From Verrucomicrobiaceae bacterium (GTDB lineage: Bacteria > Verrucomicrobiota > Verrucomicrobiia > Verrucomicrobiales > Verrucomicrobiaceae), in the NCBI GenBank assembly GCA_947458455.1, contig CANGYJ010000007.1, positions 186,001-250,000 of the forward strand: 64,000 nt of DNA, given 5' to 3'. A program made the position numbers and the translations under genes. Below the pieces are notes generated by a model, which did no database searches, had not been told where the DNA came from, and worked only from the letters and a program-made list of their open reading frames with translations. This document shows positions 1 through 64,000 of this stretch, in pieces; the first letter of the stretch is position 1; every line of letters begins with the position of its first letter.

Positions 1-1822
1 TGATCTCCTCGGTCGTGGGGAAGTCCGCGAGCTTCACGAAGGCCGCGAGGCGGGTGTTCAAATCGGGATCGGAGAAGACACCGGAGCCGAAGAAGAGATC
101 CTGCGCGGCTTTGTCACTGCCGAGAGCACGGATGGCGTTGCGGCGGAGTTTGGCGTCTTTGGAGATGAGGGCAGCCTGGTGTAGCTGCGGTGTGAGTTTC
201 CCTTGGGCGTGAAGCACCCACAGACCGTGGAGATCGGTCGGATCAGACTGATCGGTCGAATCTTCAATGCGGCGCTGCTGCTTGAGAAGGCGGCTGTAGA
301 GCGTGTTCGTGTCCTTGGCAGATCCCTTCGCGGTGATGCGGTAAATCCGCCCGCGGCTGTGATCCCGCAGCTCGTTCTCATGCGCACCACCGACGCCAGT
401 CGTCGCCACGAAGCCGCCGCGTTCTTTGCTGGGCGTGGGGTTGTGCTGAATGATGTAGTTTTCGAAATCCGCCACCCACACCGCGCCATCGGGACCGACT
501 TCGGCATGCACGGGGCTGTTCCATTCGTCGCTGCTAGCGTAGAGGTTGAAGGCATCGAGCGCCTTGTAGCCGGCACCGTCGGGCTGCACGTCCATGAGGG
601 ACACGACCTTCATTGTGGGCTCGCAGACCATCGCCATGCCCTGGAAGCGCTTGGGCAAAGCATCGCTGTAGATGAAGTTCGAGCCTGCGGCGGCGGTGTA
701 GCCGCCGAAGACGTCCACCTGGCGGAAGTTTGGCGTGATGGTGTGGCAGGTATCGACCACGTTGATCTTCTTTGCGGTCTGGCCGCGGCTGCCTTCCGCG
801 TAGGCGGTGGCGGGGATGCCGCCGAAGAAGATGGGTGCGCCATTCGCGGTGCCGCCGAATTGATCGCCGGCATCGTTGGTGCTGTGGCCCCAGGCATTGT
901 TGGTGAACTGATGCAGGAACTCGATGGCGCTGCCGTTCGCTTTAAAGCGATACGTTCCCATGGCGAACTGATGCTGCTTGCCGCCGACGTATCCTTCGAT
1001 GCCGCTGTAGCCGACGCAGCCGTAGATCCAGTTGTCGAAGCCGTAGTGCAGGCTGCTGGCCTGCGCGTGCGTGTCGCGGATGCCCCAGCAGTCGATGATG
1101 ACTTCGCGTTTGTCGGCTTTGTCGTCGCCGTTGGTGTCTTCGAGGTAGATGAACTGCGGCGGCGCGGCCACGATGATGCCTTGGCGGGCGAAAACGATGC
1201 CAGTGGGCAGGTTCAGTTTGTCGGCGAAGACGGTGAATTTGTCCGCCTTGCCATCGCCATCGGTGTCCTCGCAGATTTTCACGCTGTCCTGGCCTGCTTG
1301 ATTCTCGCTGACGCCGTGTGGATAATCCCGCGTCTCGACGACCCAGCAGCGTCCGCGCTCATCCCACGCGAAGGCGATGGGCTTCGCGATGTCCGGCTCA
1401 GCGGCGAAGAGTTTCAGCTCGCAATCGGCCGGCACTTGCGTGCGCTCCATGCTGCCTTGGGGCGAAAACGGCTTCTGGAAAGTCAGTGGCTCCGGGCGCT
1501 TCTCGTAGTTCGCGACCTGCGGATGCTTCTCACGCTGCTCGGGCTCTCTTTGGGCCAAAAAGGCTTCGTAGGCGGCTTTGCGCTCGGTGGAGAGCTTGGA
1601 GAGGATGGCCTCACGGCTCAGGTCATCGCCCGCGTTGACGACGAGGTCGTAACCGGCGTCCACCTTCGCCTTCGAGTAGTCAAAGTAGATGGCATCGCGC
1701 CCCAGATCCCGCATCGCGTTGTGCAGCGGCGCGGTGTCCGCGCCAGGGCTGTCGATGTAGAGCACGCGGATGGGATTGGCAGCGGCAGTGAGGGCTGTGA
1801 GCAGAAAGAGCAGCGGTTTCAT
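1..1822 (-). CDS. PVC-type secreted dehydrogenase-like protein (TIGR02604-like), 3' part off the window
   Basis: I translated this reverse-strand frame by hand because the ORF track does not list it (no stop inside the window). The start ATG at 1822 opens a signal peptide (MKPLLFLLTALTAAA) and about 607 residues follow to the left edge. After an N-terminal region resembling a ThuA-like fold comes a beta-propeller part typical of the PVC membrane-bound dehydrogenase family, with loops such as CEDTDGDGKADKF and EDTNGDDKADK that look like calcium-binding EF-hand-type loops, and WVVETRDYPHG. The family usually continues with HEAT-like repeats and a C-terminal CxxCH heme site; only the beginning of the post-propeller helical part is visible. 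It is divergent from lnt with about 105 bases between. Likely exported redox or sugar-oxidising function; substrate unknown. Confidence 0.85.
   Translation of the reverse strand, partial: MKPLLFLLTALTAAANPIRVLYIDSPGADTAPLHNAMRDLGRDAIYFDYSKAKVDAGYDLVVNAGDDLSREAILSKLSTERKAAYEAFLAQREPEQREKHPQVANYEKRPEPLTFQKPFSPQGSMERTQVPADCELKLFAAEPDIAKPIAFAWDERGRCWVVETRDYPHGVSENQAGQDSVKICEDTDGDGKADKFTVFADKLNLPTGIVFARQGIIVAAPPQFIYLEDTNGDDKADKREVIIDCWGIRDTHAQASSLHYGFDNWIYGCVGYSGIEGYVGGKQHQFAMGTYRFKANGSAIEFLHQFTNNAWGHSTNDAGDQFGGTANGAPIFFGGIPATAYAEGSRGQTAKKINVVDTCHTITPNFRQVDVFGGYTAAAGSNFIYSDALPKRFQGMAMVCEPTMKVVSLMDVQPDGAGYKALDAFNLYASSDEWNSPVHAEVGPDGAVWVADFENYIIQHNPTPSKERGGFVATTGVGGAHENELRDHSRGRIYRITAKGSAKDTNTLYSRLLKQQRRIEDSTDQSDPTDLHGLWVLHAQGKLTPQLHQAALISKDAKLRRNAIRALGSDKAAQDLFFGSGVFSDPDLNTRLAAFVKLADFPTTEEI
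232..262. repeat. GATCGGTC-type palindromic coding repeat
   Basis: A short stretch rich in GATCGG/CCGATC units (GATCAGACTGATC core) inside the truncated dehydrogenase gene. On the coding strand it gives a Ser/Asp/Thr/Gln run (STDQSDPTD). A related stretch at 6142-6180 in the PSD1 gene encodes SNPSDQTD. The shared units suggest a simple coding repeat or remnant palindromic element; chance remains possible. Confidence 0.35.
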
Positions 1823-1927
1823 GGTTGGGTAAGTATGCTACGGGCTGGGCGTGCTGGCTGTGCGGACAACTTTTGGGCGAAATCGGCCACTTTCCATTTG
1901 GCGAAACGCGGCCATCATCGCGGCCCG

Positions 1928-3601
1928 ATGGAATCAAAACTGCCACGATGGATGAGATGGATGCTACCGCTGCTCAGCGGCGGTCTTTTAGTGCTTGCGT
2001 TTCCCGGCTGGAATTCGCAGCTCGCGGTGTGGCTGTGGTTGTTTCCGCTGCTGGCAGTGCTGTGGCCGGTGAAGAGTTCCAAGACGAAGGTTTCAGGTTT
2101 CAGGTTGGGTTATCTTGCGGGTCTGGCATTCTTCCTGCCGAACCTGTGGTGGATCAGGCATTCGTCCCGCGTGATGCTCGGCGGGGCACGCGATGGTTCG
2201 TGGGCGGGCTGGGGGCCGGAGTTGTTGGGATTCGGCGCGGTGATCGGGCTGGCGGGCTGCTGCGCGGTGTATTTTGGTCTGTGGGCGTGGTTTGTGGCGA
2301 GGTTCGCGAGGCCTCATCACACCACGCTCACGCGTGATGCTTGGTGGCCGAGCACGCTGCATTCGTTGAGCTGCTCGTTTCTCGCGGCGGGAGCTTGGGT
2401 GGCCTGCGAATGGCTGCGCAGCACGACGGTCTTCACGGGCTTTGGCTGGAACGGTCTCGGCGTGGCCTTTCATCAAAACATCGTGCTCATTCAGGTGGCG
2501 GATACGGTGGGTGTGATGGGATTGTCTTTCCTGCCTGTCTTTGTGGCCTGCACGGCATGGAATTCTCTCACGCGCTTGCTGGCTGCCTATCACGGCCGAG
2601 GCACCTGCAAATCACGCGTCGATTTCACCGTGGCGATGGTGCTGCTGCTCGTGACGGGTGGTTACGGCATATCAAAAGTTTACCGGATGCCAAGCGACGA
2701 AACCCGCACTCGGGTCGCGATGGTGCAGCCCAACGTGTCTCAAGCGGATGCAATGACCGGTGCGATGGCCGAGCGGACGTATGAGCGCCTGCGGGATTTC
2801 ACGCGGGTCTTTGCGAAGGATCGTGATCTCGTCCTCTGGCCGGAAAGCGCCCTGCCGGTGAACCTCAATGACAAATACGGCCAACTGCCGCCCAACTGGC
2901 ATCAGGGCTACTTCGAGAGCTTCATGATGCCGAACAGCGCGAAGCTGCTCACCGGCACGGAGATTCATGTGAGCGATGAAGAAGCCTATGTGTCCGCCAT
3001 TTTGCTCGATCATGACTTCGCCAAACGCCAGGAGCATCACAAAGTGCATCTGGTGCCGTTTGGCGAATACTTACCGCTTCGCGAAGTCTGGCCGTTTTCC
3101 ATGCTGCGTCCGATTTTCCCGGCAGATTTCACCTTTGGGACGAAAACCGAGCCCATGCGGCTGAATGACAAGGTGAGCCTCATCCCACTGATTTGTTTCG
3201 AAGACACTGTGGGCCGCGTGGCGAGACGTTTCGTGCGTGAGGAGCATCAAATCATCGCCGCGATCAGCAATGATGGCTGGTTCATCGACAGCATCGAGAC
3301 AGAGATGCATCTCGCGAATGCCAAATTTCGCGCCGTCGAACTCCGTCGTCCCATGGTGCGCTGCTCAAACATCGGCGTGACCTGCTTCATCGATGACTGC
3401 GGCCGCGAAACCTCCCGCCTGCAAGATCCCGACACGAAGGATACCTTCATCGAAGGCGTGCTTCCGGGCGAGGTCATCTCTCAATACTTCCATCTCACCT
3501 TCTACGCGAAGCATGGTGACCTCTTCGCCATCTCGTTGCTTGGCCTTTGCTTGCTCATCATCGTCCTCCGCTGGAAAGGAACTCGCGCATGTCCGGTGTG
3601 A
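1928..3601 (+). CDS. lnt: Apolipoprotein N-acyltransferase
   Basis: Inner-membrane enzyme that N-acylates the lipid-modified cysteine of lipoproteins. The track ORF starts at 203, but that is an open shadow frame; the real start is the ATG at 1928 (MESKLPRWMRW), giving 557 residues, normal for Lnt. Several hydrophobic segments fill the first 230 residues, followed by a nitrilase-type domain with the expected triad: Glu306 in LVLWPES, Lys372 in HKVHLVPFGEY and Cys423 in LICFED. A final membrane helix (LFAISLLGLCLLIIVL) closes the protein. The stop overlaps the following CPXCG gene by 13 bases. Two small lipoprotein genes lie just downstream, which would be substrates. Confidence 0.95.
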   Translation: MESKLPRWMRWMLPLLSGGLLVLAFPGWNSQLAVWLWLFPLLAVLWPVKSSKTKVSGFRLGYLAGLAFFLPNLWWIRHSSRVMLGGARDGSWAGWGPELLGFGAVIGLAGCCAVYFGLWAWFVARFARPHHTTLTRDAWWPSTLHSLSCSFLAAGAWVACEWLRSTTVFTGFGWNGLGVAFHQNIVLIQVADTVGVMGLSFLPVFVACTAWNSLTRLLAAYHGRGTCKSRVDFTVAMVLLLVTGGYGISKVYRMPSDETRTRVAMVQPNVSQADAMTGAMAERTYERLRDFTRVFAKDRDLVLWPESALPVNLNDKYGQLPPNWHQGYFESFMMPNSAKLLTGTEIHVSDEEAYVSAILLDHDFAKRQEHHKVHLVPFGEYLPLREVWPFSMLRPIFPADFTFGTKTEPMRLNDKVSLIPLICFEDTVGRVARRFVREEHQIIAAISNDGWFIDSIETEMHLANAKFRAVELRRPMVRCSNIGVTCFIDDCGRETSRLQDPDTKDTFIEGVLPGEVISQYFHLTFYAKHGDLFAISLLGLCLLIIVLRWKGTRACPV

Positions 3602-3786
3602 GCGTCATCTGCCCCAGTTGTTTCGAGGAGTTTGAAGTGCCTGCGCCGCATTCAAGCGAGGTGCCGTGTGATGTGGACTATGATTGTGAGGTGTGTTGCA
3701 GGCCGATGCGGATCGCATTTGATGAAGATGACGGGAAAATCGTCGGGAATGCCTATGGCTTGGGTGAAAACGGGCCATGGGGCTGA
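3589..3786 (+). CDS. CPXCG motif-containing cysteine-rich protein
   Basis: A 65-residue acidic protein with two CxxC knuckles (ICPSCFEEF and CEVCCRP), the layout of the CPXCG cysteine-rich family, probably a small zinc ribbon. The track ORF begins at 3547, but the ATG at 3589 gives MSGVSVICPSC, which matches the family start and overlaps the end of lnt by 13 bases, suggesting translational coupling. Function in this family is unknown; the linkage to lnt may be only operon economy. Confidence 0.8.
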   Translation: MSGVSVICPSCFEEFEVPAPHSSEVPCDVDYDCEVCCRPMRIAFDEDDGKIVGNAYGLGENGPWG

Positions 3787-3937
3787 GCATGGCCTGTTCT
3801 CTTTGTTATCATTTTTGCGACAAAGTGATTTGCTTATTTGCAAAGGTGGAACTTGTCGTTAGTCTCGCAAATCCCGCTGCCAGTAGTCTGGTGGATGAGG
3901 ACCACACAAACACGGTTAACACCCACACACACAATAC

Positions 3938-4039
3938 ATGAAAATCGCTATCCTTACCCTCGTGGCGGCCTCCGCCCTTCTCAGCGCTTGCCAGCAGAAG
4001 GCTCCCCCTCCTCCCCCCCCAGTGGTTTCCGGCAAGTAA
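3938..4039 (+). CDS. Very small lipoprotein with poly-proline tail
   Basis: A 33-codon gene below the ORF-track size limit. MKIAILTLVAASALLSAC is a complete lipoprotein signal peptide with lipobox LLSAC, so the mature peptide would be only about 16 residues (CQQKAPPPPPPVVSGK). The frame is open from ATG to TAA and the signal is too regular for chance. A small hairpin (GCTGCG/CGCAGC) follows the stop. Role unknown; small lipoproteins of this sort resemble entericidins in size only. It stands next to a second lipoprotein and downstream of lnt. Confidence 0.7.
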   Translation: MKIAILTLVAASALLSACQQKAPPPPPPVVSGK

Positions 4040-4089
4040 TTCGGCCGCTGCGTAACGCAGCAGCTTGATACTTCCAACCTACCTAAAAT

Positions 4090-4248
4090 ATGATTCGTTT
4101 TTCCACTGTTCTGCTGGCCGCTTCATCTCTTCTCATGGCTTCCTGCTCTGCGACGAAGAAAGATTGCGCCACCTGTGATGCCAAGGCCAAGTCCGCCTGC
4201 TGCTCGAAAGACGGCAAGGCTTGCTGCAAGTCCGGTCACAAGCACTAA
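4090..4248 (+). CDS. Small cysteine-rich lipoprotein
   Basis: A 52-residue gene not in the ORF track. A signal peptide ends in the lipobox LMASC (Cys19); the mature part is short, Lys-rich and carries six more cysteines as C-x2-C, CC and CC pairs, with His at the end (CCKSGHKH). The layout suggests a surface or periplasmic metal-binding lipoprotein, perhaps metallothionein-like, but this is inference. A strong rho-independent terminator follows 22 bases after the stop, so it ends its transcription unit. Confidence 0.75.
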   Translation: MIRFSTVLLAASSLLMASCSATKKDCATCDAKAKSACCSKDGKACCKSGHKH

Positions 4249-4270
4249 GAACCGAAACAGGATTCTCCAT

Positions 4271-4311
4271 CGCCGTTCCCCATCCAACAGGGGGGACGGC
4301 GGTTTTTTTTT
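4271..4311 (+). terminator. Rho-independent terminator
   Basis: Stem CGCCGTTCCCC / GGGGACGGCG (one bulged T) with an 8-9 base loop, followed by TTTTTTTT. It ends the unit containing the cysteine-rich lipoprotein and separates it from tsaD. Confidence 0.88.
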
Positions 4312-4369
4312 AGCGTGGAGCAAGGGGCGCGGAGCTTGGCGCTAGAAAGGACTCGCACGAGCGCCCACG

Positions 4370-5413
4370 TTGGGCATGGGAGTAGGTGTGAACCGAGAAC
4401 TGCGAACCGAGAACTGCTTACTGGCCCTCGAAAGCTCCTGTGACGAGACGGCTGCGGCCGTGTGTGATCTCGACGGGAATTTGAAAGCCAGCCGCATCGC
4501 CTCGCAGATCGAGATTCACCGCGAGTTTGGCGGTGTCGTTCCAGAAGTGGCCTCGCGAAATCACATCCTGCATGTGCGTCCGCTCGTGCAGCAGGTTTTA
4601 AATGATGCAAACATCACGCTGAAGGATCTGGCCGCCTTTGCTGCCACGAGCGGCCCCGGTCTGGTGAGTTCGCTGCTTATCGGCACTTCCATGGCCAAGG
4701 CACTCGCGGTGGCGGAGGGGAAGCCGTTTTTGGCCGTAAACCATATGGAGGGCCATCTGCTCTCCCCTTTCATGGGCGTGAATGGTCCGGTGAGACCATG
4801 CATAGGTCTCATCGTCAGCGGCGGACACACCATGCTGGTTCGGGTGCACGAGGTAGGCTGCTACGAATTGCTCGGCCGCACTCGCGATGACGCGGCAGGT
4901 GAGGCCTTTGACAAGGTCGCCAAGATGATCGGCCTGCCGTATCCGGGCGGCCCGGAGATCGACAAACTGGCTGCGAAGGGGAATCCGGCGACATTCGCCT
5001 TTCCACGCAGCTTTCTCGATGGCAAGAGCCTCGAGTTCAGCTTCAGCGGACTCAAAACCGCCGTGCTCTACGAGCTGCCTCGGATTGATTTGAAGAACGA
5101 GCAAACCCTCGCCGATGTGTGTGCCAGCGTGCAGGCCGCCATTGTGGAGGTGTTGGTCGAAAAACTGGTTCTCGCCGCCAAGCTCACGAAGAGTCAGCTC
5201 GTGGCCGTCAGTGGCGGTGTGAGCTGCAATCGCGGCCTGCGTGCCGCTTTGCAGGCTCGCTGCAAAAAAGCCGGTCTCGAACTTCTCCTCGCGGAGCCCG
5301 CCCTATGCACGGACAACGCCGGCATGATCGCCTTTGCTGCCGCTCAGCGTTTCAAGCTCGGCCAAAGCTCCTCGCTGGAGGCCGAAGTGGATCCAAATCT
5401 GCCACTCGTCTAA
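4370..5413 (+). CDS. tsaD: tRNA N6-adenosine threonylcarbamoyltransferase
   Basis: TsaD transfers the threonylcarbamoyl group to A37 of ANN-decoding tRNAs. The family start LALESSCDETAAAV, the metal-binding HMEGH motif (around residue 125), SGGHTML, GEAFDKVAKM and the late SGGVSCNRGLR and CTDNAGMIA motifs are all present. The ORF is 347 residues; the first 15 or so (MGMGVGVNRELRTEN) are not family-like and partly come from a 14-base near-tandem duplication (GAACCGAGAACT), so the true start may be the GTG at 4388 or another weak codon. The following PSD1 gene starts 41 bases after the stop. Confidence 0.94.
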   Translation: MGMGVGVNRELRTENCLLALESSCDETAAAVCDLDGNLKASRIASQIEIHREFGGVVPEVASRNHILHVRPLVQQVLNDANITLKDLAAFAATSGPGLVSSLLIGTSMAKALAVAEGKPFLAVNHMEGHLLSPFMGVNGPVRPCIGLIVSGGHTMLVRVHEVGCYELLGRTRDDAAGEAFDKVAKMIGLPYPGGPEIDKLAAKGNPATFAFPRSFLDGKSLEFSFSGLKTAVLYELPRIDLKNEQTLADVCASVQAAIVEVLVEKLVLAAKLTKSQLVAVSGGVSCNRGLRAALQARCKKAGLELLLAEPALCTDNAGMIAFAAAQRFKLGQSSSLEAEVDPNLPLV

Positions 5414-5454
5414 TCCGACCCGAAATGTCAGGGAGGTTGTCGCGTTCTCAGATC

Positions 5455-8322
<2,868 letters not shown>

Positions 8323-8325
8323 GCC

Positions 8326-9750
8326 ATGAACGCCCCTTTTTTCCCCTGTGCTGGATCGCGAGCGCTGCATGCGCCCACGCGGCGTGAGTTCGTGTATGGA
8401 CTCGGAACCTCGCTCGGCAGCGTGGCTTTGACCTCCCTGCTTGCCGCTGAGCAAAAAAGTCCACTCGCACCGAAGCCTCAGATGGTGCCTGCGAAGGCGA
8501 AGAACTGCATCTTCCTCATGATGGAAGGCGGGCCGAGCCACATCGACTGCTTTGATCCGAAGCCCGTGCTCGAAAAGCTCCACCTCAAGGAGTTCACCCG
8601 CGAAGGGAAGATGAAGTCCGCGATGGAGAGCGGGAAGCGCTACTATGTGAAGTCGCCCTTCAAGTTTGCGCAGCACGGCCAGAGCGGCGCGTGGATGAGC
8701 GAGCCGTGGCAGCATCTCTCCAAGGTAGCGGACGAGCTTTGCTTCTACCGAGGCTGCCAGGTCGATTCGGTGAATCATCCCACGGCGATGTATCAAATGA
8801 ACTGCGGCAATCGCTTCGGTGGCGATCCGGCGATTGGCTCCTGGGTGAATTACGGTCTCGGCTCCGTGAATCAGGACCTGCCCGGCTTCATCGTGCTGCC
8901 GGAGATCAGCTATCCACAGGGCGGCAGCGCCAATTGGGGCAATGGCTACCTACCCGCGCACTTCCAGGGCACCGCACTGAGAGCCAAAGGATCGCCCATC
9001 CTCGATCTCCAGCCGCCGCAAGGTATCACACCGGAGCATCAGAGGGCTAATCTGGATTTGTTAGGCAAGCTGAACGCCAAACATGCCGAGGAGCACCCAT
9101 GGCATGACGAGTTGAAAGCCCGCATGAACAACTATGAACTCGCCTTCCGCATGCAGATGCAGGTGCCAGAGGTCATTGGTCTCGAAAAGGAAGATGCGAA
9201 GACCAAGGAAGCCTACGGCATCGGCACGGATGCCACGGATGCCTTTGGTCGGAAGTGCCTGCTCGCCCGGAAGCTCGTCGAGAAAGGCGTGCGTTTTGTG
9301 CAGCTCTACGCGGGCACCTGGGACAGCCACGATTACATCGAGCGGGCGCATGGGAATCTCATCCGGCAGGTGGATCAGCCTATTGCCGCGCTCATCGCTG
9401 ATCTCAAACAGCGCGGCTTGCTCGATGACACGCTCATCGTCTGGTGCGGCGAATTCGGCCGCACACCGGACAATGGCGTGCGCGGCGGCACCGCCTATGG
9501 CCGCGATCACAACCCCAAGGCGATGACCATCTGGATGGCCGGCGGAGGTTGCAAAGCCGGCCACAGCATCGGTTCCACGGATGATCGCGGCATGGAGGCC
9601 ATCGAGGAGGTGCATCATGTGCGTGACTTACACGTCACCCTGCTGCGTCTGCTCGGTCTGGATGACAACAAACTCACCTTCTATCACGGCGGCCGCTTCA
9701 AGCAGCTAAGCCAGATCGGCGGGCAGGTGATCGACAAGCTGATCGCCTGA
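8326..9750 (+). CDS. DUF1501 domain-containing protein
   Basis: 474-residue protein of the DUF1501 family, an alkaline-phosphatase/sulfatase-fold group. A leader with TRREFVYGLG plus a hydrophobic stretch looks like a Tat-type signal. The conserved blocks MMEGGPSHIDCFDPKP, GSWVNYGLGS, QLYAGTWDSHD, DTLIVWCGEFGRTPD and RDHNPKAMTIWMAGGG are all present. It begins 3 bases after the PSD1 stop, and PSD1-DUF1501 pairs are a standard two-gene unit in PVC genomes, so the two probably act together outside the cytoplasm. Substrate not known. Confidence 0.93.
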   Translation: MNAPFFPCAGSRALHAPTRREFVYGLGTSLGSVALTSLLAAEQKSPLAPKPQMVPAKAKNCIFLMMEGGPSHIDCFDPKPVLEKLHLKEFTREGKMKSAMESGKRYYVKSPFKFAQHGQSGAWMSEPWQHLSKVADELCFYRGCQVDSVNHPTAMYQMNCGNRFGGDPAIGSWVNYGLGSVNQDLPGFIVLPEISYPQGGSANWGNGYLPAHFQGTALRAKGSPILDLQPPQGITPEHQRANLDLLGKLNAKHAEEHPWHDELKARMNNYELAFRMQMQVPEVIGLEKEDAKTKEAYGIGTDATDAFGRKCLLARKLVEKGVRFVQLYAGTWDSHDYIERAHGNLIRQVDQPIAALIADLKQRGLLDDTLIVWCGEFGRTPDNGVRGGTAYGRDHNPKAMTIWMAGGGCKAGHSIGSTDDRGMEAIEEVHHVRDLHVTLLRLLGLDDNKLTFYHGGRFKQLSQIGGQVIDKLIA

Positions 9751-9762
9751 GGTCGCCTGTAG

Positions 9763-9782
9763 CGGAAAACGTCCGTTTTCCG
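9763..9782. repeat. Perfect palindrome between convergent genes
   Basis: CGGAAAACG-TC-CGTTTTCCG is a perfect 9-base stem with a 2-base loop, preceded by GTAG as in the in-gene GTAGAACG family. It lies in the 41-base space between two convergent DUF1501 genes. It may serve as a bidirectional terminator, but no U tract follows on either side. Confidence 0.65.
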
Positions 9783-9791
9783 AACACGGCC

Positions 9792-11216
9792 TCACCCCAC
9801 GATCTCTCCGATCGCCTTCCCAAAGTCGCGCTCCAATCGCTTGCGGCCGGGGATTTCGAGTTGGTGAGGGTTCAGGCCGAGGAGATGCAAAATGGTGGCA
9901 TGCACATCGGTGACGTAGTGTGGGTGCTCGATGGGGTGAAAGCCGAGTTCATCCGTCGCGCCATGAATCGTGCCGCCCTTAATGCCGCCGCCGGCCATCC
10001 ACACGCTGAAGCCATACGGATGATGGTCGCGGCCATCGCTGCCTTGCGTGCCCGGCGTGCGGCCAAATTCGGTGGCGAAGACCACGAGCGTGTCATCCAG
10101 CATGCCGCGCTGCTTGAGATCCTTCAGCAGGCCACCAATGGGCTGATCGACCTGCTGTGCTAGGCTGGTGTGATTCTTCTTCAGGCCCGAATGAGAGTCC
10201 CATGCGCCCGCGGCCCCATCGCCATGCTGGATTTGGATGAAGCGCACCCCGCGCTCCGCCAGGCGACGGGCCACGATGAGCTGGCGGGCAAAGGGACCAG
10301 TCGGTTTGTCATCGAAGCCGTAGAGTTTTTTCGTCTCGGCGCTCTCGCTGTCGAGATTCATCGTCTCCGGCACGGCGGTCTGCATGTTGAAGGCGAGCTG
10401 ATAGCTCTTCATACGAGCTGCGAGCGTTTTGTCCCCCGGATATTGCTCGGTGGCGAGGGCATTAAGCCGGTGGATGAGATCGAACTGCGCGGCTTGTTCG
10501 CCCTGGCCGATTTGAAACTCCGGCGAGGCAAAGGTGAGCGGGTTCTTCGGATCGACCTTCAGGTTCACGGCGTCGAACGCCGGGCCGAGGTAATGGCCAT
10601 CGCGCACATCGAAGTAACGCGGGCCCATATTCACAAAGGATGGCAGATTCTCCGTCATGGAGCCGAGCCCGTAGGTCACCCAGGCACCGAGCGTGGGCAC
10701 GCGAGGCTCCAGCATGTGCCGACCGCTGTGAAACTGCACTTGCGCTCCATGATTGTCATCCGTCGTCCACATGCTGCGAATGAAGGCGATCTCATCCGCG
10801 CATGAGCCGATGTGCGGAAACCAATCGCTGATCTCCACGCCGCACTGGCCGTAGCGTTTGTAGCCGGTTTGCAGCGGATAGATCACATTGCGCTGCTTGC
10901 CGTTCGCATCGTTCACCACGACCACGCGGACTTTTTTGAGTTTCTCGGGGTCCTGCACGCTGGCAAAGGGCGTCTCACCGATGGACTTGCCGGCATACTT
11001 CGTGAGCATCGGCTTCGGATCAAAGCTCTCCATGTGGCTCACGCCGCCGCGCATGAAGAGCCAGATGACCCGCTTCGCCCTCTGCGGGATCACCGGCAGG
11101 CCGCTTGGCGGCTGCCAGCCCTGCTCCGCTCGCAGCATGGATGCCATCGCGATGCTGCCCAGCCCGCCGAGAATGTCTCGGCGAAGGAAAGGCGTGTGTG
11201 GTGGGCGGTGCAGCAT
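9792..11216 (-). CDS. DUF1501 domain-containing protein
   Basis: Second DUF1501 protein, 474 residues from the ATG at 11216 ([18 protein letters not shown]). The longer track start at 11279 would overlap the upstream gene and adds a non-signal-like leader, so I prefer 11216. [18 protein letters not shown] is a Tat-like signal. Conserved blocks include [59 protein letters not shown] and [16 protein letters not shown]. It follows the CxxCH terpene-cyclase-fold gene by 31 bases and probably shares its transcript. It converges on the first DUF1501 gene. Confidence 0.92.
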
Positions 11217-11247
11217 AGGAGCAATACGTCTCGCGAGGCCTGGCTTC

Positions 11248-12402
11248 TTACTCCGCACCCAGCGCAGGCAGTTCCTCACACAGCGCCAGCGCCTTCAGCG
11301 CCTGACAGGTGGCGATGTAGGTGATGTAATGGTAGTTCCCGCGATAGAGCGAGTGCATCCACCAGCGGCCCGAGACTCGCTGCTCCTTCTTCAACCATGC
11401 CACCGCCTTCTGCACGCGCTCGTCTTTTGCCGGCACGCCGCTTTGGCGCATCAACACAACTGCGAAGGCGGTCATGTAGGCATCGCTTTCCGGCTTCGCG
11501 GCATCGGGGAGGCCGGTGATGAGCTTTTGGACGGTTTCGCTCACTTCAAAGTGCCAGTCGTTCAGCGCGGAGAAGTCGCGCGTGCTCCAGCCGCCGTCGG
11601 CGTGTTGTTTGGAGGAAAGCAGCTCCAGCGCCGCATCACGTTTTTCGGCGGAAACGAGCTCCGGGAGGTAAAAGGCCAGTTGCAGGCTCAAGACGCGATC
11701 CCAGTCATTTTTCGGCTCTGCGCTGCGCAGCCAAGTTTTGAGCTTTTCGACCTTCGCGAGCAGTTTTTCGTCCTTGAGGCCCGCGAGCCATCCAGGAGCC
11801 GCCGTGATGGTGCGCACGGCTTGCAGCGAGAGTTCGAAGTCCGTCGTGATGTGCGGGATTTCGACCTCGCCATGGCTCACGAAGGCTCCGCTGGCCGCCT
11901 GGCGCTCAAACATGTCGCGAATCGACCTCTCCGTGTGCTCGCTCGTCTTGCCCGTGACATGCTTGTCCCACTCCGCGAGGCCCAGCGAGCGCCACACGGC
12001 CGAAAAAGCGCCCGGCATGTGCTTGTAGCCGCTCTTCGTGGCCGTCTCCTTCACCTCTTTGACCTCTTTCGGCACGAACTCGATGAAGTCCGCCACGATC
12101 TCCTCGCTCGGTTTGCCGAGTTGCGGGATCAACGCGGGCCGCTCGCTGAGGTATGGGCCTGTCGTGTGGCAGTTCACGCAGCTTTTTTCACGCACCCAGC
12201 ACACCGCGCCGTCTTCGAGATACTTCACCGCCGCCTTGATCGACTCCGCGCCGAATTGCTTCACGCGTGGCTCATCCGCCGTGGGGATGCTCACTTTAAT
12301 GTCGCCGGATTCGTATTGGAACGCAGGCTTCGGTTTCGGTGCGGGCGTAGTCGCCGCGAAAAGGGCCGCAGGGACAAATAGGACGGCGAGTGCGTGTTTC
12401 AT
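11248..12402 (-). CDS. Secreted CxxCH protein with prenyltransferase/squalene-oxidase-like repeats
   Basis: Start set at 12402, where [17 protein letters not shown] forms a signal peptide (384 residues). Near the N-terminus a single [10 protein letters not shown] motif predicts a covalent heme, followed by alpha-helical repeats with [12 protein letters not shown] and a terminal [22 protein letters not shown], which resemble the alpha/alpha-toroid of terpene cyclase/prenyltransferase folds. It has no DxDD or other cyclase acid motif that I can see, so the fold is probably structural. It is upstream of a DUF1501 gene; the pair parallels PSD1-DUF1501, with the heme protein as likely electron-transfer partner. 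Confidence 0.75.
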
Positions 12403-12440
12403 GCGGCAGATAAACGCTGCCGCCGCGCGGGTCATTGCGT

Positions 12441-12773
12441 TCACGACATTGGTTTCCCATACGCCCGCTCCACCTTCGCCACGCGGAGCTTATCATCCGC
12501 ATACCACTGAGGCTTGCCTGTCTCCTGCGCAATGCGGTGCTCCGCATTCGCTTTCCAGTTGGCGATAGCCTGCGTGCTCTTCCAATACGACACGGTGATG
12601 CCGAGTCCGTCAGCACCACGTGCGCTTTCCACGCCGAGGAATCCCGGTTGCTCGGCGGCTAGCTCTACCATGCGATTCGCCATGTCTCCATAGCCTTGAT
12701 CGCCCTTCGTGCGCTGCGAGGTGAAGATGACGGCGTAGTAGGGCGGTTCAGGTGTCGAGGCGAAGGTGGACAT
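12441..12773 (-). CDS. Antibiotic biosynthesis monooxygenase (ABM) family protein
   Basis: 110-residue small alpha+beta-barrel protein. The ATG at 12773 (MSTFASTPEPPYYAVIF) fits the family better than the track start at 12890. The pattern YYAVIFTSQRT, AAEQPGFLGVESARG, GITVSYWKSTQAIANWK and WYADDKLRVAKVERAYG is typical of ABM proteins like the YgiN/heme-oxygenase-like group. It may be a quinol monooxygenase or an oxidative-stress protein; substrate cannot be read. The cytochrome-type gene on the same strand begins 38 bases downstream. Confidence 0.85.
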   Translation of the reverse strand: MSTFASTPEPPYYAVIFTSQRTKGDQGYGDMANRMVELAAEQPGFLGVESARGADGLGITVSYWKSTQAIANWKANAEHRIAQETGKPQWYADDKLRVAKVERAYGKPMS

Positions 12774-12916
12774 GAGATTACAGCGGTTTGTGCAGGCAAA
12801 GCCCCACGCTGACCTCTGAGCGACCAAGGCAGATCCAAGGTTGGGAGGGTGGCTGCGGGATACTGCAACGGCTGATCCCACTTGCGCCAAGGCAGGCTTT
12901 TGATTCTACTCACACC

Positions 12917-13456
12917 ATGACCGCGAACTTCGCCCTCCGATTAGCGACCCTGGAAGACATCCCGGCGCTGGAGCAGCTCATTGCTGCGTCCGTCTTTGCC
13001 TTGCAGGCCTCCTATTATTCGACCGCGCAAATGCAGGCCGCGCTGGGGCCGGTTTTTGGTGTGGATGCCCGGCTCATCCAGGACGGGACTTACTTCGTCG
13101 TCGAACAGGACGGACAAATCGTGGGTTGCGGCGGGTGGAGTCAGAGACGGGCCGTCTTTGGAGGTGACCGCCACCGCGTTGTTGAAGATGACACGCTCGA
13201 TCCGAATCACGATCCTGCACGCATCCGTGCCTTATTTGTTCGACCCGGTTGGGAGCGGCGCGGCATCGGGAAGAGAGTTTTGTCAGCGTGCGAGTCGGCG
13301 CTGACTGCCGCCGGTTTTCGGCGAGCGGTCATGGTGGCGACGCTCGCCGGAGAACCGCTCTATGCGGCTTCCGGCTACAGCATGGAAGAACGCGACGAGG
13401 TGCCGCTGGCGAACGGATTGACCCTGCCCGTGGTTCGCATGGCGAAGGCGTTTTGA
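12917..13456 (+). CDS. GNAT family N-acetyltransferase
   Basis: 179 residues from the ATG at 12917 (MTANFALRLATLEDIPAL). The acetyl-CoA-binding motif A is clear: IRALFVRPGWERRGIGKRVLSACE. The C-terminal LYAASGYSMEER fits motif B. Substrate unknown. The track start at 12788 covers the promoter region shared with the divergent monooxygenase gene. Its TGA stop is fused with the stop of the convergent MOSC gene in one TGATCA hexamer. Confidence 0.9.
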   Translation: MTANFALRLATLEDIPALEQLIAASVFALQASYYSTAQMQAALGPVFGVDARLIQDGTYFVVEQDGQIVGCGGWSQRRAVFGGDRHRVVEDDTLDPNHDPARIRALFVRPGWERRGIGKRVLSACESALTAAGFRRAVMVATLAGEPLYAASGYSMEERDEVPLANGLTLPVVRMAKAF

Positions 13457-13912
13457 TCAAGGGGTGATGCAACTGATCGCATCGCCCACGTGGATGACAC
13501 CGTCGCTCAAGATGTCCGCTCGCAGGCCACCGCGGTCGGCGAGCGGCTTCAGCAGCGCTTGGCCGGTGACTTTGTCCAAATGCGTGCACGGAGGGCAGAG
13601 GCGGATACCCTCGATGAGCACATCGCCGATGCGGAAGCGCTTTCCGATGAGGTCATTCAGCCGCAGGCCTGAGGTGACGATGTTTCGTCGTGCCTCGGCG
13701 GCGCTGAGGCCGATCTCGGCGAGCACCTCGCGTTCGATCAGCGTGAGTTCGCGGCCTGGGCCTTTCGGTTCCCAATCCGAAAATGTGCCGCCGCCTTCAA
13801 AGTAGCGATCTCCGACGAGGCCGCGATGCGCCCGAGCCTCCGCCTCAGTCACCGCCTGCGGCAGCACGGTGGCGGATGAGCTGATGTAAATGGCGGCGAC
13901 GGTCGCGGGCAT
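13457..13912 (-). CDS. MOSC domain-containing protein
   Basis: 151 residues from ATG 13912 (MPATVAAIYISSS). The MOSC domain binds molybdenum-sulfur clusters or acts on N-hydroxylated or thiocarboxylate substrates in related proteins. Family features visible: AHRGLVGDRYFEGGG, GRELTLIEREVL, RRNIVTSGLRLNDLIGKRF and the cysteine-bearing LCPPCTHLDKVTG, where the first Cys is the probable metal/sulfur ligand. Single-domain form like YiiM-type short MOSC proteins. Stop codon abuts that of the GNAT gene with zero spacing. Confidence 0.88.
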   Translation of the reverse strand: MPATVAAIYISSSATVLPQAVTEAEARAHRGLVGDRYFEGGGTFSDWEPKGPGRELTLIEREVLAEIGLSAAEARRNIVTSGLRLNDLIGKRFRIGDVLIEGIRLCPPCTHLDKVTGQALLKPLADRGGLRADILSDGVIHVGDAISCITP

Positions 13913-14014
13913 GCGTGATCTTGCCGCCGACTTCCGGCGGGTCAATCATGAGAAGTTCTTGAGGCAACGTGGGGTTTGGGTGCTTGAAACTCATCTGTCT
14001 GTCGTTTTGAGCAC

Positions 14015-17000
14015 ATGCATCGGTTCTTTCTCTTTTGGCTGCTCACTTCCAGTGCCTTCGCCCAGTCTCTCCTCGTCGAAAACGGCCAGCCTCGTGCCGA
14101 AATCATCATCAGCGACAAGCCCACGCGCACTCAGCGAGTCGCCGCGCATGAATTTCGGCAGCAGATCGAGAAGATCAGCGGCGCGAAGCTGCCCATCGTC
14201 ACGCAGCCTTCAGGGAAAGCGGTCAAAGTGTTCATCGGAGCCAGTGCGCACTCGCCAGTGAAGGCGGAGGGACTCAAAGAGGGCGCGTATCGCATCGCTA
14301 CGGGAGCAGATTGGATGGCGCTGATCGGCGATGATGCGGACTTCGAACCTGTGGGGCCGTTTGCGCGAAACAATGGTGACATCCCGCGAGCGCAGGCCGA
14401 GTGGGAAACGATCGTCGGAGCACCGTATGGGCTGCCAAATCCCGGTTTGTATAAGCACCGCACGAAAATCACGATGGATGGCGAAACGCTCGAAGTCTGG
14501 GGTCTCGACGAACGTGGCAGCTTCAATGCGGTGAGCGGCTTTTTGCAAAAACTCGGCGCACGCTGGTTTTTGCCCGGCGAACTCGGCGAGGTGCTGCCCG
14601 CGATGAAGACCATCGAGCTGCCCAAACTCGACGAAACCGTGAAGCCCGACTTTGCACTGCGGCAGTTCAATTTCCGCTTCGCCACCTGCGGGCCGGACTC
14701 CGCGCTGTGGGCCATGCGGCTCGGCATCCGGAATGACGAGCGCCTGCAAATCGCCCACGGCATGGCGAACATGACGAACCGTCAGGCCGTCTTCGACGCC
14801 CATCCCGAGTGGTTTGCGATCTACGGCGGCAAGCCCGACTTCAAGGCCGGCGATTCCAAGTGCCAGCTCTGCTACTCGAACGATGAACTCTTCCGCGAGA
14901 CCGTGCGCTATGCGCGAGCGCTACTCGACACCTTCCAGCTTGAAAGCGTCTCCATCATGCCGCCCGATGGTTACACCTCCATCTGCCAATGCGAGAGGTG
15001 CAAGGGCAAGGACTCGCCCGAGCGCATCGAGCGCGGCCTGCTCAGCGACTATGTGTGGGACTTCGTCAATCGCGTGGCCAAGGAGGTCGGCAAAACGCAT
15101 CCGAACGCAAAGGTGCTGAACTGCGCCTATGGCGTCTATACCCTGCCGCCGCTGAAGATCGACAAACTGGAGCCCAATGTGCTCGTCGGCATCGTCGGTG
15201 GCCGTCGCCCGATGAACATCGCCGCCTCCAAAGCCGAGGGCGAAGCTGCACCAGAAGCGCTGCGTGCCGCCTGGGCGAAAAAGACCGACAACCCCATCAT
15301 CAACTTCGAAAACTATCCCTTCACCGATCGCGGCTGGTATCTGCCCGCCTTTGCCTCGAAATCGATGGGCGACACGGTGATCGCCACCAAGGGCATGTCA
15401 CAGGGCGAGGACATCTGGCTCACTGTGCGCAACGACTTCGATAAAGTGGGCATCGGCTACAATCACTTCCTTGTCTATTTCACCGCCCGCGCTTACTGGC
15501 CCGGCTACGAGCCAACCGCAGCCCTTCGTGAGTATTGCCGCCTCTTCTACGGCCCTGCTGAGAGCGAGATGCATACCTTCTTCACCTTCTGCGAAGCCAA
15601 CTGGAAGGTGATGGATGTGGACAAGGCCAAAGCCGACGAAGCTCTCGCCCTTCTCGAGAAAGCGAAGGCCAAAACCGATGCCGCGAGCGTGTTTGGCAAA
15701 CGCCTCGCCCTCATCGACGACTTCCTCAAAGGCCTGCGCATGAAGTCGCAGCAACTCGGCCAAAAACGCGGCCGCGTGCCCACCGTGCGTCTCGTCGGTG
15801 AAGCGAAGGGCATCGTCATCGATGGCAAGCTCGATGACGAATATTGGCAAAACTGCCCCGCAGCCGCCACGGGCAAGTTCCGCGAGCTGCAAACCGGTCG
15901 CACGCCCACCTTTGGCACCTCCTTCAAAGCCGGATGGCAGGGCAACGACCTCGTTTTCGCCATCCGCTGCGAGGAAAGTGTGAGGCAGAGCTTTAGCCTG
16001 CCTTCTGTGAATCGTGTGGGGCAGGCTAAAGCACTGCCTCACTCTGCTTCTACACGCGACGACGACCAAGCCATCTGGCATGGCGATGCCATCGAGATCG
16101 AACTCGCCACCGAAACGCATTCCTACTATCAAATCGCCATCAGTCCCGCCGGTCACGTCGTTGATCTCGATCGAGGTGCGCCGCGCAGTCAGTGGTTCGG
16201 CTGGGATTCGAAAGCCGAAGTTGCCACCCAGATCGCCGACGATCACTGGACCGTGGAAATCCGCATCCCCATCACACAGGATGAAAATGATCCGCTGCAT
16301 CAAGTCATTGGCCGCCACCCCACTCAAAGTTTGCCCTGGCACATCAACCTCTGTCGCCAGCGCATTCGCGAAGACGGCCAAGAACTCAGCGCCCTCTCGC
16401 CCACCGGTACGGAAGGCTTCCACGAACCCATGAAGTTTGCCCACTTCTACGACGGTCGCTCGCATCAATTCGACGCCGATTCCAGCGTCACCGACTTCGT
16501 CATCGCCTACCGCGACGCCGCGCAAAAACGCCAACCTGAGCCCTTCCTCGCCCTCGCCTCCGGCAAGCTCTCCGACTTCCAAAAGTCCGCCGCCCTCGAA
16601 CAAGCCGCGCTGCTCGACAAAAAAGCCACCTTCATCGACCAGATCCCCATCGAAGCCGTCCGCAAGACCGCGCAGATGCAAAACCTACTCGCCAACTCCA
16701 AAGCGCCCGAAGTCGTGCAGCAATTCGGAGCCGAAGACATCAGCAAGTGGCCCTTCTGGAAGCGTGGCGATGGTTTGCATCATCGCGGCCGCGCCCACAC
16801 CATCGCCAAAAACGGCGAAAAAGCCGAAACCGACCTCAGCGCCGCCTTGGGCTTTATCGGCGACCTCCGCACCCGCGAAACGGTGCTCCTCGTCCTCGCC
16901 CAAAACCGCGAAACCAACCTCAAAGACGACTCCAAAGCCCTTGAAGCCTACGAAGCCACTCTCGAAGGCAAAACCCGCCTCGGCGGCGCCGACGAGTATT

Positions 17001-17155
17001 CCGCCTTGCTAGGCATCGCCCGCATCCAGACACGTCGCGGTCAGTTTGATGAAGCCCTGAAGACCCTGAACCGCGCCGAACTCGAAAAGCTCCAAGGCGT
17101 GTGGAAGACGAACATCGAGAAATCCATCGAAGCGGTTCAACAAGCGCGGAAGTAA
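14015..17155 (+). CDS. DUF4838 glycoside-hydrolase-like protein with CBM9-type domain
   Basis: 1046-residue secreted protein (signal MHRFFLFWLLTSSAFAQ). The N-terminal part resembles the alpha-glucuronidase/GH20b fold (RVAAHEFRQQIEKISGAKLPIV), followed by a DUF4838 catalytic-like domain (WGLDERGSFNAVSGFLQKLGARWFLPG; DGYTSICQCERCKG; LGIRNDER). Residues about 590-800 form a CBM9/sugar-binding-like domain (VIDGKLDDEYWQNC; DDDQAIWHGDAIEIELA; HINLCRQR). A helical tail with TPR-like character ends the protein. A double palindrome at 15980-16042 adds a segment (residues about 656-676) inside the CBM9 domain. It likely binds and trims plant or algal polysaccharide; activity not predictable. Confidence 0.85.
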   Translation: MHRFFLFWLLTSSAFAQSLLVENGQPRAEIIISDKPTRTQRVAAHEFRQQIEKISGAKLPIVTQPSGKAVKVFIGASAHSPVKAEGLKEGAYRIATGADWMALIGDDADFEPVGPFARNNGDIPRAQAEWETIVGAPYGLPNPGLYKHRTKITMDGETLEVWGLDERGSFNAVSGFLQKLGARWFLPGELGEVLPAMKTIELPKLDETVKPDFALRQFNFRFATCGPDSALWAMRLGIRNDERLQIAHGMANMTNRQAVFDAHPEWFAIYGGKPDFKAGDSKCQLCYSNDELFRETVRYARALLDTFQLESVSIMPPDGYTSICQCERCKGKDSPERIERGLLSDYVWDFVNRVAKEVGKTHPNAKVLNCAYGVYTLPPLKIDKLEPNVLVGIVGGRRPMNIAASKAEGEAAPEALRAAWAKKTDNPIINFENYPFTDRGWYLPAFASKSMGDTVIATKGMSQGEDIWLTVRNDFDKVGIGYNHFLVYFTARAYWPGYEPTAALREYCRLFYGPAESEMHTFFTFCEANWKVMDVDKAKADEALALLEKAKAKTDAASVFGKRLALIDDFLKGLRMKSQQLGQKRGRVPTVRLVGEAKGIVIDGKLDDEYWQNCPAAATGKFRELQTGRTPTFGTSFKAGWQGNDLVFAIRCEESVRQSFSLPSVNRVGQAKALPHSASTRDDDQAIWHGDAIEIELATETHSYYQIAISPAGHVVDLDRGAPRSQWFGWDSKAEVATQIADDHWTVEIRIPITQDENDPLHQVIGRHPTQSLPWHINLCRQRIREDGQELSALSPTGTEGFHEPMKFAHFYDGRSHQFDADSSVTDFVIAYRDAAQKRQPEPFLALASGKLSDFQKSAALEQAALLDKKATFIDQIPIEAVRKTAQMQNLLANSKAPEVVQQFGAEDISKWPFWKRGDGLHHRGRAHTIAKNGEKAETDLSAALGFIGDLRTRETVLLVLAQNRETNLKDDSKALEAYEATLEGKTRLGGADEYSALLGIARIQTRRGQFDEALKTLNRAELEKLQGVWKTNIEKSIEAVQQARK
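15980..16042. repeat. In-frame double-palindrome element, GTGAGGCAG family
   Basis: Arms 15980-16002 (GTGAGGCAGAGCTTTAGCCT...) and 16020-16042 are inverted copies with 22 of 23 bases matching and a 17-base loop. It lies in frame in the CBM9-like domain between CEE and the conserved RDDDQAIW, encoding a Ser/Val/Arg/Gln-rich segment. The architecture is the same as the two PSD1 insertions although the sequence is a different family. Confidence 0.8.
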
Positions 17156-17164
17156 AACGCTACG

Positions 17165-17313
17165 AACTGGCGAAGCAAAGTAGCCATCACGCTCCGTCGA
17201 GATGAGCACAAGGCTTTCGCCAGCTCACAAGAATCTCCCAGCTCGCCAACCAGTGAGCTTGCCACGCGTTCAGCTCATCTCGCGGAGCGAGATGGCTACC
17301 TTGCTGGCGCGTT
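17165..17313. repeat. Long inverted repeat, TAGCCATCTCGCTCCG family
   Basis: Arms of roughly 40 bases, about 17165-17207 and 17273-17313, pair as inverted copies (GTAGCCATCACGCTCCGTCG against CGGAGCGAGATGGCTAC, with small mismatches). The inner 60 bases contain further complementary pieces (GCTCAC/GTGAGC). It fills the gap between the DUF4838 gene and the deacetylase and contains no gene. Confidence 0.75.
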
Positions 17314-17372
17314 TTTGGATGCCGAGACACGACGTGTGAGAAAGCCCCATCCGCCGCGTTCCCTCCGCCCGC

Positions 17373-18092
17373 ATGAAACGCCTTCTATTTGCCCTGCTCC
17401 TCACCACCACGCTGCACGCTGATCCGGTGCCGGACAAGCTGGTGGTGCTCACGTTTGACGACTCGGTGGCCAGTCAGGCGAACTATGTGGCACCGCTGCT
17501 GAAGAAGCATGGCTTTGGGGCCACGTTCTTCATCACGGAGGGTTTTGAGTTCCTGGTGGATAAGAAGAACTACATGACCTGGGAGCAGATCAAGGCGCTG
17601 CATGCGGATGGCTTTGAGATCGGTAACCACACGCGGAAGCATGCGGGTGTGACAAAGCAGAAGCCGGAGCAACTGGCGGCTGATGTGGAGTTCATCGAAA
17701 CGCAGTGCGCCAAGGCCGGCATCCTGCGTCCCGTGAGCTTTTGCTACCCCGGCTATGCCACCAGCGAGGCCGCCGCGAAGCTGCTCAGTGAACGTGGCTA
17801 CCTTTTTGCCCGCGCCGGTGGCGCGAAGGCCTTCGATCCGGCCACGGACAATCCGTTGCTCATGCCACAAGCCTTCGATGGCAAGCCGGACAGCACGCTG
17901 GAGCAGTTCAAAGCCGCCGTGGCACAGGCGAAGGATGGGAAGATCGCGGTGATGACCTTTCACGGCGTGCCGGACATCAAGCATCCATGGGTGAACACTG
18001 ATCCGGCCAAGTTCGAGAGCTACATGCAGCATCTCAAAGATGAAGGCTGCACGGTGATCGCGATGCGTGATCTGAAGAAATATGTGAAGTGA
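17373..18092 (+). CDS. Secreted polysaccharide deacetylase
   Basis: 239 residues with signal MKRLLFALLLTTTLHA. NodB-fold motifs are intact: LTFDDS (motif 1 Asp pair), GNHTRKHA (HxxxH metal site), FCYPGYATS (motif 3) and VMTFHGVPD late in the protein. A metal-dependent deacetylase acting on N- or O-acetylated glycans in the periplasm or outside. The neighbouring DUF4838 protein may act on related glycans. Its stop TGA lies in a TGATCA hexamer shared with the convergent SDR gene. Confidence 0.92.
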   Translation: MKRLLFALLLTTTLHADPVPDKLVVLTFDDSVASQANYVAPLLKKHGFGATFFITEGFEFLVDKKNYMTWEQIKALHADGFEIGNHTRKHAGVTKQKPEQLAADVEFIETQCAKAGILRPVSFCYPGYATSEAAAKLLSERGYLFARAGGAKAFDPATDNPLLMPQAFDGKPDSTLEQFKAAVAQAKDGKIAVMTFHGVPDIKHPWVNTDPAKFESYMQHLKDEGCTVIAMRDLKKYVK

Positions 18093-18740
18093 TCATGTCC
18101 AGCGATGGATGCGGCTGTCGAGCTGAAAGACTTGGCCGCTGACCGCAGGCATCGCGTGAAGCATGAGGATGAAGCGGGCGGCGACTTGCGGAGTGTTGAG
18201 CCGGCCGAGGGTGTGCTGGGAGAGGAGGTGCTCCTTCCACGCGGCGTCTTCGAGGAGGTGCCGAGTCATCTTCGTTTCGAGGAAGCCGGGGAGGAGGCAG
18301 TTGGCGCGGATGTTTCGAGGGCCGTATTCCTTGGCCGTGGATTGCGTGAGGGCGATGAGGCCGGCTTTCGCGGCGGCGTAGTTGGCCTGACCGGCGGGGC
18401 CGCTGAGGGCGGAGTAGGAGCCGATGTTGATGATGTGGCCTTCACGCTGTCGGCTCATGAGTTTCAGGGCGGCCTGGGTGCAGAGGAAGGCACCTTTGAG
18501 GTTCACATCGAGCACGGCCTCGAAGTCTTCATCGGTCATTTTGACCAGCGGCGCATCGCGAAAGATGCCGGCGTTGTTCACGAGCAGGTCGAGGCGGTCG
18601 ATTTGAGCGAAGAAGGCCTTCGGTTGAAGCACATCGAGCTCATCGCGGCCGGGAGCGAGCACGTCCCAGCCGGCGGATTCGAGTTCCGCTCGGATGTGAT
18701 GGGCCAGATCGCCCTCGCCGCCGGTGATGAGTGCTTTCAT
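18093..18740 (-). CDS. Short-chain dehydrogenase/reductase (FabG-like)
   Basis: 215-residue Rossmann-fold SDR, slightly short. The nucleotide-binding start is TGGEGDLAHHI, an unusual form of TGxxxGxG, followed by LLVNNAGIF, the Ser of NIGSYSALSGPAGQ, and the YAAAKAG catalytic Tyr/Lys. LPGFLETKM follows. Probably a 3-oxoacyl-ACP-reductase-like enzyme, substrate unknown. Its start overlaps the end of the PLD gene by 4 bases (ATGA), so the two are translationally coupled. Confidence 0.9.
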   Translation of the reverse strand: MKALITGGEGDLAHHIRAELESAGWDVLAPGRDELDVLQPKAFFAQIDRLDLLVNNAGIFRDAPLVKMTDEDFEAVLDVNLKGAFLCTQAALKLMSRQREGHIINIGSYSALSGPAGQANYAAAKAGLIALTQSTAKEYGPRNIRANCLLPGFLETKMTRHLLEDAAWKEHLLSQHTLGRLNTPQVAARFILMLHAMPAVSGQVFQLDSRIHRWT

Positions 18741-19273
18741 GCGATGGGATCAGGGCAAACGTCGCGTCGCTGGCATTTCAGGCAGTGATCGCCGAGGTAA
18801 AAGGCATCGAGAAAATCTATCACGCCGCGAATCATCGTCTTGTCCTCGGTGATGATGCCCGCCTCGAAATTCCGTCGGTGCTGGCCTTTGGCCCCGATGC
18901 CGGCTCCGGTGAGGTTGGCGGAGCCGATGTAGGCTACGCGGCCATCGGCGATGACGCACTTCATGTGCATGCGTGGGCACAAAATGCGCTCAAAGCGGTC
19001 GCTTTGGAGGAATTGCGGGAAGCGGTCGAAATCCTCGCGAAAGCGCGGTCCGGGCTCCTTGGCATGCACGAGCCGGATTTCGACACCTTCATCGAGTTTT
19101 TCGGCCAGGATTTGCAGCAGCGGCACGAAGTTCCCGCCATCGCTGGTGTAGAGATCCTTCAAATCGGCGGTGACGAGCCACAGCACCTGCTTCGCCGCCG
19201 GGATGATGCCTTGCAGCACGGCCTCGTAGGTTTCGTGGTTTAAAACAAGGCGTGTGGTGTCGGCGGCAGGCAT
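18737..19273 (-). CDS. Phospholipase D-like (single HKD) protein with C-terminal cysteine cluster
   Basis: 178 residues from ATG 19273 (MPAADTTRLVLNHETYE). The track start at 19387 overlaps a repeat and lacks support. One HKD motif is present: HMKCVIADGRVAYIGSANLTGAG, so an active enzyme would need to dimerise, as in Nuc-type nucleases. The tail CLKCQRRDVCPDP has three cysteines that could bind metal. The context gives no substrate; nuclease or phospholipase both possible. Coupled by 4-base overlap to the SDR gene. Confidence 0.85.
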   Translation of the reverse strand: MPAADTTRLVLNHETYEAVLQGIIPAAKQVLWLVTADLKDLYTSDGGNFVPLLQILAEKLDEGVEIRLVHAKEPGPRFREDFDRFPQFLQSDRFERILCPRMHMKCVIADGRVAYIGSANLTGAGIGAKGQHRRNFEAGIITEDKTMIRGVIDFLDAFYLGDHCLKCQRRDVCPDPIA

Positions 19274-19379
19274 GGTGTTGGAACGGAAAGCGGGTGTTGC
19301 GAGCGGATCATAAGCAGCGCCGTTTGAGATTAACCTTGTATGCCGGTTCCGCAACGAAGGCAGACCGTCGAAGGCTATT

Positions 19380-19529
19380 CCCCTCACCTAACCTCTCCCC
19401 GCGTCCACCCCAACATGCTTTCGAATACTCAAAGCGGGGAGAGGAACCTGAAAGCGTACTCCCTCTCCCCGCGAAGAGTTTCCTCAAACACCTCGGACAA
19501 ACTGCGGGGAGAGGGCTGAGTTGAGGGGA
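19380..19529. repeat. CCCCTCACC double-hairpin repeat, copy 1
   Basis: About 150 bases bounded by CCCCTCACCTAACCTCTCCC and GGAGAGGGCTGAGTTGAGGGG, with an internal pair GGGGAGAGGAACCTGAAAGC...ACTCCCTCTCCCC. Outer and inner arms form two adjacent hairpins. It lies in the 315-base space between the PLD and ABC genes, where I see no coding frame or other signal. Four more copies occur in the window. Confidence 0.85.
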
Positions 19530-19589
19530 ACACGCCTCACGCCTCAATCTCGCGGTGTGCTTTGTGATGCTCGTTCAAGGCTTTATGCC

Positions 19590-22500
19590 TCACACCTTCG
19601 TGAGCTGGCGCTTCACGGACAATTGCACGGCGGCGACGATGAGGACGATGTTGAAGAGAATGACGAGGCTGTTGATCCAGAGGGTGTTGAATTTCGTGCC
19701 GAAGTAGACCTTCTGCGTGCCGAAGAAAACGTTCGGGCTGGCTTTGCGGCGGTAGTCCTCACGCTCCATCTCGGCCTTGGTGACGAGGTCGAGCACCTTG
19801 CGGTTCACATAGATTTCTTCGGCGCTGACGGCATCGCTTTCACTGCGCATGGATTCGAGCATGCCATCATCGAGCGTGCCGCTGATGACGGCCTCGTGCA
19901 GGCTGCCGAGGCGTTTGCGGATCTCACGCGGGTTGCGGGCGTAGAGGCCAGAGACGACAGCGAGGGATTGCTTCGTCATATCGAGCTCGTGGCGTTGCTG
20001 ATCGGTGAGTTCGACGCCTTTTGGCGGAAGCAGGGCTTGAATGCGCTCGTCGAGGAAGTCCTGGTTCTGAGTAAGCGGATTGAGCTTGGATTGAGAGATG
20101 ACGACGCCTTCATAGGACCAGCGCAGCGGCATGAACTGGCAGAAGAAGGGTACCTTGAGCTTGCTGGGGTTTTCCTCGGCGGTGATGGGCTCCTTCCACC
20201 AGCGGCTCATGGAATAGACGAGGTCGAGATTCTTGTTCATTTCCTCGTATTTGATCAAGGCACCGCCGAGGATGATCTGCGGGATGAGGATGAGCGGGAT
20301 GACGTTCACGGCGGTGCGGCTGTCCGTGACGATGCTAGAGATGAAGAGGCCGAGGCAGGCACCGGTGAGCGAGGTGAGGAACATCCACCAAAGATGCACC
20401 CAAAACATGTCGCGGATCTCCAGAATCCAGTTTCCGATGAGCAGATAGATCACGCACTGCACGAGGGCAAAGGCGGCCAGTGTGATGAGCTTTCCGCAGA
20501 GGTAGTAAAAGGTGCGCAGGTTGTGGTTTCGCTCGCGGTTCAGCGTGAAACGATCCCGGATGATTTCATCGGCGCTGTTGGTGAGGCCGAGGAACATGGC
20601 CACGACGAGGCTCATGAAGAGATACGTCGGGATGTGGAAGGCAGTGGCGAAGGTGTAATGCTCCTCCTCGCTGTATTTGAGCACGCTGGACATGAGCCAG
20701 GCGAGCAGCGGGGCCTCCAGCAGCGTAGTGAGGAGGTTGGTGCGGTTGCGCAGCTTGCTGAGGAAGGCCCGCTTCAGCAGCGTGCCAAACAAAATGCCTT
20801 CCTCACGCACGGTGTGCTTCGGCGGCTTCGGCGCGGCGCGGAAGCGGCTGGCGCTGCCGCTATCGTCATGAGGCCGCGAAATGAGGTTCGTGCTGCCGGG
20901 CATGGCCTGCTGCTTGGCCATGCTTTCCATGATGAGATGCCGTTGATAAGCATCTCGCCAGAAATTTGGCGGGAAACGCCGGGCGGCCACGAGGTGACCA
21001 TCGGCGCTGCGTTCCTGGATCACGTCACCGCTGATGTCTCGCAGCGGTGTTTCGAGCACATCGAAGACGAAATCAGCGGTGAGATTCTCCGGTGGCGTGT
21101 CGGTGGCTTTTCCCTGGCCGGTCTCGGTTTGATAAACACGCCAGAAGTACTCCAGCATGCCCTGCGGTGTGCCGTAGAAGGCCATCTTGCCGCCTTTGTC
21201 GAGCATGAGGGCTTTATCGAACATCTTCAAAAGCCGCATGCTGGGCTGATGGATGGAGATGATGACGATCTTGTTGCGGGCGAGGCTGCGGATGATCTCC
21301 AAAACATGTTCGCTGTCCTTCGATGAAAGACCGCTGGTCGGCTCGTCAAAGAGGTACACATCCGAGATGCCGATCATGTCGAGGCCGGCGTTGAGGCGCT
21401 TGCGTTCGCCACCGCTGAGGAATTTCTGCTGCGGCGTGCCGGCGAGACGCTTGCGCATGTCGGCAAGGCCAAGTTCGGCGAGCTTGGCCTCGACACGCTT
21501 GCGGCGCTCATCGGTCTTCAAATGCGGACAACGCACCGCGACACTGAAATCGAGGTTTTCCTGTACTTTGAGCAGCGGATCAAAGGCGTCCTCCTGCGGG
21601 ATGTAGGCCACATAGGGCGTGAGGTTCGGCAGGTTCGCGTAGAGCGGCATGCCATTCATGAGCACCTCGCCGCTGCGGGGCTTCATCTGACCGCCGAGCA
21701 CGCGGAGGAGCGTGCTTTTGCCGCAGCCGCTGGGTCCCATGACGCAGATCATTTCGCCACGACGGGCGAGGAAGCTGATGCCATCGAGTGCGGTCTCGCG
21801 GGCATCGAAGCGATGCTGCAAATCACGCACCTCGAGCTGGCGGATGGTGTTTCGCTCCTCCTCGATGATGCGATCCGAAAAATGGCAGCGCAGGAACTGG
21901 CCTTCGCCGAGGGTGATGGTATCGCCATCGCTCAGCGTGAAGTGATCACGCACCGGCACCTGGCCGACGTAGATCGGACGCGAGGCACGGAGCACTTCCA
22001 GCACGCCGGTCTTCTGCGCGTAGTTGCACTCGATGCGCAGGAGGATCTCGCCATCGGTGTCTTCGGAAAGCAGGATGTCGCCTTCGTCGAGCAGCTCGGG
22101 CTTGTTGGAGACGAGGTAGGTGTTGCGGCTGCCTTCGAGGCGGAACTGGCCGCCGAATTCCTGTGCTCGCAGACGCAGATCACGCAGCGCGATCTCCACT
22201 TCACCATGAGCGATGATTTTATCCTCGATGCTGGCCTCGATGACGGTGCCGGCAGAGAGCAACGTGCCATTCAGCGTGGCCTGCGTGCTGCGGATGGCCT
22301 CCACCGTGACGCCGAGACCAAAGCTGAGCCGCAAATGCGTGCCCCGTCCACGCTGCGGAGCAATTTCGGCATCGCCATCCTCGGTGAGCGTGAGGTAGAT
22401 CTGCGTGCCGGTGAGCGTCTTCTTCGCGTTGAAGTAAGAGATGAGGTCGTTGAAGTCGATGGTGACATCGCCGAGCACGACCCGCTCGCCGGGATAGAGG

Positions 22501-23231
22501 CGGGAAAAGTCTCCCGGTGGCTGCTTGCGGCTGCGGACGAGGATGTCCACGCTGCCGGTGTTTTTCAGCAGCACCATGTTTTGGAAGCGGAAGGCCACCA
22601 CGGAGCACTCCGCGGAAAGCGAGCGCAGCAGCACATCGGTGGGCTGCGTGGAGGCGATGCGCAGCGTTTCAAGCGGCTGACCTCCGCGAGTGGCAAAACC
22701 TTCCTCCGGCGGTTTATCGCCCGCGTTGAGCTGATAGACGATGTCGATCGCCTGGGCGGCGATGCCGAGATTCGTCATGAAGAGGTAGAACTCGACCATC
22801 TGCCGCTGATTCTGCTGCGAGCGGGAGATGAGCAGGTAGAGCTGCACGCCAAGCAGCACCTTTTGCTCGGAAGTGAGCGATTTCGCGAGTTCCTTCGCCC
22901 GCTGCGCGAGATCCTGCGGCTGCTGCAAGGCCTCAAAATAGATGCGGCGCATGTCCGAATAGATCGCCTCGGGGTAATCATAGCGCAGGTAGCCGAGGCT
23001 GGACTCGACGTCCTCCTCCTCCACGCTGCCATCGAGTTTGCTGAAGGCCGCGAAGACCTCGATGAGCACAGGCAGCATCGTGTTCGCGGTGGCTGCGGCG
23101 GCCGCCTGCTCAGCCGTCTGGCCCTTCCAAAGGTGCTCCCACTTCTGGAGTTGCGTCGTCCACCACGCCTGCGCGGCCTTACCGCTCTTTGAAGCGGCTT
23201 TTTTGGCAGGCGGTTTGGCTATGGAACTCAT
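19590..23231 (-). CDS. ABCG-type transporter fused to TerB-like and FHA-like N-terminal domains
   Basis: 1213-residue fusion. Residues about 50-150 (VFAAFSKLDGSVEEEDVES) look like a TerB-type helical domain. Residues about 190-470 are beta-rich with an FHA-like block (RPIYVGQVPVRDHFTLSDGD, ITLGEGQFLR). The ATPase follows: Walker A GPSGCGKST (about residue 497), signature LSGGERKRL (about 604), Walker B VYLFDEPTSGLS (about 623) and the H-loop ISIHQPS. Residues about 800-1020 hold a half-set of membrane helices, and one helix closes the protein near residue 1190. The ATPase-before-membrane order with PTSGLS is that of ABCG/White-type half transporters. Cargo unknown. Confidence 0.88.
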   Translation of the reverse strand: MSSIAKPPAKKAASKSGKAAQAWWTTQLQKWEHLWKGQTAEQAAAAATANTMLPVLIEVFAAFSKLDGSVEEEDVESSLGYLRYDYPEAIYSDMRRIYFEALQQPQDLAQRAKELAKSLTSEQKVLLGVQLYLLISRSQQNQRQMVEFYLFMTNLGIAAQAIDIVYQLNAGDKPPEEGFATRGGQPLETLRIASTQPTDVLLRSLSAECSVVAFRFQNMVLLKNTGSVDILVRSRKQPPGDFSRLYPGERVVLGDVTIDFNDLISYFNAKKTLTGTQIYLTLTEDGDAEIAPQRGRGTHLRLSFGLGVTVEAIRSTQATLNGTLLSAGTVIEASIEDKIIAHGEVEIALRDLRLRAQEFGGQFRLEGSRNTYLVSNKPELLDEGDILLSEDTDGEILLRIECNYAQKTGVLEVLRASRPIYVGQVPVRDHFTLSDGDTITLGEGQFLRCHFSDRIIEEERNTIRQLEVRDLQHRFDARETALDGISFLARRGEMICVMGPSGCGKSTLLRVLGGQMKPRSGEVLMNGMPLYANLPNLTPYVAYIPQEDAFDPLLKVQENLDFSVAVRCPHLKTDERRKRVEAKLAELGLADMRKRLAGTPQQKFLSGGERKRLNAGLDMIGISDVYLFDEPTSGLSSKDSEHVLEIIRSLARNKIVIISIHQPSMRLLKMFDKALMLDKGGKMAFYGTPQGMLEYFWRVYQTETGQGKATDTPPENLTADFVFDVLETPLRDISGDVIQERSADGHLVAARRFPPNFWRDAYQRHLIMESMAKQQAMPGSTNLISRPHDDSGSASRFRAAPKPPKHTVREEGILFGTLLKRAFLSKLRNRTNLLTTLLEAPLLAWLMSSVLKYSEEEHYTFATAFHIPTYLFMSLVVAMFLGLTNSADEIIRDRFTLNRERNHNLRTFYYLCGKLITLAAFALVQCVIYLLIGNWILEIRDMFWVHLWWMFLTSLTGACLGLFISSIVTDSRTAVNVIPLILIPQIILGGALIKYEEMNKNLDLVYSMSRWWKEPITAEENPSKLKVPFFCQFMPLRWSYEGVVISQSKLNPLTQNQDFLDERIQALLPPKGVELTDQQRHELDMTKQSLAVVSGLYARNPREIRKRLGSLHEAVISGTLDDGMLESMRSESDAVSAEEIYVNRKVLDLVTKAEMEREDYRRKASPNVFFGTQKVYFGTKFNTLWINSLVILFNIVLIVAAVQLSVKRQLTKV

Positions 23232-23313
23232 GCGCGGCCCATGGATGGCGGAGGCAGGGAGAAAGACAAGCGCCAGGATGGGGTTCTTTCGGTGTGCGCG
23301 ACCTTGCTGAGGA

Positions 23314-23733
23314 TCAAAGCTGGCCTGGAGGTGGATGTCTGCCCCTCAGTTTTTCCTCCGCCCGGATGCGAACCGCGATGGGCCGGTTCATCGTGAGAGC
23401 AGCAGCGGTGGCCCTGCCAGTCGGGCTGATGCCGGTGATCTCGCAGTCGGACCAGCGGAAGTGCAGATTCCACACATCATTCCGCGGATGATATACCTCC
23501 GCAGGCTCTCCGGTAAGCGGATCAGTTGCATGGACACGGGCGGCCTTCCGCAGTGAGCACGACACACAGGCCAGCGCCAGATTCTGTAGCTCGGTCGGAC
23601 CACCGAGGCTCACCGGCTGGATGTGATCCACATGAAACACCGCCTCCTGACCTTCCTGCGAAAGGCCGCAGTATTCGCAGCGATTGCCCGCCCGCTCCAC
23701 TACCTGCCATCGCAGTGAATCGGAGATGCTCAT
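23314..23733 (-). CDS. HNH endonuclease
   Basis: 139 residues. The fold is clear: CEYCGLSQ (first CxxC), FHVDHIQPVSLGG (HH motif), NLALACVSCSLRKA (N and second CxxC). N-terminal SISDSLRWQVVERAGNRCEYC fits the family. It starts within the last bases of the preceding small gene (4-base ATGA overlap). Genomic HNH genes of this size are often of unknown role; here the coupling suggests a two-gene unit, perhaps a nuclease with an inhibitor or specificity partner. No methylase is nearby. Confidence 0.88.
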   Translation of the reverse strand: MSISDSLRWQVVERAGNRCEYCGLSQEGQEAVFHVDHIQPVSLGGPTELQNLALACVSCSLRKAARVHATDPLTGEPAEVYHPRNDVWNLHFRWSDCEITGISPTGRATAAALTMNRPIAVRIRAEEKLRGRHPPPGQL

Positions 23734-23942
23734 GCAGCGGCACGTGCTTTGAATCCGAGGTAGGTGAGCGTGTCCGCCAGATCGACGAGGCCTTCCGCTT
23801 CGCGGCGCTCCTGATCGGTGAGCGACTCGCCTGAGTCCTGCTTGTCGAGCAGGGAGGAGAGACGCTCGTTGACGCCGGTGGGCAGCTTGAAGCGCATCAA
23901 ATCACCCGGCAGGTCAAGATCGAGATGGACGGCGGTGGACAT
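23730..23942 (-). CDS. Small partner protein upstream of HNH endonuclease
   Basis: 70-residue acidic helical protein (MSTAVHLDLDLPGDLMRFKL) with a C-terminal DLADTLTYLGFKARAAA. Size, charge and 4-base overlap with the HNH gene look like an antitoxin or accessory subunit; I do not recognise a named family with certainty. An ATG at 23942 with no strong ribosome site is the only plausible start. Confidence 0.75.
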   Translation of the reverse strand: MSTAVHLDLDLPGDLMRFKLPTGVNERLSSLLDKQDSGESLTDQERREAEGLVDLADTLTYLGFKARAAA

Positions 23943-24077
23943 GAAATGATTTTACCGGCCCGCCAGAAACTTCGCAACGGCAGATTTGCCACCCAACGTC
24001 CCCTCGTAACAAAGATACCGCTTCCCGTCACGCTCCGCGCTTGAACCTTGTCCCAGGCCCGGCTCTCATCGCAGCCC

Positions 24078-24992
24078 ATGAAACCCTTCGATCTCCAGGT
24101 CAATGGCTACGCCGGCTCGGACTTCAACCGCGACGGCCTCACCGCCGAGCAGTTGCACCACGCCTGCGAGTGCCTCGTCGAGGATGGCTGCGATGCCATC
24201 CTGGCCACCTTCATCACCGATGAAGTTCCCGTTTTGGAGCGGCGCATCCGCACGCTTGTGGAGCTGCGTGAAAAGGACTCGCTGGCGCAGAAAATGATCA
24301 CCGGTATCCACATCGAGGGGCCGTTCATCAATCCCATCAAAGGTTACGTCGGTGCCCATCCGCCCCACGCGGTGAAACCGGCCAATGTCGAGGACGCAAA
24401 GCGCCTGCTCGATGCCGCTGGCGGCCTCGCGAAGCTCGTCACACTGGCTCCCGAGCATGACGAGGGTTGCAAAACGACCGCATGGCTCGCCTCGCAGCGT
24501 GTCGTCGTCTCCGCCGGGCATTGCGATCCCTCGCTGGACCAGCTCCGCGCGGCCTGCGATGCCGGTTTGAGCATGTTCACCCATGTCGGCAATGGCTGCC
24601 CCATCCAGATGCACCGCCATGACAACATCATCCAGCGGGCGCTTAGCCTTCACCACCGCCTTTGGCTTTGCTTCATCCCGGATGGCGTGCATGTGCCCTT
24701 CTTTGTGCTGAAAAACTGGCTGCGCAGCACCGGGCTGGACCGCGTGATCTTCGTTACCGATGCCATCTCCGCCGCCCGCCTCGGCCCCGGCCGCTACACC
24801 CTCGCCGGTTGGGATATTTTGATCGGCGAGGACCTCGTCGCCCGCTCGCCCGATGGCAGCCACTTCGTCGGCAGCACCGTCACCGTCGCCCGGATCAAGG
24901 CGAACGCCCTCCACGACCTCGGCATGACCGAGGCCGAGCTCACCCGCGTCCTCGACGAGAACCCGCGAAAAGCAGTCGCAGCCGCGGGGTAG
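24078..24992 (+). CDS. nagA: N-acetylglucosamine-6-phosphate deacetylase-like amidohydrolase
   Basis: 304 residues from ATG 24078 (MKPFDLQVNGYAGSDF). NagA removes the acetyl group in amino-sugar catabolism. Family motifs: LQVNGYAGSDF, GIHIEGPF (metal Glu), VVSAGHCDPS, FTHVGNGC (normally THLFNAM), VTDAISAA (catalytic Asp). Compared with the usual 380 residues, the small beta-sandwich formed by both termini is missing: the protein starts at the barrel and ends at DENPRKAVAAAG. It could be a trimmed but active relative. The next gene starts 120 bases downstream, after a palindromic repeat. Confidence 0.85.
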   Translation: MKPFDLQVNGYAGSDFNRDGLTAEQLHHACECLVEDGCDAILATFITDEVPVLERRIRTLVELREKDSLAQKMITGIHIEGPFINPIKGYVGAHPPHAVKPANVEDAKRLLDAAGGLAKLVTLAPEHDEGCKTTAWLASQRVVVSAGHCDPSLDQLRAACDAGLSMFTHVGNGCPIQMHRHDNIIQRALSLHHRLWLCFIPDGVHVPFFVLKNWLRSTGLDRVIFVTDAISAARLGPGRYTLAGWDILIGEDLVARSPDGSHFVGSTVTVARIKANALHDLGMTEAELTRVLDENPRKAVAAAG

Positions 24993-25057
24993 TGGAGTGC
25001 TGGAATTTTGGAGTGCTGGACCCATTCTCAACCAATCCAGTACTCCATCACTCCACT
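24991..25057. repeat. TGGAGTG palindromic repeat, copy 1
   Basis: AGTGGAGTGCTGGAATTTTG on the left and TCCAGTACTCCATCACTCCA on the right form an inverted repeat of about 22 bases around a short loop. It overlaps the nagA stop codon and fills the gap to the next gene. Confidence 0.8.
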
Positions 25058-25112
25058 GCCCCCGCCCCGGCATTGGACAGGCGGGAAACCGTGTGCTAAA
25101 CGCGGCCTCCCC

Positions 25113-26849
25113 ATGAAAACCGCCAACCCTCTCCGTTCCCTCGCTTTCCTGGCCGCGCTGGCCCCAGCGGTCGCGTTTTCCGCTGACAAAGTGGACTTCG
25201 TCAAACAGGTGAAGCCCCTGCTCGAAGGTGCCTGCACCCATTGCCATGGTGCGAAAGAGGATAAAGGCGACTTCCGCATGCACACGCTGGAAGACATGAA
25301 AAAGGGCAACGAAAACGGCCCCGGTCTCACCCCCGGCGATCCCAGCAAGAGCGCCATCTACACGACGCTGCTGCTCGATGTTGAAGACGATATGGTGATG
25401 CCGCCGAAGAAGGAAGGCCTGCTCGAAAAGAGCCAGATCGCCGTCATCAAGACCTGGATCGAGCAAGGGGCTGAATGGCCCGCCGGTGTGACACTGGAGC
25501 AAACCCCGCGCATCACCTTCGCGAAGCATATCCAGCCGCTTTTGGAAGAAAACTGCCTCTCCTGCCACAACCCCGAAAAGGCCAAGGGCGACTGGATTGC
25601 CTCCACCAAAAAGGAAGCCTTCGAATCCGGCGAAAACGCCCCGAACATCGTCCCCTTCGACACCGCCAAGAGCGCCATCTACACGCTCGCCACCCTCGCC
25701 GAGGATGACGACGACCTGATGCCGCCGAAAAAGAGCGGCGGCCCGCTTTCCAAGGAGCAGCTCACCTTCCTCAAGCTGTGGGTGGAGCAGGGTGCCCCGT
25801 GGCCGGATGACGCCGAACTGAAGGCGAAGGAGAAAAAAGGCCCCGCCACGAACAACCCGGATACCATGGAGCTCGTGAAGAAGATTCACGCCTTCATCGT
25901 GCAGACCTCGAAGGAGCAAAAAGAGGCCGACATGAAGCCCTACGAGACCAAGGTGCCCAAAACCGGCGCTCCTTACAGCATGGTGGTCATTAAAAGTGGC
26001 GCGTTCATGATGGGCAGCCCCGATGGCGAAAAGAACCGCGCTGACGACGAAAGCCCGCTGACGAAGAAGACCATCAAGCCCTTCTGGATGGGGCAATACG
26101 AGGTCACCTGGGATGAATATGAACCCTTCCAGCTCACCAACATCGGCCGCAACAAGGACGGCAGCCGCCAGGTGTGGGCCGCCACGGACAAGCCGGAAGA
26201 CCTCATCTCCCAGCCCACCCCGCCCTACCAGCCCATGGATTTCGGCATGGGCCGCGACAAATATCCCGCCATCTGCATGACCCACCACGCGGCGAACAAA
26301 TACTGCCAGTGGCTCAGCGCCCAGACCGGTCACTTCTACCGCCTGCCCACCGAGGCCGAGTGGGAATACGCTGCCCGTGCCGGTACCAAGACCGCCTACT
26401 TCTTCGGCGATGACGCCAAGGACCTCAAAGACTACGCCTGGTTCTTCGAGAACGCCCCGAACTTCCAATACGCCAAGATCGGCCTCAAGAAGCCGAACCC
26501 CTGGGGCCTCCACGACATCTACGGCAACGTCTGCGAGTGGACGCTCGACCAGTATGCTGAGGACTCCTTCTCGAAACTCGGCGCGGATGGCCGTGCCTAT
26601 GCCAAATCCACCAAGCCTTACCCGCACATCGCCCGTGGCGGTCATTACGATGACGATCCCGAACTCTGCCGCAGCGCCGCCCGCCGTGCCTCCGATCCAA
26701 ACTGGAAGCAGCAGGACCCGCAGCTCCCGAAAAGCATCTGGTACCTCACCGACGCCACCTGGCTCGGCTTCCGCATCGTCCGCCCGCTCGAAATCCCGAC
26801 CGCGGAAGAGATGTTCGCCGCCTGGAACAACGGCGTGGCGAAGGAGTAA
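25113..26849 (+). CDS. Tandem cytochrome c plus formylglycine-generating-enzyme (SUMF1) domain protein
   Basis: 578 residues from ATG 25113, where MKTANPLRSLAFLAALAPAVAFS is a signal peptide; the track start at 25008 lies in the repeat. Two PVC-type cytochrome domains come first, each with CxxCH (CTHCHG near residue 40, CLSCHN near 147) and a DDxVMPPKK / DDLMPPKK heme-ligand segment. Residues about 290-560 are a SUMF1/FGE fold (FMMGSPDGEKNRADDE; GQYEVTWDEY; YRLPTEAEWEYAARAG; GNVCEWTLDQY; RGGHYDDD; TWLGFRIVRP). Such C-type-lectin-like domains often bind rather than modify; the two FGE catalytic cysteines were not seen. Predicted exported protein linked to sulfatase or polysaccharide use. Confidence 0.88.
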   Translation: MKTANPLRSLAFLAALAPAVAFSADKVDFVKQVKPLLEGACTHCHGAKEDKGDFRMHTLEDMKKGNENGPGLTPGDPSKSAIYTTLLLDVEDDMVMPPKKEGLLEKSQIAVIKTWIEQGAEWPAGVTLEQTPRITFAKHIQPLLEENCLSCHNPEKAKGDWIASTKKEAFESGENAPNIVPFDTAKSAIYTLATLAEDDDDLMPPKKSGGPLSKEQLTFLKLWVEQGAPWPDDAELKAKEKKGPATNNPDTMELVKKIHAFIVQTSKEQKEADMKPYETKVPKTGAPYSMVVIKSGAFMMGSPDGEKNRADDESPLTKKTIKPFWMGQYEVTWDEYEPFQLTNIGRNKDGSRQVWAATDKPEDLISQPTPPYQPMDFGMGRDKYPAICMTHHAANKYCQWLSAQTGHFYRLPTEAEWEYAARAGTKTAYFFGDDAKDLKDYAWFFENAPNFQYAKIGLKKPNPWGLHDIYGNVCEWTLDQYAEDSFSKLGADGRAYAKSTKPYPHIARGGHYDDDPELCRSAARRASDPNWKQQDPQLPKSIWYLTDATWLGFRIVRPLEIPTAEEMFAAWNNGVAKE

Positions 26850-26860
26850 CGTGGAAAGAC

Positions 26861-26930
26861 ATTGGAGTGCCGGAGTATTGGAGTGGTGGTAGAAACTCAC
26901 TCCAACACTCCAGTTCTCCAGCACTCCGAC
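26861..26930. repeat. TGGAGTG palindromic repeat, copy 2
   Basis: Left arm ATTGGAGTGCCGGAGTATTG... and right arm ...CACTCCAACACTCCAG... are inverted copies around a short loop, the same family as the element after nagA. Lies between the cytochrome-FGE gene and apbE. Confidence 0.8.
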
Positions 26931-26978
26931 GGATGAGATTCCGTCCTCACGACGTGCTGCGTTCATCCCCCGTCTCCC

Positions 26979-27836
26979 ATGTCCGCCACCTTCCGCCATT
27001 CCCGCCATGCCATGGCGACGACCTTCGAGATCATCATCTCGCAGGCCGACGTGGACGAGGCCTACGCCGCGCAGACCGCGAATGCCGCCTTCGAGGAGAT
27101 CGCCCGGCTGGAGGACGAGCTCAGCCGCTTCCGCGCCAGCAGCGATATCTACCGCCTCAGCCAGCTCGACGCCGGTCAGAGCTTCCGCCTCGGCATGGCT
27201 GCCTGGGATTGCCTCTCGCTCGCCAAAGCGGTGCATGCGGAGACGAATGGGGCCTTCGACATCACCATCGGCCCGCTCATGGAGCTCTTCGTCACCCGCA
27301 CCGGCGAGCCGCGTCATGTAAATGCCTCCGTCATCGAAGAAGCCCGCCAGATCATCGGCAGCCATCGCTTTGACCTCGACGAGGCCGAGATGACCATCAC
27401 CGTGCACGCTAGCCGCATGATCTTCGATCTCGGTGCCCTCGGCAAAGGCTACGCCCTCGACCAGGCCGCCGACGTGCTCGCCATGCACGGCGTCCACAAT
27501 GCCGTCCTGAATGCCGGGGACAGCACCGTGCTCGCCCTCGGCAAGCCGGCGGACAAGGACGCCTGGAATCTCACCCTCAGCCACGGAGCCAAACAGATCC
27601 AGCTTCGCGACCGCGCCGTGAGCGGCAGCGGCTTCGCCGTGCAGGGGGCGCACATCATGAACCCACGGCTCTTCCAGCCCGTCCCAGTCAAAAACCGCCG
27701 CACCTACGCCCTCGCCCCCACCGCCGCCCTCTCCGACGCCCTTTCCACCGCCTTCATGGTCATGGACCCCGCCGAGATCTCCGCCCTGTGCGAGCGCCTC
27801 GGCCAGGTGGAGGCTTTGGAGCTCAGCGAGGAGTGA
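26979..27836 (+). CDS. apbE: FAD:protein FMN transferase
   Basis: 285 residues. ApbE attaches FMN to a Thr of target flavoproteins. Motifs: HAMATTFEIII (canonical MGTxF block with Ala for Gly), DELSRFRASSDIYRLS, NGAFDITIGPLM, FDLGALGKGYALD, VLNAGDSTVLALG and HIMNPR. No signal peptide is evident, so it may act in the cytoplasm or the lipid signal is absent. Acceptor protein is not in the window. Followed by the MNT/HEPN pair after 117 bases. Confidence 0.92.
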   Translation: MSATFRHSRHAMATTFEIIISQADVDEAYAAQTANAAFEEIARLEDELSRFRASSDIYRLSQLDAGQSFRLGMAAWDCLSLAKAVHAETNGAFDITIGPLMELFVTRTGEPRHVNASVIEEARQIIGSHRFDLDEAEMTITVHASRMIFDLGALGKGYALDQAADVLAMHGVHNAVLNAGDSTVLALGKPADKDAWNLTLSHGAKQIQLRDRAVSGSGFAVQGAHIMNPRLFQPVPVKNRRTYALAPTAALSDALSTAFMVMDPAEISALCERLGQVEALELSEE

Positions 27837-27953
27837 TTTATGAAGGGGGCCTCCAGACAAATGGATGGCACGAGTGACTGGAATTCGTTAAAATAAAACG
27901 GAACGTCGGATCCTTGCTCAATCTCGGCATCCACACCCGTTCTCGCTTCCTCC

Positions 27954-28319
27954 ATGGTCATCGCCTCCGAAAGCTCCACCACAGCGACCTCTCTCCGCGA
28001 GAAGGCCGAGCCTGTCATCGCGGAAGCGACACGGCGGCTGGTGGCGGAGTTTGCGCCAGAGCAGGTGTGGCTCTTTGGCTCCTACGCCTGGGGTGAGCCG
28101 ACGGAGGACAGTGATCTGGATTTGCTCATGCTTGTCGAAGATGAAAGCCAGACATCAATCCAGCACTTGAGGCAGGCTCGGCGATGCTTGCGCAGCATCG
28201 ACATGTCAAAAGATGTGTTGATCCAGTCTGCGGCGACATTTGACCTCTACAAGGGTGTAATATCCTCGCTATCTCATAAAATCGCCGAGGAGGGGCGGCT
28301 TGTCTATGGCCGCGACTGA
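27954..28319 (+). CDS. MNT-type nucleotidyltransferase (antitoxin of MNT/HEPN pair)
   Basis: 121 residues with the pol-beta-fold signature GSYAWGEPTEDSDLD, an exact GSx10DxD catalytic motif, preceded by EQVWLF. Minimal nucleotidyltransferases next to HEPN genes are antitoxins that AMPylate or cap their partner. The stop overlaps the next start by 14 bases, so the two are co-translated. The N-terminal 15 residues before LREKAEPVI look non-conserved, so a later start is possible but no closer Met exists. Confidence 0.9.
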   Translation: MVIASESSTTATSLREKAEPVIAEATRRLVAEFAPEQVWLFGSYAWGEPTEDSDLDLLMLVEDESQTSIQHLRQARRCLRSIDMSKDVLIQSAATFDLYKGVISSLSHKIAEEGRLVYGRD

Positions 28320-28719
28320 TACCAAGCTCGTTCAGTCATGGCTGCTCAAGGCGGCTCACGACTTGAAGGCCGCCAAGAGGCTATCGGGTGAAGGTGACCC
28401 GCTGGACGCGGCCATCTATCATTGTCAGCAGACAGCAGAAAAAGCCGTCAAAGCCTTCCTGTCACATGCCGGTGCGCCGATTGAAAAAACGCATGATGTT
28501 GAACGGCTGATCAAGCTCGCAGCAAATCACCTGCCTGAGTTTTCCCAGTGGCTTGACGAAGCAGAGCTCATCACGCCCTACGCCACACGATTTCGCTATC
28601 CAATGGAGGACGTGCCCATCGAACCGGAGCGGGCTGAATTCGAGGAGGCACTGAATGCCTCCCAACGCCTTTTCGATTTCGTCCTCTCCGTACTACCCAC
28701 AGAAACGCATCCCGTTTAA
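28306..28719 (+). CDS. HEPN domain protein (toxin-side partner of MNT)
   Basis: 137 residues from ATG 28306 (MAATDTKLVQSWLLKA); a GAGGAGG ribosome site lies about 13 bases upstream. The track uses a TTG at 28300. HEPN features: AAHDLKAAKRLSG, AIYHCQQTAEKAVKAFL, KTHDVERLIKL and the ATRFRYP block of the HI0074-like group. I do not see a clear Rx4-6H RNase motif, so nuclease activity is uncertain. Its end reaches to 22 bases before the formate dehydrogenase start. Confidence 0.88.
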   Translation: MAATDTKLVQSWLLKAAHDLKAAKRLSGEGDPLDAAIYHCQQTAEKAVKAFLSHAGAPIEKTHDVERLIKLAANHLPEFSQWLDEAELITPYATRFRYPMEDVPIEPERAEFEEALNASQRLFDFVLSVLPTETHPV

Positions 28720-28741
28720 ACTTCTTCAATCTCATTCCCCC

Positions 28742-31501
28742 ATGGTCCAAGATCTCTCCACTCTCACCGCCTTCATCGACGGCGAACCGCTCCGCTTCGA
28801 GTCCGGCGAAACGCTGCTCAACTTCATCGACCGCCACAAAGGACGTGGCTTTGTGCCGACGCTTTGTGATGCGCCGCAGCTCGAGCCCTATGGCGCATGC
28901 CGCGTTTGCAGCGTGGAGGTGGCTTTGCAGGCTGATGGGCCGCGTCGCGTGGTGGCGAGCTGCCACACGCCTTTGGCGGCTGGCATGCATGTCTTCACCG
29001 AATCGCCGAAAGTGCGGAAGCTGCGCAAAAACATCGTTGAGCTGGTGCTCACGGACCATCCGCTGGACTGCCTGACCTGCGAAGTGAGTGGCAACTGCGA
29101 ACTCCAGACCGTGGCGGCCAAAGTGGGCATCCGTGGCGTGCGTTATCCGGCGGGCGCGAATCATCTCGACCGTGCGAAGGACCATTCTCACCCTTACATG
29201 ACCAGCGAGCTGTCGAAGTGCATCAACTGCTCCCGCTGCGTGCGTGCTTGTGATGAAATCCAGGGCCAGCATGTGCTCTCGATGCATGGTCGCGGCTTCA
29301 ACGCGAAGATCATCAAGGGTCTCGACCAATCCTTCGCGGACTCGGAGTGCGTTTCCTGCGGAGCTTGTGCGCAGGCATGCCCGACCTCGGCTATTAGTGA
29401 CGTGTTCTTCTCGAAGTCCATCGAGGCCACGAAGAAGACCCGCACGATCTGCACTTACTGCGGCGTCGGTTGCAATCTCAACGTGTCCACCAAGGGCGAT
29501 CAGGTGCTCAGCATCCAGGCTCCCGTCGATGCCGAGGTGAATCATGCGCACACCTGCTTGAAGGGCCGCTTTGCCTTCAAGTTCTACAATCACAAGGATC
29601 GCCTGCGGAAGCCGCTCATCCGTCAGGCCGATGGCAGCTTCAAAGAAAGCACCTGGGACGAGGCCTACGACCACATCGTGGCGAACCTCACTCGCATCAA
29701 AAACGAGCACGGTGGCAACGCGGTGGCAGGCATCTCGTCCGCACGCTGCACGAACGAGGAAAACTACCTCATGCAGAAGTTCATCCGCCATGTGATGGGC
29801 ACGAACAACATCGACTGCTGCGCCCGCGTCTGCCATTCACCGACCGCCTGGGGCATGCAGAAGTCCTTCGGCACTGGCGCGGCCACGAACAGCTACGAGG
29901 ACATCGAGCACACCCGCTGCATCATGGTCATCGGCGCGAATCCGACCGAGGGCCACCCCGTCACCGGCGCACGCCTGAAGCAGCACATCATGAAGGGCAC
30001 GCCGCTCATCGTGATCGATCCGCGCAAGATCGAGCTCGTGCCGTATGCCAAGCATCACCTCCAGCTCCGCCCCGGCACGAATGTCGCGCTGTTGAACATG
30101 TTCGCCCGCTGCATCCTCGATGCCGGATTGGTGAAAACCGAGTTCGTCCGCAAGCGCTGCGAAAACTGGGAGGAGTTCGAAACCGGCCTCAAAGCGCTCG
30201 ATTTGCCCGAACTGGAAAAAATCACCGGCGTGCCGCTCGAAACCGTCCGCGCCGCCGCTCTCGAATACGCCAGCGCGGAGGCCGCCATGAGCTTCCACGG
30301 CCTCGGCGTGACGGAACACGAGCAAGGTGCCAAAACGGTCATGCTCATCTCTAATTTGGCGATGATGACCGGCAACATCGGTCGTCCCGGCGTCGGCGTG
30401 AACCCGCTGCGTGGCCAAAACAATGTCCAAGGTGCCGCCGACATGGGCTGCCAGCCACATCAAGGCGCAGGCTACTTTGAGATGAACGATCTCGAGGTGC
30501 AGAAACGCTACAGCGACTTCTACGGCACACCCACACCCACCGAACCCGGCTGGAAGATCCCGCAGATGTTCGATGCGGCCATCGAAGGCAAATTGAAGGC
30601 TCTCTGGCTCATGGGCGAAGATGTCGTGCAGACCGATCCCGATGCGCATCACGTCCGTCATGCCATGGAAAGCCTGGAGTTCCTCGTCGTGCAGGAGATT
30701 TTCATGACCGAGACGGCCAAATACGCCAGCGTCATCCTCCCCGCGTCCTCCTTCCTCGAAAAGAGCGGCACCTTCACCAATGCCGAGCGCCGCGTGCAGC
30801 GCGTGAACGCCGCCGTGAAACCGCTGGAAGGCACCAAGCCCGACGGCCAGATCATGTGCGAAGTTTTGCAGCGCTTCGGCTTCCCGCAGGCCGATTACAC
30901 GCCCGATGGCGTGCTCGCCGAGGTCGCCGCCATCGTGCCCTTCTTCAAAGGCATCACCTGGGCCAATCTCGACATCAACGGCAAGCAGTGGCCCGTGCAA
31001 GAAGGCGGCGTGGACACGCAAATCCTTCACCAGACCGAGTTCAAGCGCGGCAAAGGCCACTTCCATTACTTCGACTGGAAGGAGTCCACCGAGCTGAAGA
31101 CCAACGGTGCCGAGTTCCCCTTCATCCTCACCACCGGCCGCATCTTGGAGCACTACAACTGCGGCACCATGACCCGCCGCACCGGGAATAGCGAGATCGT
31201 CGCGCAGGACTATCTCTCCCTCAATCCCGCCGATGCCCAGCGCAAATCCATCCGCACCGGCGACCGCGTCCGCCTCAGCAGCGCCCGTGGCGAAGTCGAG
31301 CTCGAAGCCCGCGTCACCGATGAAGTGAAGCCCGGCATCCTCTACACCACCTTCCACTTCCCCGACGCCATGGTGAACAACGTCACCGGCCAAGGCTGCG
31401 ACGCCGACACGATGTGCCCCGAATACAAAGTCATCGCCGCCGATGTCGAATTCGTCAGCGCCGGCAAGCCGAAGAAGAAGCGGATGATGGAGATGTCCTA
31501 A
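28742..31501 (+). CDS. fdhA: Formate dehydrogenase alpha subunit (molybdenum/tungsten, NAD-type)
   Basis: 919 residues from ATG 28742 (MVQDLSTLTAF). Domains in order: 2Fe-2S ferredoxin (YGACRVCSVEV), NuoG-type cluster (DHPLDCLTCEVSGNCELQ), two 4Fe-4S sets (CINCSRCVRAC; CVSCGACAQACP), then the molybdopterin domain with its own cluster (CTYCGVGCNL), the active-site cysteine at about residue 364 (RVCHSPTAWG, cysteine rather than selenocysteine) and the C-terminal molydopterin-binding domain (LTTGRILEHYN). It oxidises formate, feeding NAD through NuoE/F-like partners. Neither FdhB-type partners nor FdhD are in the window, so the subunit stands alone here. Confidence 0.92.
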   Translation: MVQDLSTLTAFIDGEPLRFESGETLLNFIDRHKGRGFVPTLCDAPQLEPYGACRVCSVEVALQADGPRRVVASCHTPLAAGMHVFTESPKVRKLRKNIVELVLTDHPLDCLTCEVSGNCELQTVAAKVGIRGVRYPAGANHLDRAKDHSHPYMTSELSKCINCSRCVRACDEIQGQHVLSMHGRGFNAKIIKGLDQSFADSECVSCGACAQACPTSAISDVFFSKSIEATKKTRTICTYCGVGCNLNVSTKGDQVLSIQAPVDAEVNHAHTCLKGRFAFKFYNHKDRLRKPLIRQADGSFKESTWDEAYDHIVANLTRIKNEHGGNAVAGISSARCTNEENYLMQKFIRHVMGTNNIDCCARVCHSPTAWGMQKSFGTGAATNSYEDIEHTRCIMVIGANPTEGHPVTGARLKQHIMKGTPLIVIDPRKIELVPYAKHHLQLRPGTNVALLNMFARCILDAGLVKTEFVRKRCENWEEFETGLKALDLPELEKITGVPLETVRAAALEYASAEAAMSFHGLGVTEHEQGAKTVMLISNLAMMTGNIGRPGVGVNPLRGQNNVQGAADMGCQPHQGAGYFEMNDLEVQKRYSDFYGTPTPTEPGWKIPQMFDAAIEGKLKALWLMGEDVVQTDPDAHHVRHAMESLEFLVVQEIFMTETAKYASVILPASSFLEKSGTFTNAERRVQRVNAAVKPLEGTKPDGQIMCEVLQRFGFPQADYTPDGVLAEVAAIVPFFKGITWANLDINGKQWPVQEGGVDTQILHQTEFKRGKGHFHYFDWKESTELKTNGAEFPFILTTGRILEHYNCGTMTRRTGNSEIVAQDYLSLNPADAQRKSIRTGDRVRLSSARGEVELEARVTDEVKPGILYTTFHFPDAMVNNVTGQGCDADTMCPEYKVIAADVEFVSAGKPKKKRMMEMS

Positions 31502-31509
31502 ATCTGGAG

Positions 31510-31559
31510 TGGCGACGATTCGTCGCCAATTCCTCATTCCCTGCCGACGAGTCGTCGGC
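31510..31559. repeat. Paired perfect palindromes (GGCGACGA family)
   Basis: TGGCGACGA-T-TCGTCGCCA (31510-31528) and GCCGACGA-G-TCGTCGGC (31543-31559) are each perfect palindromes with one central base; the two are near-copies in inverted order, the same two-hairpin plan as the in-gene elements. They fill most of the gap before the phosphoesterase. Confidence 0.75.
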
Positions 31560-31566
31560 CCTCCCC

Positions 31567-32304
31567 ATGTCACGCGTTCTCATCGCCACGGATCTCCATC
31601 AGCGGGCTGTGCTGTATGAGTCACTGGTGAGTCTGTGTGACGAGGTGAAGCCGAATGCGGTGATTCTCGGCGGTGACTTCCTGCATGGGACGGGGCTGCT
31701 GCCATATGGGAAAACGCGGCAACTGACGCCGACTCAGTGTGCGGTGGAATTGGAGCCGATTTCAGTGCCGATCTTGTTCGTGCGTGGCAATCACGAGGAC
31801 GAGAACTGGTTCGAATTTCGCTCGGCGTGGAAATCTCTGCGTCAAACGGCTCCGCTACGGCTGAACGGCTCCTTCGCCGAAATCGGGAACGTCGGCGTGA
31901 TCGGCTTCCCGTGTGCGATGGGGCAGGAGGAGGCCTTTTCGGAGGGCGAACCGCTCGGAGGCGAGCATTACGGCTTTTGGCTTCCACAACTGCTCGAAGA
32001 CCACGGCGATGCCGCACGGCAGCTTTGGGTCATGCACGAGCCACCGACGGGCACGCGGCTGTCTGCGGCCGGTTCGTTAGTGGAAGGTCATGCGTGGTGG
32101 CGGGAGGCGATTGAGGAGCATCAGCCGCGTTTGGTCGTCTGTGGGCATGATCACGGCACGAGCATCCGAAATGGCGTGTGGCAGGAGCAGATCGGTCGCA
32201 CGACGGTCGTCAATGTGGGCCAGAACATGGATGGGCCGCTGCATGCGACGCTGGTCCTTGAAAAAGATGGTGTGATGGGCTGCGAACGGCTGGTCCAAAG
32301 CTGA
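31567..32304 (+). CDS. Metallophosphoesterase
   Basis: 245 residues from ATG 31567 (MSRVLIATDLHQR). Calcineurin-like motifs are visible: ATDLH (usually DxH), ILGGDFLHG (GDxxD-like), VRGNHED, WVMHEPP and VCGHDHG. Metal-dependent phosphatase or nuclease; substrate unknown. The track start at 31414 runs back into the fdhA gene and the palindromes and is not used. Confidence 0.88.
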   Translation: MSRVLIATDLHQRAVLYESLVSLCDEVKPNAVILGGDFLHGTGLLPYGKTRQLTPTQCAVELEPISVPILFVRGNHEDENWFEFRSAWKSLRQTAPLRLNGSFAEIGNVGVIGFPCAMGQEEAFSEGEPLGGEHYGFWLPQLLEDHGDAARQLWVMHEPPTGTRLSAAGSLVEGHAWWREAIEEHQPRLVVCGHDHGTSIRNGVWQEQIGRTTVVNVGQNMDGPLHATLVLEKDGVMGCERLVQS

Positions 32305-32377
32305 AGAGCCAACCCTGACGCATTTCGCCCACTCTTTGTCGTGGAGTCAGGCAGGCGAGAGCCGTTATGATGGGCAC

Positions 32378-34009
32378 ATGAAGCCTCTGCTCGCTCTCTT
32401 CCTTCTTTCCGCCACCTCCTTGGCCGATGACTCGGCCAAACTCAGCGCCGTGTTCGCCAAAGACGGCGTCGTGACGATTCCGGCGGGTGATTACCATCTT
32501 GATGGCACGCAGCCGATCCCGCTGCGCTCAAACACGACCGTTATGGCCAACGGCGCACGCTTCATCCTGCCGGAGACGCTGCCGGATCAGGCTCGTGTGG
32601 TGCTCTTTGCCGGGGAAAACATCGCGCACTTTGCCTGGCATGGCGGCGAGTTCGTTGGGCATGTGTTTGATCCGGCGCAGAAGGAAAACTCATGGGAACC
32701 GAATGCGAACACGAAGGGCATTGAGATCACCACCACCGTCGCGGGAGGCACGCATGACCTCTTGTTTCGCGAGGTGAAGTCGAACGGCATGGCCGCCGCG
32801 GTCATTGGTGTGCATGGGAAGTATGGCAAGAGCAGCGAGAGCGAGGTGGAGCACTATGCCGAGCGTGTCGCGCTCGAAAGCTGCACGCTTTTGCGCAGTG
32901 GGAAGTTCATGTGGGACTACGGCTACCTGTGGCAGATCATGACCTACCCCGAGGCCTACGAGCCTTGGGAGGTCGAACGGGCCAAAAAGTACTTCCGCAC
33001 CGATCTCATGCGCGACGCAACCTTCAGTGGCGATCTCGTGAAGTTCGACAACACGATCAAACCCATCGCCATCAGTGCCACTGAGGAGCCAAAAGAGGCC
33101 ATCACCTTCCTGGGAGCTGATTTGCCGAAAAACATCGTCCGCGGCCTGCAATACTTCGTCGTCGAGTCCACGCCCGAGCACATCCAAATCGCCGAAAAAC
33201 CCGGCGGAGCGCCGATTCGCTTCGAGGGCGACGGCAGCGGCGCTATGGCCTTCAACATCCAGGCCACCTACCTCGCCGCCTATGCCCCGACCGGCAGCGG
33301 ACCCGGCAAAGGTGCTTTTGACATCGTCGGCGCACGCGAGGTGCGCGTCACCGGTTGCCAGCTCAGCGCCATAGGCGACACGATGCACATCCAGCGCTGC
33401 CGGAACATCGTCTTCGCAAATAATCACATCCTCGGCAGCCGCATGGGCGCGTTCTTTTTGGCCGAGTTCTGCCAAAACGCCACCATCACCGGCAATCTCG
33501 TCGACGGCACCAACGGCAGCCGCGTCATCAGCGTCGAGAAAAGCTGCACGGACGTCACCATGACCGGCAACACCTTCCGCAACGGAGGTCGCGGTGCCTG
33601 GATCAACCAGCCCGTGAACTTCGTCATGACTGGCAACGTCTTCATCAACAACACCACCAAAAACGAGCCCGACATGCGCCGCGGTCGCATCGCCTTCCAA
33701 ACCGCGAAGCCAGGCACTTTTCCCGAGCTTTACTTCACGCTTTACGAGCCCGGAGCCTCCTACGGCCCCATCATCGTGAAGGACAACCTCTTCCAGCTCG
33801 GTGCCCACTGCCCCGAAGAAGCCGTGACCTTTGCGCCAAATGGCCATGACCTCGTTTTCACGGGGAACACCTTCCAGCGAACCGGTGAACGGGTTGGAAA
33901 ACCCGTTCTACTCAGCGTCGATCCCACCTGCACGCGCAGCGCCATCGACGACAACCTCGGTTCCACGACCGTGAAGAAGCCCGTCGATTTCAACCACGGG
34001 CGGCGTTAA
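32378..34009 (+). CDS. Secreted right-handed parallel beta-helix protein
   Basis: 543 residues with signal MKPLLALFLLSATSLA. The body is a parallel beta-helix: GVVTIPAGDYHLDG and repeated N-x-F/I strand patterns (NIVFANNHILGSRMG; NATITGNLVDGTNGS; DVTMTGNTFRNGG; NFVMTGNVFINNT). Such proteins include pectate lyases and other polysaccharide-degrading or binding proteins; no catalytic set is obvious. A half palindromic element lies near the C-terminus (33887-33911). Likely exported polysaccharide-active protein. Confidence 0.85.
   Translation: MKPLLALFLLSATSLADDSAKLSAVFAKDGVVTIPAGDYHLDGTQPIPLRSNTTVMANGARFILPETLPDQARVVLFAGENIAHFAWHGGEFVGHVFDPAQKENSWEPNANTKGIEITTTVAGGTHDLLFREVKSNGMAAAVIGVHGKYGKSSESEVEHYAERVALESCTLLRSGKFMWDYGYLWQIMTYPEAYEPWEVERAKKYFRTDLMRDATFSGDLVKFDNTIKPIAISATEEPKEAITFLGADLPKNIVRGLQYFVVESTPEHIQIAEKPGGAPIRFEGDGSGAMAFNIQATYLAAYAPTGSGPGKGAFDIVGAREVRVTGCQLSAIGDTMHIQRCRNIVFANNHILGSRMGAFFLAEFCQNATITGNLVDGTNGSRVISVEKSCTDVTMTGNTFRNGGRGAWINQPVNFVMTGNVFINNTTKNEPDMRRGRIAFQTAKPGTFPELYFTLYEPGASYGPIIVKDNLFQLGAHCPEEAVTFAPNGHDLVFTGNTFQRTGERVGKPVLLSVDPTCTRSAIDDNLGSTTVKKPVDFNHGRR
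33887..33911. repeat. Half element of GTAGAACG family inside a gene
   Basis: GAACGGGTTGGAAAACCCGT... is a palindrome (GAACGGGTT / AACCCGTTC, 4-base loop) followed by TAC. Its reverse complement GTAGAACGGGTTTTCCAACC matches the left arm at 7546 except for two changes that preserve pairing. It remains in frame (GERVGKPVLL). Confidence 0.75.
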
Positions 34010-34020
34010 AACTCCCCACC

Positions 34021-34602
34021 ATGCTCTTCCGCCTCATCACCCTCCTCACGCTCGCTTTTGTCACGTCGGCTCGTGCCGAGCAGTTTGTGCTCTTTGATGT
34101 GACCTTCACCTTCACGCAGGATGACGCGTTGAACTCGAAGCCGAGCCAGTCGCACTACTATCTCAAAGACGACCGCCTGAATCCGCAGCGTCCGAAGGAT
34201 TGGACGGCACCGGTCGATTACCGCAACGGCACGGTGCATCTGCGACTCGAAGTGCTCGAAAAACCGGCGGGCGATCAGCCGACGTCGTGGAGCGTGTGCT
34301 ATATCCCTTACAAAGGCCAAAACCACGGCTACGGCTGCATCGGCACGGGGGCGTATTCGAAGACGGGCGTGATCGAGAAGGATCTCGACATGACGAAGTT
34401 CTGGCAGAACAACGACATCCTCTGGAGCGAAGGCATCAAAGAGATGCACCTCGTGCTCAAGGACGACAAAAATCTCCACGCCCACAAGCGCCCCGATCCG
34501 GAGAAGTTCTTCCCCACGAAGGTTCGCATGACGCTGATCCAGGTATCCAAGGGCGCGACGTATGATCCGAAGCTCGTGCCCGGATTGCCTGCCGCGAACT
34601 GA
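34021..34602 (+). CDS. Secreted hypothetical protein
   Basis: 193 residues, signal MLFRLITLLTLAFVTSARA, then a beta-rich soluble domain (EQFVLFDVTFTFTQDDALN; SHYYLKDDRLNPQRP; GCIGTGAYSKTGVIEKDLDM). I do not recognise the family, though similar secreted proteins seem frequent in PVC genomes. It begins 11 bases after the beta-helix gene and is probably co-transcribed with it. Confidence 0.75.
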   Translation: MLFRLITLLTLAFVTSARAEQFVLFDVTFTFTQDDALNSKPSQSHYYLKDDRLNPQRPKDWTAPVDYRNGTVHLRLEVLEKPAGDQPTSWSVCYIPYKGQNHGYGCIGTGAYSKTGVIEKDLDMTKFWQNNDILWSEGIKEMHLVLKDDKNLHAHKRPDPEKFFPTKVRMTLIQVSKGATYDPKLVPGLPAAN

Positions 34603-34665
34603 GCGAAAAAATCCGCGCTCTAGGCATGACGAACGTTGCTTTCCATGCACTGTTCGGTCGAACTC

Positions 34666-35973
34666 ATGGAACTCACTCGCAAACTCGAAATCCTGGCCGA
34701 TGCGGCGAAGTATGATGCGTCCTGCGCCAGCTCCGGCGCGGCGCGTAAGGACTCGCGGGACGGAAAAGGTATCGGCTCCACCGGCGGTATGGGCATCTGC
34801 CACAGCTACACGCCGGATGGGCGCTGCGTGTCGCTGCTGAAGGTGCTCTTAACCAACGCCTGCCTCTACGACTGCCACTACTGCATCAATCGCCGCTCCA
34901 GCAATGTGCAGCGGGCACGCTTCACGCCCGAGGAGGTCGTGCAGCTCACACTCGACTTCTACAAGCGCAACTACATCGAGGGCCTCTTCCTCAGCAGCGG
35001 CATTGTGCGCAGCGCGGATTACACGATGGAGCAGGTCATCGAGGTCGCGCGACAACTCCGCGAGGTGCATCACTTCCGCGGCTACATCCATCTCAAAACC
35101 ATCCCCGAGGCCTCGCAGGCCCTCATCGACAAGGCCGGGCGCTACGCCGACCGCATCAGCATCAACATCGAGCTGCCCTCGCAGCAGAGCCTCGACCGCC
35201 TCGCGCCGGAAAAGAACCTCACGAACACGAAGCAGGCCATGCACGGCATCCGCGAGCGCATCGACGAAAACCTCGCGGCAAAAAAAGAGTCGCGGCAGAT
35301 CGTGAACCGCCCGCGAGTCAAAGCGCCCGTCTTTGCCACCGGCCAGAGCACGCAGATGATCGTCGGCGCGGACGACAGCAGCGATGCGCTCGTGCTGCAC
35401 CGCGCCGATGAGCTGTATCGCGACTGCCGACTGCGCCGCGTTTACTACAGCGGCTTCAGCCCCATCCCCGAGCCCAGCGTGCTGCTGCCCATCAAGCCGC
35501 CGCCGCTCGTCCGCGAGCATCGTTTGTATCAGGCCGACTGGCTGCTGCGCTTCTACGGCTTCGATGTCGGCGAGCTGCTGCCCAAAGAAGATCCCAATCT
35601 CGATCTCGACCTCGATCCCAAGCTCGCGTGGGCCTTGCGAAATCGCGCCGTCTTCCCGGTGGACATCAACCGCGCCTCGCAGGAGCTGCTCTGGCGCATT
35701 CCCGGCCTCGGCACGGTGAATGTCGCGCGCATCCTCGCCGCGCGACGCTGGTCGCGTCTCACGCTCGCCGATCTCCAGCGCATGCGCGTGAACCTTAAAA
35801 AAGTGCAGCCCTTCATCATCGCCGCCGATCACCGCCCGCGCATCGCCCTGCTCGAAAGCCCGAACCTCCGCCAGCACTTCCTCCCCGGCCCCCGCCAGCT
35901 CGAACTCAATTTCACTGCCCCGCCTCCCACCACACCTGCTGATGCCGCGATGGCACTCAGTGGCCAGATATGA
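34666..35973 (+). CDS. Putative DNA modification/repair radical SAM protein (TIGR03916-like)
   Basis: 435 residues from ATG 34666 (MELTRKLEILADAAKYDASC); ATG 34645 is an alternative. N-terminal SGAARKDS...GGMGICHSY, the radical SAM cluster motif CLYDCHYC (C-x3-C-x2-C, about residue 66), INRRSSNVQRARF and LSSGIVRSADYT match this family. The C-terminus has a helix-hairpin-helix DNA-binding motif (INRASQELLWRIPGLGTVNVARILAARR). It overlaps by 4 bases (ATGA) the DUF4130 gene, the standard partner in genomes that carry it. The chemistry and lesion are not established. Confidence 0.9.
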   Translation: MELTRKLEILADAAKYDASCASSGAARKDSRDGKGIGSTGGMGICHSYTPDGRCVSLLKVLLTNACLYDCHYCINRRSSNVQRARFTPEEVVQLTLDFYKRNYIEGLFLSSGIVRSADYTMEQVIEVARQLREVHHFRGYIHLKTIPEASQALIDKAGRYADRISINIELPSQQSLDRLAPEKNLTNTKQAMHGIRERIDENLAAKKESRQIVNRPRVKAPVFATGQSTQMIVGADDSSDALVLHRADELYRDCRLRRVYYSGFSPIPEPSVLLPIKPPPLVREHRLYQADWLLRFYGFDVGELLPKEDPNLDLDLDPKLAWALRNRAVFPVDINRASQELLWRIPGLGTVNVARILAARRWSRLTLADLQRMRVNLKKVQPFIIAADHRPRIALLESPNLRQHFLPGPRQLELNFTAPPPTTPADAAMALSGQI

Positions 35974-36827
35974 CTCACGCCGCCCAAATCCAGCCCACTT
36001 TCGAAGCCTGGCGTGCCAAGGCCCGCGAGCTTCTGCGGCATGGTGTGTCGCCGGAAAACGTCGATTGGGTGGACGCCTCGCAAACCGCCAGTTTGCTCAC
36101 CGAAGAGCCAACGGAGTATCAAATCGCCCCAAACGCCTCCGTTAAGGTTCCCGCCGAGTTTTTGCGCCTCGCCGCCAACGTTTGCGCTCACACCGACGAG
36201 CGACGTTTCGCCATCCTGTATCGCCTTTTGCATCGTTTGACGCTCGGCGGCGAAAAACACCTCCTTGGCATGCCTTCCGATCGCGACGTACATCAATGCA
36301 ACATGTGGGCGAAGGCCGTGAGCCGCGACATCCACAAAATGCACGCCTTCGTGCGCTTCCGCCTCGTCGGCGTGAACGAGCAAAATGGCCGCGAGCAGTT
36401 CGTGGCCTGGTTTGAGCCCGAGTATCGCATCACACGCCTTGCTGCGCCGTTTTTCGAGAAACGCTTCGCCGGCATGGAGTGGTCGATTTTGACCCCCGAC
36501 GAGTGCGCGAGCTGGGACGGCGAAAAACTCAGCTTCATGCCTGGCATGAGCCGCCACGATGCTCCCGCCGCCGATGCGCACGACGATCTCTGGCGCACCT
36601 ACTACCGCAGCATCTTCAATCCCGCCCGCCTCAAGGTGCAGGCCATGCAATCCGAGATGCCGATGAAGTATTGGAAAAATCTGCCCGAGGCCGAAATTAT
36701 CCACGATCTGATCGCCAGCAGCGAAAAACGCGTCCGCACCATGATCGCCACCCCCGAGCGCCCCGTGAAGCCCGCGCTGGACAACGCGTATCTGAAGTCG
36801 CTGCGACAGAAGCCGCAAAAATCATGA
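35970..36827 (+). CDS. DUF4130/TIGR03915-type DNA metabolism protein
   Basis: 285 residues. Family features: YRLLHRLTLGGEKHLLGMPSD, VHQCNMWAKAVSRDIHKMHAFVRFR, QFVAWFEPEYRITRLAAPFFEKRFAGMEW, and the YYRSIFNPARLKVQAMQSEMPMKYWKNLPEA block. In many bacteria this domain is fused to a UdgX-type uracil-DNA glycosylase; here the protein ends at KSLRQKPQKS with no glycosylase domain. It starts inside the radical SAM gene (ATGA overlap). Role in DNA repair or modification is inferred from the family. Its TGA stop shares a TGATCA hexamer with the convergent gene. Confidence 0.9.
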   Translation: MTHAAQIQPTFEAWRAKARELLRHGVSPENVDWVDASQTASLLTEEPTEYQIAPNASVKVPAEFLRLAANVCAHTDERRFAILYRLLHRLTLGGEKHLLGMPSDRDVHQCNMWAKAVSRDIHKMHAFVRFRLVGVNEQNGREQFVAWFEPEYRITRLAAPFFEKRFAGMEWSILTPDECASWDGEKLSFMPGMSRHDAPAADAHDDLWRTYYRSIFNPARLKVQAMQSEMPMKYWKNLPEAEIIHDLIASSEKRVRTMIATPERPVKPALDNAYLKSLRQKPQKS

Positions 36828-39143
36828 TCATGGCACCAGCGGCACAATCTCCCGCGCCTTCTTCAAATCCGGCCTCGCAGGCCGAGGATCAAACCAGCGA
36901 TCCTTCGGCGTGGGCGCTTTGGCATCGAGATAGGCACCGAGACGCATTCGCAGGGCTTCAAAGGCAGGCTGTGTGTCTTTGCCAAACTGCGACTTGCCAG
37001 CGTCTTCCTCATTTTTCTTCACGAGTGTGGCGCTGAGGCCAGGAATGGCTCGCACGGCGGCCATGACGCTCTCGCGGCTCTCCCCACTGACGGCGCTGTA
37101 TTGCGTGAGATACTCGACGAGCTGCTGACCGGCGCGGAAGGTCTTCAGGCGCAGGCTGGGCACGGGGCCGTTGTCGGTGGGGTAGAGCACGGAGAGCTCG
37201 TCGGGCGTTTGCCAGGCGTCGGCTTTCCCGATGGTGTTCCAGGGCACCACGCCATCCGCGCCGAGCGACCAGGCCTCGACGCACCACGCGGCGTTGGCGA
37301 TGTTCGGCGTGCCAATGGCGTTCGCGCTGCCATACATGTAGTAGAGATTGCCGCAGTCCTTGGCGCGACGCTGAATGCGCGGCCAGTAGTCGCGCAGCAC
37401 GCCGCTGACGACTTCGACGTTCACGCAGTGATCGAGCAACTCGCGCTGCCACTGCGGGCGGGAAATGTCGGCGCGATAGGTGAGGTGGATGTTCTTGAAC
37501 GGCTCGGTGGCCTTCCAGAACTCTCGACCGTAGTGGCGGATGGCCCAAAAGTCCTGCGTGTGCACCGGTTCATCGAAAATCCACGCCGCGGTGCATTTGC
37601 GCCAGTCGTCCTTTTTGAAGTACACCTTGTTGTTGAGGTAGAATTCAAACATCGGCTCCGTCCAGCCTTTCGCTTCGAAGTGCCGCGCAATCTCCGCCGA
37701 CATCGCGCGGAACTGCGTCCAGTAGGCCTCATCGAACGCGCTCTCGATCCAGTAGCCGCCTTGGAAGTGCTCGTCGTGCTTCATCGGCCAGTTCTCGTTC
37801 AGCAGGAGGTAATACGCCTCCACCGGCACCGCGCCGCGTGGGAGATCGGTGAAGGCGCTGCCATCGAGCAGCGGGCCGAACTCGGCATCGAACTTCGTCC
37901 AGTCCCACTTCCCATCGCCACCGAGCTTTGGCGCGGGTTCGTCCACCTTGCCCGTCCAGCCGTAAGGCAACTGATTCAGCACCACGCGATGCTCATGCGC
38001 GAGCCGGTAGTAGTCACGCACATGCCCCGGCAGGCCGTAGGCGTTCATCTGCGGCAGGAACGACAGGCGATCCGGCAGCGTGAAGTTCCAAACCGTGACC
38101 GTGAAGGGCATCACGGTGCCATTCACCGTCACCGTGCCGCCGTGTTTGCCTGCGGGTGTGTTTTTGGGAATGTGGAGCTCGATGAAGGTGTCATCACCCG
38201 TGCCCGGCATGAGCGGATCATGCATGCCACCGACCTTCGGCATCGAGTAGAGCTTCACGCTCAAGCTTGGCGCTTTGACGATGGCCGGACCCGCGACCGA
38301 AAAACCCATCGTTTCGCCCTTCGCGGCGAAAAAGTGCGTGGAGGCCAGTTCGGAGCCGAAAACGTCTTTCGCGGGCAAATTCGGCTTTTCATCTGAAAGG
38401 GCGGGAATGGGCGGAAAGGTGACCGGATTGACCTGAGTGACCGGATGGACGGTTTTTGGAGCCTCCACCGCACCATCTTCGAGCCACAGCGTGAAGTAGG
38501 GCTTGTGGATGCGCTTGTCCTCGATGCTCGAAACGTAGCGGTTCACGAAATTCGTGAACTTCACCGCATCACCCTCCCGCGTGTATTCGTTGCCGATGTC
38601 GTCGATGACATAAAAGCCATGCGAACGGCCATCGAGCCTCGCCTGGGCCACTTCGGGCGCGATGGGGATGACCTGCCAGCCTTCCGCATCCGGCGCGGAG
38701 GCCTCGCCAAAGCCCCACAGCGATCCGCCTTCGCCGCAAACGACGCTGGTCATGTCGGGATCGTTGTTGCCCCAGCGCAGCTCACCGGTTTTCGCCCATG
38801 CGAAAGAACTCGCGCCCGGTGTCTTCGCGTAGCTGCTGCCGGTGCCTTCCACCCAATCCTGCGAGATCGTGGAAACCGTCGTCCGCCGCAGTGGGGCCTC
38901 TGGCGACGCGAGATGCACATGCAGTTGCGCTTTGACGATCTTCTTCCCGCGCAGCGCCACCGGATCAAAGTCGATGAGAAAGAACTCCTGGATGCCCTTC
39001 AGCTTCAGCCGGTGCGATCCGCCATTGTTCCCCTCCACCTCCTTCGAATAAGCGGAGATCCATAGGTCACGCGAGACTTCGACGCGTTGCTGCGCGTGCA
39101 AAGTGAAGGCGGTCAGGAGGGAGAGAGCGATGCGTGTGATCAT
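36828..39143 (-). CDS. Secreted glycoside-hydrolase-like protein with CBM96/DNRLRE-type N-terminus
   Basis: 771 residues from ATG 39143 (signal MITRIALSLLTAFTLHAQQ). The first 220 residues are a jelly-roll module similar to CBM96/DNRLRE domains (KKIVKAQLHVHLASPE; TISQDWVEGTGS; GWQVIPIAPEVAQARL). The middle and end resemble a glycoside-hydrolase-type barrel near DUF4091 proteins (FTVTVWNFTLPDRLSFLPQ; WDWTKFDAEFGPLL; IGTPNIANAAWCVEAWSLGADGVVPW). Catalytic acids cannot be assigned. Convergent with the DUF4130 gene. Confidence 0.75.
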   Translation of the reverse strand: MITRIALSLLTAFTLHAQQRVEVSRDLWISAYSKEVEGNNGGSHRLKLKGIQEFFLIDFDPVALRGKKIVKAQLHVHLASPEAPLRRTTVSTISQDWVEGTGSSYAKTPGASSFAWAKTGELRWGNNDPDMTSVVCGEGGSLWGFGEASAPDAEGWQVIPIAPEVAQARLDGRSHGFYVIDDIGNEYTREGDAVKFTNFVNRYVSSIEDKRIHKPYFTLWLEDGAVEAPKTVHPVTQVNPVTFPPIPALSDEKPNLPAKDVFGSELASTHFFAAKGETMGFSVAGPAIVKAPSLSVKLYSMPKVGGMHDPLMPGTGDDTFIELHIPKNTPAGKHGGTVTVNGTVMPFTVTVWNFTLPDRLSFLPQMNAYGLPGHVRDYYRLAHEHRVVLNQLPYGWTGKVDEPAPKLGGDGKWDWTKFDAEFGPLLDGSAFTDLPRGAVPVEAYYLLLNENWPMKHDEHFQGGYWIESAFDEAYWTQFRAMSAEIARHFEAKGWTEPMFEFYLNNKVYFKKDDWRKCTAAWIFDEPVHTQDFWAIRHYGREFWKATEPFKNIHLTYRADISRPQWQRELLDHCVNVEVVSGVLRDYWPRIQRRAKDCGNLYYMYGSANAIGTPNIANAAWCVEAWSLGADGVVPWNTIGKADAWQTPDELSVLYPTDNGPVPSLRLKTFRAGQQLVEYLTQYSAVSGESRESVMAAVRAIPGLSATLVKKNEEDAGKSQFGKDTQPAFEALRMRLGAYLDAKAPTPKDRWFDPRPARPDLKKAREIVPLVP

Positions 39144-39256
39144 GGTGGCGGGTGACAATACGAAGAGAATGCTCTCCGCATGTCATCCGAATCCATCAGC
39201 AAGCGGCTGAGTTGCGGCTTCTCGAAAGCGCCGGAGGCCCGGCGCACTCCAGGACG

Positions 39257-39970
39257 CTATCGCGACCATTCACCCGCTCGTGTCAGTGATGACAAGCTCA
39301 CCCGCTGATGCCCGTCAGCGTCGAAATTCGACGGGCTGAGCCACTGCTCGAAGGCGGCACGCAGCACGGGCCATTCTTTGTCGATGGCGGCATACCACGC
39401 GGTGTCGCGGTTGCGGCCTTTGCGCACGGTCGCTTGGCGAAAGATGCCTTCAAAGGACAGGCCGAGACGCAGCGCGGCCTTGTGCGAGGGTTCATTGAGT
39501 GAATCGCACTTCCACTCGTAGCGGCGGTAGCCAAGCTCGAAGGCGTGGCGCATCATGAGAAACATCGCCTCCGTGGCGGCGGGCGTGCGTTGGAGTCTGG
39601 GTGAGAAGTTCAAATGGCCGACCTCGATGCTGCCACAGTCGGGTGTGATGCGCAGGTAGCTCGCCACGCCCACTGCTTCGCCGCTCGCGGCTTCCACGAT
39701 GGCGAAAAAGAGCGGATCTGGGCCGAGGCACTGTTTTTCCAGCCACGTAACATATTCCTCAAACTCGATGAACGGCCCGTAAGGCAGGTAAGTCCAGTTG
39801 GCGCCGGTGGTGTCGAGTGCGTTCGCCTCGAAAAGCTGCCGCGCATGCTTTTCCACCTCCAGCGGCTCCAGCCGGCAAAAACGGCCCTGGATGACCTCAC
39901 GCGCCGGTGCCGGCGGCGGCTTCCAGTCGAGGACGGGTCCGCCAAGGGGCTGGTTTGGGTGGTCAGACAT
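39257..39970 (-). CDS. GNAT family acetyltransferase, RimJ/RimL type
   Basis: 237 residues from ATG 39970 (MSDHPNQPLGGPVLDWKP). Family features: GRFCRLEPLEVEKHARQLF, VGVASYLRITPDCGSIEVGHLNFSP, RTPAATEAMFLMMRHAFELGYRRYEWKCDSLNEPSHKAALRLGLSFEGIFRQATV. Likely N-terminal or small-molecule acetyltransferase; substrate unknown. The track start at 40012 gives an unlikely leader. Confidence 0.9.
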   Translation of the reverse strand: MSDHPNQPLGGPVLDWKPPPAPAREVIQGRFCRLEPLEVEKHARQLFEANALDTTGANWTYLPYGPFIEFEEYVTWLEKQCLGPDPLFFAIVEAASGEAVGVASYLRITPDCGSIEVGHLNFSPRLQRTPAATEAMFLMMRHAFELGYRRYEWKCDSLNEPSHKAALRLGLSFEGIFRQATVRKGRNRDTAWYAAIDKEWPVLRAAFEQWLSPSNFDADGHQRVSLSSLTRAGEWSR

Positions 39971-40073
39971 GGCGTGGCATCCGTCCGCCTGTTCGTGCGC
40001 AGCCTCAAGCAATTCCCAACATCGACGCGAGAAGCTGAGATGGCATCATTCGCGCATGCAAATGCGGAAGGGC

Positions 40074-40616
40074 TTACTTCCAGTTCACCTTCACCTGCTG
40101 TTCGCGGCCGTTGCGGTCGTGGTATTTCACGAAGCCGTGCTCGACGCCGAACTCGTGGACGCATTTGGTCACCTTCACATCGTAGCAGCAGTATTCGGCG
40201 ATCTTTGCCACGAGGCCCTGCTGCCACCACTTCAATGCATCCAGGCCATCGGCGGTCTTGCCTGTGCCGAGCGTGGCAGCGGCGACGGCATCGAGCTTGA
40301 TGCGATGGCCGAGGTGTTTTTCGAGATCGACGAGGAGGTCGAAGCTGTGGAGCTGATCGCGGAAGTCGAAGAGGCTGTGGCCCATGAGCACCTCGTAATC
40401 GAAGCTGATGTGGTTGAAACCTACGACGAGATCGGCACGGCGGAGTTGGTCGATGAGAGCCTGGGTCTCGTCCTCCGTGTAGATCATGTATTCCTGCAGC
40501 TTGGTGCTGTAGGTACAGGCCACGGAGATGCCCATCAGGTGCTTGTTGCCCCAACCGCCCACATCATTGGCCGTGCGGCGTGTTTCGAGGTCAAAATAAA
40601 CGATGTCGCGGGCCAT
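40074..40616 (-). CDS. RNase H-fold exonuclease domain protein (YprB-like)
   Basis: 180 residues. DEDD-type RNase H-like motifs: YFDLETRRTANDVGGWGN (first acids), ADLVVGFNHISFDYEVL (middle Asp) and EYCCYDVKVTKC (last Asp). Matches the YprB-type RNase H-like domain of predicted 3'-5' exonucleases. It follows infA on the same strand by 23 bases, so the pair is probably one transcript. Confidence 0.82.
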   Translation of the reverse strand: MARDIVYFDLETRRTANDVGGWGNKHLMGISVACTYSTKLQEYMIYTEDETQALIDQLRRADLVVGFNHISFDYEVLMGHSLFDFRDQLHSFDLLVDLEKHLGHRIKLDAVAAATLGTGKTADGLDALKWWQQGLVAKIAEYCCYDVKVTKCVHEFGVEHGFVKYHDRNGREQQVKVNWK

Positions 40617-40639
40617 GCGCTCGGATGGAGGTGCGTGGC

Positions 40640-41125
40640 TCAGCCGATGCGGTACACGATGCGAGCCTTGTCCATGTCGTAGGGGGACATTTCGAGCTTC
40701 ACGGCATCCCCGATGACGAGGCGGATGAATTTTTTGCGCATCTTGCCGGAGATGTGGGCGAGCACTTCGTGGCCATTGCCGCGCAGTTTCACGCGAAACA
40801 TGGTGCCGGCGAGCACGGAGGAGATCACGCCTTCGAGTTCGATGGCTTCCTCTTTCGGCTTCACTTCCGGCGGTGGCTCGGGGCGACGCTGCGGCGGGGC
40901 GCTACGAGGAGGTGGAGGGGCGGGGCGAGGCTGATTGCCACCCACGATGCCACGAGGCGGACCGCTGCTGTTGCCACCGACGATGCCACGAGGTGGACCA
41001 CTGCTGCCCGTGCGGGCCGGCCCCGTGCCTCCGACGATGCCACGCGGTGGTCCACTGCTGCGGCCAGGAGGGCCGGAGCGTGAGTTGTGATTCGAGGGGC
41101 CGCGGTTCGGGGGGCGATTCTGCAT
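40640..41125 (-). CDS. infA: Translation initiation factor IF-1 with long Gly/Pro/Arg-rich N-terminal extension
   Basis: 161 residues from ATG 41125 ([13 protein letters not shown]). The C-terminal 70 residues are a full OB-fold IF-1 ([62 protein letters not shown]), which binds the 30S A site. Ahead of it is an 85-residue low-complexity extension with [10 protein letters not shown] occurring three times ([36 protein letters not shown]) plus a proline-rich hinge. Typical IF-1 is about 72 residues. The extension keeps codon phase and is in the same frame, so I treat it as real, but the start could be later. No membrane or DNA motif was seen. Confidence 0.88.
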
Positions 41126-41343
41126 AAGGGAAAGTACGAGAGAAAAACTAGGCGGGGAGGATGTACCCTCAAACGGGGATGACAAGGCGGAAAATCGCCA
41201 AAGCCCGGCGGCCAAGAGCGTCACTTTGGCATGGGTGGTCAGGAAGGCTGGACTTTGGGAGTCGGAAAAAGTGGTTGCGTCTCCTCCGAAAGTCTCCACT
41301 GTCCGCCCCCGCTCGAATCCCCACCCTTTTTCCACCCCGTATC

Positions 41344-41592
41344 ATGGCCGTCGTTATCCGTCTCCGTCAAGAAGGTGCCAGGCACCGCCCTGTCTTCCGC
41401 ATCATCGCTACCGACAAGCGCGTCCGTCGTGATGGCCGCTTCCTTGAGATTCTCGGCACTTATGATCCCCAGAAGGGCATCGAAAACGCCACAGTGAAGC
41501 TCGATCGCGTGCAGGACTGGGTTTCCAAAGGCGCCAAGCCTTCCGACACCGTCGCCAGCATCATCAAGCACGCCACCAAGGCTGCTGCCTGA
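41344..41592 (+). CDS. rpsP: 30S ribosomal protein bS16
   Basis: 82 residues from ATG 41344 (MAVVIRLRQEGARHRPVFRI), after a non-coding leader that the track includes. Standard bS16 features: RHRPVFRIIATDKRVRRDGRFLEILGTYDP, GIENATVKLDRVQDWVSKGAKPSDTV. The usual rimM-trmD-rplS neighbours do not follow; instead a terminator and a KH protein. No purine-rich ribosome site is seen upstream. Confidence 0.97.
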   Translation: MAVVIRLRQEGARHRPVFRIIATDKRVRRDGRFLEILGTYDPQKGIENATVKLDRVQDWVSKGAKPSDTVASIIKHATKAAA

Positions 41593-41624
41593 TATTAGTC
41601 CGGCTCGATTCGACGCCTTTTTTC

Positions 41625-41665
41625 AAAGAACCCGGTGCCTGTCAATGGACCGGGTTCTTTTGTTT
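41625..41665 (+). terminator. Rho-independent terminator after rpsP
   Basis: AAAGAACCCGGT / ACCGGGTTCTTT stem of 12 bases around a 12-base loop, ending in a T-rich run (TTTTGTTTG). It separates rpsP from the KH gene. Confidence 0.88.
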
Positions 41666-41698
41666 GCTCTCTGATTCACCCGTTTCATTCTCCCCGCC

Positions 41699-42007
41699 AT
41701 GGACGCCCCTGAAGCCCTTCGCGAATTCCTCTCCTACGTCGTCGCCAATCTGATCGACCACCCCGAGCAGGCCACCATTGCCGTTGGTCCGGGATCAAAC
41801 GGGGCCACCAGCTACCGTGTGCAGCTTGCCAAAGATGACGTGCGGCATGTGATCGGTAAAAACGGCATGACCGTGAGCGCCATTCGTTCGCTGCTGAATG
41901 TGGCGGCGGAAAAGCATGGCATCAAAATCTCCCTCCGAGTGGACCCGGTGAAGGACGATGAACTGATCGCGGAAGCCTCTCCGGCATCCGAAAGCCCCGC
42001 CGCGTGA
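41699..42007 (+). CDS. khpA: KH domain RNA-binding protein
   Basis: 102 residues. The KH fold carries the GxxG loop (VRHVIGKNGMTVSAIRSLLNVAAEKHGIKI) and a family-typical start (ALREFLSYVVANLIDHPEQ). KhpA-type proteins bind RNA, often with KhpB. The C-terminal tail (DDELIAEASPASESPAA) is acidic and Ser/Ala-rich. Located in the position often near rpsP in bacteria. Confidence 0.9.
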   Translation: MDAPEALREFLSYVVANLIDHPEQATIAVGPGSNGATSYRVQLAKDDVRHVIGKNGMTVSAIRSLLNVAAEKHGIKISLRVDPVKDDELIAEASPASESPAA

Positions 42008-42079
42008 AGGCTGGCTCCCCGGTGAAACCACCGCATTGCTGATTGCATGCCCGTAGCGGCAGCGTACCCATCTGCCGCC

Positions 42080-42388
42080 ATGCTTCACAACGTCTATTTC
42101 TGGCTCAAGCCCGACCTCACCGCCGATCAACGTGCCACCTTTGAATCGGAACTCGCCCTGCTTCCGAAGATCAGCTACCTCGCCCACGGGTTCGTTGGCA
42201 AACCGGCTCCCACGGAGAAGCGCCCCGTCACGGATCACTCGTTCAGCTATTCCATCTCGCTGCTTTTCAAGACCATGGAGGACCACGAGTTTTACCAGAA
42301 GGGCTGCCCGGATCACCAGCGCTTCGTGGACACCTGCAAGACCTTCTGGGAGCGCGTCGTCGTGTATGACAGCTCACCCTTGAGCTGA
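42080..42388 (+). CDS. Stress-responsive A/B barrel (Dabb) protein
   Basis: 102 residues from ATG 42080 (MLHNVYFWLKPDLTADQRAT). Dabb features: MLHNVYFWLKPD, FSYSISLLFKTMEDHEFYQKGCPDHQRFVDTCKTFWERVVVYDS. Dimeric ferredoxin-like fold proteins of unknown or varied function. No close partner gene. Confidence 0.85.
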   Translation: MLHNVYFWLKPDLTADQRATFESELALLPKISYLAHGFVGKPAPTEKRPVTDHSFSYSISLLFKTMEDHEFYQKGCPDHQRFVDTCKTFWERVVVYDSSPLS

Positions 42389-42406
42389 GTTTTACCTCTT
42401 CCAGCC

Positions 42407-43747
42407 ATGTCTTACACCTTCCCCAAGTCGGCGGAGCTCTTCGCTCGTGCTCAAAACAGCATCGCCGCCGGCGTGAACAGCGGCATCCGCAAGATGGAGG
42501 CCCCCGTGCCGCTGTATTTCGATCACGGCAAGGGTTCGCGGCTCTTTGATTTGGATGGAAATGAGTACATCGACTTCCAGATCGGTCAGGGAGCTATTTT
42601 GTATGGTCACGCGCCGCAAGGCATGGCCGAGGCGATCTCCGCGCAGGCCTTCAAAGGCACCCACTGGGCCGCGCAGAGCGAGCTGGAGATCGAAGTGGCC
42701 GAGCGACTGCAAAAAATGATCCCGGGAGCTGAGCGGGTGCGCTTTAACAACAGCGCCACTGAGGTCGTCCTCTCCGCGCTGCGTCTCGCGAGGGCGCACA
42801 CGGGCCGCCCGCTCATTTTGAAGTTCGAGGGCCACTACCACGGCTGGGCCGATGAAGGTCTCGTCGGTTTCGCCCCGCCGCCTGACAAATGGGGCAGCGA
42901 AGAGGACCCCACGCGACTGCATCCCAGCCAGGGCGTCATTCCCGAGGTGCTGAACACCTTTGTTGTCGCCCGCTGGAATGATCCCGAGCACCTGCGCCAA
43001 CGCGTCAAAGAACATCACGGCCAGATCGCCGCGATCATTTTTGAGCCGGTGCTGTGCAACACCGGCTGCATGCCGCCTGTGCCCGGCATGATCGACACCA
43101 TCCGCGAGCTTTGCGATGAAAACGGCATCGTCATGATCGCCGATGAAACCATCACCGGCTTTCGCTTCGGGGCCGGCTGTGCGCAGACCTTCCTCGGCTT
43201 CAAGCCTGATCTGACCGTCCTCGGCAAGGCCGTCGGCGGTGGCGTGCCCTTCGCGGCCCTCGTCGGCAAAGAAGCATTCTTCGCCAAGATCATCAGCGGC
43301 CAGGTGGTGCATGCCGGCACCTTGAATGCCAACCCGCTCTGCCTCGCCGCCGCGAAGTGGTGCCTCGATGAGGTCATCGCCCTTGGTGACAGCCATCCTG
43401 CCGGTGTCATTGATCTCGGCGAGCAGTTGATGGCCGGCCTCTGTCAGCTCGCCCAGCAGCATGCCGTGCCCGTTCTGCCGCAAGGCTTTGGTCTCGTCTT
43501 CCACTGCACCATGCTCAAGCCCGATGTCGAGGAAGGCCCCATCCTCGATTACCGCGACTACGTCCACCGCCACGACGCCCCACGCTGGGCGCACCTCCGC
43601 CGCTGCCTCCTCGAAGAAGGCGTCCGCGCCATCGAACGCGGCCTGTGGTTCATCTCCCTCGCTCATACCCAGGCGGACATTGATGAGGCGCTCAAGCGGG
43701 CTGAGAAGGCCTTCGCAAGGCATGCAGCCGAGTGGAAGGTCGCGTGA
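42407..43747 (+). CDS. Class III aminotransferase (glutamate-1-semialdehyde aminomutase-like)
   Basis: 446 residues. Family motifs: LDGNEYIDFQIGQGAILYGHA, RFNNSATEVVLSALRLARAHTGR, GHYHGWADEG, MIADETITGFRFGAG (PLP-binding Asp), LTVLGKAVGGGVPF (the PLP lysine). It resembles HemL-type aminomutases but lacks other hem genes nearby; substrate could be a different omega-amino acid or sugar. It follows the Dabb gene by 18 bases. Confidence 0.9.
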   Translation: MSYTFPKSAELFARAQNSIAAGVNSGIRKMEAPVPLYFDHGKGSRLFDLDGNEYIDFQIGQGAILYGHAPQGMAEAISAQAFKGTHWAAQSELEIEVAERLQKMIPGAERVRFNNSATEVVLSALRLARAHTGRPLILKFEGHYHGWADEGLVGFAPPPDKWGSEEDPTRLHPSQGVIPEVLNTFVVARWNDPEHLRQRVKEHHGQIAAIIFEPVLCNTGCMPPVPGMIDTIRELCDENGIVMIADETITGFRFGAGCAQTFLGFKPDLTVLGKAVGGGVPFAALVGKEAFFAKIISGQVVHAGTLNANPLCLAAAKWCLDEVIALGDSHPAGVIDLGEQLMAGLCQLAQQHAVPVLPQGFGLVFHCTMLKPDVEEGPILDYRDYVHRHDAPRWAHLRRCLLEEGVRAIERGLWFISLAHTQADIDEALKRAEKAFARHAAEWKVA

Positions 43748-43754
43748 TCCGGCT

Positions 43755-43839
43755 GAATATCGAATAACGAATAAGGAACTCCGAATGATGAAGGCTCAGA
43801 ACTTCAAAATTCGAGATTCATGTTCGACATTCGATATTC
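43755..43839. repeat. GAATATCGAAT inverted repeat
   Basis: GAATATCGAATAACGAATAA and TTCGACATTCGATATTC form inverted arms around about 40 bases (GAATATCGAAT against ATTCGATATTC exact). AT-rich compared with its surroundings. Lies between the aminotransferase and queE. Confidence 0.75.
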
Positions 43840-43899
43840 AAACTCTGTGGTGAAAAACCATCGCAAACCTTCCGACATGCTTCAAAGGGTTCTCCCATC

Positions 43900-44595
43900 A
43901 TGCTGATCTCCGAGATCTTTTACTCTGTGCAGGGCGAAGGGACGCTTGTGGGCGTGCCTTCGGTGTTTGTGCGGACCTCCGGGTGCAATCTGCGATGCCG
44001 CTGGTGTGACACGCCGTATGCGTCGTGGAAGCCCGAAGGCACGGAGATGAGCGTGGAGGAGCTTTTGCAGGCGGTGAATGCGCATCCGACGCGCTTTGTC
44101 GTCGTCACCGGCGGCGAGCCGATGGTGGCGAAGGAGATGCCGCGGCTGCTGCAAAGGCTGCGTGAAGCAGGAAAGCACATCACCATCGAAACGGCGGGCA
44201 CCATCCCGCCGGAGGGCGTGGCCGGTGATCTGGCCTCCATCAGCCCGAAGCTGGCGCATTCGACGCCGGATGAGGCTGCCGCAGGCAAGGCCTGGGTGAA
44301 TAAACATGAGCGCTTGCGGCTTCAGCCGGATGTTTTGCGGGCCTGGTGCTCGACGTATGACTTTCAGCTCAAGTTTGTCATCGCCAGTGAGGCGGATGTT
44401 TTGGAGGTGAAGGCCGTCATCGAGTCCATCGGTATCGAAATGCCCCCGGAGAAGGTTTTGCTCATGCCGGAAGGCATCACGCAGGAGGCGCTGAAAGCCC
44501 GGCAGATGCTGCTGGTGGATATTTGCAAACGCGAGGGCTGGCGCTACTCGCCACGGTTGCACATTGATCTCTTCGGCAACAAGCGCGGCACATGA
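43900..44595 (+). CDS. queE: 7-carboxy-7-deazaguanine synthase
   Basis: 231 residues. Radical SAM enzyme making the 7-deazaguanine core for queuosine. Motifs: EIFYSVQGEGTLVGVPSVFVR, the cluster CNLRCRWCDTPYA (C-x3-C-x2-C), VTGGEPM and ISPKLAHS. Starts 60 bases after the GAATATCGAAT repeat. Overlaps by 4 bases the nuclease gene. Other queuosine genes are not in the window. Confidence 0.92.
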   Translation: MLISEIFYSVQGEGTLVGVPSVFVRTSGCNLRCRWCDTPYASWKPEGTEMSVEELLQAVNAHPTRFVVVTGGEPMVAKEMPRLLQRLREAGKHITIETAGTIPPEGVAGDLASISPKLAHSTPDEAAAGKAWVNKHERLRLQPDVLRAWCSTYDFQLKFVIASEADVLEVKAVIESIGIEMPPEKVLLMPEGITQEALKARQMLLVDICKREGWRYSPRLHIDLFGNKRGT

Positions 44596-45248
44596 GCCCG
44601 GCCTTCAAACGCAAAATCGGCCGTTTGCTCTGGACGCTGGTGCTTGTGACCTTGGTCGCGGTCGAGTTTTGGTTCCGTGCGGTTCGCGAGCCTGCGCCGC
44701 GCGAGCCTGTGGTGGAGGTTCAAATCCTCCAACCGCTCTCCGGCGTCCGCTTCATCGACGATGAGACCAACGATGGCGACAGCTTCGTCGTCGAGCATGA
44801 AGGTCAGAGGCTCGTGCTGCGGCTGTACTTCGTCGATTGCGCTGAAAAGCGGGAGTACAAACTCGTCGCTGGAAGGTTGAAGGATCAGGCCGGTTACTTC
44901 GGCGGCCTCAGCATCCCGCAGACACTGAAGCTCGGCCAGCAGGCGAAAGCCTTCACCGCCGATCTGCTGCGATCTCAGCCTTTCACCGTCTTCACCCGCT
45001 GGGAACGCGTCTATGACAGCGAGCGCATCTACACCGTCATCCGCTTCGATGATGGTGAAGATCTTGCGCACAAGCTGGTGCTTGCTGGCCTCGCCCGCAT
45101 CCACACCAAGGGCGTGAACATGCCCGATGGCCGCAAAGCCAACGACTACGCAAACCACCTCCGCGAGGTCGAAAAGGAAGCCCGCGCCGCCCAACGCGGT
45201 GCCTGGGGCATGCCTCGCCGTGCTCCGAGCGCCGCGAAGAAGCAGTGA
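44592..45248 (+). CDS. Membrane-anchored thermonuclease-family (SNase-like) protein
   Basis: 218 residues starting in the last bases of queE. An N-terminal hydrophobic segment (LLWTLVLVTLVAVEFWF) would anchor or secrete it; then a staphylococcal-nuclease-like barrel (SFVVEHEGQRLVLRLYFVDCAEKREYK; GQQAKAFTADLLRSQPFTVFTRWERVYDSERIYTVIRF; DDGEDLAHKLVLAGLARIHTKG; EVEKEARAAQRGAWG). Likely periplasmic nuclease; catalytic Arg/Glu set is only partly clear. Confidence 0.82.
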   Translation: MSPAFKRKIGRLLWTLVLVTLVAVEFWFRAVREPAPREPVVEVQILQPLSGVRFIDDETNDGDSFVVEHEGQRLVLRLYFVDCAEKREYKLVAGRLKDQAGYFGGLSIPQTLKLGQQAKAFTADLLRSQPFTVFTRWERVYDSERIYTVIRFDDGEDLAHKLVLAGLARIHTKGVNMPDGRKANDYANHLREVEKEARAAQRGAWGMPRRAPSAAKKQ

Positions 45249-45302
45249 CAAGTGGATGCGAAGCCGGAGCGATGCGGCCTGACTCGGAATCGTCAGCGCC
45301 CC

Positions 45303-45475
45303 CCCCCCTCACCCCAACCCTCTCCCCCGGCGTAAACTTGAACTGCGTTGGTGAGTCGTTGGCGGGGAGAGGGAGTGCTCTTTTCGGTCCCTCTCCCCGC
45401 GATCAGTATGCGGCGACTTCACCGCGTGATGCGGGGCTAGCGAAGCGCCGCGAAGCGAAAGGTTGGGTGAGGGGA
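45303..45475. repeat. CCCCTCACC double-hairpin repeat, copy 2
   Basis: Bounded by CCCCTCACCCCAACCCTCTC and GGTTGGGTGAGGGG, with internal GGGGAGAGGGAGTGC and CCCTCTCCCCGCG pairs. About 170 bases in the gap between the nuclease and DUF1501 genes. No gene seen inside. Confidence 0.85.
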
Positions 45476-45541
45476 AGTGCCGCTCGTGACCGAAAATGAC
45501 AGCCCGGCCATTTTCCGCCGTATGAAGCTACCGACTTTCCC

Positions 45542-46972
45542 ATGCACTCACCGCTATTTCGTCCATCAATGGACCGCCGGGCCTTTTTGACGGCTTCGAC
45601 GGTGGGATTGGCATCGCTGGGATTCAAGGGTGGTGTGAAGGGTTCTACCGCGCCGACGGTTTCGCTGCCCACGCTGGCGAAACCGGCCAAATCGACGGTG
45701 CTGTTCTTCCTTTGCGGCGGCTCCTCGCACATCGACATGTGGGACATGAAGCCGGACGCGCCGCTGGAGTATCGCGGCGAGTTCAAACCGATCCGCACGA
45801 CCGGCGAAGACATCGTTTTGTGCGAGCACCTGCCGCTGCTCGCCAAACAGGCGCATCGCTTTGCCATGATCCACGGCATCACCGATGGCGGTCGTGCCAC
45901 GGGCGATCACCACGCCGGTTATTACTACAACCTCACCGGCCACGCCCCCGATCCCACCTTCAAGCAGCAGGGTAATGACCGCCGTCCCTATCCCGAGGAC
46001 TGGCCTTACATGGGCAGCGTCGTCTCGATGAAGCGTCCGCAGCATCCCACTCTTCCTTCGCTCATCACACTGCCGCACAAGCCTAGCAAGCTGCCCTTCA
46101 CGCGACCCGGCCAGTTCGCCGGACGCATCGGCATGGAGTTCGATCCGTTTTTGCTCAATGGCAGCTTCGAAGAGCCGCTGAACTTCGCCGCGCCCACCAT
46201 CAGCATCGGCGGTAGCATGACCGCCGCACGCATGCAGGACCGCCAGGGCCTGCTCGCCGCTTTAAACAGCGCCCGCCGCGATCTCGATCACGAGGTGGCC
46301 ATCCAAAACTATGCCAAGCAGCAGGAGCGAGCCTTTGATCTGCTCTCCTCCAGCAGCACGGTGAATGCCTTCGACATCCAATCCGAGCCACTGGCGCTGC
46401 GTGAGCGCTACGGGCAGGACATCAACGGCATGAGTCTCCTCATGGCCCGCCGCATGGTCGAGGCAGGCGTGCCCTTCATCACCGTCTTTTGGAAAGAGGA
46501 CGAAGGCCTGCACAAGAAATGCAAAAGCGCCGGCGGCTGGGACACGCACGGAAACAACTTCAACTGCCTCCGCGATGACCTGCTGCCGCAGTTTGATCGC
46601 GGTTTCTCCGCCTTCCTCGAAGACCTCGCCTCGCGTGGATTGCTCGATGAAACGCTCGTGCTCGTCACCAGCGAGATGGGCCGCATGCCGAAAGTCGGAG
46701 ATCGCCGCAGCGGCGGCCCGCTCGGCGCAGGTCGCGATCACTGGACCGCTTGCATGAGCGTCCTTATGGCCGGTGCTGGCATCAAAGGCGGCCAAGTCGT
46801 CGGCGAGACCGATGCCCGCGCCGAACTGCCCAAAGACCGCCTCATTTACCCCGAGGACATCACCAAGACCGTCTATTACGCCATGGGCATCGACAACCTC
46901 GACGCCAAAGACAAACTCGGCCGCACCTACAACCTCCTCGAAGAGGGCAAAGCGCTCACGGAGCTGTTTTGA
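45542..46972 (+). CDS. DUF1501 domain-containing protein
   Basis: Third DUF1501 gene, 476 residues; Tat-type signal with DRRAFLTASTVGLASLG after a short leader (MHSPLFRPSMDRR; ATG 45569 also possible). Blocks FLCGGSSHIDMWDMKPDAP, SVVSMKRPQHP, GGWDTHGNNFNCLRDD, ETLVLVTSEMGRMPK and RDHWTACMSVLMAGAG. Unlike the first copy no PSD1 cytochrome gene is next to it; an ROK kinase follows 80 bases on. Confidence 0.92.
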   Translation: MHSPLFRPSMDRRAFLTASTVGLASLGFKGGVKGSTAPTVSLPTLAKPAKSTVLFFLCGGSSHIDMWDMKPDAPLEYRGEFKPIRTTGEDIVLCEHLPLLAKQAHRFAMIHGITDGGRATGDHHAGYYYNLTGHAPDPTFKQQGNDRRPYPEDWPYMGSVVSMKRPQHPTLPSLITLPHKPSKLPFTRPGQFAGRIGMEFDPFLLNGSFEEPLNFAAPTISIGGSMTAARMQDRQGLLAALNSARRDLDHEVAIQNYAKQQERAFDLLSSSSTVNAFDIQSEPLALRERYGQDINGMSLLMARRMVEAGVPFITVFWKEDEGLHKKCKSAGGWDTHGNNFNCLRDDLLPQFDRGFSAFLEDLASRGLLDETLVLVTSEMGRMPKVGDRRSGGPLGAGRDHWTACMSVLMAGAGIKGGQVVGETDARAELPKDRLIYPEDITKTVYYAMGIDNLDAKDKLGRTYNLLEEGKALTELF

Positions 46973-47053
46973 AGGAAGTTGGCAGGTCGCATTCGCCCTC
47001 GGATTTGGCCTTGCGCGGGTTTGTTTTGGCGGGCAGTCTCCGCGCCCTTTCCC

Positions 47054-47992
47054 ATGTCAGACTCTGCGAAAACCTCCATCGGCATCGATTTCGGCGGCAC
47101 CTCTGTAAAGCTCGGCGTTTGCCGCGGCGATGAATTGCTCGTCACGGATGCCCCCATCCCCACCGCGAACTTTGCCGGCCCTGCGGCCCTCATCGGCGAG
47201 ATGGCGGCCCGCGTGAGCAAGCTGCGTGAAGCCTACCCGGACATCTGCGCCATCGGCGTGGGCGTGCCGGGCCTCGTGGATTTCGATCACGGCTTCGTGC
47301 ATGAGCTGACGAACGTCCCCGGCTGGAAGCATGTGCCGCTGAAGGCCATCCTGGGTGAAAAGACCGGCCTGCCCGTGCTCGTGGAAAATGACGCGAACGC
47401 CATGGCGTATGCGGAGTTCCGTTACGGAGCGGGTCGCGGCCTGAAGAATGTCATTGGCCTCACGATGGGCACCGGCATTGGCGGTGGCGTGGTGCTGGAT
47501 GGGAAGATGTTTCGCGGCAGTGGCTTCGCCGCGGGCGAGATCGGCCAGATGAGCATTCACTTCGACGGCAAACCCGGCCACTACGGCAATCTGGGTGCCC
47601 TCGAAAAATACACCGGCAATCAGCAGATCGCCGAGCATGCCGTGCTGCGCTACGCCGAAGCTGGCATCACGAAAGACATCGACGACTGCACGCCAAAAAT
47701 GATCGCCGCCGCCGCTCAAGCCGGTGACGACATCGCCCGCCAGATCTGGGGTGAGATCGCCGATTGGCTAGGCACCGCGATCTCCAGCATCGCGTGGCTT
47801 TTAAATCCCGACGCCTTCGTCATCGGTGGTGGTGTGGCCCAGGCCGGCGACCTCATCTTTGATCCGCTGAAGCGCAAGGTGCAGAGCATGCTCAGCACCG
47901 TGGTCTGGGAGCGTCTGCAAATCGTGCCTGCCCGCTTTAGCAATGAAGCCGGCATCATCGGCAATGCCGCCCTCGCGGCCGATGCGGTGTAG
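47054..47992 (+). CDS. ROK family sugar kinase
   Basis: 312 residues from ATG 47054 (MSDSAKTSIGIDFGGTSVKL). ROK signature: GIDFGGTSVKLG, ALGVGVPGLVDF-like block, VLVENDANAMAYAEFRYGAGRG, GLTMGTGIGGGVVLDG. No N-terminal HTH, so a kinase, probably glucokinase-like. The usual zinc-binding CxCGxxGC is replaced by GHYGNLGALEKY (no cysteines), a known ROK variant. ATP-dependent phosphorylation of a hexose or amino sugar. Confidence 0.9.
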   Translation: MSDSAKTSIGIDFGGTSVKLGVCRGDELLVTDAPIPTANFAGPAALIGEMAARVSKLREAYPDICAIGVGVPGLVDFDHGFVHELTNVPGWKHVPLKAILGEKTGLPVLVENDANAMAYAEFRYGAGRGLKNVIGLTMGTGIGGGVVLDGKMFRGSGFAAGEIGQMSIHFDGKPGHYGNLGALEKYTGNQQIAEHAVLRYAEAGITKDIDDCTPKMIAAAAQAGDDIARQIWGEIADWLGTAISSIAWLLNPDAFVIGGGVAQAGDLIFDPLKRKVQSMLSTVVWERLQIVPARFSNEAGIIGNAALAADAV

Positions 47993-48006
47993 AGAAGCGC
48001 CTCGGT

Positions 48007-48606
48007 ATGACGCCCCTTTTCGTCCCCTCAGATCACTTCCGTGAGCTCGCTCCGAGCGACCTCTTCCCCGATGCCTCGCGTCCGCTGGAGATCGATCTCG
48101 GCTGCGGAGATGGCACTTTCCTTCTCGGCATGGCGGCGCATCACCCGGAGCGTGATTTTCTCGGGCTGGAACGCATGCTGGGCCGTGTGAGCAAAACGGC
48201 GCGGAAGATCGCGGTGCAAAAGCTCTCGAATGCTCGCATCATGCGTCTCGAAAGCGCCTACACCGTCGCGTGGCTGCTGCCACGAGCCAGCGTGAGTCGG
48301 CTGCACCTGCTCTGTCCTGATCCGTGGCCGAAAAAGAAGCACGCTGCCCGCCGCCTGGTGAATCAGGCCGAGTTCCTCGATGGCCTCGTGCGCACCTTGA
48401 AGCCAGGAGGCGAGTTTTTGCTCAAGACGGATGACCAACCTTACTTTGAAGATGCGCTGCTCAGCCTCGAATCTCGTGCGCATCAGTTTGAACGGCTCGA
48501 TTGGCCCGAGGATGCCTTCTTTTATCCCACCACGGACTTTGAGCAAAGCTGGCTCGATGTCGGCCGCGTCATTCACCGGGCACGTTGGAGGCTGAAATCG
48601 GCCTGA
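48007..48606 (+). CDS. trmB: tRNA (guanine-N7)-methyltransferase
   Basis: 199 residues. SAM-binding EIDLGCGDGTFLLGMA, the family LERMLGRVSKTARKIAV, and the active-site block LCPDPWPKKKHAARRLV with FLLKTDDQPYF. Methylates G46 of tRNA. It follows the ROK gene by 14 bases. Confidence 0.93.
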   Translation: MTPLFVPSDHFRELAPSDLFPDASRPLEIDLGCGDGTFLLGMAAHHPERDFLGLERMLGRVSKTARKIAVQKLSNARIMRLESAYTVAWLLPRASVSRLHLLCPDPWPKKKHAARRLVNQAEFLDGLVRTLKPGGEFLLKTDDQPYFEDALLSLESRAHQFERLDWPEDAFFYPTTDFEQSWLDVGRVIHRARWRLKSA

Positions 48607-48697
48607 GGCGGCCGCTCGCAAGGGAAGTTCATACCGATTTGCCCGGATGAGCATTCCACAGTGGATTTCAGCGGGTGGAAATGTTTCACTCCGCCAC

Positions 48698-50140
48698 ATG
48701 CTCCGAACTGCCTTCGCCCTCCTCGCTCTTGTTTCGACCGTTTTCGCCCGCCAGCCGAATGTGGTGCTCATTTTGGCGGATGACCTCGGCTATGCGGACC
48801 TGGGTTGCTTTGGCTCTCGCACGATCCAAACGCCGCACCTTGACAAGCTGGCGGCGGAAGGCGTGAAGGGGACGAGCTTTTATGTGTCGCAGGCCGTGTG
48901 CAGCGCCTCGCGGGCCTCGCTGATGACGGGCTGCTACGCGAACCGCGTGGGCATGCAGGGAGCGCTGAATCACACCAGCCGCGAAGGTTTGAACCCCTCC
49001 GAATGGACGCTGCCGGAGATGCTGAAGGAGAAAGGCTATGCCACGGCGGCCTTTGGCAAATGGCACCTGGGCACGCGGATGATGTTTCATCCGATGAAGA
49101 ACGGCTTCGATGAGTTTCTGGGCATCCCTTACTCGAACGACAACACCAAGTACCATCCCTCGCTCGCCAAAGAGATGCCGCCACTGCCGCTCTACGATGG
49201 CCTGAAGGTCATCGAGAACGATCCCGATCAGAGCCTCTTCACCCAGCGCTTCACCGAGCGGGCCGTGGCTTTCATTGAGAGGCACAAGGCGGAGCCGTTC
49301 TTCCTTTATGTGCCGCATGTGATGCCGCACGTGCCCATCTTTGCCTCCGAAAAATGGCGCGGGAAATCCGGCGCCGGGCTTTACGCGGATGTCGTGCAGG
49401 AGCTGGATGATTCCGTGGGCCAGATCGTGGATGCCGTGAGCCGCTGCGGGCTGGGTAAAGACACGCTGATCCTCTTCTTCTCCGACAACGGCCCCTTCCT
49501 CAGCTACGGCAATCACGCTGGCTCCGCCAAGCCGCTGCGTGAGGGCAAGCTGACGAGTTTCGAGGGCGGTGTGCGCGTGCCTTTCATCGCCCGCTGGACC
49601 GGTCGCCTGCCTGCGGGCCGCGAATGCGCGGAGCCAATGATGGAGACGGATCTGCTGCCAACTGTCGCCGCGCTCGTCGATGGCAAGATGGTGGAAAAGA
49701 AGATCGACGGCCAAAACATCCTGCCCGTGCTCGAAGGCGGTGCGTCACCGCATGAGGCGCTTTATTTTTACAGCGGCGATGAATTGCAGGCGGTGCGCAG
49801 CGGCTCGTGGAAACTGCATTTTGCGCATCCCTACATCTCCGTGGATGGCGAACCGGGCCGCGATGGCAAACCAGCCCGTTTTGGTCTGATGAAGCCGAAG
49901 TCGATCACGCAAAGCGGCATCGACGGCATCGCCACGCGTCATGGGTATGCGGTGAAACAGCAAAAGACGGTGCTTTACGATCTCAGCCGTGATCCTGGCG
50001 AGTCGGAGGATGTGGCCGCGCAGCATCCCGAGATCGTCGAGAAGCTCCAAAAGCTCGCCACCGGCATGCGCGGCGATCTCGGCGATGCGCTGACGAAGAC
50101 CAAAGCCACCGGCGCGAGGCCCGTGGGACGTGACAACTAA
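48698..50140 (+). CDS. Secreted sulfatase (formylglycine type)
   Basis: 480 residues from ATG 48698 (signal MLRTAFALLALVSTVFA). Alkaline-phosphatase-fold sulfatase: PNVVLILADDLGYADLGCFGSRTIQTP, the formylglycine site CSASRASLMTG (Cys type), GKWHLGTRMMFHP, SDNGPFLSYGNHAG and LYDLSRDPGE. The cytochrome-FGE gene at 25.1 kb carries an FGE-like domain but is far away. Acts on sulfated glycans in the periplasm or outside. Start at 48698 chosen for the signal peptide; the track start at 48647 is less likely. Confidence 0.93.
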   Translation: MLRTAFALLALVSTVFARQPNVVLILADDLGYADLGCFGSRTIQTPHLDKLAAEGVKGTSFYVSQAVCSASRASLMTGCYANRVGMQGALNHTSREGLNPSEWTLPEMLKEKGYATAAFGKWHLGTRMMFHPMKNGFDEFLGIPYSNDNTKYHPSLAKEMPPLPLYDGLKVIENDPDQSLFTQRFTERAVAFIERHKAEPFFLYVPHVMPHVPIFASEKWRGKSGAGLYADVVQELDDSVGQIVDAVSRCGLGKDTLILFFSDNGPFLSYGNHAGSAKPLREGKLTSFEGGVRVPFIARWTGRLPAGRECAEPMMETDLLPTVAALVDGKMVEKKIDGQNILPVLEGGASPHEALYFYSGDELQAVRSGSWKLHFAHPYISVDGEPGRDGKPARFGLMKPKSITQSGIDGIATRHGYAVKQQKTVLYDLSRDPGESEDVAAQHPEIVEKLQKLATGMRGDLGDALTKTKATGARPVGRDN

Positions 50141-50158
50141 TCTGCCCCCTTCCAAATC

Positions 50159-50611
50159 ATGCGCCTCGTCATCCAACGCGTCTCTGAAGCCTCCGTCACC
50201 ATCGACAACGCTGTCACCGGCCGCATCGGGGCCGGTTTGATGATCCTTTGTGGCATCAAGAACGATGACACCGCCGAGGATGTGGCCTGGCTGGTGCAGA
50301 AGGTCACGCAGATGCGCATCTTCAGCGATGCGGAGGGAAAGATGAATCTCAGTGTGAAGGACATCTCTGGCGGACTGCTCGTGGTGAGCCAGTTCACGCT
50401 GCACGCCAGCACGAAGAAGGGAAACCGCCCCAGCTTCATCCGCGCCGCGAGGCCGGAGCAGGCCATCCCGCTGTATGAGCAGTTCATGAGCGCCCTGGAG
50501 TACGACACTGGCCGGAAGGTCGAGCGCGGCGTCTTCGGCGCTGACATGAAGGTGGCCCTCATCAACGACGGCCCGGTGACCATCCTGATCGACTCGCGGG
50601 CACGCGAGTAA
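50159..50611 (+). CDS. dtd: D-aminoacyl-tRNA deacylase
   Basis: 150 residues. Motifs: [47 protein letters not shown] (Thr/GP pocket), and [23 protein letters not shown]. Removes D-amino acids and Gly mischarged on tRNA(Ala). Starts 18 bases after the sulfatase. A CCCCTCACC repeat follows. Confidence 0.94.
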
Positions 50612-50616
50612 CCTTG

Positions 50617-50772
50617 CCCCCTCACCTAACCTCTCCCCCCGACTCATACCGATCTGATTGTCGTTGGCTTTTCACGGGGGAGAGGAACCTGAAAGCGCAC
50701 TCCCTCTCCCCGCGAGAAACTTGCGATGCCATCTCGGATTTCATTGCGGGGAGAGGGCTGGGGTGAGGGGCC
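50617..50772. repeat. CCCCTCACC double-hairpin repeat, copy 3
   Basis: Starts CCCCTCACCTAACCTCTCCC and ends GAGGGCTGGGGTGAGGGG; internal GGGGGAGAGGAACCTGAAAG and ACTCCCTCTCCCCGCG. Begins 5 bases after dtd stops and lies between dtd and the CBS gene. Resembles copy 1 most closely. Confidence 0.85.
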
Positions 50773-50869
50773 GATCATGCCATCCCGCAACATCCAGCCA
50801 TGCATGCCCAAGCCACGCGGAGCAGGAAGAGTGTGCCTCGGCAAGGTTGAGCCACCACCCAACCCAACC

Positions 50870-51289
50870 ATGAAACGCAACGATCCCATCTCCCACCTCA
50901 TGACCCGCAACGTGATCACCGTGCATCACGGCGATCCGATCTCGAAAGTCCGCTCTCTCGTCCGCCAGCACGGCGTGCATCACCTCCCCGTCGTGAATGG
51001 CGATCAGCTCATCGGCATCATCACCTGGAGCGACATCCTCCGCGTGAGCTTTGGCGATGCCTTTGGCACCGACGAACGCACCGTCGATGCCACGCTGGAC
51101 CACACTCTCACGCTTGAGCAGGTCATGAAGAAAGATCCCGTCACGCTCCCCGAGACGGGCACCATCCGCGAAGCCGCTGAAATCCTCGCCAAGAGTGAGT
51201 TCCATTCCCTCCCCATCGTTAACGGCGGCAAGGTCGTCGGCATGGTGACCTCGACGGACCTCATCCGCTATCTGGTGGATCAGTTTTAG
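50870..51289 (+). CDS. CBS domain pair protein
   Basis: 139 residues from ATG 50870 (MKRNDPISHLMTRNVITVH). Two CBS motifs (PISHLMTRNVITVHHGDPISKVRSL; LEQVMKKDPVTLPETGTIREAAEIL) with HHLPVVNGDQLIGIITWSDI and FHSLPIVNGGKVVGMVTSTDLIRYL. Nucleotide-binding sensor module with unknown output; the track start at 50726 lies inside the repeat. Confidence 0.9.
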   Translation: MKRNDPISHLMTRNVITVHHGDPISKVRSLVRQHGVHHLPVVNGDQLIGIITWSDILRVSFGDAFGTDERTVDATLDHTLTLEQVMKKDPVTLPETGTIREAAEILAKSEFHSLPIVNGGKVVGMVTSTDLIRYLVDQF

Positions 51290-51322
51290 CCTCACTCGCC
51301 GAGCGGCTTGCACGCTCGGTTT

Positions 51323-51411
51323 GCCTCAGAGGGGAGGAGGAGCAAAGAACGCAGAGTTTGGTTCCAAACAAAACTTCGCGCCCTCTGCTTCTTTGCCTCT
51401 TTGCGGCAGAG
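51323..51411. repeat. CAGAGGGGAGG / CCTCTTTGCGGCA inverted repeat, copy 1
   Basis: CAGAGGGGAGGAGGAGCAAA, GCAGAG and their complements CCCTCTGCTTCTTTGCCTCT form inverted arms around a short AT-rich loop. Same family as 60247-60330. Occupies the gap between the CBS gene and the small membrane protein; nothing else seen there. Confidence 0.8.
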
Positions 51412-51515
51412 ACAAGTTTTGGGATAAGGTTAGCCCATCAGCGCTACCGCGATGGGCTTGGCCAAAATGTTGTTTATTCGGATGAGTCATTGCGGTAAAA
51501 AACGGGAAGAAACAC

Positions 51516-51785
51516 ATGGATACACCGACTTCCTCCCCTTCTCTCTGGTTCATGGCTCCTGGCATGATCGGTTTTGCGATAGCCTTCGTCGTCCAATTCA
51601 AGCTCAAACATCATGTGGATCGGGAGAAGGTAGTGAATCTGAGCGACATGTCCGAATTGTTCACGAACGGCATGCCACCCAAGAAAGTGCTTACGGAGCA
51701 AGGGTGTAAGTATCTTTGGTGGTTCCGCATTGGAGCCGGACTCTTTGTCGCCAACGCCCTGCTGCTCGTTCTTCTTGATCCTTGA
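51516..51785 (+). CDS. Small hypothetical membrane protein
   Basis: 89 residues. Two hydrophobic segments (LWFMAPGMIGFAIAFVVQF; LWWFRIGAGLFVANALLLVLL) around a charged middle (KHHVDREKVVNLSDMSELF). Short purine run AAGAAAC before ATG 51516. No family recognised. Stop is 3 bases from the convergent hemW stop. Confidence 0.7.
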   Translation: MDTPTSSPSLWFMAPGMIGFAIAFVVQFKLKHHVDREKVVNLSDMSELFTNGMPPKKVLTEQGCKYLWWFRIGAGLFVANALLLVLLDP

Positions 51786-51788
51786 TGG

Positions 51789-52877
51789 TCACCCCATCAG
51801 CGCCACGGCGATGGGATCAACGAGTGGTTTACCTGTCCGGGTGAGCCAAACGAAAGCCTTGTCATACCCCAGCAAGCCCTGATCACGCAGTGTGTCGAGC
51901 ATGCGGCGTTGATCGGGGGCGATGAGATCGAGGGGCAAGCCACGCTTCGTGCGTAGTTCGAGGCCGAAGCGTTCCGTGCGGCGGTTTTCATCGGTGAGCA
52001 CTTCGACATCCGTCGCGGTGTTTTCACCGGCGAGGGTGAGGGCGATGTAGCGATCTGTATCCGGCACGTTTTTCCAGCGGCGGCCTTCGACCGTCGAGAA
52101 CGCTCCGGGGCCGATGCCGAGGTAATCCGCGCCGAGCCAGTAGGCCTCGTTGTGCTGGCTGCGATGGCCGGGCTGGGCGTAGTTGGAGATTTCGTAGTGC
52201 TCGAAGCCGCCGGCTTCGAGCAGGTCGATGGCCAGATGGAAAAAATCGGCATCACGACCTTCATCGGTGCGGAATTCACCTTTTTGGAGGCGACGGAAAA
52301 AGTCGGTGTCCTCCTCATAATTGAGGTTGTAGGCCGAGATGTGGTCGGGCTTGAGCGAAAGCGAGTGTTCGAGGGTTTGACGCCAGGTTTCCAATTCCTG
52401 GCCGGGTATCGAAAACATCACGTCGAGGTTCAAACTGGGAAATTTCGCCTCGCGAAGCACCTGCCACGTTTCTTCCGCTTCGGCGGGCGAGTGATCGCGA
52501 CCTAGCGTTTTGAGCGTGGCGTCATCCCAGGCCTGGATGCCGAGGGAGATGCGTGTGACGCCCATCTCACGCATCAGCGCCGCTTTGGAAGGCGTGACGG
52601 TGCGTGGATTGGCCTCCATGGTGAATTCGGCCACCTCGCTAAAGTCCACCCGCTCACGCAAGCCACGCAGCAGGCGCTCCAGATGCGTGTCACTGAGCAT
52701 CGTGGGCGTGCCGCCGCCGAAAAAGATCGTCTTCGGCTTCAGCGGCTGCTTGGAGGCCTCTTTGAGCAGCGCATCGACAAACGCCGTCATGTCCGTCCCG
52801 CCCGGCGTGTGCTTGTGAAAGCTGCAATACGGGCAGATGCGGTGGCAAAAAGGGATGTGGACGTAGAGGTGGCGCAA
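51789..52877 (-). CDS. hemW: HemW-like radical SAM protein (coproporphyrinogen III oxidase-like)
   Basis: 362 residues. MRHLYVHIPFCHRICPYCSF gives the radical SAM CxxxCxxC, then FFGGGTPTML, EFTMEANPRTV, SLGIQAWDDATLKTLGRDHS, LNLDVMFSIPGQ and EISNYAQPGHRSQHNEAYW, all HemW features. HemW acts as a heme chaperone for respiratory enzymes rather than a true oxidase. The divergent gene upstream is the phytoene/squalene synthase. Confidence 0.92.
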   Translation of the reverse strand: MRHLYVHIPFCHRICPYCSFHKHTPGGTDMTAFVDALLKEASKQPLKPKTIFFGGGTPTMLSDTHLERLLRGLRERVDFSEVAEFTMEANPRTVTPSKAALMREMGVTRISLGIQAWDDATLKTLGRDHSPAEAEETWQVLREAKFPSLNLDVMFSIPGQELETWRQTLEHSLSLKPDHISAYNLNYEEDTDFFRRLQKGEFRTDEGRDADFFHLAIDLLEAGGFEHYEISNYAQPGHRSQHNEAYWLGADYLGIGPGAFSTVEGRRWKNVPDTDRYIALTLAGENTATDVEVLTDENRRTERFGLELRTKRGLPLDLIAPDQRRMLDTLRDQGLLGYDKAFVWLTRTGKPLVDPIAVALMG

Positions 52878-52890
52878 GGGGAACGAGGCG

Positions 52891-52966
52891 GTGGAGTAAT
52901 GGAGTGGTGGAGTGATGAGGAGATGCTATAGCACGACTCCATCACTCCACTACTCCAACACTCCTG
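52891..52966. repeat. TGGAGTG palindromic repeat, copy 3
   Basis: GTGGAGTAATGGAGTGGTGG on the left and CCATCACTCCACTACTCCAA on the right are inverted arms around about 17 bases. It occupies the divergent promoter space between hemW and the squalene/phytoene synthase gene. Confidence 0.8.
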
Positions 52967-52977
52967 TTCCCAGCCCG

Positions 52978-53952
52978 ATGTCCGACGAAACCCATCATGA
53001 ACGCGAGCTTGGCGGCCAGTTGCTGGCGGCGGTGTCGCGGTCGTTTTATCTCACGCTGAAGGCGCTGCCGAAGGAGCTGCGGGAGCCGATCTCACTCGCC
53101 TACCTGCTGGCGCGGACGGCAGATACCATCGCGGACACGGCCAGCGTGAGCGAAGCGGTGCGGCTGGATTGCCTGGAGCAGTATCGAGCCTTGGTCAGAG
53201 ATGGCGGTGGCGGTGAAAACCTCGCGGCGGTGCTTCGCGAGCAGTTTTGCCCCAAGCAGAGCGATGACGCGGAGCGGCGGCTGATGGAAAAATTCGCCGA
53301 TGGCATCGCCTGGCTGCGCACGATGGCTCCGCGACCTCTCGCAGCGATCCAGAGCGTGCTGGAGCACATCATCGACGGCCAGATGCTCGACATCCGCCGC
53401 TTTCCATCGGATGGGAAACTGCGTCGCCTGACGAATGACACGGAGCTGGATGACTACACCTGGCTCGTCGCGGGCTGTGTGGGCGAGTTTTGGACGCAGC
53501 TCTGCGCCAGCGAGCTGCCTGCCTCGCTCGATCCGGCGGTCACGACGGCGCAGATGCAGGCCTGGGGTGCTCGCATGGGCAAAGGCCTCCAGCTCATCAA
53601 CATCCTCCGCGACATCGGCGAGGACACCCGCGATGGCCGCTGCTACCTGCCGTGCGAGCCGGAGCAACTCCAGGCCGAATGGCGGCGCTGGCTGCAAACC
53701 TGCATCGAGCATCTCGAAGGCGGCCTACGCTATGTGCAGCACGTTTCCCACGGCAAACTGCGCTACGCCACCGCCCTGCCACTGCTGCTGGGCATTCAAA
53801 CCGTCGCCAAAATGCGCTCCACCGCCTGGGAGCAGTTACTCCAAGGCGTGAAGATCTCCCGCCTCGACGTGGCCAGCATCCTCGCCCAAGCGATGATCGC
53901 CTGCCGCAGCCCCGAGGCGTTGGAGAGGCTGTATCGGAAGCTGGGGGCGTGA
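52978..53952 (+). CDS. Squalene/phytoene synthase family protein
   Basis: 324 residues from ATG 52978 (MSDETHHERELGGQLLAAV). Trans-isoprenyl synthase motifs: SFYLTLKALPKELREPISLAYLLARTADTIADTA (first Asp motif, DTIAD) and LINILRDIGEDTRDGRCYLP (second Asp-rich motif). Condenses prenyl diphosphates to squalene or a carotenoid precursor; without hpn or crt neighbours the product is open. The track start at 52912 lies in the repeat. Confidence 0.9.
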   Translation: MSDETHHERELGGQLLAAVSRSFYLTLKALPKELREPISLAYLLARTADTIADTASVSEAVRLDCLEQYRALVRDGGGGENLAAVLREQFCPKQSDDAERRLMEKFADGIAWLRTMAPRPLAAIQSVLEHIIDGQMLDIRRFPSDGKLRRLTNDTELDDYTWLVAGCVGEFWTQLCASELPASLDPAVTTAQMQAWGARMGKGLQLINILRDIGEDTRDGRCYLPCEPEQLQAEWRRWLQTCIEHLEGGLRYVQHVSHGKLRYATALPLLLGIQTVAKMRSTAWEQLLQGVKISRLDVASILAQAMIACRSPEALERLYRKLGA

Positions 53953-53958
53953 TGCATG

Positions 53959-54148
53959 GGCCCCTCACCCCAGCCCTCTCCCCCGGAAGTACCCAAGAGC
54001 TCATTCACGCGCCTCGCGGGGGAGAGGGAGTGTGCTTTTTAAATGCCTATAGCGTGGAGATGGACCAGGAGCGTCCTCCCTCTCCCCGGCAAAGGGTCTC
54101 GCTTGCTTCTCGATCATGTTCTGGGGAGAGGGCTGGGGTGAGGTGGGG
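53959..54148. repeat. CCCCTCACC double-hairpin repeat, copy 4
   Basis: Longest copy: CCCCTCACCCCAGCCCTCTC at the left, GGGGAGAGGGCTGGGGTGAG at the right, with internal GGGGGAGAGGGAGTGTGC and CCTCCCTCTCCCCGGC pairs. Starts 7 bases after the synthase stop and ends 14 bases before the DUF559 pseudogene. Confidence 0.85.
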
Positions 54149-54161
54149 CACTGACGATCAC

Positions 54162-54518
54162 TCACCGCGTGGCCTCCCAAATGACGTTCAGCACGGTGTC
54201 GGTATCGCGAAGCATCTCATGATTGGTGAATCAAAGCGTTCGAATGCCCTTTTGACGTAGAAAAGCTTCACGAATGGCGTCCTTGCGATGGCCTCTCGCT
54301 TCGTTGTGCTGACCTCCATCCAGTTCGATGCAGAGGTTCAGCTCCGCGCAGAAGAAATCGAGCACGTAAGGCTCCACGGGATGCTGACGTCGAAACTTTC
54401 GACCGCGGACACGACGGCCTCGCAGGATGCTCCAGAGATACGATTCGGCATCGGTGGCCTCCTGGCGGAGTTTTCTCGCGAAGGCAATGAGTCCGAGTTT
54501 TTCGTCATGGACTGACAT
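54162..54518 (-). pseudogene. DUF559 endonuclease-fold gene broken by one stop codon
   Basis: Reading from ATG 54518 (MSVHDEKLGLIAFARKLRQE) gives the DUF559 pattern: ATDAESYLWSILRGRRVRGRKFRRQHPVEPYVLDFFCAELNLCIELDGGQH, a PDDEXK/Vsr-like nuclease core with the D-x-F and E-L-D-G-G-Q-H acids. At 54231-54233 the frame has TGA right after GIRTL. The same frame continues beyond with FTNHEMLRDTDTVLNVIWEATR and a normal TGA at 54162-54164, which matches the missing C-terminus. A CGA (Arg) to TGA change explains it. The track shows only the 5' part (107 residues from 54554). It lies between two CCCCTCACC repeats. The truncated protein keeps the visible core acids but lacks the last helix, so activity is doubtful. 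Confidence 0.88.
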
Positions 54519-54587
54519 GCGTAAATGATCGCGGGTAGGGCTTTGGGGCGTCAAGCAGCATTCTTGGTCGGACGAAACACTTCAAAT

Positions 54588-54738
54588 GCCCCTCACCTAA
54601 CCTCTCCCCGCAACGACGCATAGAAGCTATCGAATACCTTCAGCGGGGAGAGGGATCTGAGAGCGTACTCCCTCTCCCCGGCGCTGAGCTTGGCAGATTT
54701 CTCGGTGCTGTTCCGGGGTGAGGGCCGGGGTGAGGAGC
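54588..54738. repeat. CCCCTCACC double-hairpin repeat, copy 5
   Basis: GCCCCTCACCTAACCTCTCC at the left, CCGGGGTGAGGAG at the right; internal GCGGGGAGAGGGATCTGAGA and GTACTCCCTCTCCCCGGC. Between the DUF559 pseudogene and the alcohol dehydrogenase gene; the rest of that 297-base gap shows nothing coding. Confidence 0.85.
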
Positions 54739-54815
54739 GATGATGGCTTTAGGCTGACAAAGTCTCGTTGCCTCACTGCACCTTCGATGCTCCATGCTGG
54801 CGACTTACCCCATCC

Positions 54816-55925
54816 ATGAAAGCCCTCGTCCTCACCGCCCCCTGCGAGTTCAACTTCGACACCCAGTTCCCCGAACCCACGCCCGCCGCGGGTGAGGTGC
54901 TGATCCAGGTGAAGGCCTGCGGCATCTGCGGCAGTGACATTCACGGCATGGACGGGCGCAGCGGTCGCCGCCAGATGCCGATCGTGATGGGTCATGAAGC
55001 AGCCGGTGAAATCATCGCGCTGGGCGAAGGCGTGACCGATTGGAAGCTCGGCGAGCGGGTGACCTTTGATTCCACCGAATACTGCGGCGAGTGCGATGAA
55101 TGCCAGTCTGGCTTTGTGAATCTATGCCCGAACCGCAAGGTGCTCGGCGTGTCTCCCGGCACCTACCGCCGTCATGGCTGCTTCGCGGAACGCATCGCCC
55201 TGCCAACGCGCATCCTTTACCGCATCCCGGAGGCGCTTTCGTATGAGAAGGCCGCGTTTGCCGAGCCGGTGAGCATCGCTTTGCACGCCGTGAACCTCGC
55301 GGATGGCGTGGAAGTGGGTGAGGCCTTCACGGAGGCCGAAGAAGGCCATTGCGGCGAAGGCTGCGAATGTCACCCGGAACAAAAAGGCGGCACGGCGGTG
55401 GTCGTGGGCGCAGGATTGATCGGATTGCTCGTCGTTCAGGCGCTCAAGGCTCGTGGCTGGGAGCGGGTGATTGCCGTGGATCTCGATGAGAAGCGTCTCG
55501 AATTGGCCAAAAAGCTCGGCGCGAGCGAGGCCTTCCACGCGAAGCAGGAAAATCTGGCGAACCACATCCGCGAGATTTGCGGCGGTGATGGTGCGGATGC
55601 GAGTTTTGAGGTCGTGGGAGCTGCCGCGCCACTGGATCTCGCCATTCGCAGTGTGTGCAAAGGCGGTCAGGTCATCCTCATTGGCAATTTGCAGCCGAAC
55701 ACGCCTTTCCCGCTGCAAGAAGTCGTCACCCGCCAGCTCACCATCAAGGGCTCCTGCTCCTGTGCTGGCGAGTATCCCGAGGCCATCCGACGCATCGAGG
55801 ACGGTAGCATCCAGGTGGAGCCGCTGCTCAGTGCCTCCGTGCCGCTTTCCGAAGGTGCCGATTGGTTCCAGCGCCTCTATGACAACAAAGAAGGCCTTCT
55901 CAAAGTGGTGCTGAAGCCGGAGTAA
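54816..55925 (+). CDS. Zinc-dependent medium-chain alcohol dehydrogenase
   Basis: 369 residues from ATG 54816 (MKALVLTAPCEFNFD). MDR motifs: KACGICGSDIHGMD, MGHEAAGEIIALGEGV, DSTEYCGECDECQSGFVNLCPN (structural zinc), AFAEPVSIALHAV, VVGAGLIGLLVVQALKARG. Between the domains it has an unusual Cys/His/Glu-rich insert (AEEGHCGEGCECHPEQKGG) about 15 residues long that could bind another metal. Starts an operon with MBOAT and SGNH genes (9-base gap). Substrate unknown; possibly a polyol or sugar alcohol. Confidence 0.9.
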   Translation: MKALVLTAPCEFNFDTQFPEPTPAAGEVLIQVKACGICGSDIHGMDGRSGRRQMPIVMGHEAAGEIIALGEGVTDWKLGERVTFDSTEYCGECDECQSGFVNLCPNRKVLGVSPGTYRRHGCFAERIALPTRILYRIPEALSYEKAAFAEPVSIALHAVNLADGVEVGEAFTEAEEGHCGEGCECHPEQKGGTAVVVGAGLIGLLVVQALKARGWERVIAVDLDEKRLELAKKLGASEAFHAKQENLANHIREICGGDGADASFEVVGAAAPLDLAIRSVCKGGQVILIGNLQPNTPFPLQEVVTRQLTIKGSCSCAGEYPEAIRRIEDGSIQVEPLLSASVPLSEGADWFQRLYDNKEGLLKVVLKPE

Positions 55926-55934
55926 GCCGACGCC

Positions 55935-57383
55935 ATGCTTTTCAACTCAAGCATCTTCCTTTTCGTCTTCTGGCCGGTGACGCTGCTCGTCACCTGGGCC
56001 TTGTCGAAGTGGTGGAAGGTGGCTGTGGCGCAGGGCTTTCTCGTGATCGCCTCGCTGTTTTTCTATGGCTGGTGGAATCCCTCCTACGTGGTGCTGCTGG
56101 CGGGCTCCATCGTGGTGAATTACGGCCTCGGCTGCCTCATGCTCGCCTCGCGTGGAGGCACTCGGACGGCCTGGCTGGCGCTGGGCATCGTGCTGAATCT
56201 CGGCCTGCTGGCCTACTACAAGTATTGGGGCTTCCTTGGCACGAATTTCGGCTCCGGGCCGCCGATGGAAACCATCGTGCTGCCGTTGGCGATCTCGTTT
56301 TTCACCTTCACGCAGATCACCTACCTGGCGGACATCCGCAGCGGGAAGATCGAGAGCAATGGCTTCCTCGATTATGTGCTCTTCGTGGCCTTTTTCCCGC
56401 ATCTCATCGCGGGGCCCATCGTGCATCACCGGCAGTTGATCCCGCAGTTTCGCGAGCCGGAGGCCCTGCGGCCCACGCTGGCAAGCATCGTGCCCGGACT
56501 GGCGCTTTTTATCCTCGGTCTCTCGAAGAAGATGCTGGTGGCGGATTTGTTCGCTCCGTATGCGGATCAGGTGTTCCAGCAGGCGGCCAGCGGCAGCGGC
56601 GTGCCGATGCTCCAGGCCTGGTATGGCATCGCGGCCTACGCGTTGCAGATTTACTTCGATTTCTCCGCCTACTCGGACATGGCGCTGGGCATCGCGATGA
56701 CCTTTCACCTGCGCTTTCCGGTGAATTTCTTCTCGCCTTACAAAGCCGCGAGCGTGATCGATTTCTGGCGGCGCTGGCACATGACGCTTTCACAGTTCCT
56801 GCGGGACTATCTGTATATCCCGATGGGTGGCAGCCGCCATGGTCTGCCACGCATGCTGGCGGCGCTCATGATCACCATGCTCATCGGTGGGCTATGGCAT
56901 GGGGCAAACTGGACCTTCGTCTTCTGGGGTGGGTTGCATGGCCTCTTCCTCATCGTGAACCACCTCTGGCTGCGCTGGCGGATAAAAACGGGTCGAGCAC
57001 CTCTTCCGCGCCCGCTGGGCATGGCGATCACCTTTGTCTGCGTGCTGGTGACGTGGGTCTTCTTCCGCGCCGGTAGCTTTTCGGAGGCATGGTCCTTGCT
57101 GGGTTCGATGATCGGCCTCGGCGGCGGTGGTTCGCCGTTTCCGATCAAGTTTTGGACCGTGGTGTTGATGGTCGCCGGGCTTACGATGGTCTTTCGCGGC
57201 CCGAACACGATGCAAATCATGCGCCACACCCGCCCGGCGATTGACCCTATCGAGGATGATGGCACGCCTCCACGACTCACCTGGGTGCTCGAGCCACGCT
57301 GGGCGTATGTTTGCGGTGCATTGTTTGCCGCCTGCATCATCCGGCTGAACCAGCCTAGCCCGTTCATCTATTTCCAATTCTGA
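55935..57383 (+). CDS. MBOAT family O-acyltransferase
   Basis: 482 residues with about ten membrane spans. AlgI-type motifs: FFYGWWNPSYVVLL, LAYYKYWGFLGTNF, LPLAISFFTFTQITYLADI, FFPHLIAGPIVHHRQLIPQF, YFDFSAYSDMALGIAMTF, FWRRWHMTLSQFLRDYLYIPMGGSR and the catalytic His in GGLWHGANWTFVFWGGLHG. Adds acyl (often acetyl) groups to exported polysaccharide. Followed 2 bases later by an SGNH-like gene, the usual AlgI/AlgJ-like pairing. Confidence 0.93.
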   Translation: MLFNSSIFLFVFWPVTLLVTWALSKWWKVAVAQGFLVIASLFFYGWWNPSYVVLLAGSIVVNYGLGCLMLASRGGTRTAWLALGIVLNLGLLAYYKYWGFLGTNFGSGPPMETIVLPLAISFFTFTQITYLADIRSGKIESNGFLDYVLFVAFFPHLIAGPIVHHRQLIPQFREPEALRPTLASIVPGLALFILGLSKKMLVADLFAPYADQVFQQAASGSGVPMLQAWYGIAAYALQIYFDFSAYSDMALGIAMTFHLRFPVNFFSPYKAASVIDFWRRWHMTLSQFLRDYLYIPMGGSRHGLPRMLAALMITMLIGGLWHGANWTFVFWGGLHGLFLIVNHLWLRWRIKTGRAPLPRPLGMAITFVCVLVTWVFFRAGSFSEAWSLLGSMIGLGGGGSPFPIKFWTVVLMVAGLTMVFRGPNTMQIMRHTRPAIDPIEDDGTPPRLTWVLEPRWAYVCGALFAACIIRLNQPSPFIYFQF

Positions 57384-57385
57384 CG

Positions 57386-58348
57386 ATGACCACGAGCACA
57401 CCCGGCAAGCACCTCCTGCAAATGACCGCCGCCGTCGTGGCGGTCATCGCGCTGATGATTCTCGCCACGCTGCTGATCGATCCCTACCGCGTGTTTGGCA
57501 TCACGAGTTGGAACCAGAAGAACTTCATGCCCAATTCGCGCTACCTGCAAATTGAGGCGCTGAAGACGAGATCGGCCGAAGCCTATGTGATCGGCACCTC
57601 GCGGGTGAATTATTACACGGTCAAAGACTTCCAGGAGCTGACCGGCCTCACCTGTTACAACCTCACCACGCCGAACGGCACACCGCAGGAGAACCTTCTT
57701 GAGCTCCAATGGCTGCTGGCTCGGCAGAAGCCGAAAATGGTCCTCATGGGGCTAGATTATGACATCCAGTTTCTCAACACCCCACTGACGGAGTCCTATC
57801 TTCAAAAGTGGATGCACCCGGAGACCACCGGCACCCCGCTGTGGCGCTTTCGGTTGGAGTACCTGCGCTTCGATGTCGAATCGACCTGGCTCGCTATCAA
57901 ACGAAACTTCTTCGAGCGGAAGGTCACCTACCGCTTCGATGTCGAAACCGGTCACTACAGCCTGCCGAAGCGTGATGATGACATCCGGGATAACTGGCCC
58001 GCCTATGAAGCCGCTCAGTTTCAAGGTCAGCCTCCTGAGAAACGCCGGGCGAACCGCGAGCATGATGACGCCGTGCGCCAGATCGTGGCTCTTCTGAAGA
58101 AACATGGCGTCGAGGCACGCTTCGTCTTCACGCCGATGCATCGCCTCACGCTCGCCACGTTTGACCGGCCTGACTATGAGGCGTGGAAGGCACGGATGCG
58201 CGAGATCTGCGGCACGGTGGCGGATTTTTCCGAAGATCCGGCCATCATGAACCAGAACCGCCTTTTCTATGAACCGGTGCATTTCAGGGCCGAGGCCGGA
58301 CGCATGGTGCTCGAAAAGCTCTTCGCGAAGGAGCCGAAAGCTCCCTGA
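57386..58348 (+). CDS. SGNH-like membrane-anchored protein paired with MBOAT
   Basis: 320 residues. One membrane segment near the N-terminus (LLQMTAAVVAVIALMILATLLIDPYRVFG), then an extracytoplasmic domain with VIGTSRVNYYTVKD (a GTSR nucleophile-type block) and the C-terminal FYEPVHFRAEAGRMVLEKLF, where the His fits the SGNH triad. Likely the acyl-transfer partner of the MBOAT protein. No other alginate genes are in the window. Confidence 0.85.
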   Translation: MTTSTPGKHLLQMTAAVVAVIALMILATLLIDPYRVFGITSWNQKNFMPNSRYLQIEALKTRSAEAYVIGTSRVNYYTVKDFQELTGLTCYNLTTPNGTPQENLLELQWLLARQKPKMVLMGLDYDIQFLNTPLTESYLQKWMHPETTGTPLWRFRLEYLRFDVESTWLAIKRNFFERKVTYRFDVETGHYSLPKRDDDIRDNWPAYEAAQFQGQPPEKRRANREHDDAVRQIVALLKKHGVEARFVFTPMHRLTLATFDRPDYEAWKARMREICGTVADFSEDPAIMNQNRLFYEPVHFRAEAGRMVLEKLFAKEPKAP

Positions 58349-58453
58349 AGCCCATTTTCCTGCCAGAAATCGGCGGCGCGGGGTGTTCTTCTTTCCCCGT
58401 TGACCTGATCCCCGGCCAGCGGCACAGAACCTCCCCCCTTTCGCCCCCGTTTA

Positions 58454-59608
58454 ATGCTGGAGAGACCCATCAGGCTCGAACACACCCACCGCATCCTTTT
58501 CACCAGGGAGGCTTTTCATGTCCGCAACAACGCCGTGCGGGATTTGGTGACGCTCCAGAAGCCGCACAAGCTACCTCGCGTGCTCGTCTTTGTCGATGAA
58601 GCTGTCGCTACCGCGAACCGTGATCTGATCGACGACATCGTGGCCTATGGCGAGGTGCATGCGGATGCCTTCACGCTCGCGGACACGCCCATCACCCTGC
58701 CCGGTGGTGAGGCCTGCAAAAACGATCTCCGCCTCGTCGAGTGCTGCTGGGATGCCATCAATGAAGCCGCGCTGGACCGTCACAGCTACGTCTTCGTCAT
58801 CGGTGGCGGTGCGGTGCTCGATCTGGTCTGCTTCGCCGCTTCCACGGCGCATCGCGGCATTCGTCATGTGCGTTTTCCCACCACCACGCTCTCGCAGGGC
58901 GATGGCGGCGTGGGCGTCAAAAATGGCGTGAACTACTTCGGGAAGAAAAACTGGATCGGCAGCTTCGCCGTGCCCTACGCGGTGGTGAACGACTTCGCCT
59001 TCCTAGAATCCCTCCCCGCTCGCGAACGGCGCAATGGCATCATCGAGGCCATCAAAGTGGCCCTCATCCGCGATGGGGCCTTCTTTGAGCAGATCGAGGC
59101 CATGGCTGCCGATCTCGCTGAGCTGAAGCAGGAGGCTTTGGAGAAGGTCGTTCAACGCAGCGCCGAGCTGCACGTCGAGCACATCGCCACCAGTGGTGAT
59201 CCTTTTGAGCTCGGCTCCGTCCGCCCGCTCGATTTCGGCCACTGGGCCGCGCATAAGCTGGAGCAGATCTCCAAATTCGCCGTCACCCATGGCGAGGCCG
59301 TCGCCATCGGCATCGCCGTCGATCTCGTGTATTCCCGCATGCAGGGCCTTCTCGATGCCGAGACCTGCGAACGCGTGCTGAAGCTCATCGAGAGCATCGG
59401 CTTTGCCACCTACTCGCCGCACCTCATGGAAAACGGCCGCAGTGGCGAGCCCGCCATCCTCGAAGGCCTGGAGGAGTTCCGTGAGCATCTCGGCGGGCAA
59501 TTGACCGTCACGCTCGTGCCGAAAATCGGCGAGAAGATTGAAGTCCATGAGATGAACCGCGTGAAGATCCTCAACGCCGTCGTCGAATTGAGGCAGCGGC
59601 AGTCTTAA
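58454..59608 (+). CDS. eboD: EboD-like sugar phosphate cyclase (3-dehydroquinate synthase family)
   Basis: 384 residues. Belongs to the AroB-type cyclases but matches the EboD branch: DRHSYVFVIGGGAVLDLV, AHRGIRHVRFPTTTLSQGD, GVGVKNGVNYFGKKNWIGSF, IIEAIKVALIRDGAFFEQIE, SGDPFELGSVRPLDFGHW and HGEAVAIGIAVD, with GGEACKND for cofactor binding. NAD- and metal-dependent cyclisation of a sugar phosphate is expected; the ebo product is not firmly established. No eboA, B, C, E or F genes are in the window. Its TAA stop overlaps the convergent stop in TTAA. Confidence 0.85.
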   Translation: MLERPIRLEHTHRILFTREAFHVRNNAVRDLVTLQKPHKLPRVLVFVDEAVATANRDLIDDIVAYGEVHADAFTLADTPITLPGGEACKNDLRLVECCWDAINEAALDRHSYVFVIGGGAVLDLVCFAASTAHRGIRHVRFPTTTLSQGDGGVGVKNGVNYFGKKNWIGSFAVPYAVVNDFAFLESLPARERRNGIIEAIKVALIRDGAFFEQIEAMAADLAELKQEALEKVVQRSAELHVEHIATSGDPFELGSVRPLDFGHWAAHKLEQISKFAVTHGEAVAIGIAVDLVYSRMQGLLDAETCERVLKLIESIGFATYSPHLMENGRSGEPAILEGLEEFREHLGGQLTVTLVPKIGEKIEVHEMNRVKILNAVVELRQRQS

Positions 59609-60102
59609 CTAATCTCAATCGTCCGGCCCACGGCGGCCTCGACGACCTGATGGAGTTCGAAGGTCTGTCTCGCGCCGAGTTTTTGACCCATCTGCGCGGA
59701 GAAATACAGCCCCAGTGCCGCCGCCACCATCGCCCCAAAGATCCACAGGCCCCATGGCGAGTCGCCGATGCACAGCTGACAGGCACCGAGCAGGCCGGAG
59801 AAGAGCCCCACGGAGCCGACGATGAGGTAGCCATACAAAAATGAGGCCCACATGTTCGTGTTCGGCCCGTAAATGCCCGCGAGGGAGGTCTGCCCCTCGT
59901 CCGCATCGAGGCTGATCTGCAATTGAGGCGACCAGTATTGCTGCTCAGCCTCCGGGACGCGGAGGCTCAGATAGCCTGGAAAGCTCTTCACATCGAATTT
60001 CTCGCCATGCCTCTTCAAATCCTCCGCCAACTGCTGCCGCACCGCATCCACCGCCCCCGGCAGATGAATCGAAAATTGAGGCCGGAGGCGAAAACTGCTC
60101 AT
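59605..60102 (-). CDS. Hypothetical two-helix membrane protein
   Basis: 165 residues from ATG 60102 (MSSFRLRPQFSIHLPGAVDAV). The first 90 residues are soluble and beta-rich (KSFPGYLSLRVPEAEQQYWSPQLQISLDAD), followed by two membrane helices (ASFLYGYLIVGSVGLFSGLL; WIFGAMVAAALGLYFSAQM). I do not recognise the family by name; similar proteins with a WSPxL motif seem to occur in Bacteroidota and PVC genomes. The track ORF from 60333 runs into the repeat and is not used. Confidence 0.75.
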   Translation of the reverse strand: MSSFRLRPQFSIHLPGAVDAVRQQLAEDLKRHGEKFDVKSFPGYLSLRVPEAEQQYWSPQLQISLDADEGQTSLAGIYGPNTNMWASFLYGYLIVGSVGLFSGLLGACQLCIGDSPWGLWIFGAMVAAALGLYFSAQMGQKLGARQTFELHQVVEAAVGRTIEIS

Positions 60103-60246
60103 GCGGGCATTTTGCCCAGAAAGCCGGCGCGAAGTCAAGACTCTCGCTGCGGCTTGTCTTGAAGGTTTCACGGCACCTTCGGAATGGATGCAATTGGTCT
60201 CCTTGTCCGCGACAGACCTGCTGCACCACTCTGGATACGATGGTGG

Positions 60247-60330
60247 CCGCAGAGGGGCAGAAGAGCAAAGGGCGCAGAGTCGGTTATTCTTTTTGATCTC
60301 TGCGCACTCTGCCTCTTTGCCCCTCTGCGG
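60247..60330. repeat. CAGAGGGG / CCCCTCTGCGG inverted repeat, copy 2
   Basis: CCGCAGAGGGGCAGAAGAGC and GCCTCTTTGCCCCTCTGCGG are inverted arms with an AT-rich loop; internal GCGCAGAG/CTCTGCGC also pairs. It lies in the gap between the membrane protein and the RND gene, with no gene inside. A partial GCGGGCA unit follows nearby at 60351. Confidence 0.82.
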
Positions 60331-60375
60331 CAAAAACGAATGCCAGAAGGGCGGGCAGGAGTGCCCACCTCACTT

Positions 60376-63300
60376 TTAAGCCGCTGCTTCAGCCTGCGGG
60401 CGGAGGCGGATGAACTGGCCTGCACGGCCGGCGAGGCGGGTGAGGTCATCCAGCACCATGTAGCACATGGGGACGAGGTAGAGGGTGATGACGGTGGCGA
60501 AGAGGCTGCCGTAGCCCATCGCCACAGACATGGGGGTGAGGAACTGGGCGCTGGTGGCCTGGGCGGTGCGGTTGTCGCCAAAAATCCAGACGAGGATCTC
60601 GTGCAGGATGGGCGGCGCTTTGTCGATGGCGGGGCCGAGATTGAAGATGAGCGGCACGAGGCCGACGAAGGTGGTGATCTGCGTGAGGAAGATGGCGCGG
60701 AAGCGGGAGGCGCCGCCCTCGGTGACGGCGTGCGCCATGCTGCCGCCGTCATCGCGGAGTTCATTGATGCGATCGACCAGGACGAGTGTGTCATTCACGA
60801 TCACGCCGGAGACGGCGAGGATGCCGCAGAGGCTCATGAGGCTGAGCGGCATGTCGTGGAAGAGATGACCGAGTGTGGCACCGACGATGCCAAAGGGGAT
60901 CAAGATGAGCACGATGAGCGGCTGGAGGTAGCTCTTCAGCGGGATGGCGATCAGCGCATAAAGGCTGAACAGCACGAGCAGGGAGGAGACCATCAGCGCG
61001 GCCTGGCTTTCCTTTTCGCTGCGGGCTTCGCCTTCGAAATTCCAGCCGATGTGCGCGTGCTGGGCCATGAGTTCTTCGAGGAAGGGCACCAGCGATTCGC
61101 GGACGACACCGGGGTTCGTGGTGGCCTTGTTGACATCGGCGGTGATGTTGAGAGCGCGGCGGCGGTCCACCCGCTTGATGGAGGTGAAGCCCTTGCCCAC
61201 TTTGGCTTCCGCCACGCGGGCGAAGGGGATTTCGAGGCCGTTGGAGGCTCGCACGCGCAGCGTATCGAGCGTGGCGAGGGATTTGCGATCCTCTTTGGGA
61301 TAGCGAAGCATGACTTTGACCTCGTTGCGGCCACGCTGGATGCGCTGGACCTCATCGCCGAAAAAAACGCCACGCACCTGCCGTGCGAGGTCATTGACGG
61401 TGAAGCCGAACTGCTGCGCTTCCGGCTTCAACCGAAGCTGAATCTCGTTTCGACCCGAGTCGAGGCTGTCAGACACATCATACACACCGGCGATGGTGCC
61501 GAGGCGCTCTTTGATCTGCTCGGAAAGGGCAAGCAGTTCATCGGGATTCGTGCCGGTGAGCTGGATGTCGATAGGATCACCACTGCGCATGATTTCAGCG
61601 CGGAAGGTGAGTTCCTCGGCTCCGGGGATGCTTTTGGAGCCGTAGGCTTCTTCGATGCGCTTTCGCCAGTCGGCGGCCATCTCGACGGTGTTGGCCTGCA
61701 TGCTGCGTTCCTCGGGTCCGTAGGTCTCGATGGTCACTTCACCGCGATGACTGCCGCTGCCGCCGGAGGAGCCTCGGGAGCTGCTGGTCATGCCGGTATT
61801 GGAAATGATGCTGCGGATGACTGGCCGGCCATCGGGACCGACGTAGTCTTTGCGCATCTGCTCGGCGAGATCGTAGATTTTGGCGATGTGGCCATCGGTG
61901 GTCTCAAACGGTGTGCCATCGAGCATGCTGAGGCGGCACTCGATGCGCTCGGAGGCCACACGCGGGAAGAAAGTCGTGGGAATGCGGTCGCTGAAGTAGA
62001 TGGCGAAGAGCACGCCGAGACCGCCAAAGACCGCCGCGAGCACGGAGTAGCGAAAATGAATGCAGAAGCGCAGCGAGGGCCGGTAAACCGCCTTCACAAA
62101 GCGATGCAGCAAACCTTCCGAGAAGCGATGCACCGGATCGAGAGCATCCGCCGCCGTGCTGAGAATGGGGAAACGATGCGCGAGATGGCTGGGAAGGATG
62201 AATTTCGTCTCCAGCAGCGCCAGCAGCATCACGCTGATGAAAATGATGGCGATGGGCTGGAACATCACGCCGAAGTCACCAAAGCCCGCCGCCATCGGCG
62301 AGAACGCGGCGATGGTGGTGAGCACACCGAAGGTGATGGGCGCAGCGAGGCGCTGCACACCCTCGATGGCGGCATCCAGCGCCGATCTTCCTTCCTGTTT
62401 AAAAGTATCCACCTGCTCGGCGGTGACGATGGCATCATCCACGACGATGCCGAGAACGAGGATGAAGCCGAAGACCGAGCTCAGATTGATCGAGAGATCG
62501 AACAGCGGCATCAGCGCAAAGGCGCCGAGGAAGCTCATGCACATGCCCACCGCCACCCAGAACACCGCATCGAAGCGCAGAAACAAACCCACGCAGATGA
62601 AGACGAGGATGAGGGAGCTGCGGGCGTTTTGCAGCAGGAGCTGGATGCGGCCCTTCACGATCTTCGAGCGGTCGTTCCAGAACTCCAGCCTCACGCCATC
62701 GGGTAGCTTGCTGCCTTTGGTGAGGATGTAGTCCTTCACGTTTTGGGCGATCTCGATGGCGTTCTGCGATTTCTCCCGCATCACGGTGATGGAGACGCAG
62801 CGTTTGCCATCGAGCCGGGAGATGAGCGGGTTCTCATTGAAGCCATCCGCGATCTTCGCCACCTCGCCGAGCGTGAGCTTCGTGCCATCGGGCCTCGTGA
62901 GGATGACGACGCGGGCGTAATCCGCGCCGCTGTAGGCACGGCCTCGTGTGCGAATGGAAACATCTCCCGCCTCCGTCTGCACGACACCGGCGGGCAGGTC
63001 GATGGCACTGCCACGGATGGCGGCGCTGATTTGATCGAGCGTGAGGCCGTATTTGCGCAGCGTGGCCTCGGGGATCTCAATGCTGATCTCGTAAGGCCGC
63101 ACGCCGCTGAGATTCGCATGCGAGATGCCGGGCAGCGCAGCGATCTCATCGCGAATTTGTTCACCCAGGCGGCGCAGGTCACGCTCGGCCATATCGGCGG
63201 CCAGCATGACGCTGATGACAGAATCGAGGTGGTCATCCTGCTGGATGATGGGCCGCTCGGCGAGGCTGGGGAAGTTCGGGATGGCATCGACGCGGATTTT

Positions 63301-63633
63301 GATCTCGTCGATGATGTCGCGCGCCTGATCGGGATCATTGATCTCGATCATCACCATGCCGCCGCTGGAGGAGGCGGTGGAAACGATGCGCTTGATGCCC
63401 GTGACCTGCTGGATGGCCTCCTCGATGCGCAGCACGATGGTTTCCTCGACCTCCTCCGGCGTGGCACCGGGATAGGGCACATTCACCGAGAGGAAGCGGG
63501 ATGGCATGTCCGGGAACACTTCCAACGGAATGCGCCCGGTGAGCAGTGTCCACAAGCCCAGCCCCATGATGGCAAGCATCAGGAGATTGGCGGCGACGGA
63601 ATTGCGGGCGAACCAGGAGATCATCTGGGCCAA
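60376..63633 (-). CDS. RND family efflux permease
   Basis: 1085 residues, the normal RND length. Hydrophobic first helix (SVAANLLMLAIMGLGLWTLL), porter domain with FPDMPSRFLSVNVPYPGATPEEVE, then SSVFGFILVLGIVVDDAIVTAEQ and a second block PLSLMSLCGILAVSGVIVNDTLVLVDRI carrying the acidic proton-relay residues in helix 4 (VVDDAIV). Similar to HAE1/CusA-type proteins but without the CusA Met pattern evident. No HlyD/AcrA partner is next to it in the window; the upstream divergent gene is unrelated. Cargo unknown. Confidence 0.93.
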   Translation of the reverse strand: MAQMISWFARNSVAANLLMLAIMGLGLWTLLTGRIPLEVFPDMPSRFLSVNVPYPGATPEEVEETIVLRIEEAIQQVTGIKRIVSTASSSGGMVMIEINDPDQARDIIDEIKIRVDAIPNFPSLAERPIIQQDDHLDSVISVMLAADMAERDLRRLGEQIRDEIAALPGISHANLSGVRPYEISIEIPEATLRKYGLTLDQISAAIRGSAIDLPAGVVQTEAGDVSIRTRGRAYSGADYARVVILTRPDGTKLTLGEVAKIADGFNENPLISRLDGKRCVSITVMREKSQNAIEIAQNVKDYILTKGSKLPDGVRLEFWNDRSKIVKGRIQLLLQNARSSLILVFICVGLFLRFDAVFWVAVGMCMSFLGAFALMPLFDLSINLSSVFGFILVLGIVVDDAIVTAEQVDTFKQEGRSALDAAIEGVQRLAAPITFGVLTTIAAFSPMAAGFGDFGVMFQPIAIIFISVMLLALLETKFILPSHLAHRFPILSTAADALDPVHRFSEGLLHRFVKAVYRPSLRFCIHFRYSVLAAVFGGLGVLFAIYFSDRIPTTFFPRVASERIECRLSMLDGTPFETTDGHIAKIYDLAEQMRKDYVGPDGRPVIRSIISNTGMTSSSRGSSGGSGSHRGEVTIETYGPEERSMQANTVEMAADWRKRIEEAYGSKSIPGAEELTFRAEIMRSGDPIDIQLTGTNPDELLALSEQIKERLGTIAGVYDVSDSLDSGRNEIQLRLKPEAQQFGFTVNDLARQVRGVFFGDEVQRIQRGRNEVKVMLRYPKEDRKSLATLDTLRVRASNGLEIPFARVAEAKVGKGFTSIKRVDRRRALNITADVNKATTNPGVVRESLVPFLEELMAQHAHIGWNFEGEARSEKESQAALMVSSLLVLFSLYALIAIPLKSYLQPLIVLILIPFGIVGATLGHLFHDMPLSLMSLCGILAVSGVIVNDTLVLVDRINELRDDGGSMAHAVTEGGASRFRAIFLTQITTFVGLVPLIFNLGPAIDKAPPILHEILVWIFGDNRTAQATSAQFLTPMSVAMGYGSLFATVITLYLVPMCYMVLDDLTRLAGRAGQFIRLRPQAEAAA

Positions 63634-63774
63634 GGGCTAAGGGCGAAGGGCGGAGAGGTCAAGGCAGTGCGGGAATCGAATGTGTGTTCCAATTCCCGTG
63701 GCCGCCAGCTTGGTGAACGAAGGTGGAGAAGTTTGGTAAGGAGCCAAGAGCCTTGCTCAAACGGGCGTTATGTC

Positions 63775-64000
63775 ATGCACATGACCTTGCGCCTACCTTT
63801 TCTCCTACTCCTCGTGGCCTCGCTGCACGCGGAGGACATCACCTGGCAGATTCAATACGACGCCAAATCCCTGCCCGGCGAGGTTTGGAAGGCGTCCGGC
63901 ACTCCAAAGGCCACGCTCGAAGCCGATGGCCTGCGTTTGATCGATGATGACAAGGATTTCGCGAACTTTCGTGCCGCGTTTAAACCGGAGGCTGATAGCG
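63775..64000 (+). CDS. Secreted protein, 5' part only
   Basis: ATG 63775 or 63781 (MHMTLRLPFLLLLVASLHAED) starts a signal peptide, then DITWQIQYDAKSLPGEVWKASG; 75 residues run to the right edge with the frame open. The C-terminus lies outside the window, so the family cannot be named. It is divergent from the RND gene with about 140 bases between. Confidence 0.7.
   Translation, partial: MHMTLRLPFLLLLVASLHAEDITWQIQYDAKSLPGEVWKASGTPKATLEADGLRLIDDDKDFANFRAAFKPEADS

Follow-up and report, generated by a model that had tools for sequence, protein, structure and literature searches.

The stretch of DNA analysed here (hereafter the window), 64,000 nucleotides long with a GC content of 61%, lies on contig C7 of a 5.35 Mb genome assembled in 28 contigs (G000) and contains five double-hairpin repeats, two of which bracket a gene for a DUF559 nuclease, the only small DUF559 gene in the whole genome. 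The question raised by this locus is whether the nuclease merely lies among the repeats or is the enzyme that moves them. The reading favored here, at a probability of roughly 0.7, is that repeats and gene together form a cassette that is a small mobile element, that its own DUF559 nuclease moves hairpin-ended DNA, and that the solo repeats are gene-less offspring. The features concerned are the following:

53953..54758, strand not assigned: whole inserted cassette, ~806 bp, consisting of the left repeat, the DUF559 gene, the right repeat and short non-repeat tails
53961..54145, + strand: left double-hairpin repeat, CCCCTCACCCCAGCCCTCTCCCC..GGGGAGAGGGAG..CTCCCTCTCCCC..GGGGAGAGGGCTGGGGTGAGG
54162..54518, - strand: DUF559 nuclease gene, a frame of 118 codons that a premature TGA interrupts at 54231-54233; extent read from the sequence
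54589..54737, + strand: right double-hairpin repeat, CCCCTCACCTAACCTCTCCCCGC..GCGGGGAGAGGGATCTGAGAGCGTACTCCCTCTCCCCGG..GGGGTGAGGGCCGGGGTGAGG
50618..50770, + strand: solo double-hairpin repeat; inserted segment ~50612-50785, with an empty site in G195, G191 and G120
45305..45474, + strand: solo double-hairpin repeat; absent in G195 and G120, with unrelated DNA at that place in G191
19380..19528, + strand: solo double-hairpin repeat, matching the consensus; absent in G195

The original prediction placed two double-hairpin repeats around the DUF559 gene at spacings of 14 and 70 bases, and both the arrangement and the spacings hold for a gene that runs from the ATG at 54518 to the TGA at 54162. 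It also proposed looking for strain-specific insertion of the whole cassette, and for this purpose the orthologs of the gene upstream of the cassette were taken from 48 genomes of the genus. Clean empty sites were found in two relatives: the genes that flank the cassette are joined directly in the sister genome G195 (locus L169; 94.5% DNA identity to the window over the upstream gene and 87% over the downstream gene) and in the more distant G120 (L171), with exactly positions 53953-54758 of the window missing and, in G195, GCGTGA abutting AAGTTCG at the junction. Because both the sister and the more distant relative are empty, the simplest reading of the aligned sequences is that the cassette was inserted in the lineage of the window. 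The three solo repeats, all absent from one or more of these relatives, are insertions too, and a unit that is precisely present or absent between close relatives meets the definition of a mobile genetic element. Mobility is demonstrated by these empty sites; the causal role of DUF559, for which there are no biochemical or genetic data, is inferred from association. Comparison with the empty sites revealed no target-site duplication at the cassette and 50618 sites, although these sites are few and the references diverged; a few target bases were replaced at the 50618 site, and no clear cut site for the element was found. At locus L119, a solo hairpin located 3' of a DUF559 insert has a directly duplicated stretch of ~15 bp, TCTCGTGCCAACGAG, on its two sides, which, unlike the sites in the window, possibly represents a target duplication.

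The repeats belong to a family of ~150 bp elements with the layout CCCCTCACCTAACCTCTCCCCGC-loop-GCGGGGAGAGGGACCTGAAAGCGYACTCCCTCTCCCCGG-loop-CCGGGGAGAGGGCTGGGGTGAGGGG, as defined from copies extracted from part of the genome, and the elements terminate in paired hairpins rich in GC, CCCTCACC..CCCTCTCCC loop GGGAGAGGG ... CCCTCTCCC loop GGGAGAGGG..GGTGAGGG. The complete double hairpin constitutes a genuine repeat family; the hairpin pattern search returned no matches with the reversed-pattern control. A chance origin of the 9-mer CCCCTCACC was also weighed: with one mismatch allowed, the bare 9-mer occurs 23 times in the window versus 17.6 expected, which is no clear enrichment, and only the full double-hairpin structure is enriched. 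In 35 hairpins of the window genome, two positions just inside the conserved stem are paired in 32 and 31 cases, alternating among G-C, C-G and T-A, compared with 22.7 and 18.1 expected with shuffled partners (0 of 5000 shuffles were as good). The stem of ~12 bp is therefore maintained by compensatory change; at the next two stem positions of the same 35 hairpins, no such change was detected.

Genomes that carry the gene are also richer in repeats. The 149-bp consensus of the family yields 43 BLAST matches in the window genome versus two in G195, three in G191 and none in G120; all three of these genomes lack a small freestanding DUF559 gene. Across the genus, genomes with a freestanding DUF559 gene contain 2, 4, 14, 15, 17, 34 and 38 hairpins, versus a median of ~0.5 and a maximum of 12 in those without (Mann-Whitney, 39 genomes, p = 1e-4, or 3e-4 without the window's own genome; no correction for phylogeny was applied). 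Repeats are present in three members of the genus in which no small DUF559 gene was detected, namely G129 (12), G109 (10) and G077 (9), and draft genomes or past loss may explain these cases. The DUF559 cassette on the G134 contig (L005) differs from those of the other members of the genus, possibly as a result of binning contamination.

The sole gene of the cassette belongs to PF04480 (111 bits, E 1e-31, with '1 TGA' within the match), not to PF01797. In hmmsearch, the domain is also similar to the solved structure 3hrl, an endonuclease-like protein from N. gonorrhoeae (E 8e-32), and to 3r3p, I-Bth0305I, which is listed as a mobile intron protein (E 9e-5). The proposed assignment to the Vsr/PD-(D/E)XK-type nucleases is thereby established, the superfamily requirement of a profile match plus a solved relative being met. 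Among the relatives, YcjD has been classified close to Vsr within the PD-(D/E)XK superfamily (PMC1189080); another DUF559 gene, which occurs in the context of a cyanobacterial intein, has been attributed to the EDxHD homing family (PMC9403480). The dN/dS values of DUF559 range from 0.03 to 0.23 in both clades of the family considered below; the gene is under purifying selection, and the nuclease is therefore kept functional in general. The copy in the window itself is not intact: its frame on the minus strand is broken by the in-frame TGA after 95 codons, and the C-terminal 22 codons, with the conserved RFxN region, are lost unless this codon is read through. Because of the premature TGA, this copy is probably dead and probably represents a disabled master copy, the activity of which cannot be assumed.

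Beyond the genus, FREESTANDING DUF559 genes of plasmids and chromosomes were inspected together with the DNA on either side, and other phyla were sampled from plasmids. The freestanding genes in this sample come from Deinococcus, Azospirillum, Sinorhizobium, Shinella, Sphingomonadales, Photobacterium, Neisseria, E. coli and cyanobacteria, and most of them adjoin GC-rich hairpins, often as inverted copies at both flanks, with a sequence typical of the lineage (e.g., GCCCCCTAGCCCCCCAATTCTGGGGGG..CCCCCAGAATTGGGGGATTTAGGGGGC in Pseudanabaena). A strict test for perfect-stem hairpins (22 of 29 genes on either side, 9 of 29 on both) was too blunt, and the association was instead scored, independently of repeat sequence, by local alignment of the left flank with the reverse complement of the right flank. 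In this test, 13 of the 29 freestanding genes exceed the 99% control level (p = 5e-6), as do 8 of 15 when one gene per genus is counted, whereas some genes (L163, L010 and L013) show no such match between their flanks. The flanking repeats are multicopy within their own replicons (7, 8 and 16-34 places). In three Deinococcus plasmids, the cassette occupies a different position within the hpa gene cluster each time, and in Sphingomonas it is located inside the pnt operon. On cyanobacterial plasmids (L142, L146, L149 and L162), DUF559 interrupts or adjoins genes for defence methylases, a DUF1156 methylase or the BREX methylase PglX, and in L162 it is in frame within PglX.

E. coli YcjD and the 3hrl protein belong to the same family as the window DUF559, and CCCTCTCCC-type hairpins, degenerate in K-12 (L165, 2541-2910), occur between the 3' end of ycjD and fabI. 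These hairpins seem to resemble the E. coli Box C repeats, and the DUF559-associated hairpins may be linked to Box C and to the rhizobial RIME repeats. YcjD and 3hrl have no assigned function, and for them, unlike the cassette, no mobile element has been described, and the ycjD locus was dropped as an empty-site test given that it varies between ycjD and eefRABCD as alternative alleles and offers no clean empty site (PMC12817139).

In a tree of DUF559, the freestanding clade, which includes the window gene and whose members have their own start codon (in the window, with a complete hairpin repeat on each side), is separated with support of 100/99 from a clade of different architecture. Members of the latter clade were collected in a scan of GTDB species genomes that relied solely on DUF559 protein motifs and yielded 80 loci from bacteria of many phyla and one archaeal metagenome-assembled genome (MAG); the motifs were built on a set of five sequences and are biased to this clade, and binning errors are possible in single cases among the MAG sources. 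CCCTCTCCC/GGGAGAGGG with at most one mismatch is present on both flanks within 200 bp in 70 of the 80 loci, compared with 7 of 1813 controls placed elsewhere within these loci, and hairpin stems of at least 8 bp occur in 57 of the 80 left flanks versus 0.5% of shuffles. Together with the repeat-agnostic test, this result bears out the prediction that DUF559 genes elsewhere have hairpin flanks: the association of DUF559 with repeats is general. In the motif-found loci, the host frame, the left hairpin, a conserved YRGGFDFAG peptide, DUF559, the right hairpin and the resumed host frame constitute one ORF, so that the interrupted host and its insert remain open for up to ~1400 codons. All 79 scanned hosts are subunits of type I restriction-modification (RM) systems by domain counts (~45 HsdR and ~34 HsdM), with inserts at a handful of recurring places per host, and well-supported branches force at least 3-4 switches between hsdR and hsdM. 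Database HsdR and HsdM proteins annotated with DUF559 would, these loci suggest, be interrupted genes, and together with the PglX case they raise the question of how defence proteins can harbor a nuclease gene and not be destroyed by it.

Bacterial genes often have hairpins near their ends, and the repeats could conceivably be ordinary regulatory or terminator-like hairpins, with DUF559 genes merely favoring repeat-rich intergenic space. This can hardly be entertained: the cassette and the solos are precise insertions, the hairpins and the nuclease of the RM clade lie inside coding frames rather than between genes, and the motif is rare in the position-matched controls.

Far closer to the arrangement in the window are the RAYT (TnpA-REP)/REPIN systems, a likeness already drawn in the original prediction, which stands for layout and life cycle and fails for the enzyme. 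In common with the cassette, these systems combine a nuclease gene beside its own palindromes, a paired-hairpin unit and many gene-less copies, and dispersed, multicopy paired inverted hairpins with covarying stems are indeed present here; the RAYT enzyme, however, is an unrelated Y1 (HUH) transposase, whereas that of the cassette is DUF559 (PD-(D/E)XK/Vsr/EDxHD) (PMC3116915, PMC3733652). Unlike REP elements, the DUF559 repeats are ~150-bp double hairpins with CCCTCACC ends, and versions in frame within RM genes exist. By analogy, the DUF559 element would work like RAYT/REP while failing the defining requirement of a Y1 gene flanked by repeats. The hairpins could, nevertheless, owe their movement to a different enzyme, either a Y1/RAYT-type transposase or that of an insertion sequence, with DUF559 a passenger caught between two copies; palindromes are known to be spread by RAYT/REP systems (PMC3116915), and the window genome contains 12 Y1_Tnp matches. 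Yet none of the 11 Y1 stretches examined has a repeat within ~1 kb, the only small DUF559 gene of the genome has repeats on both sides, and RAYT as the mover is not supported. Moreover, the association recurs in many phyla with lineage-specific repeats, a constancy unexpected of a passenger, and in the RM clade the gene is located between both hairpins of one element. A separate mover accordingly appears quite improbable.

A less remote but still unlikely possibility is that DUF559 is a homing-endonuclease-type gene that cuts empty alleles at fixed sites, with the hairpins being only scaffolds for recombination or folding, or remnants. The nuclease domain is homologous to that of the EDxHD (Vsr-like) homing endonuclease I-Bth0305I, with which the DUF559 element also shares the spread of a selfish ORF and insertion inside genes; the few sites within hsdR and hsdM that are used repeatedly and the EDxHD assignment of DUF559 in an intein context (PMC9403480) point in the same direction. 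The element differs from I-Bth0305I in consisting of a stand-alone domain of ~110-120 aa with hairpin ends, in having gene-less offspring and in occupying unrelated intergenic sites; no intron or intein motifs were noticed in the elements read, by eye only. Homing via flanking homology does not explain freestanding cassettes and solos at unrelated intergenic sites, and the recurring host positions could stem from selection for host loops that tolerate in-frame inserts. Pure homing fits the hsdR/hsdM sites and the kinship with I-Bth0305I, not the intergenic sites; judged from sequence, the element appears to share the nuclease domain of these endonucleases without their setting.

Two other types of elements are comparable in part. 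Classical MITEs are short, inverted-repeat, non-autonomous copies of autonomous DDE insertion sequences; the cassette has a double-hairpin layout, lacks a DDE transposase and does not meet the expectation of target-site duplication at the two sites compared above. The palindromic elements of Rickettsia lie in frame within protein genes and may in this respect resemble the in-frame DUF559 inserts; they are not known to have a linked nuclease gene.

Because the cassette landed as one insertion and members of the family are found next to or within related hairpins across many bacteria, DUF559 probably drives the copying of a widespread type of bacterial repeat DNA, the mover of which was previously unknown to us. 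In the mechanism envisaged, hairpins would form in single-stranded or extruded DNA, and DUF559 would recognise and cut at the paired hairpins, an inference for which there are no binding or cleavage data. The element would then be copied or joined into a new break, here without target duplication and by a route that is likewise inferred, and solo double hairpins would be copies that lost the gene and are mobilised in trans. One of the clades has the nuclease enclosed by the paired hairpins of one element, which continues the reading frame of an hsdR or hsdM gene. The original proposal that DUF559 mobilises the hairpins, with the solos non-autonomous, thus gains support from the insertions, the general association and the excess of repeats in gene-bearing genomes, whereas neither the cutting by DUF559 nor the hairpins as its substrate has been subjected to a biochemical or genetic test.

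The wider reading, which we favor only slightly over its negation, is that DUF559 proteins mobilise a large class of bacterial double-hairpin repeats not linked before, which comprises palindromes of the CCCTCTCCC/GGGAGAGGG type from many phyla as well as cyanobacterial repeats of the CCCCCTAAATCCCCC type, and that these form a new class of mobile elements in which the repeat sequence is specific to the nuclease lineage and one clade resides in frame in restriction genes. No earlier description of a link between DUF559 and repeats was found in the open-access literature, subscription literature being outside the search. Bacterial genomes commonly contain palindromic repeats rich in GC, and few besides RAYT/REP have a known mover, so a link to a widespread family of small single-domain nucleases that includes E. 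coli ycjD and the protein of the 3hrl structure would make the origin of such repeats directly testable.

Additional gene-less hairpins, at times in tandem arrays, occur in frame in the same hsdR and hsdM genes at L004, L006, L063, L114, L125, L126, L131, L134 and L138. A GIY-YIG nuclease domain is also present in two interrupted type I RM frames (in the L062-L141 set), which suggests that hairpin-ended inserts of this type may also serve other small nucleases.
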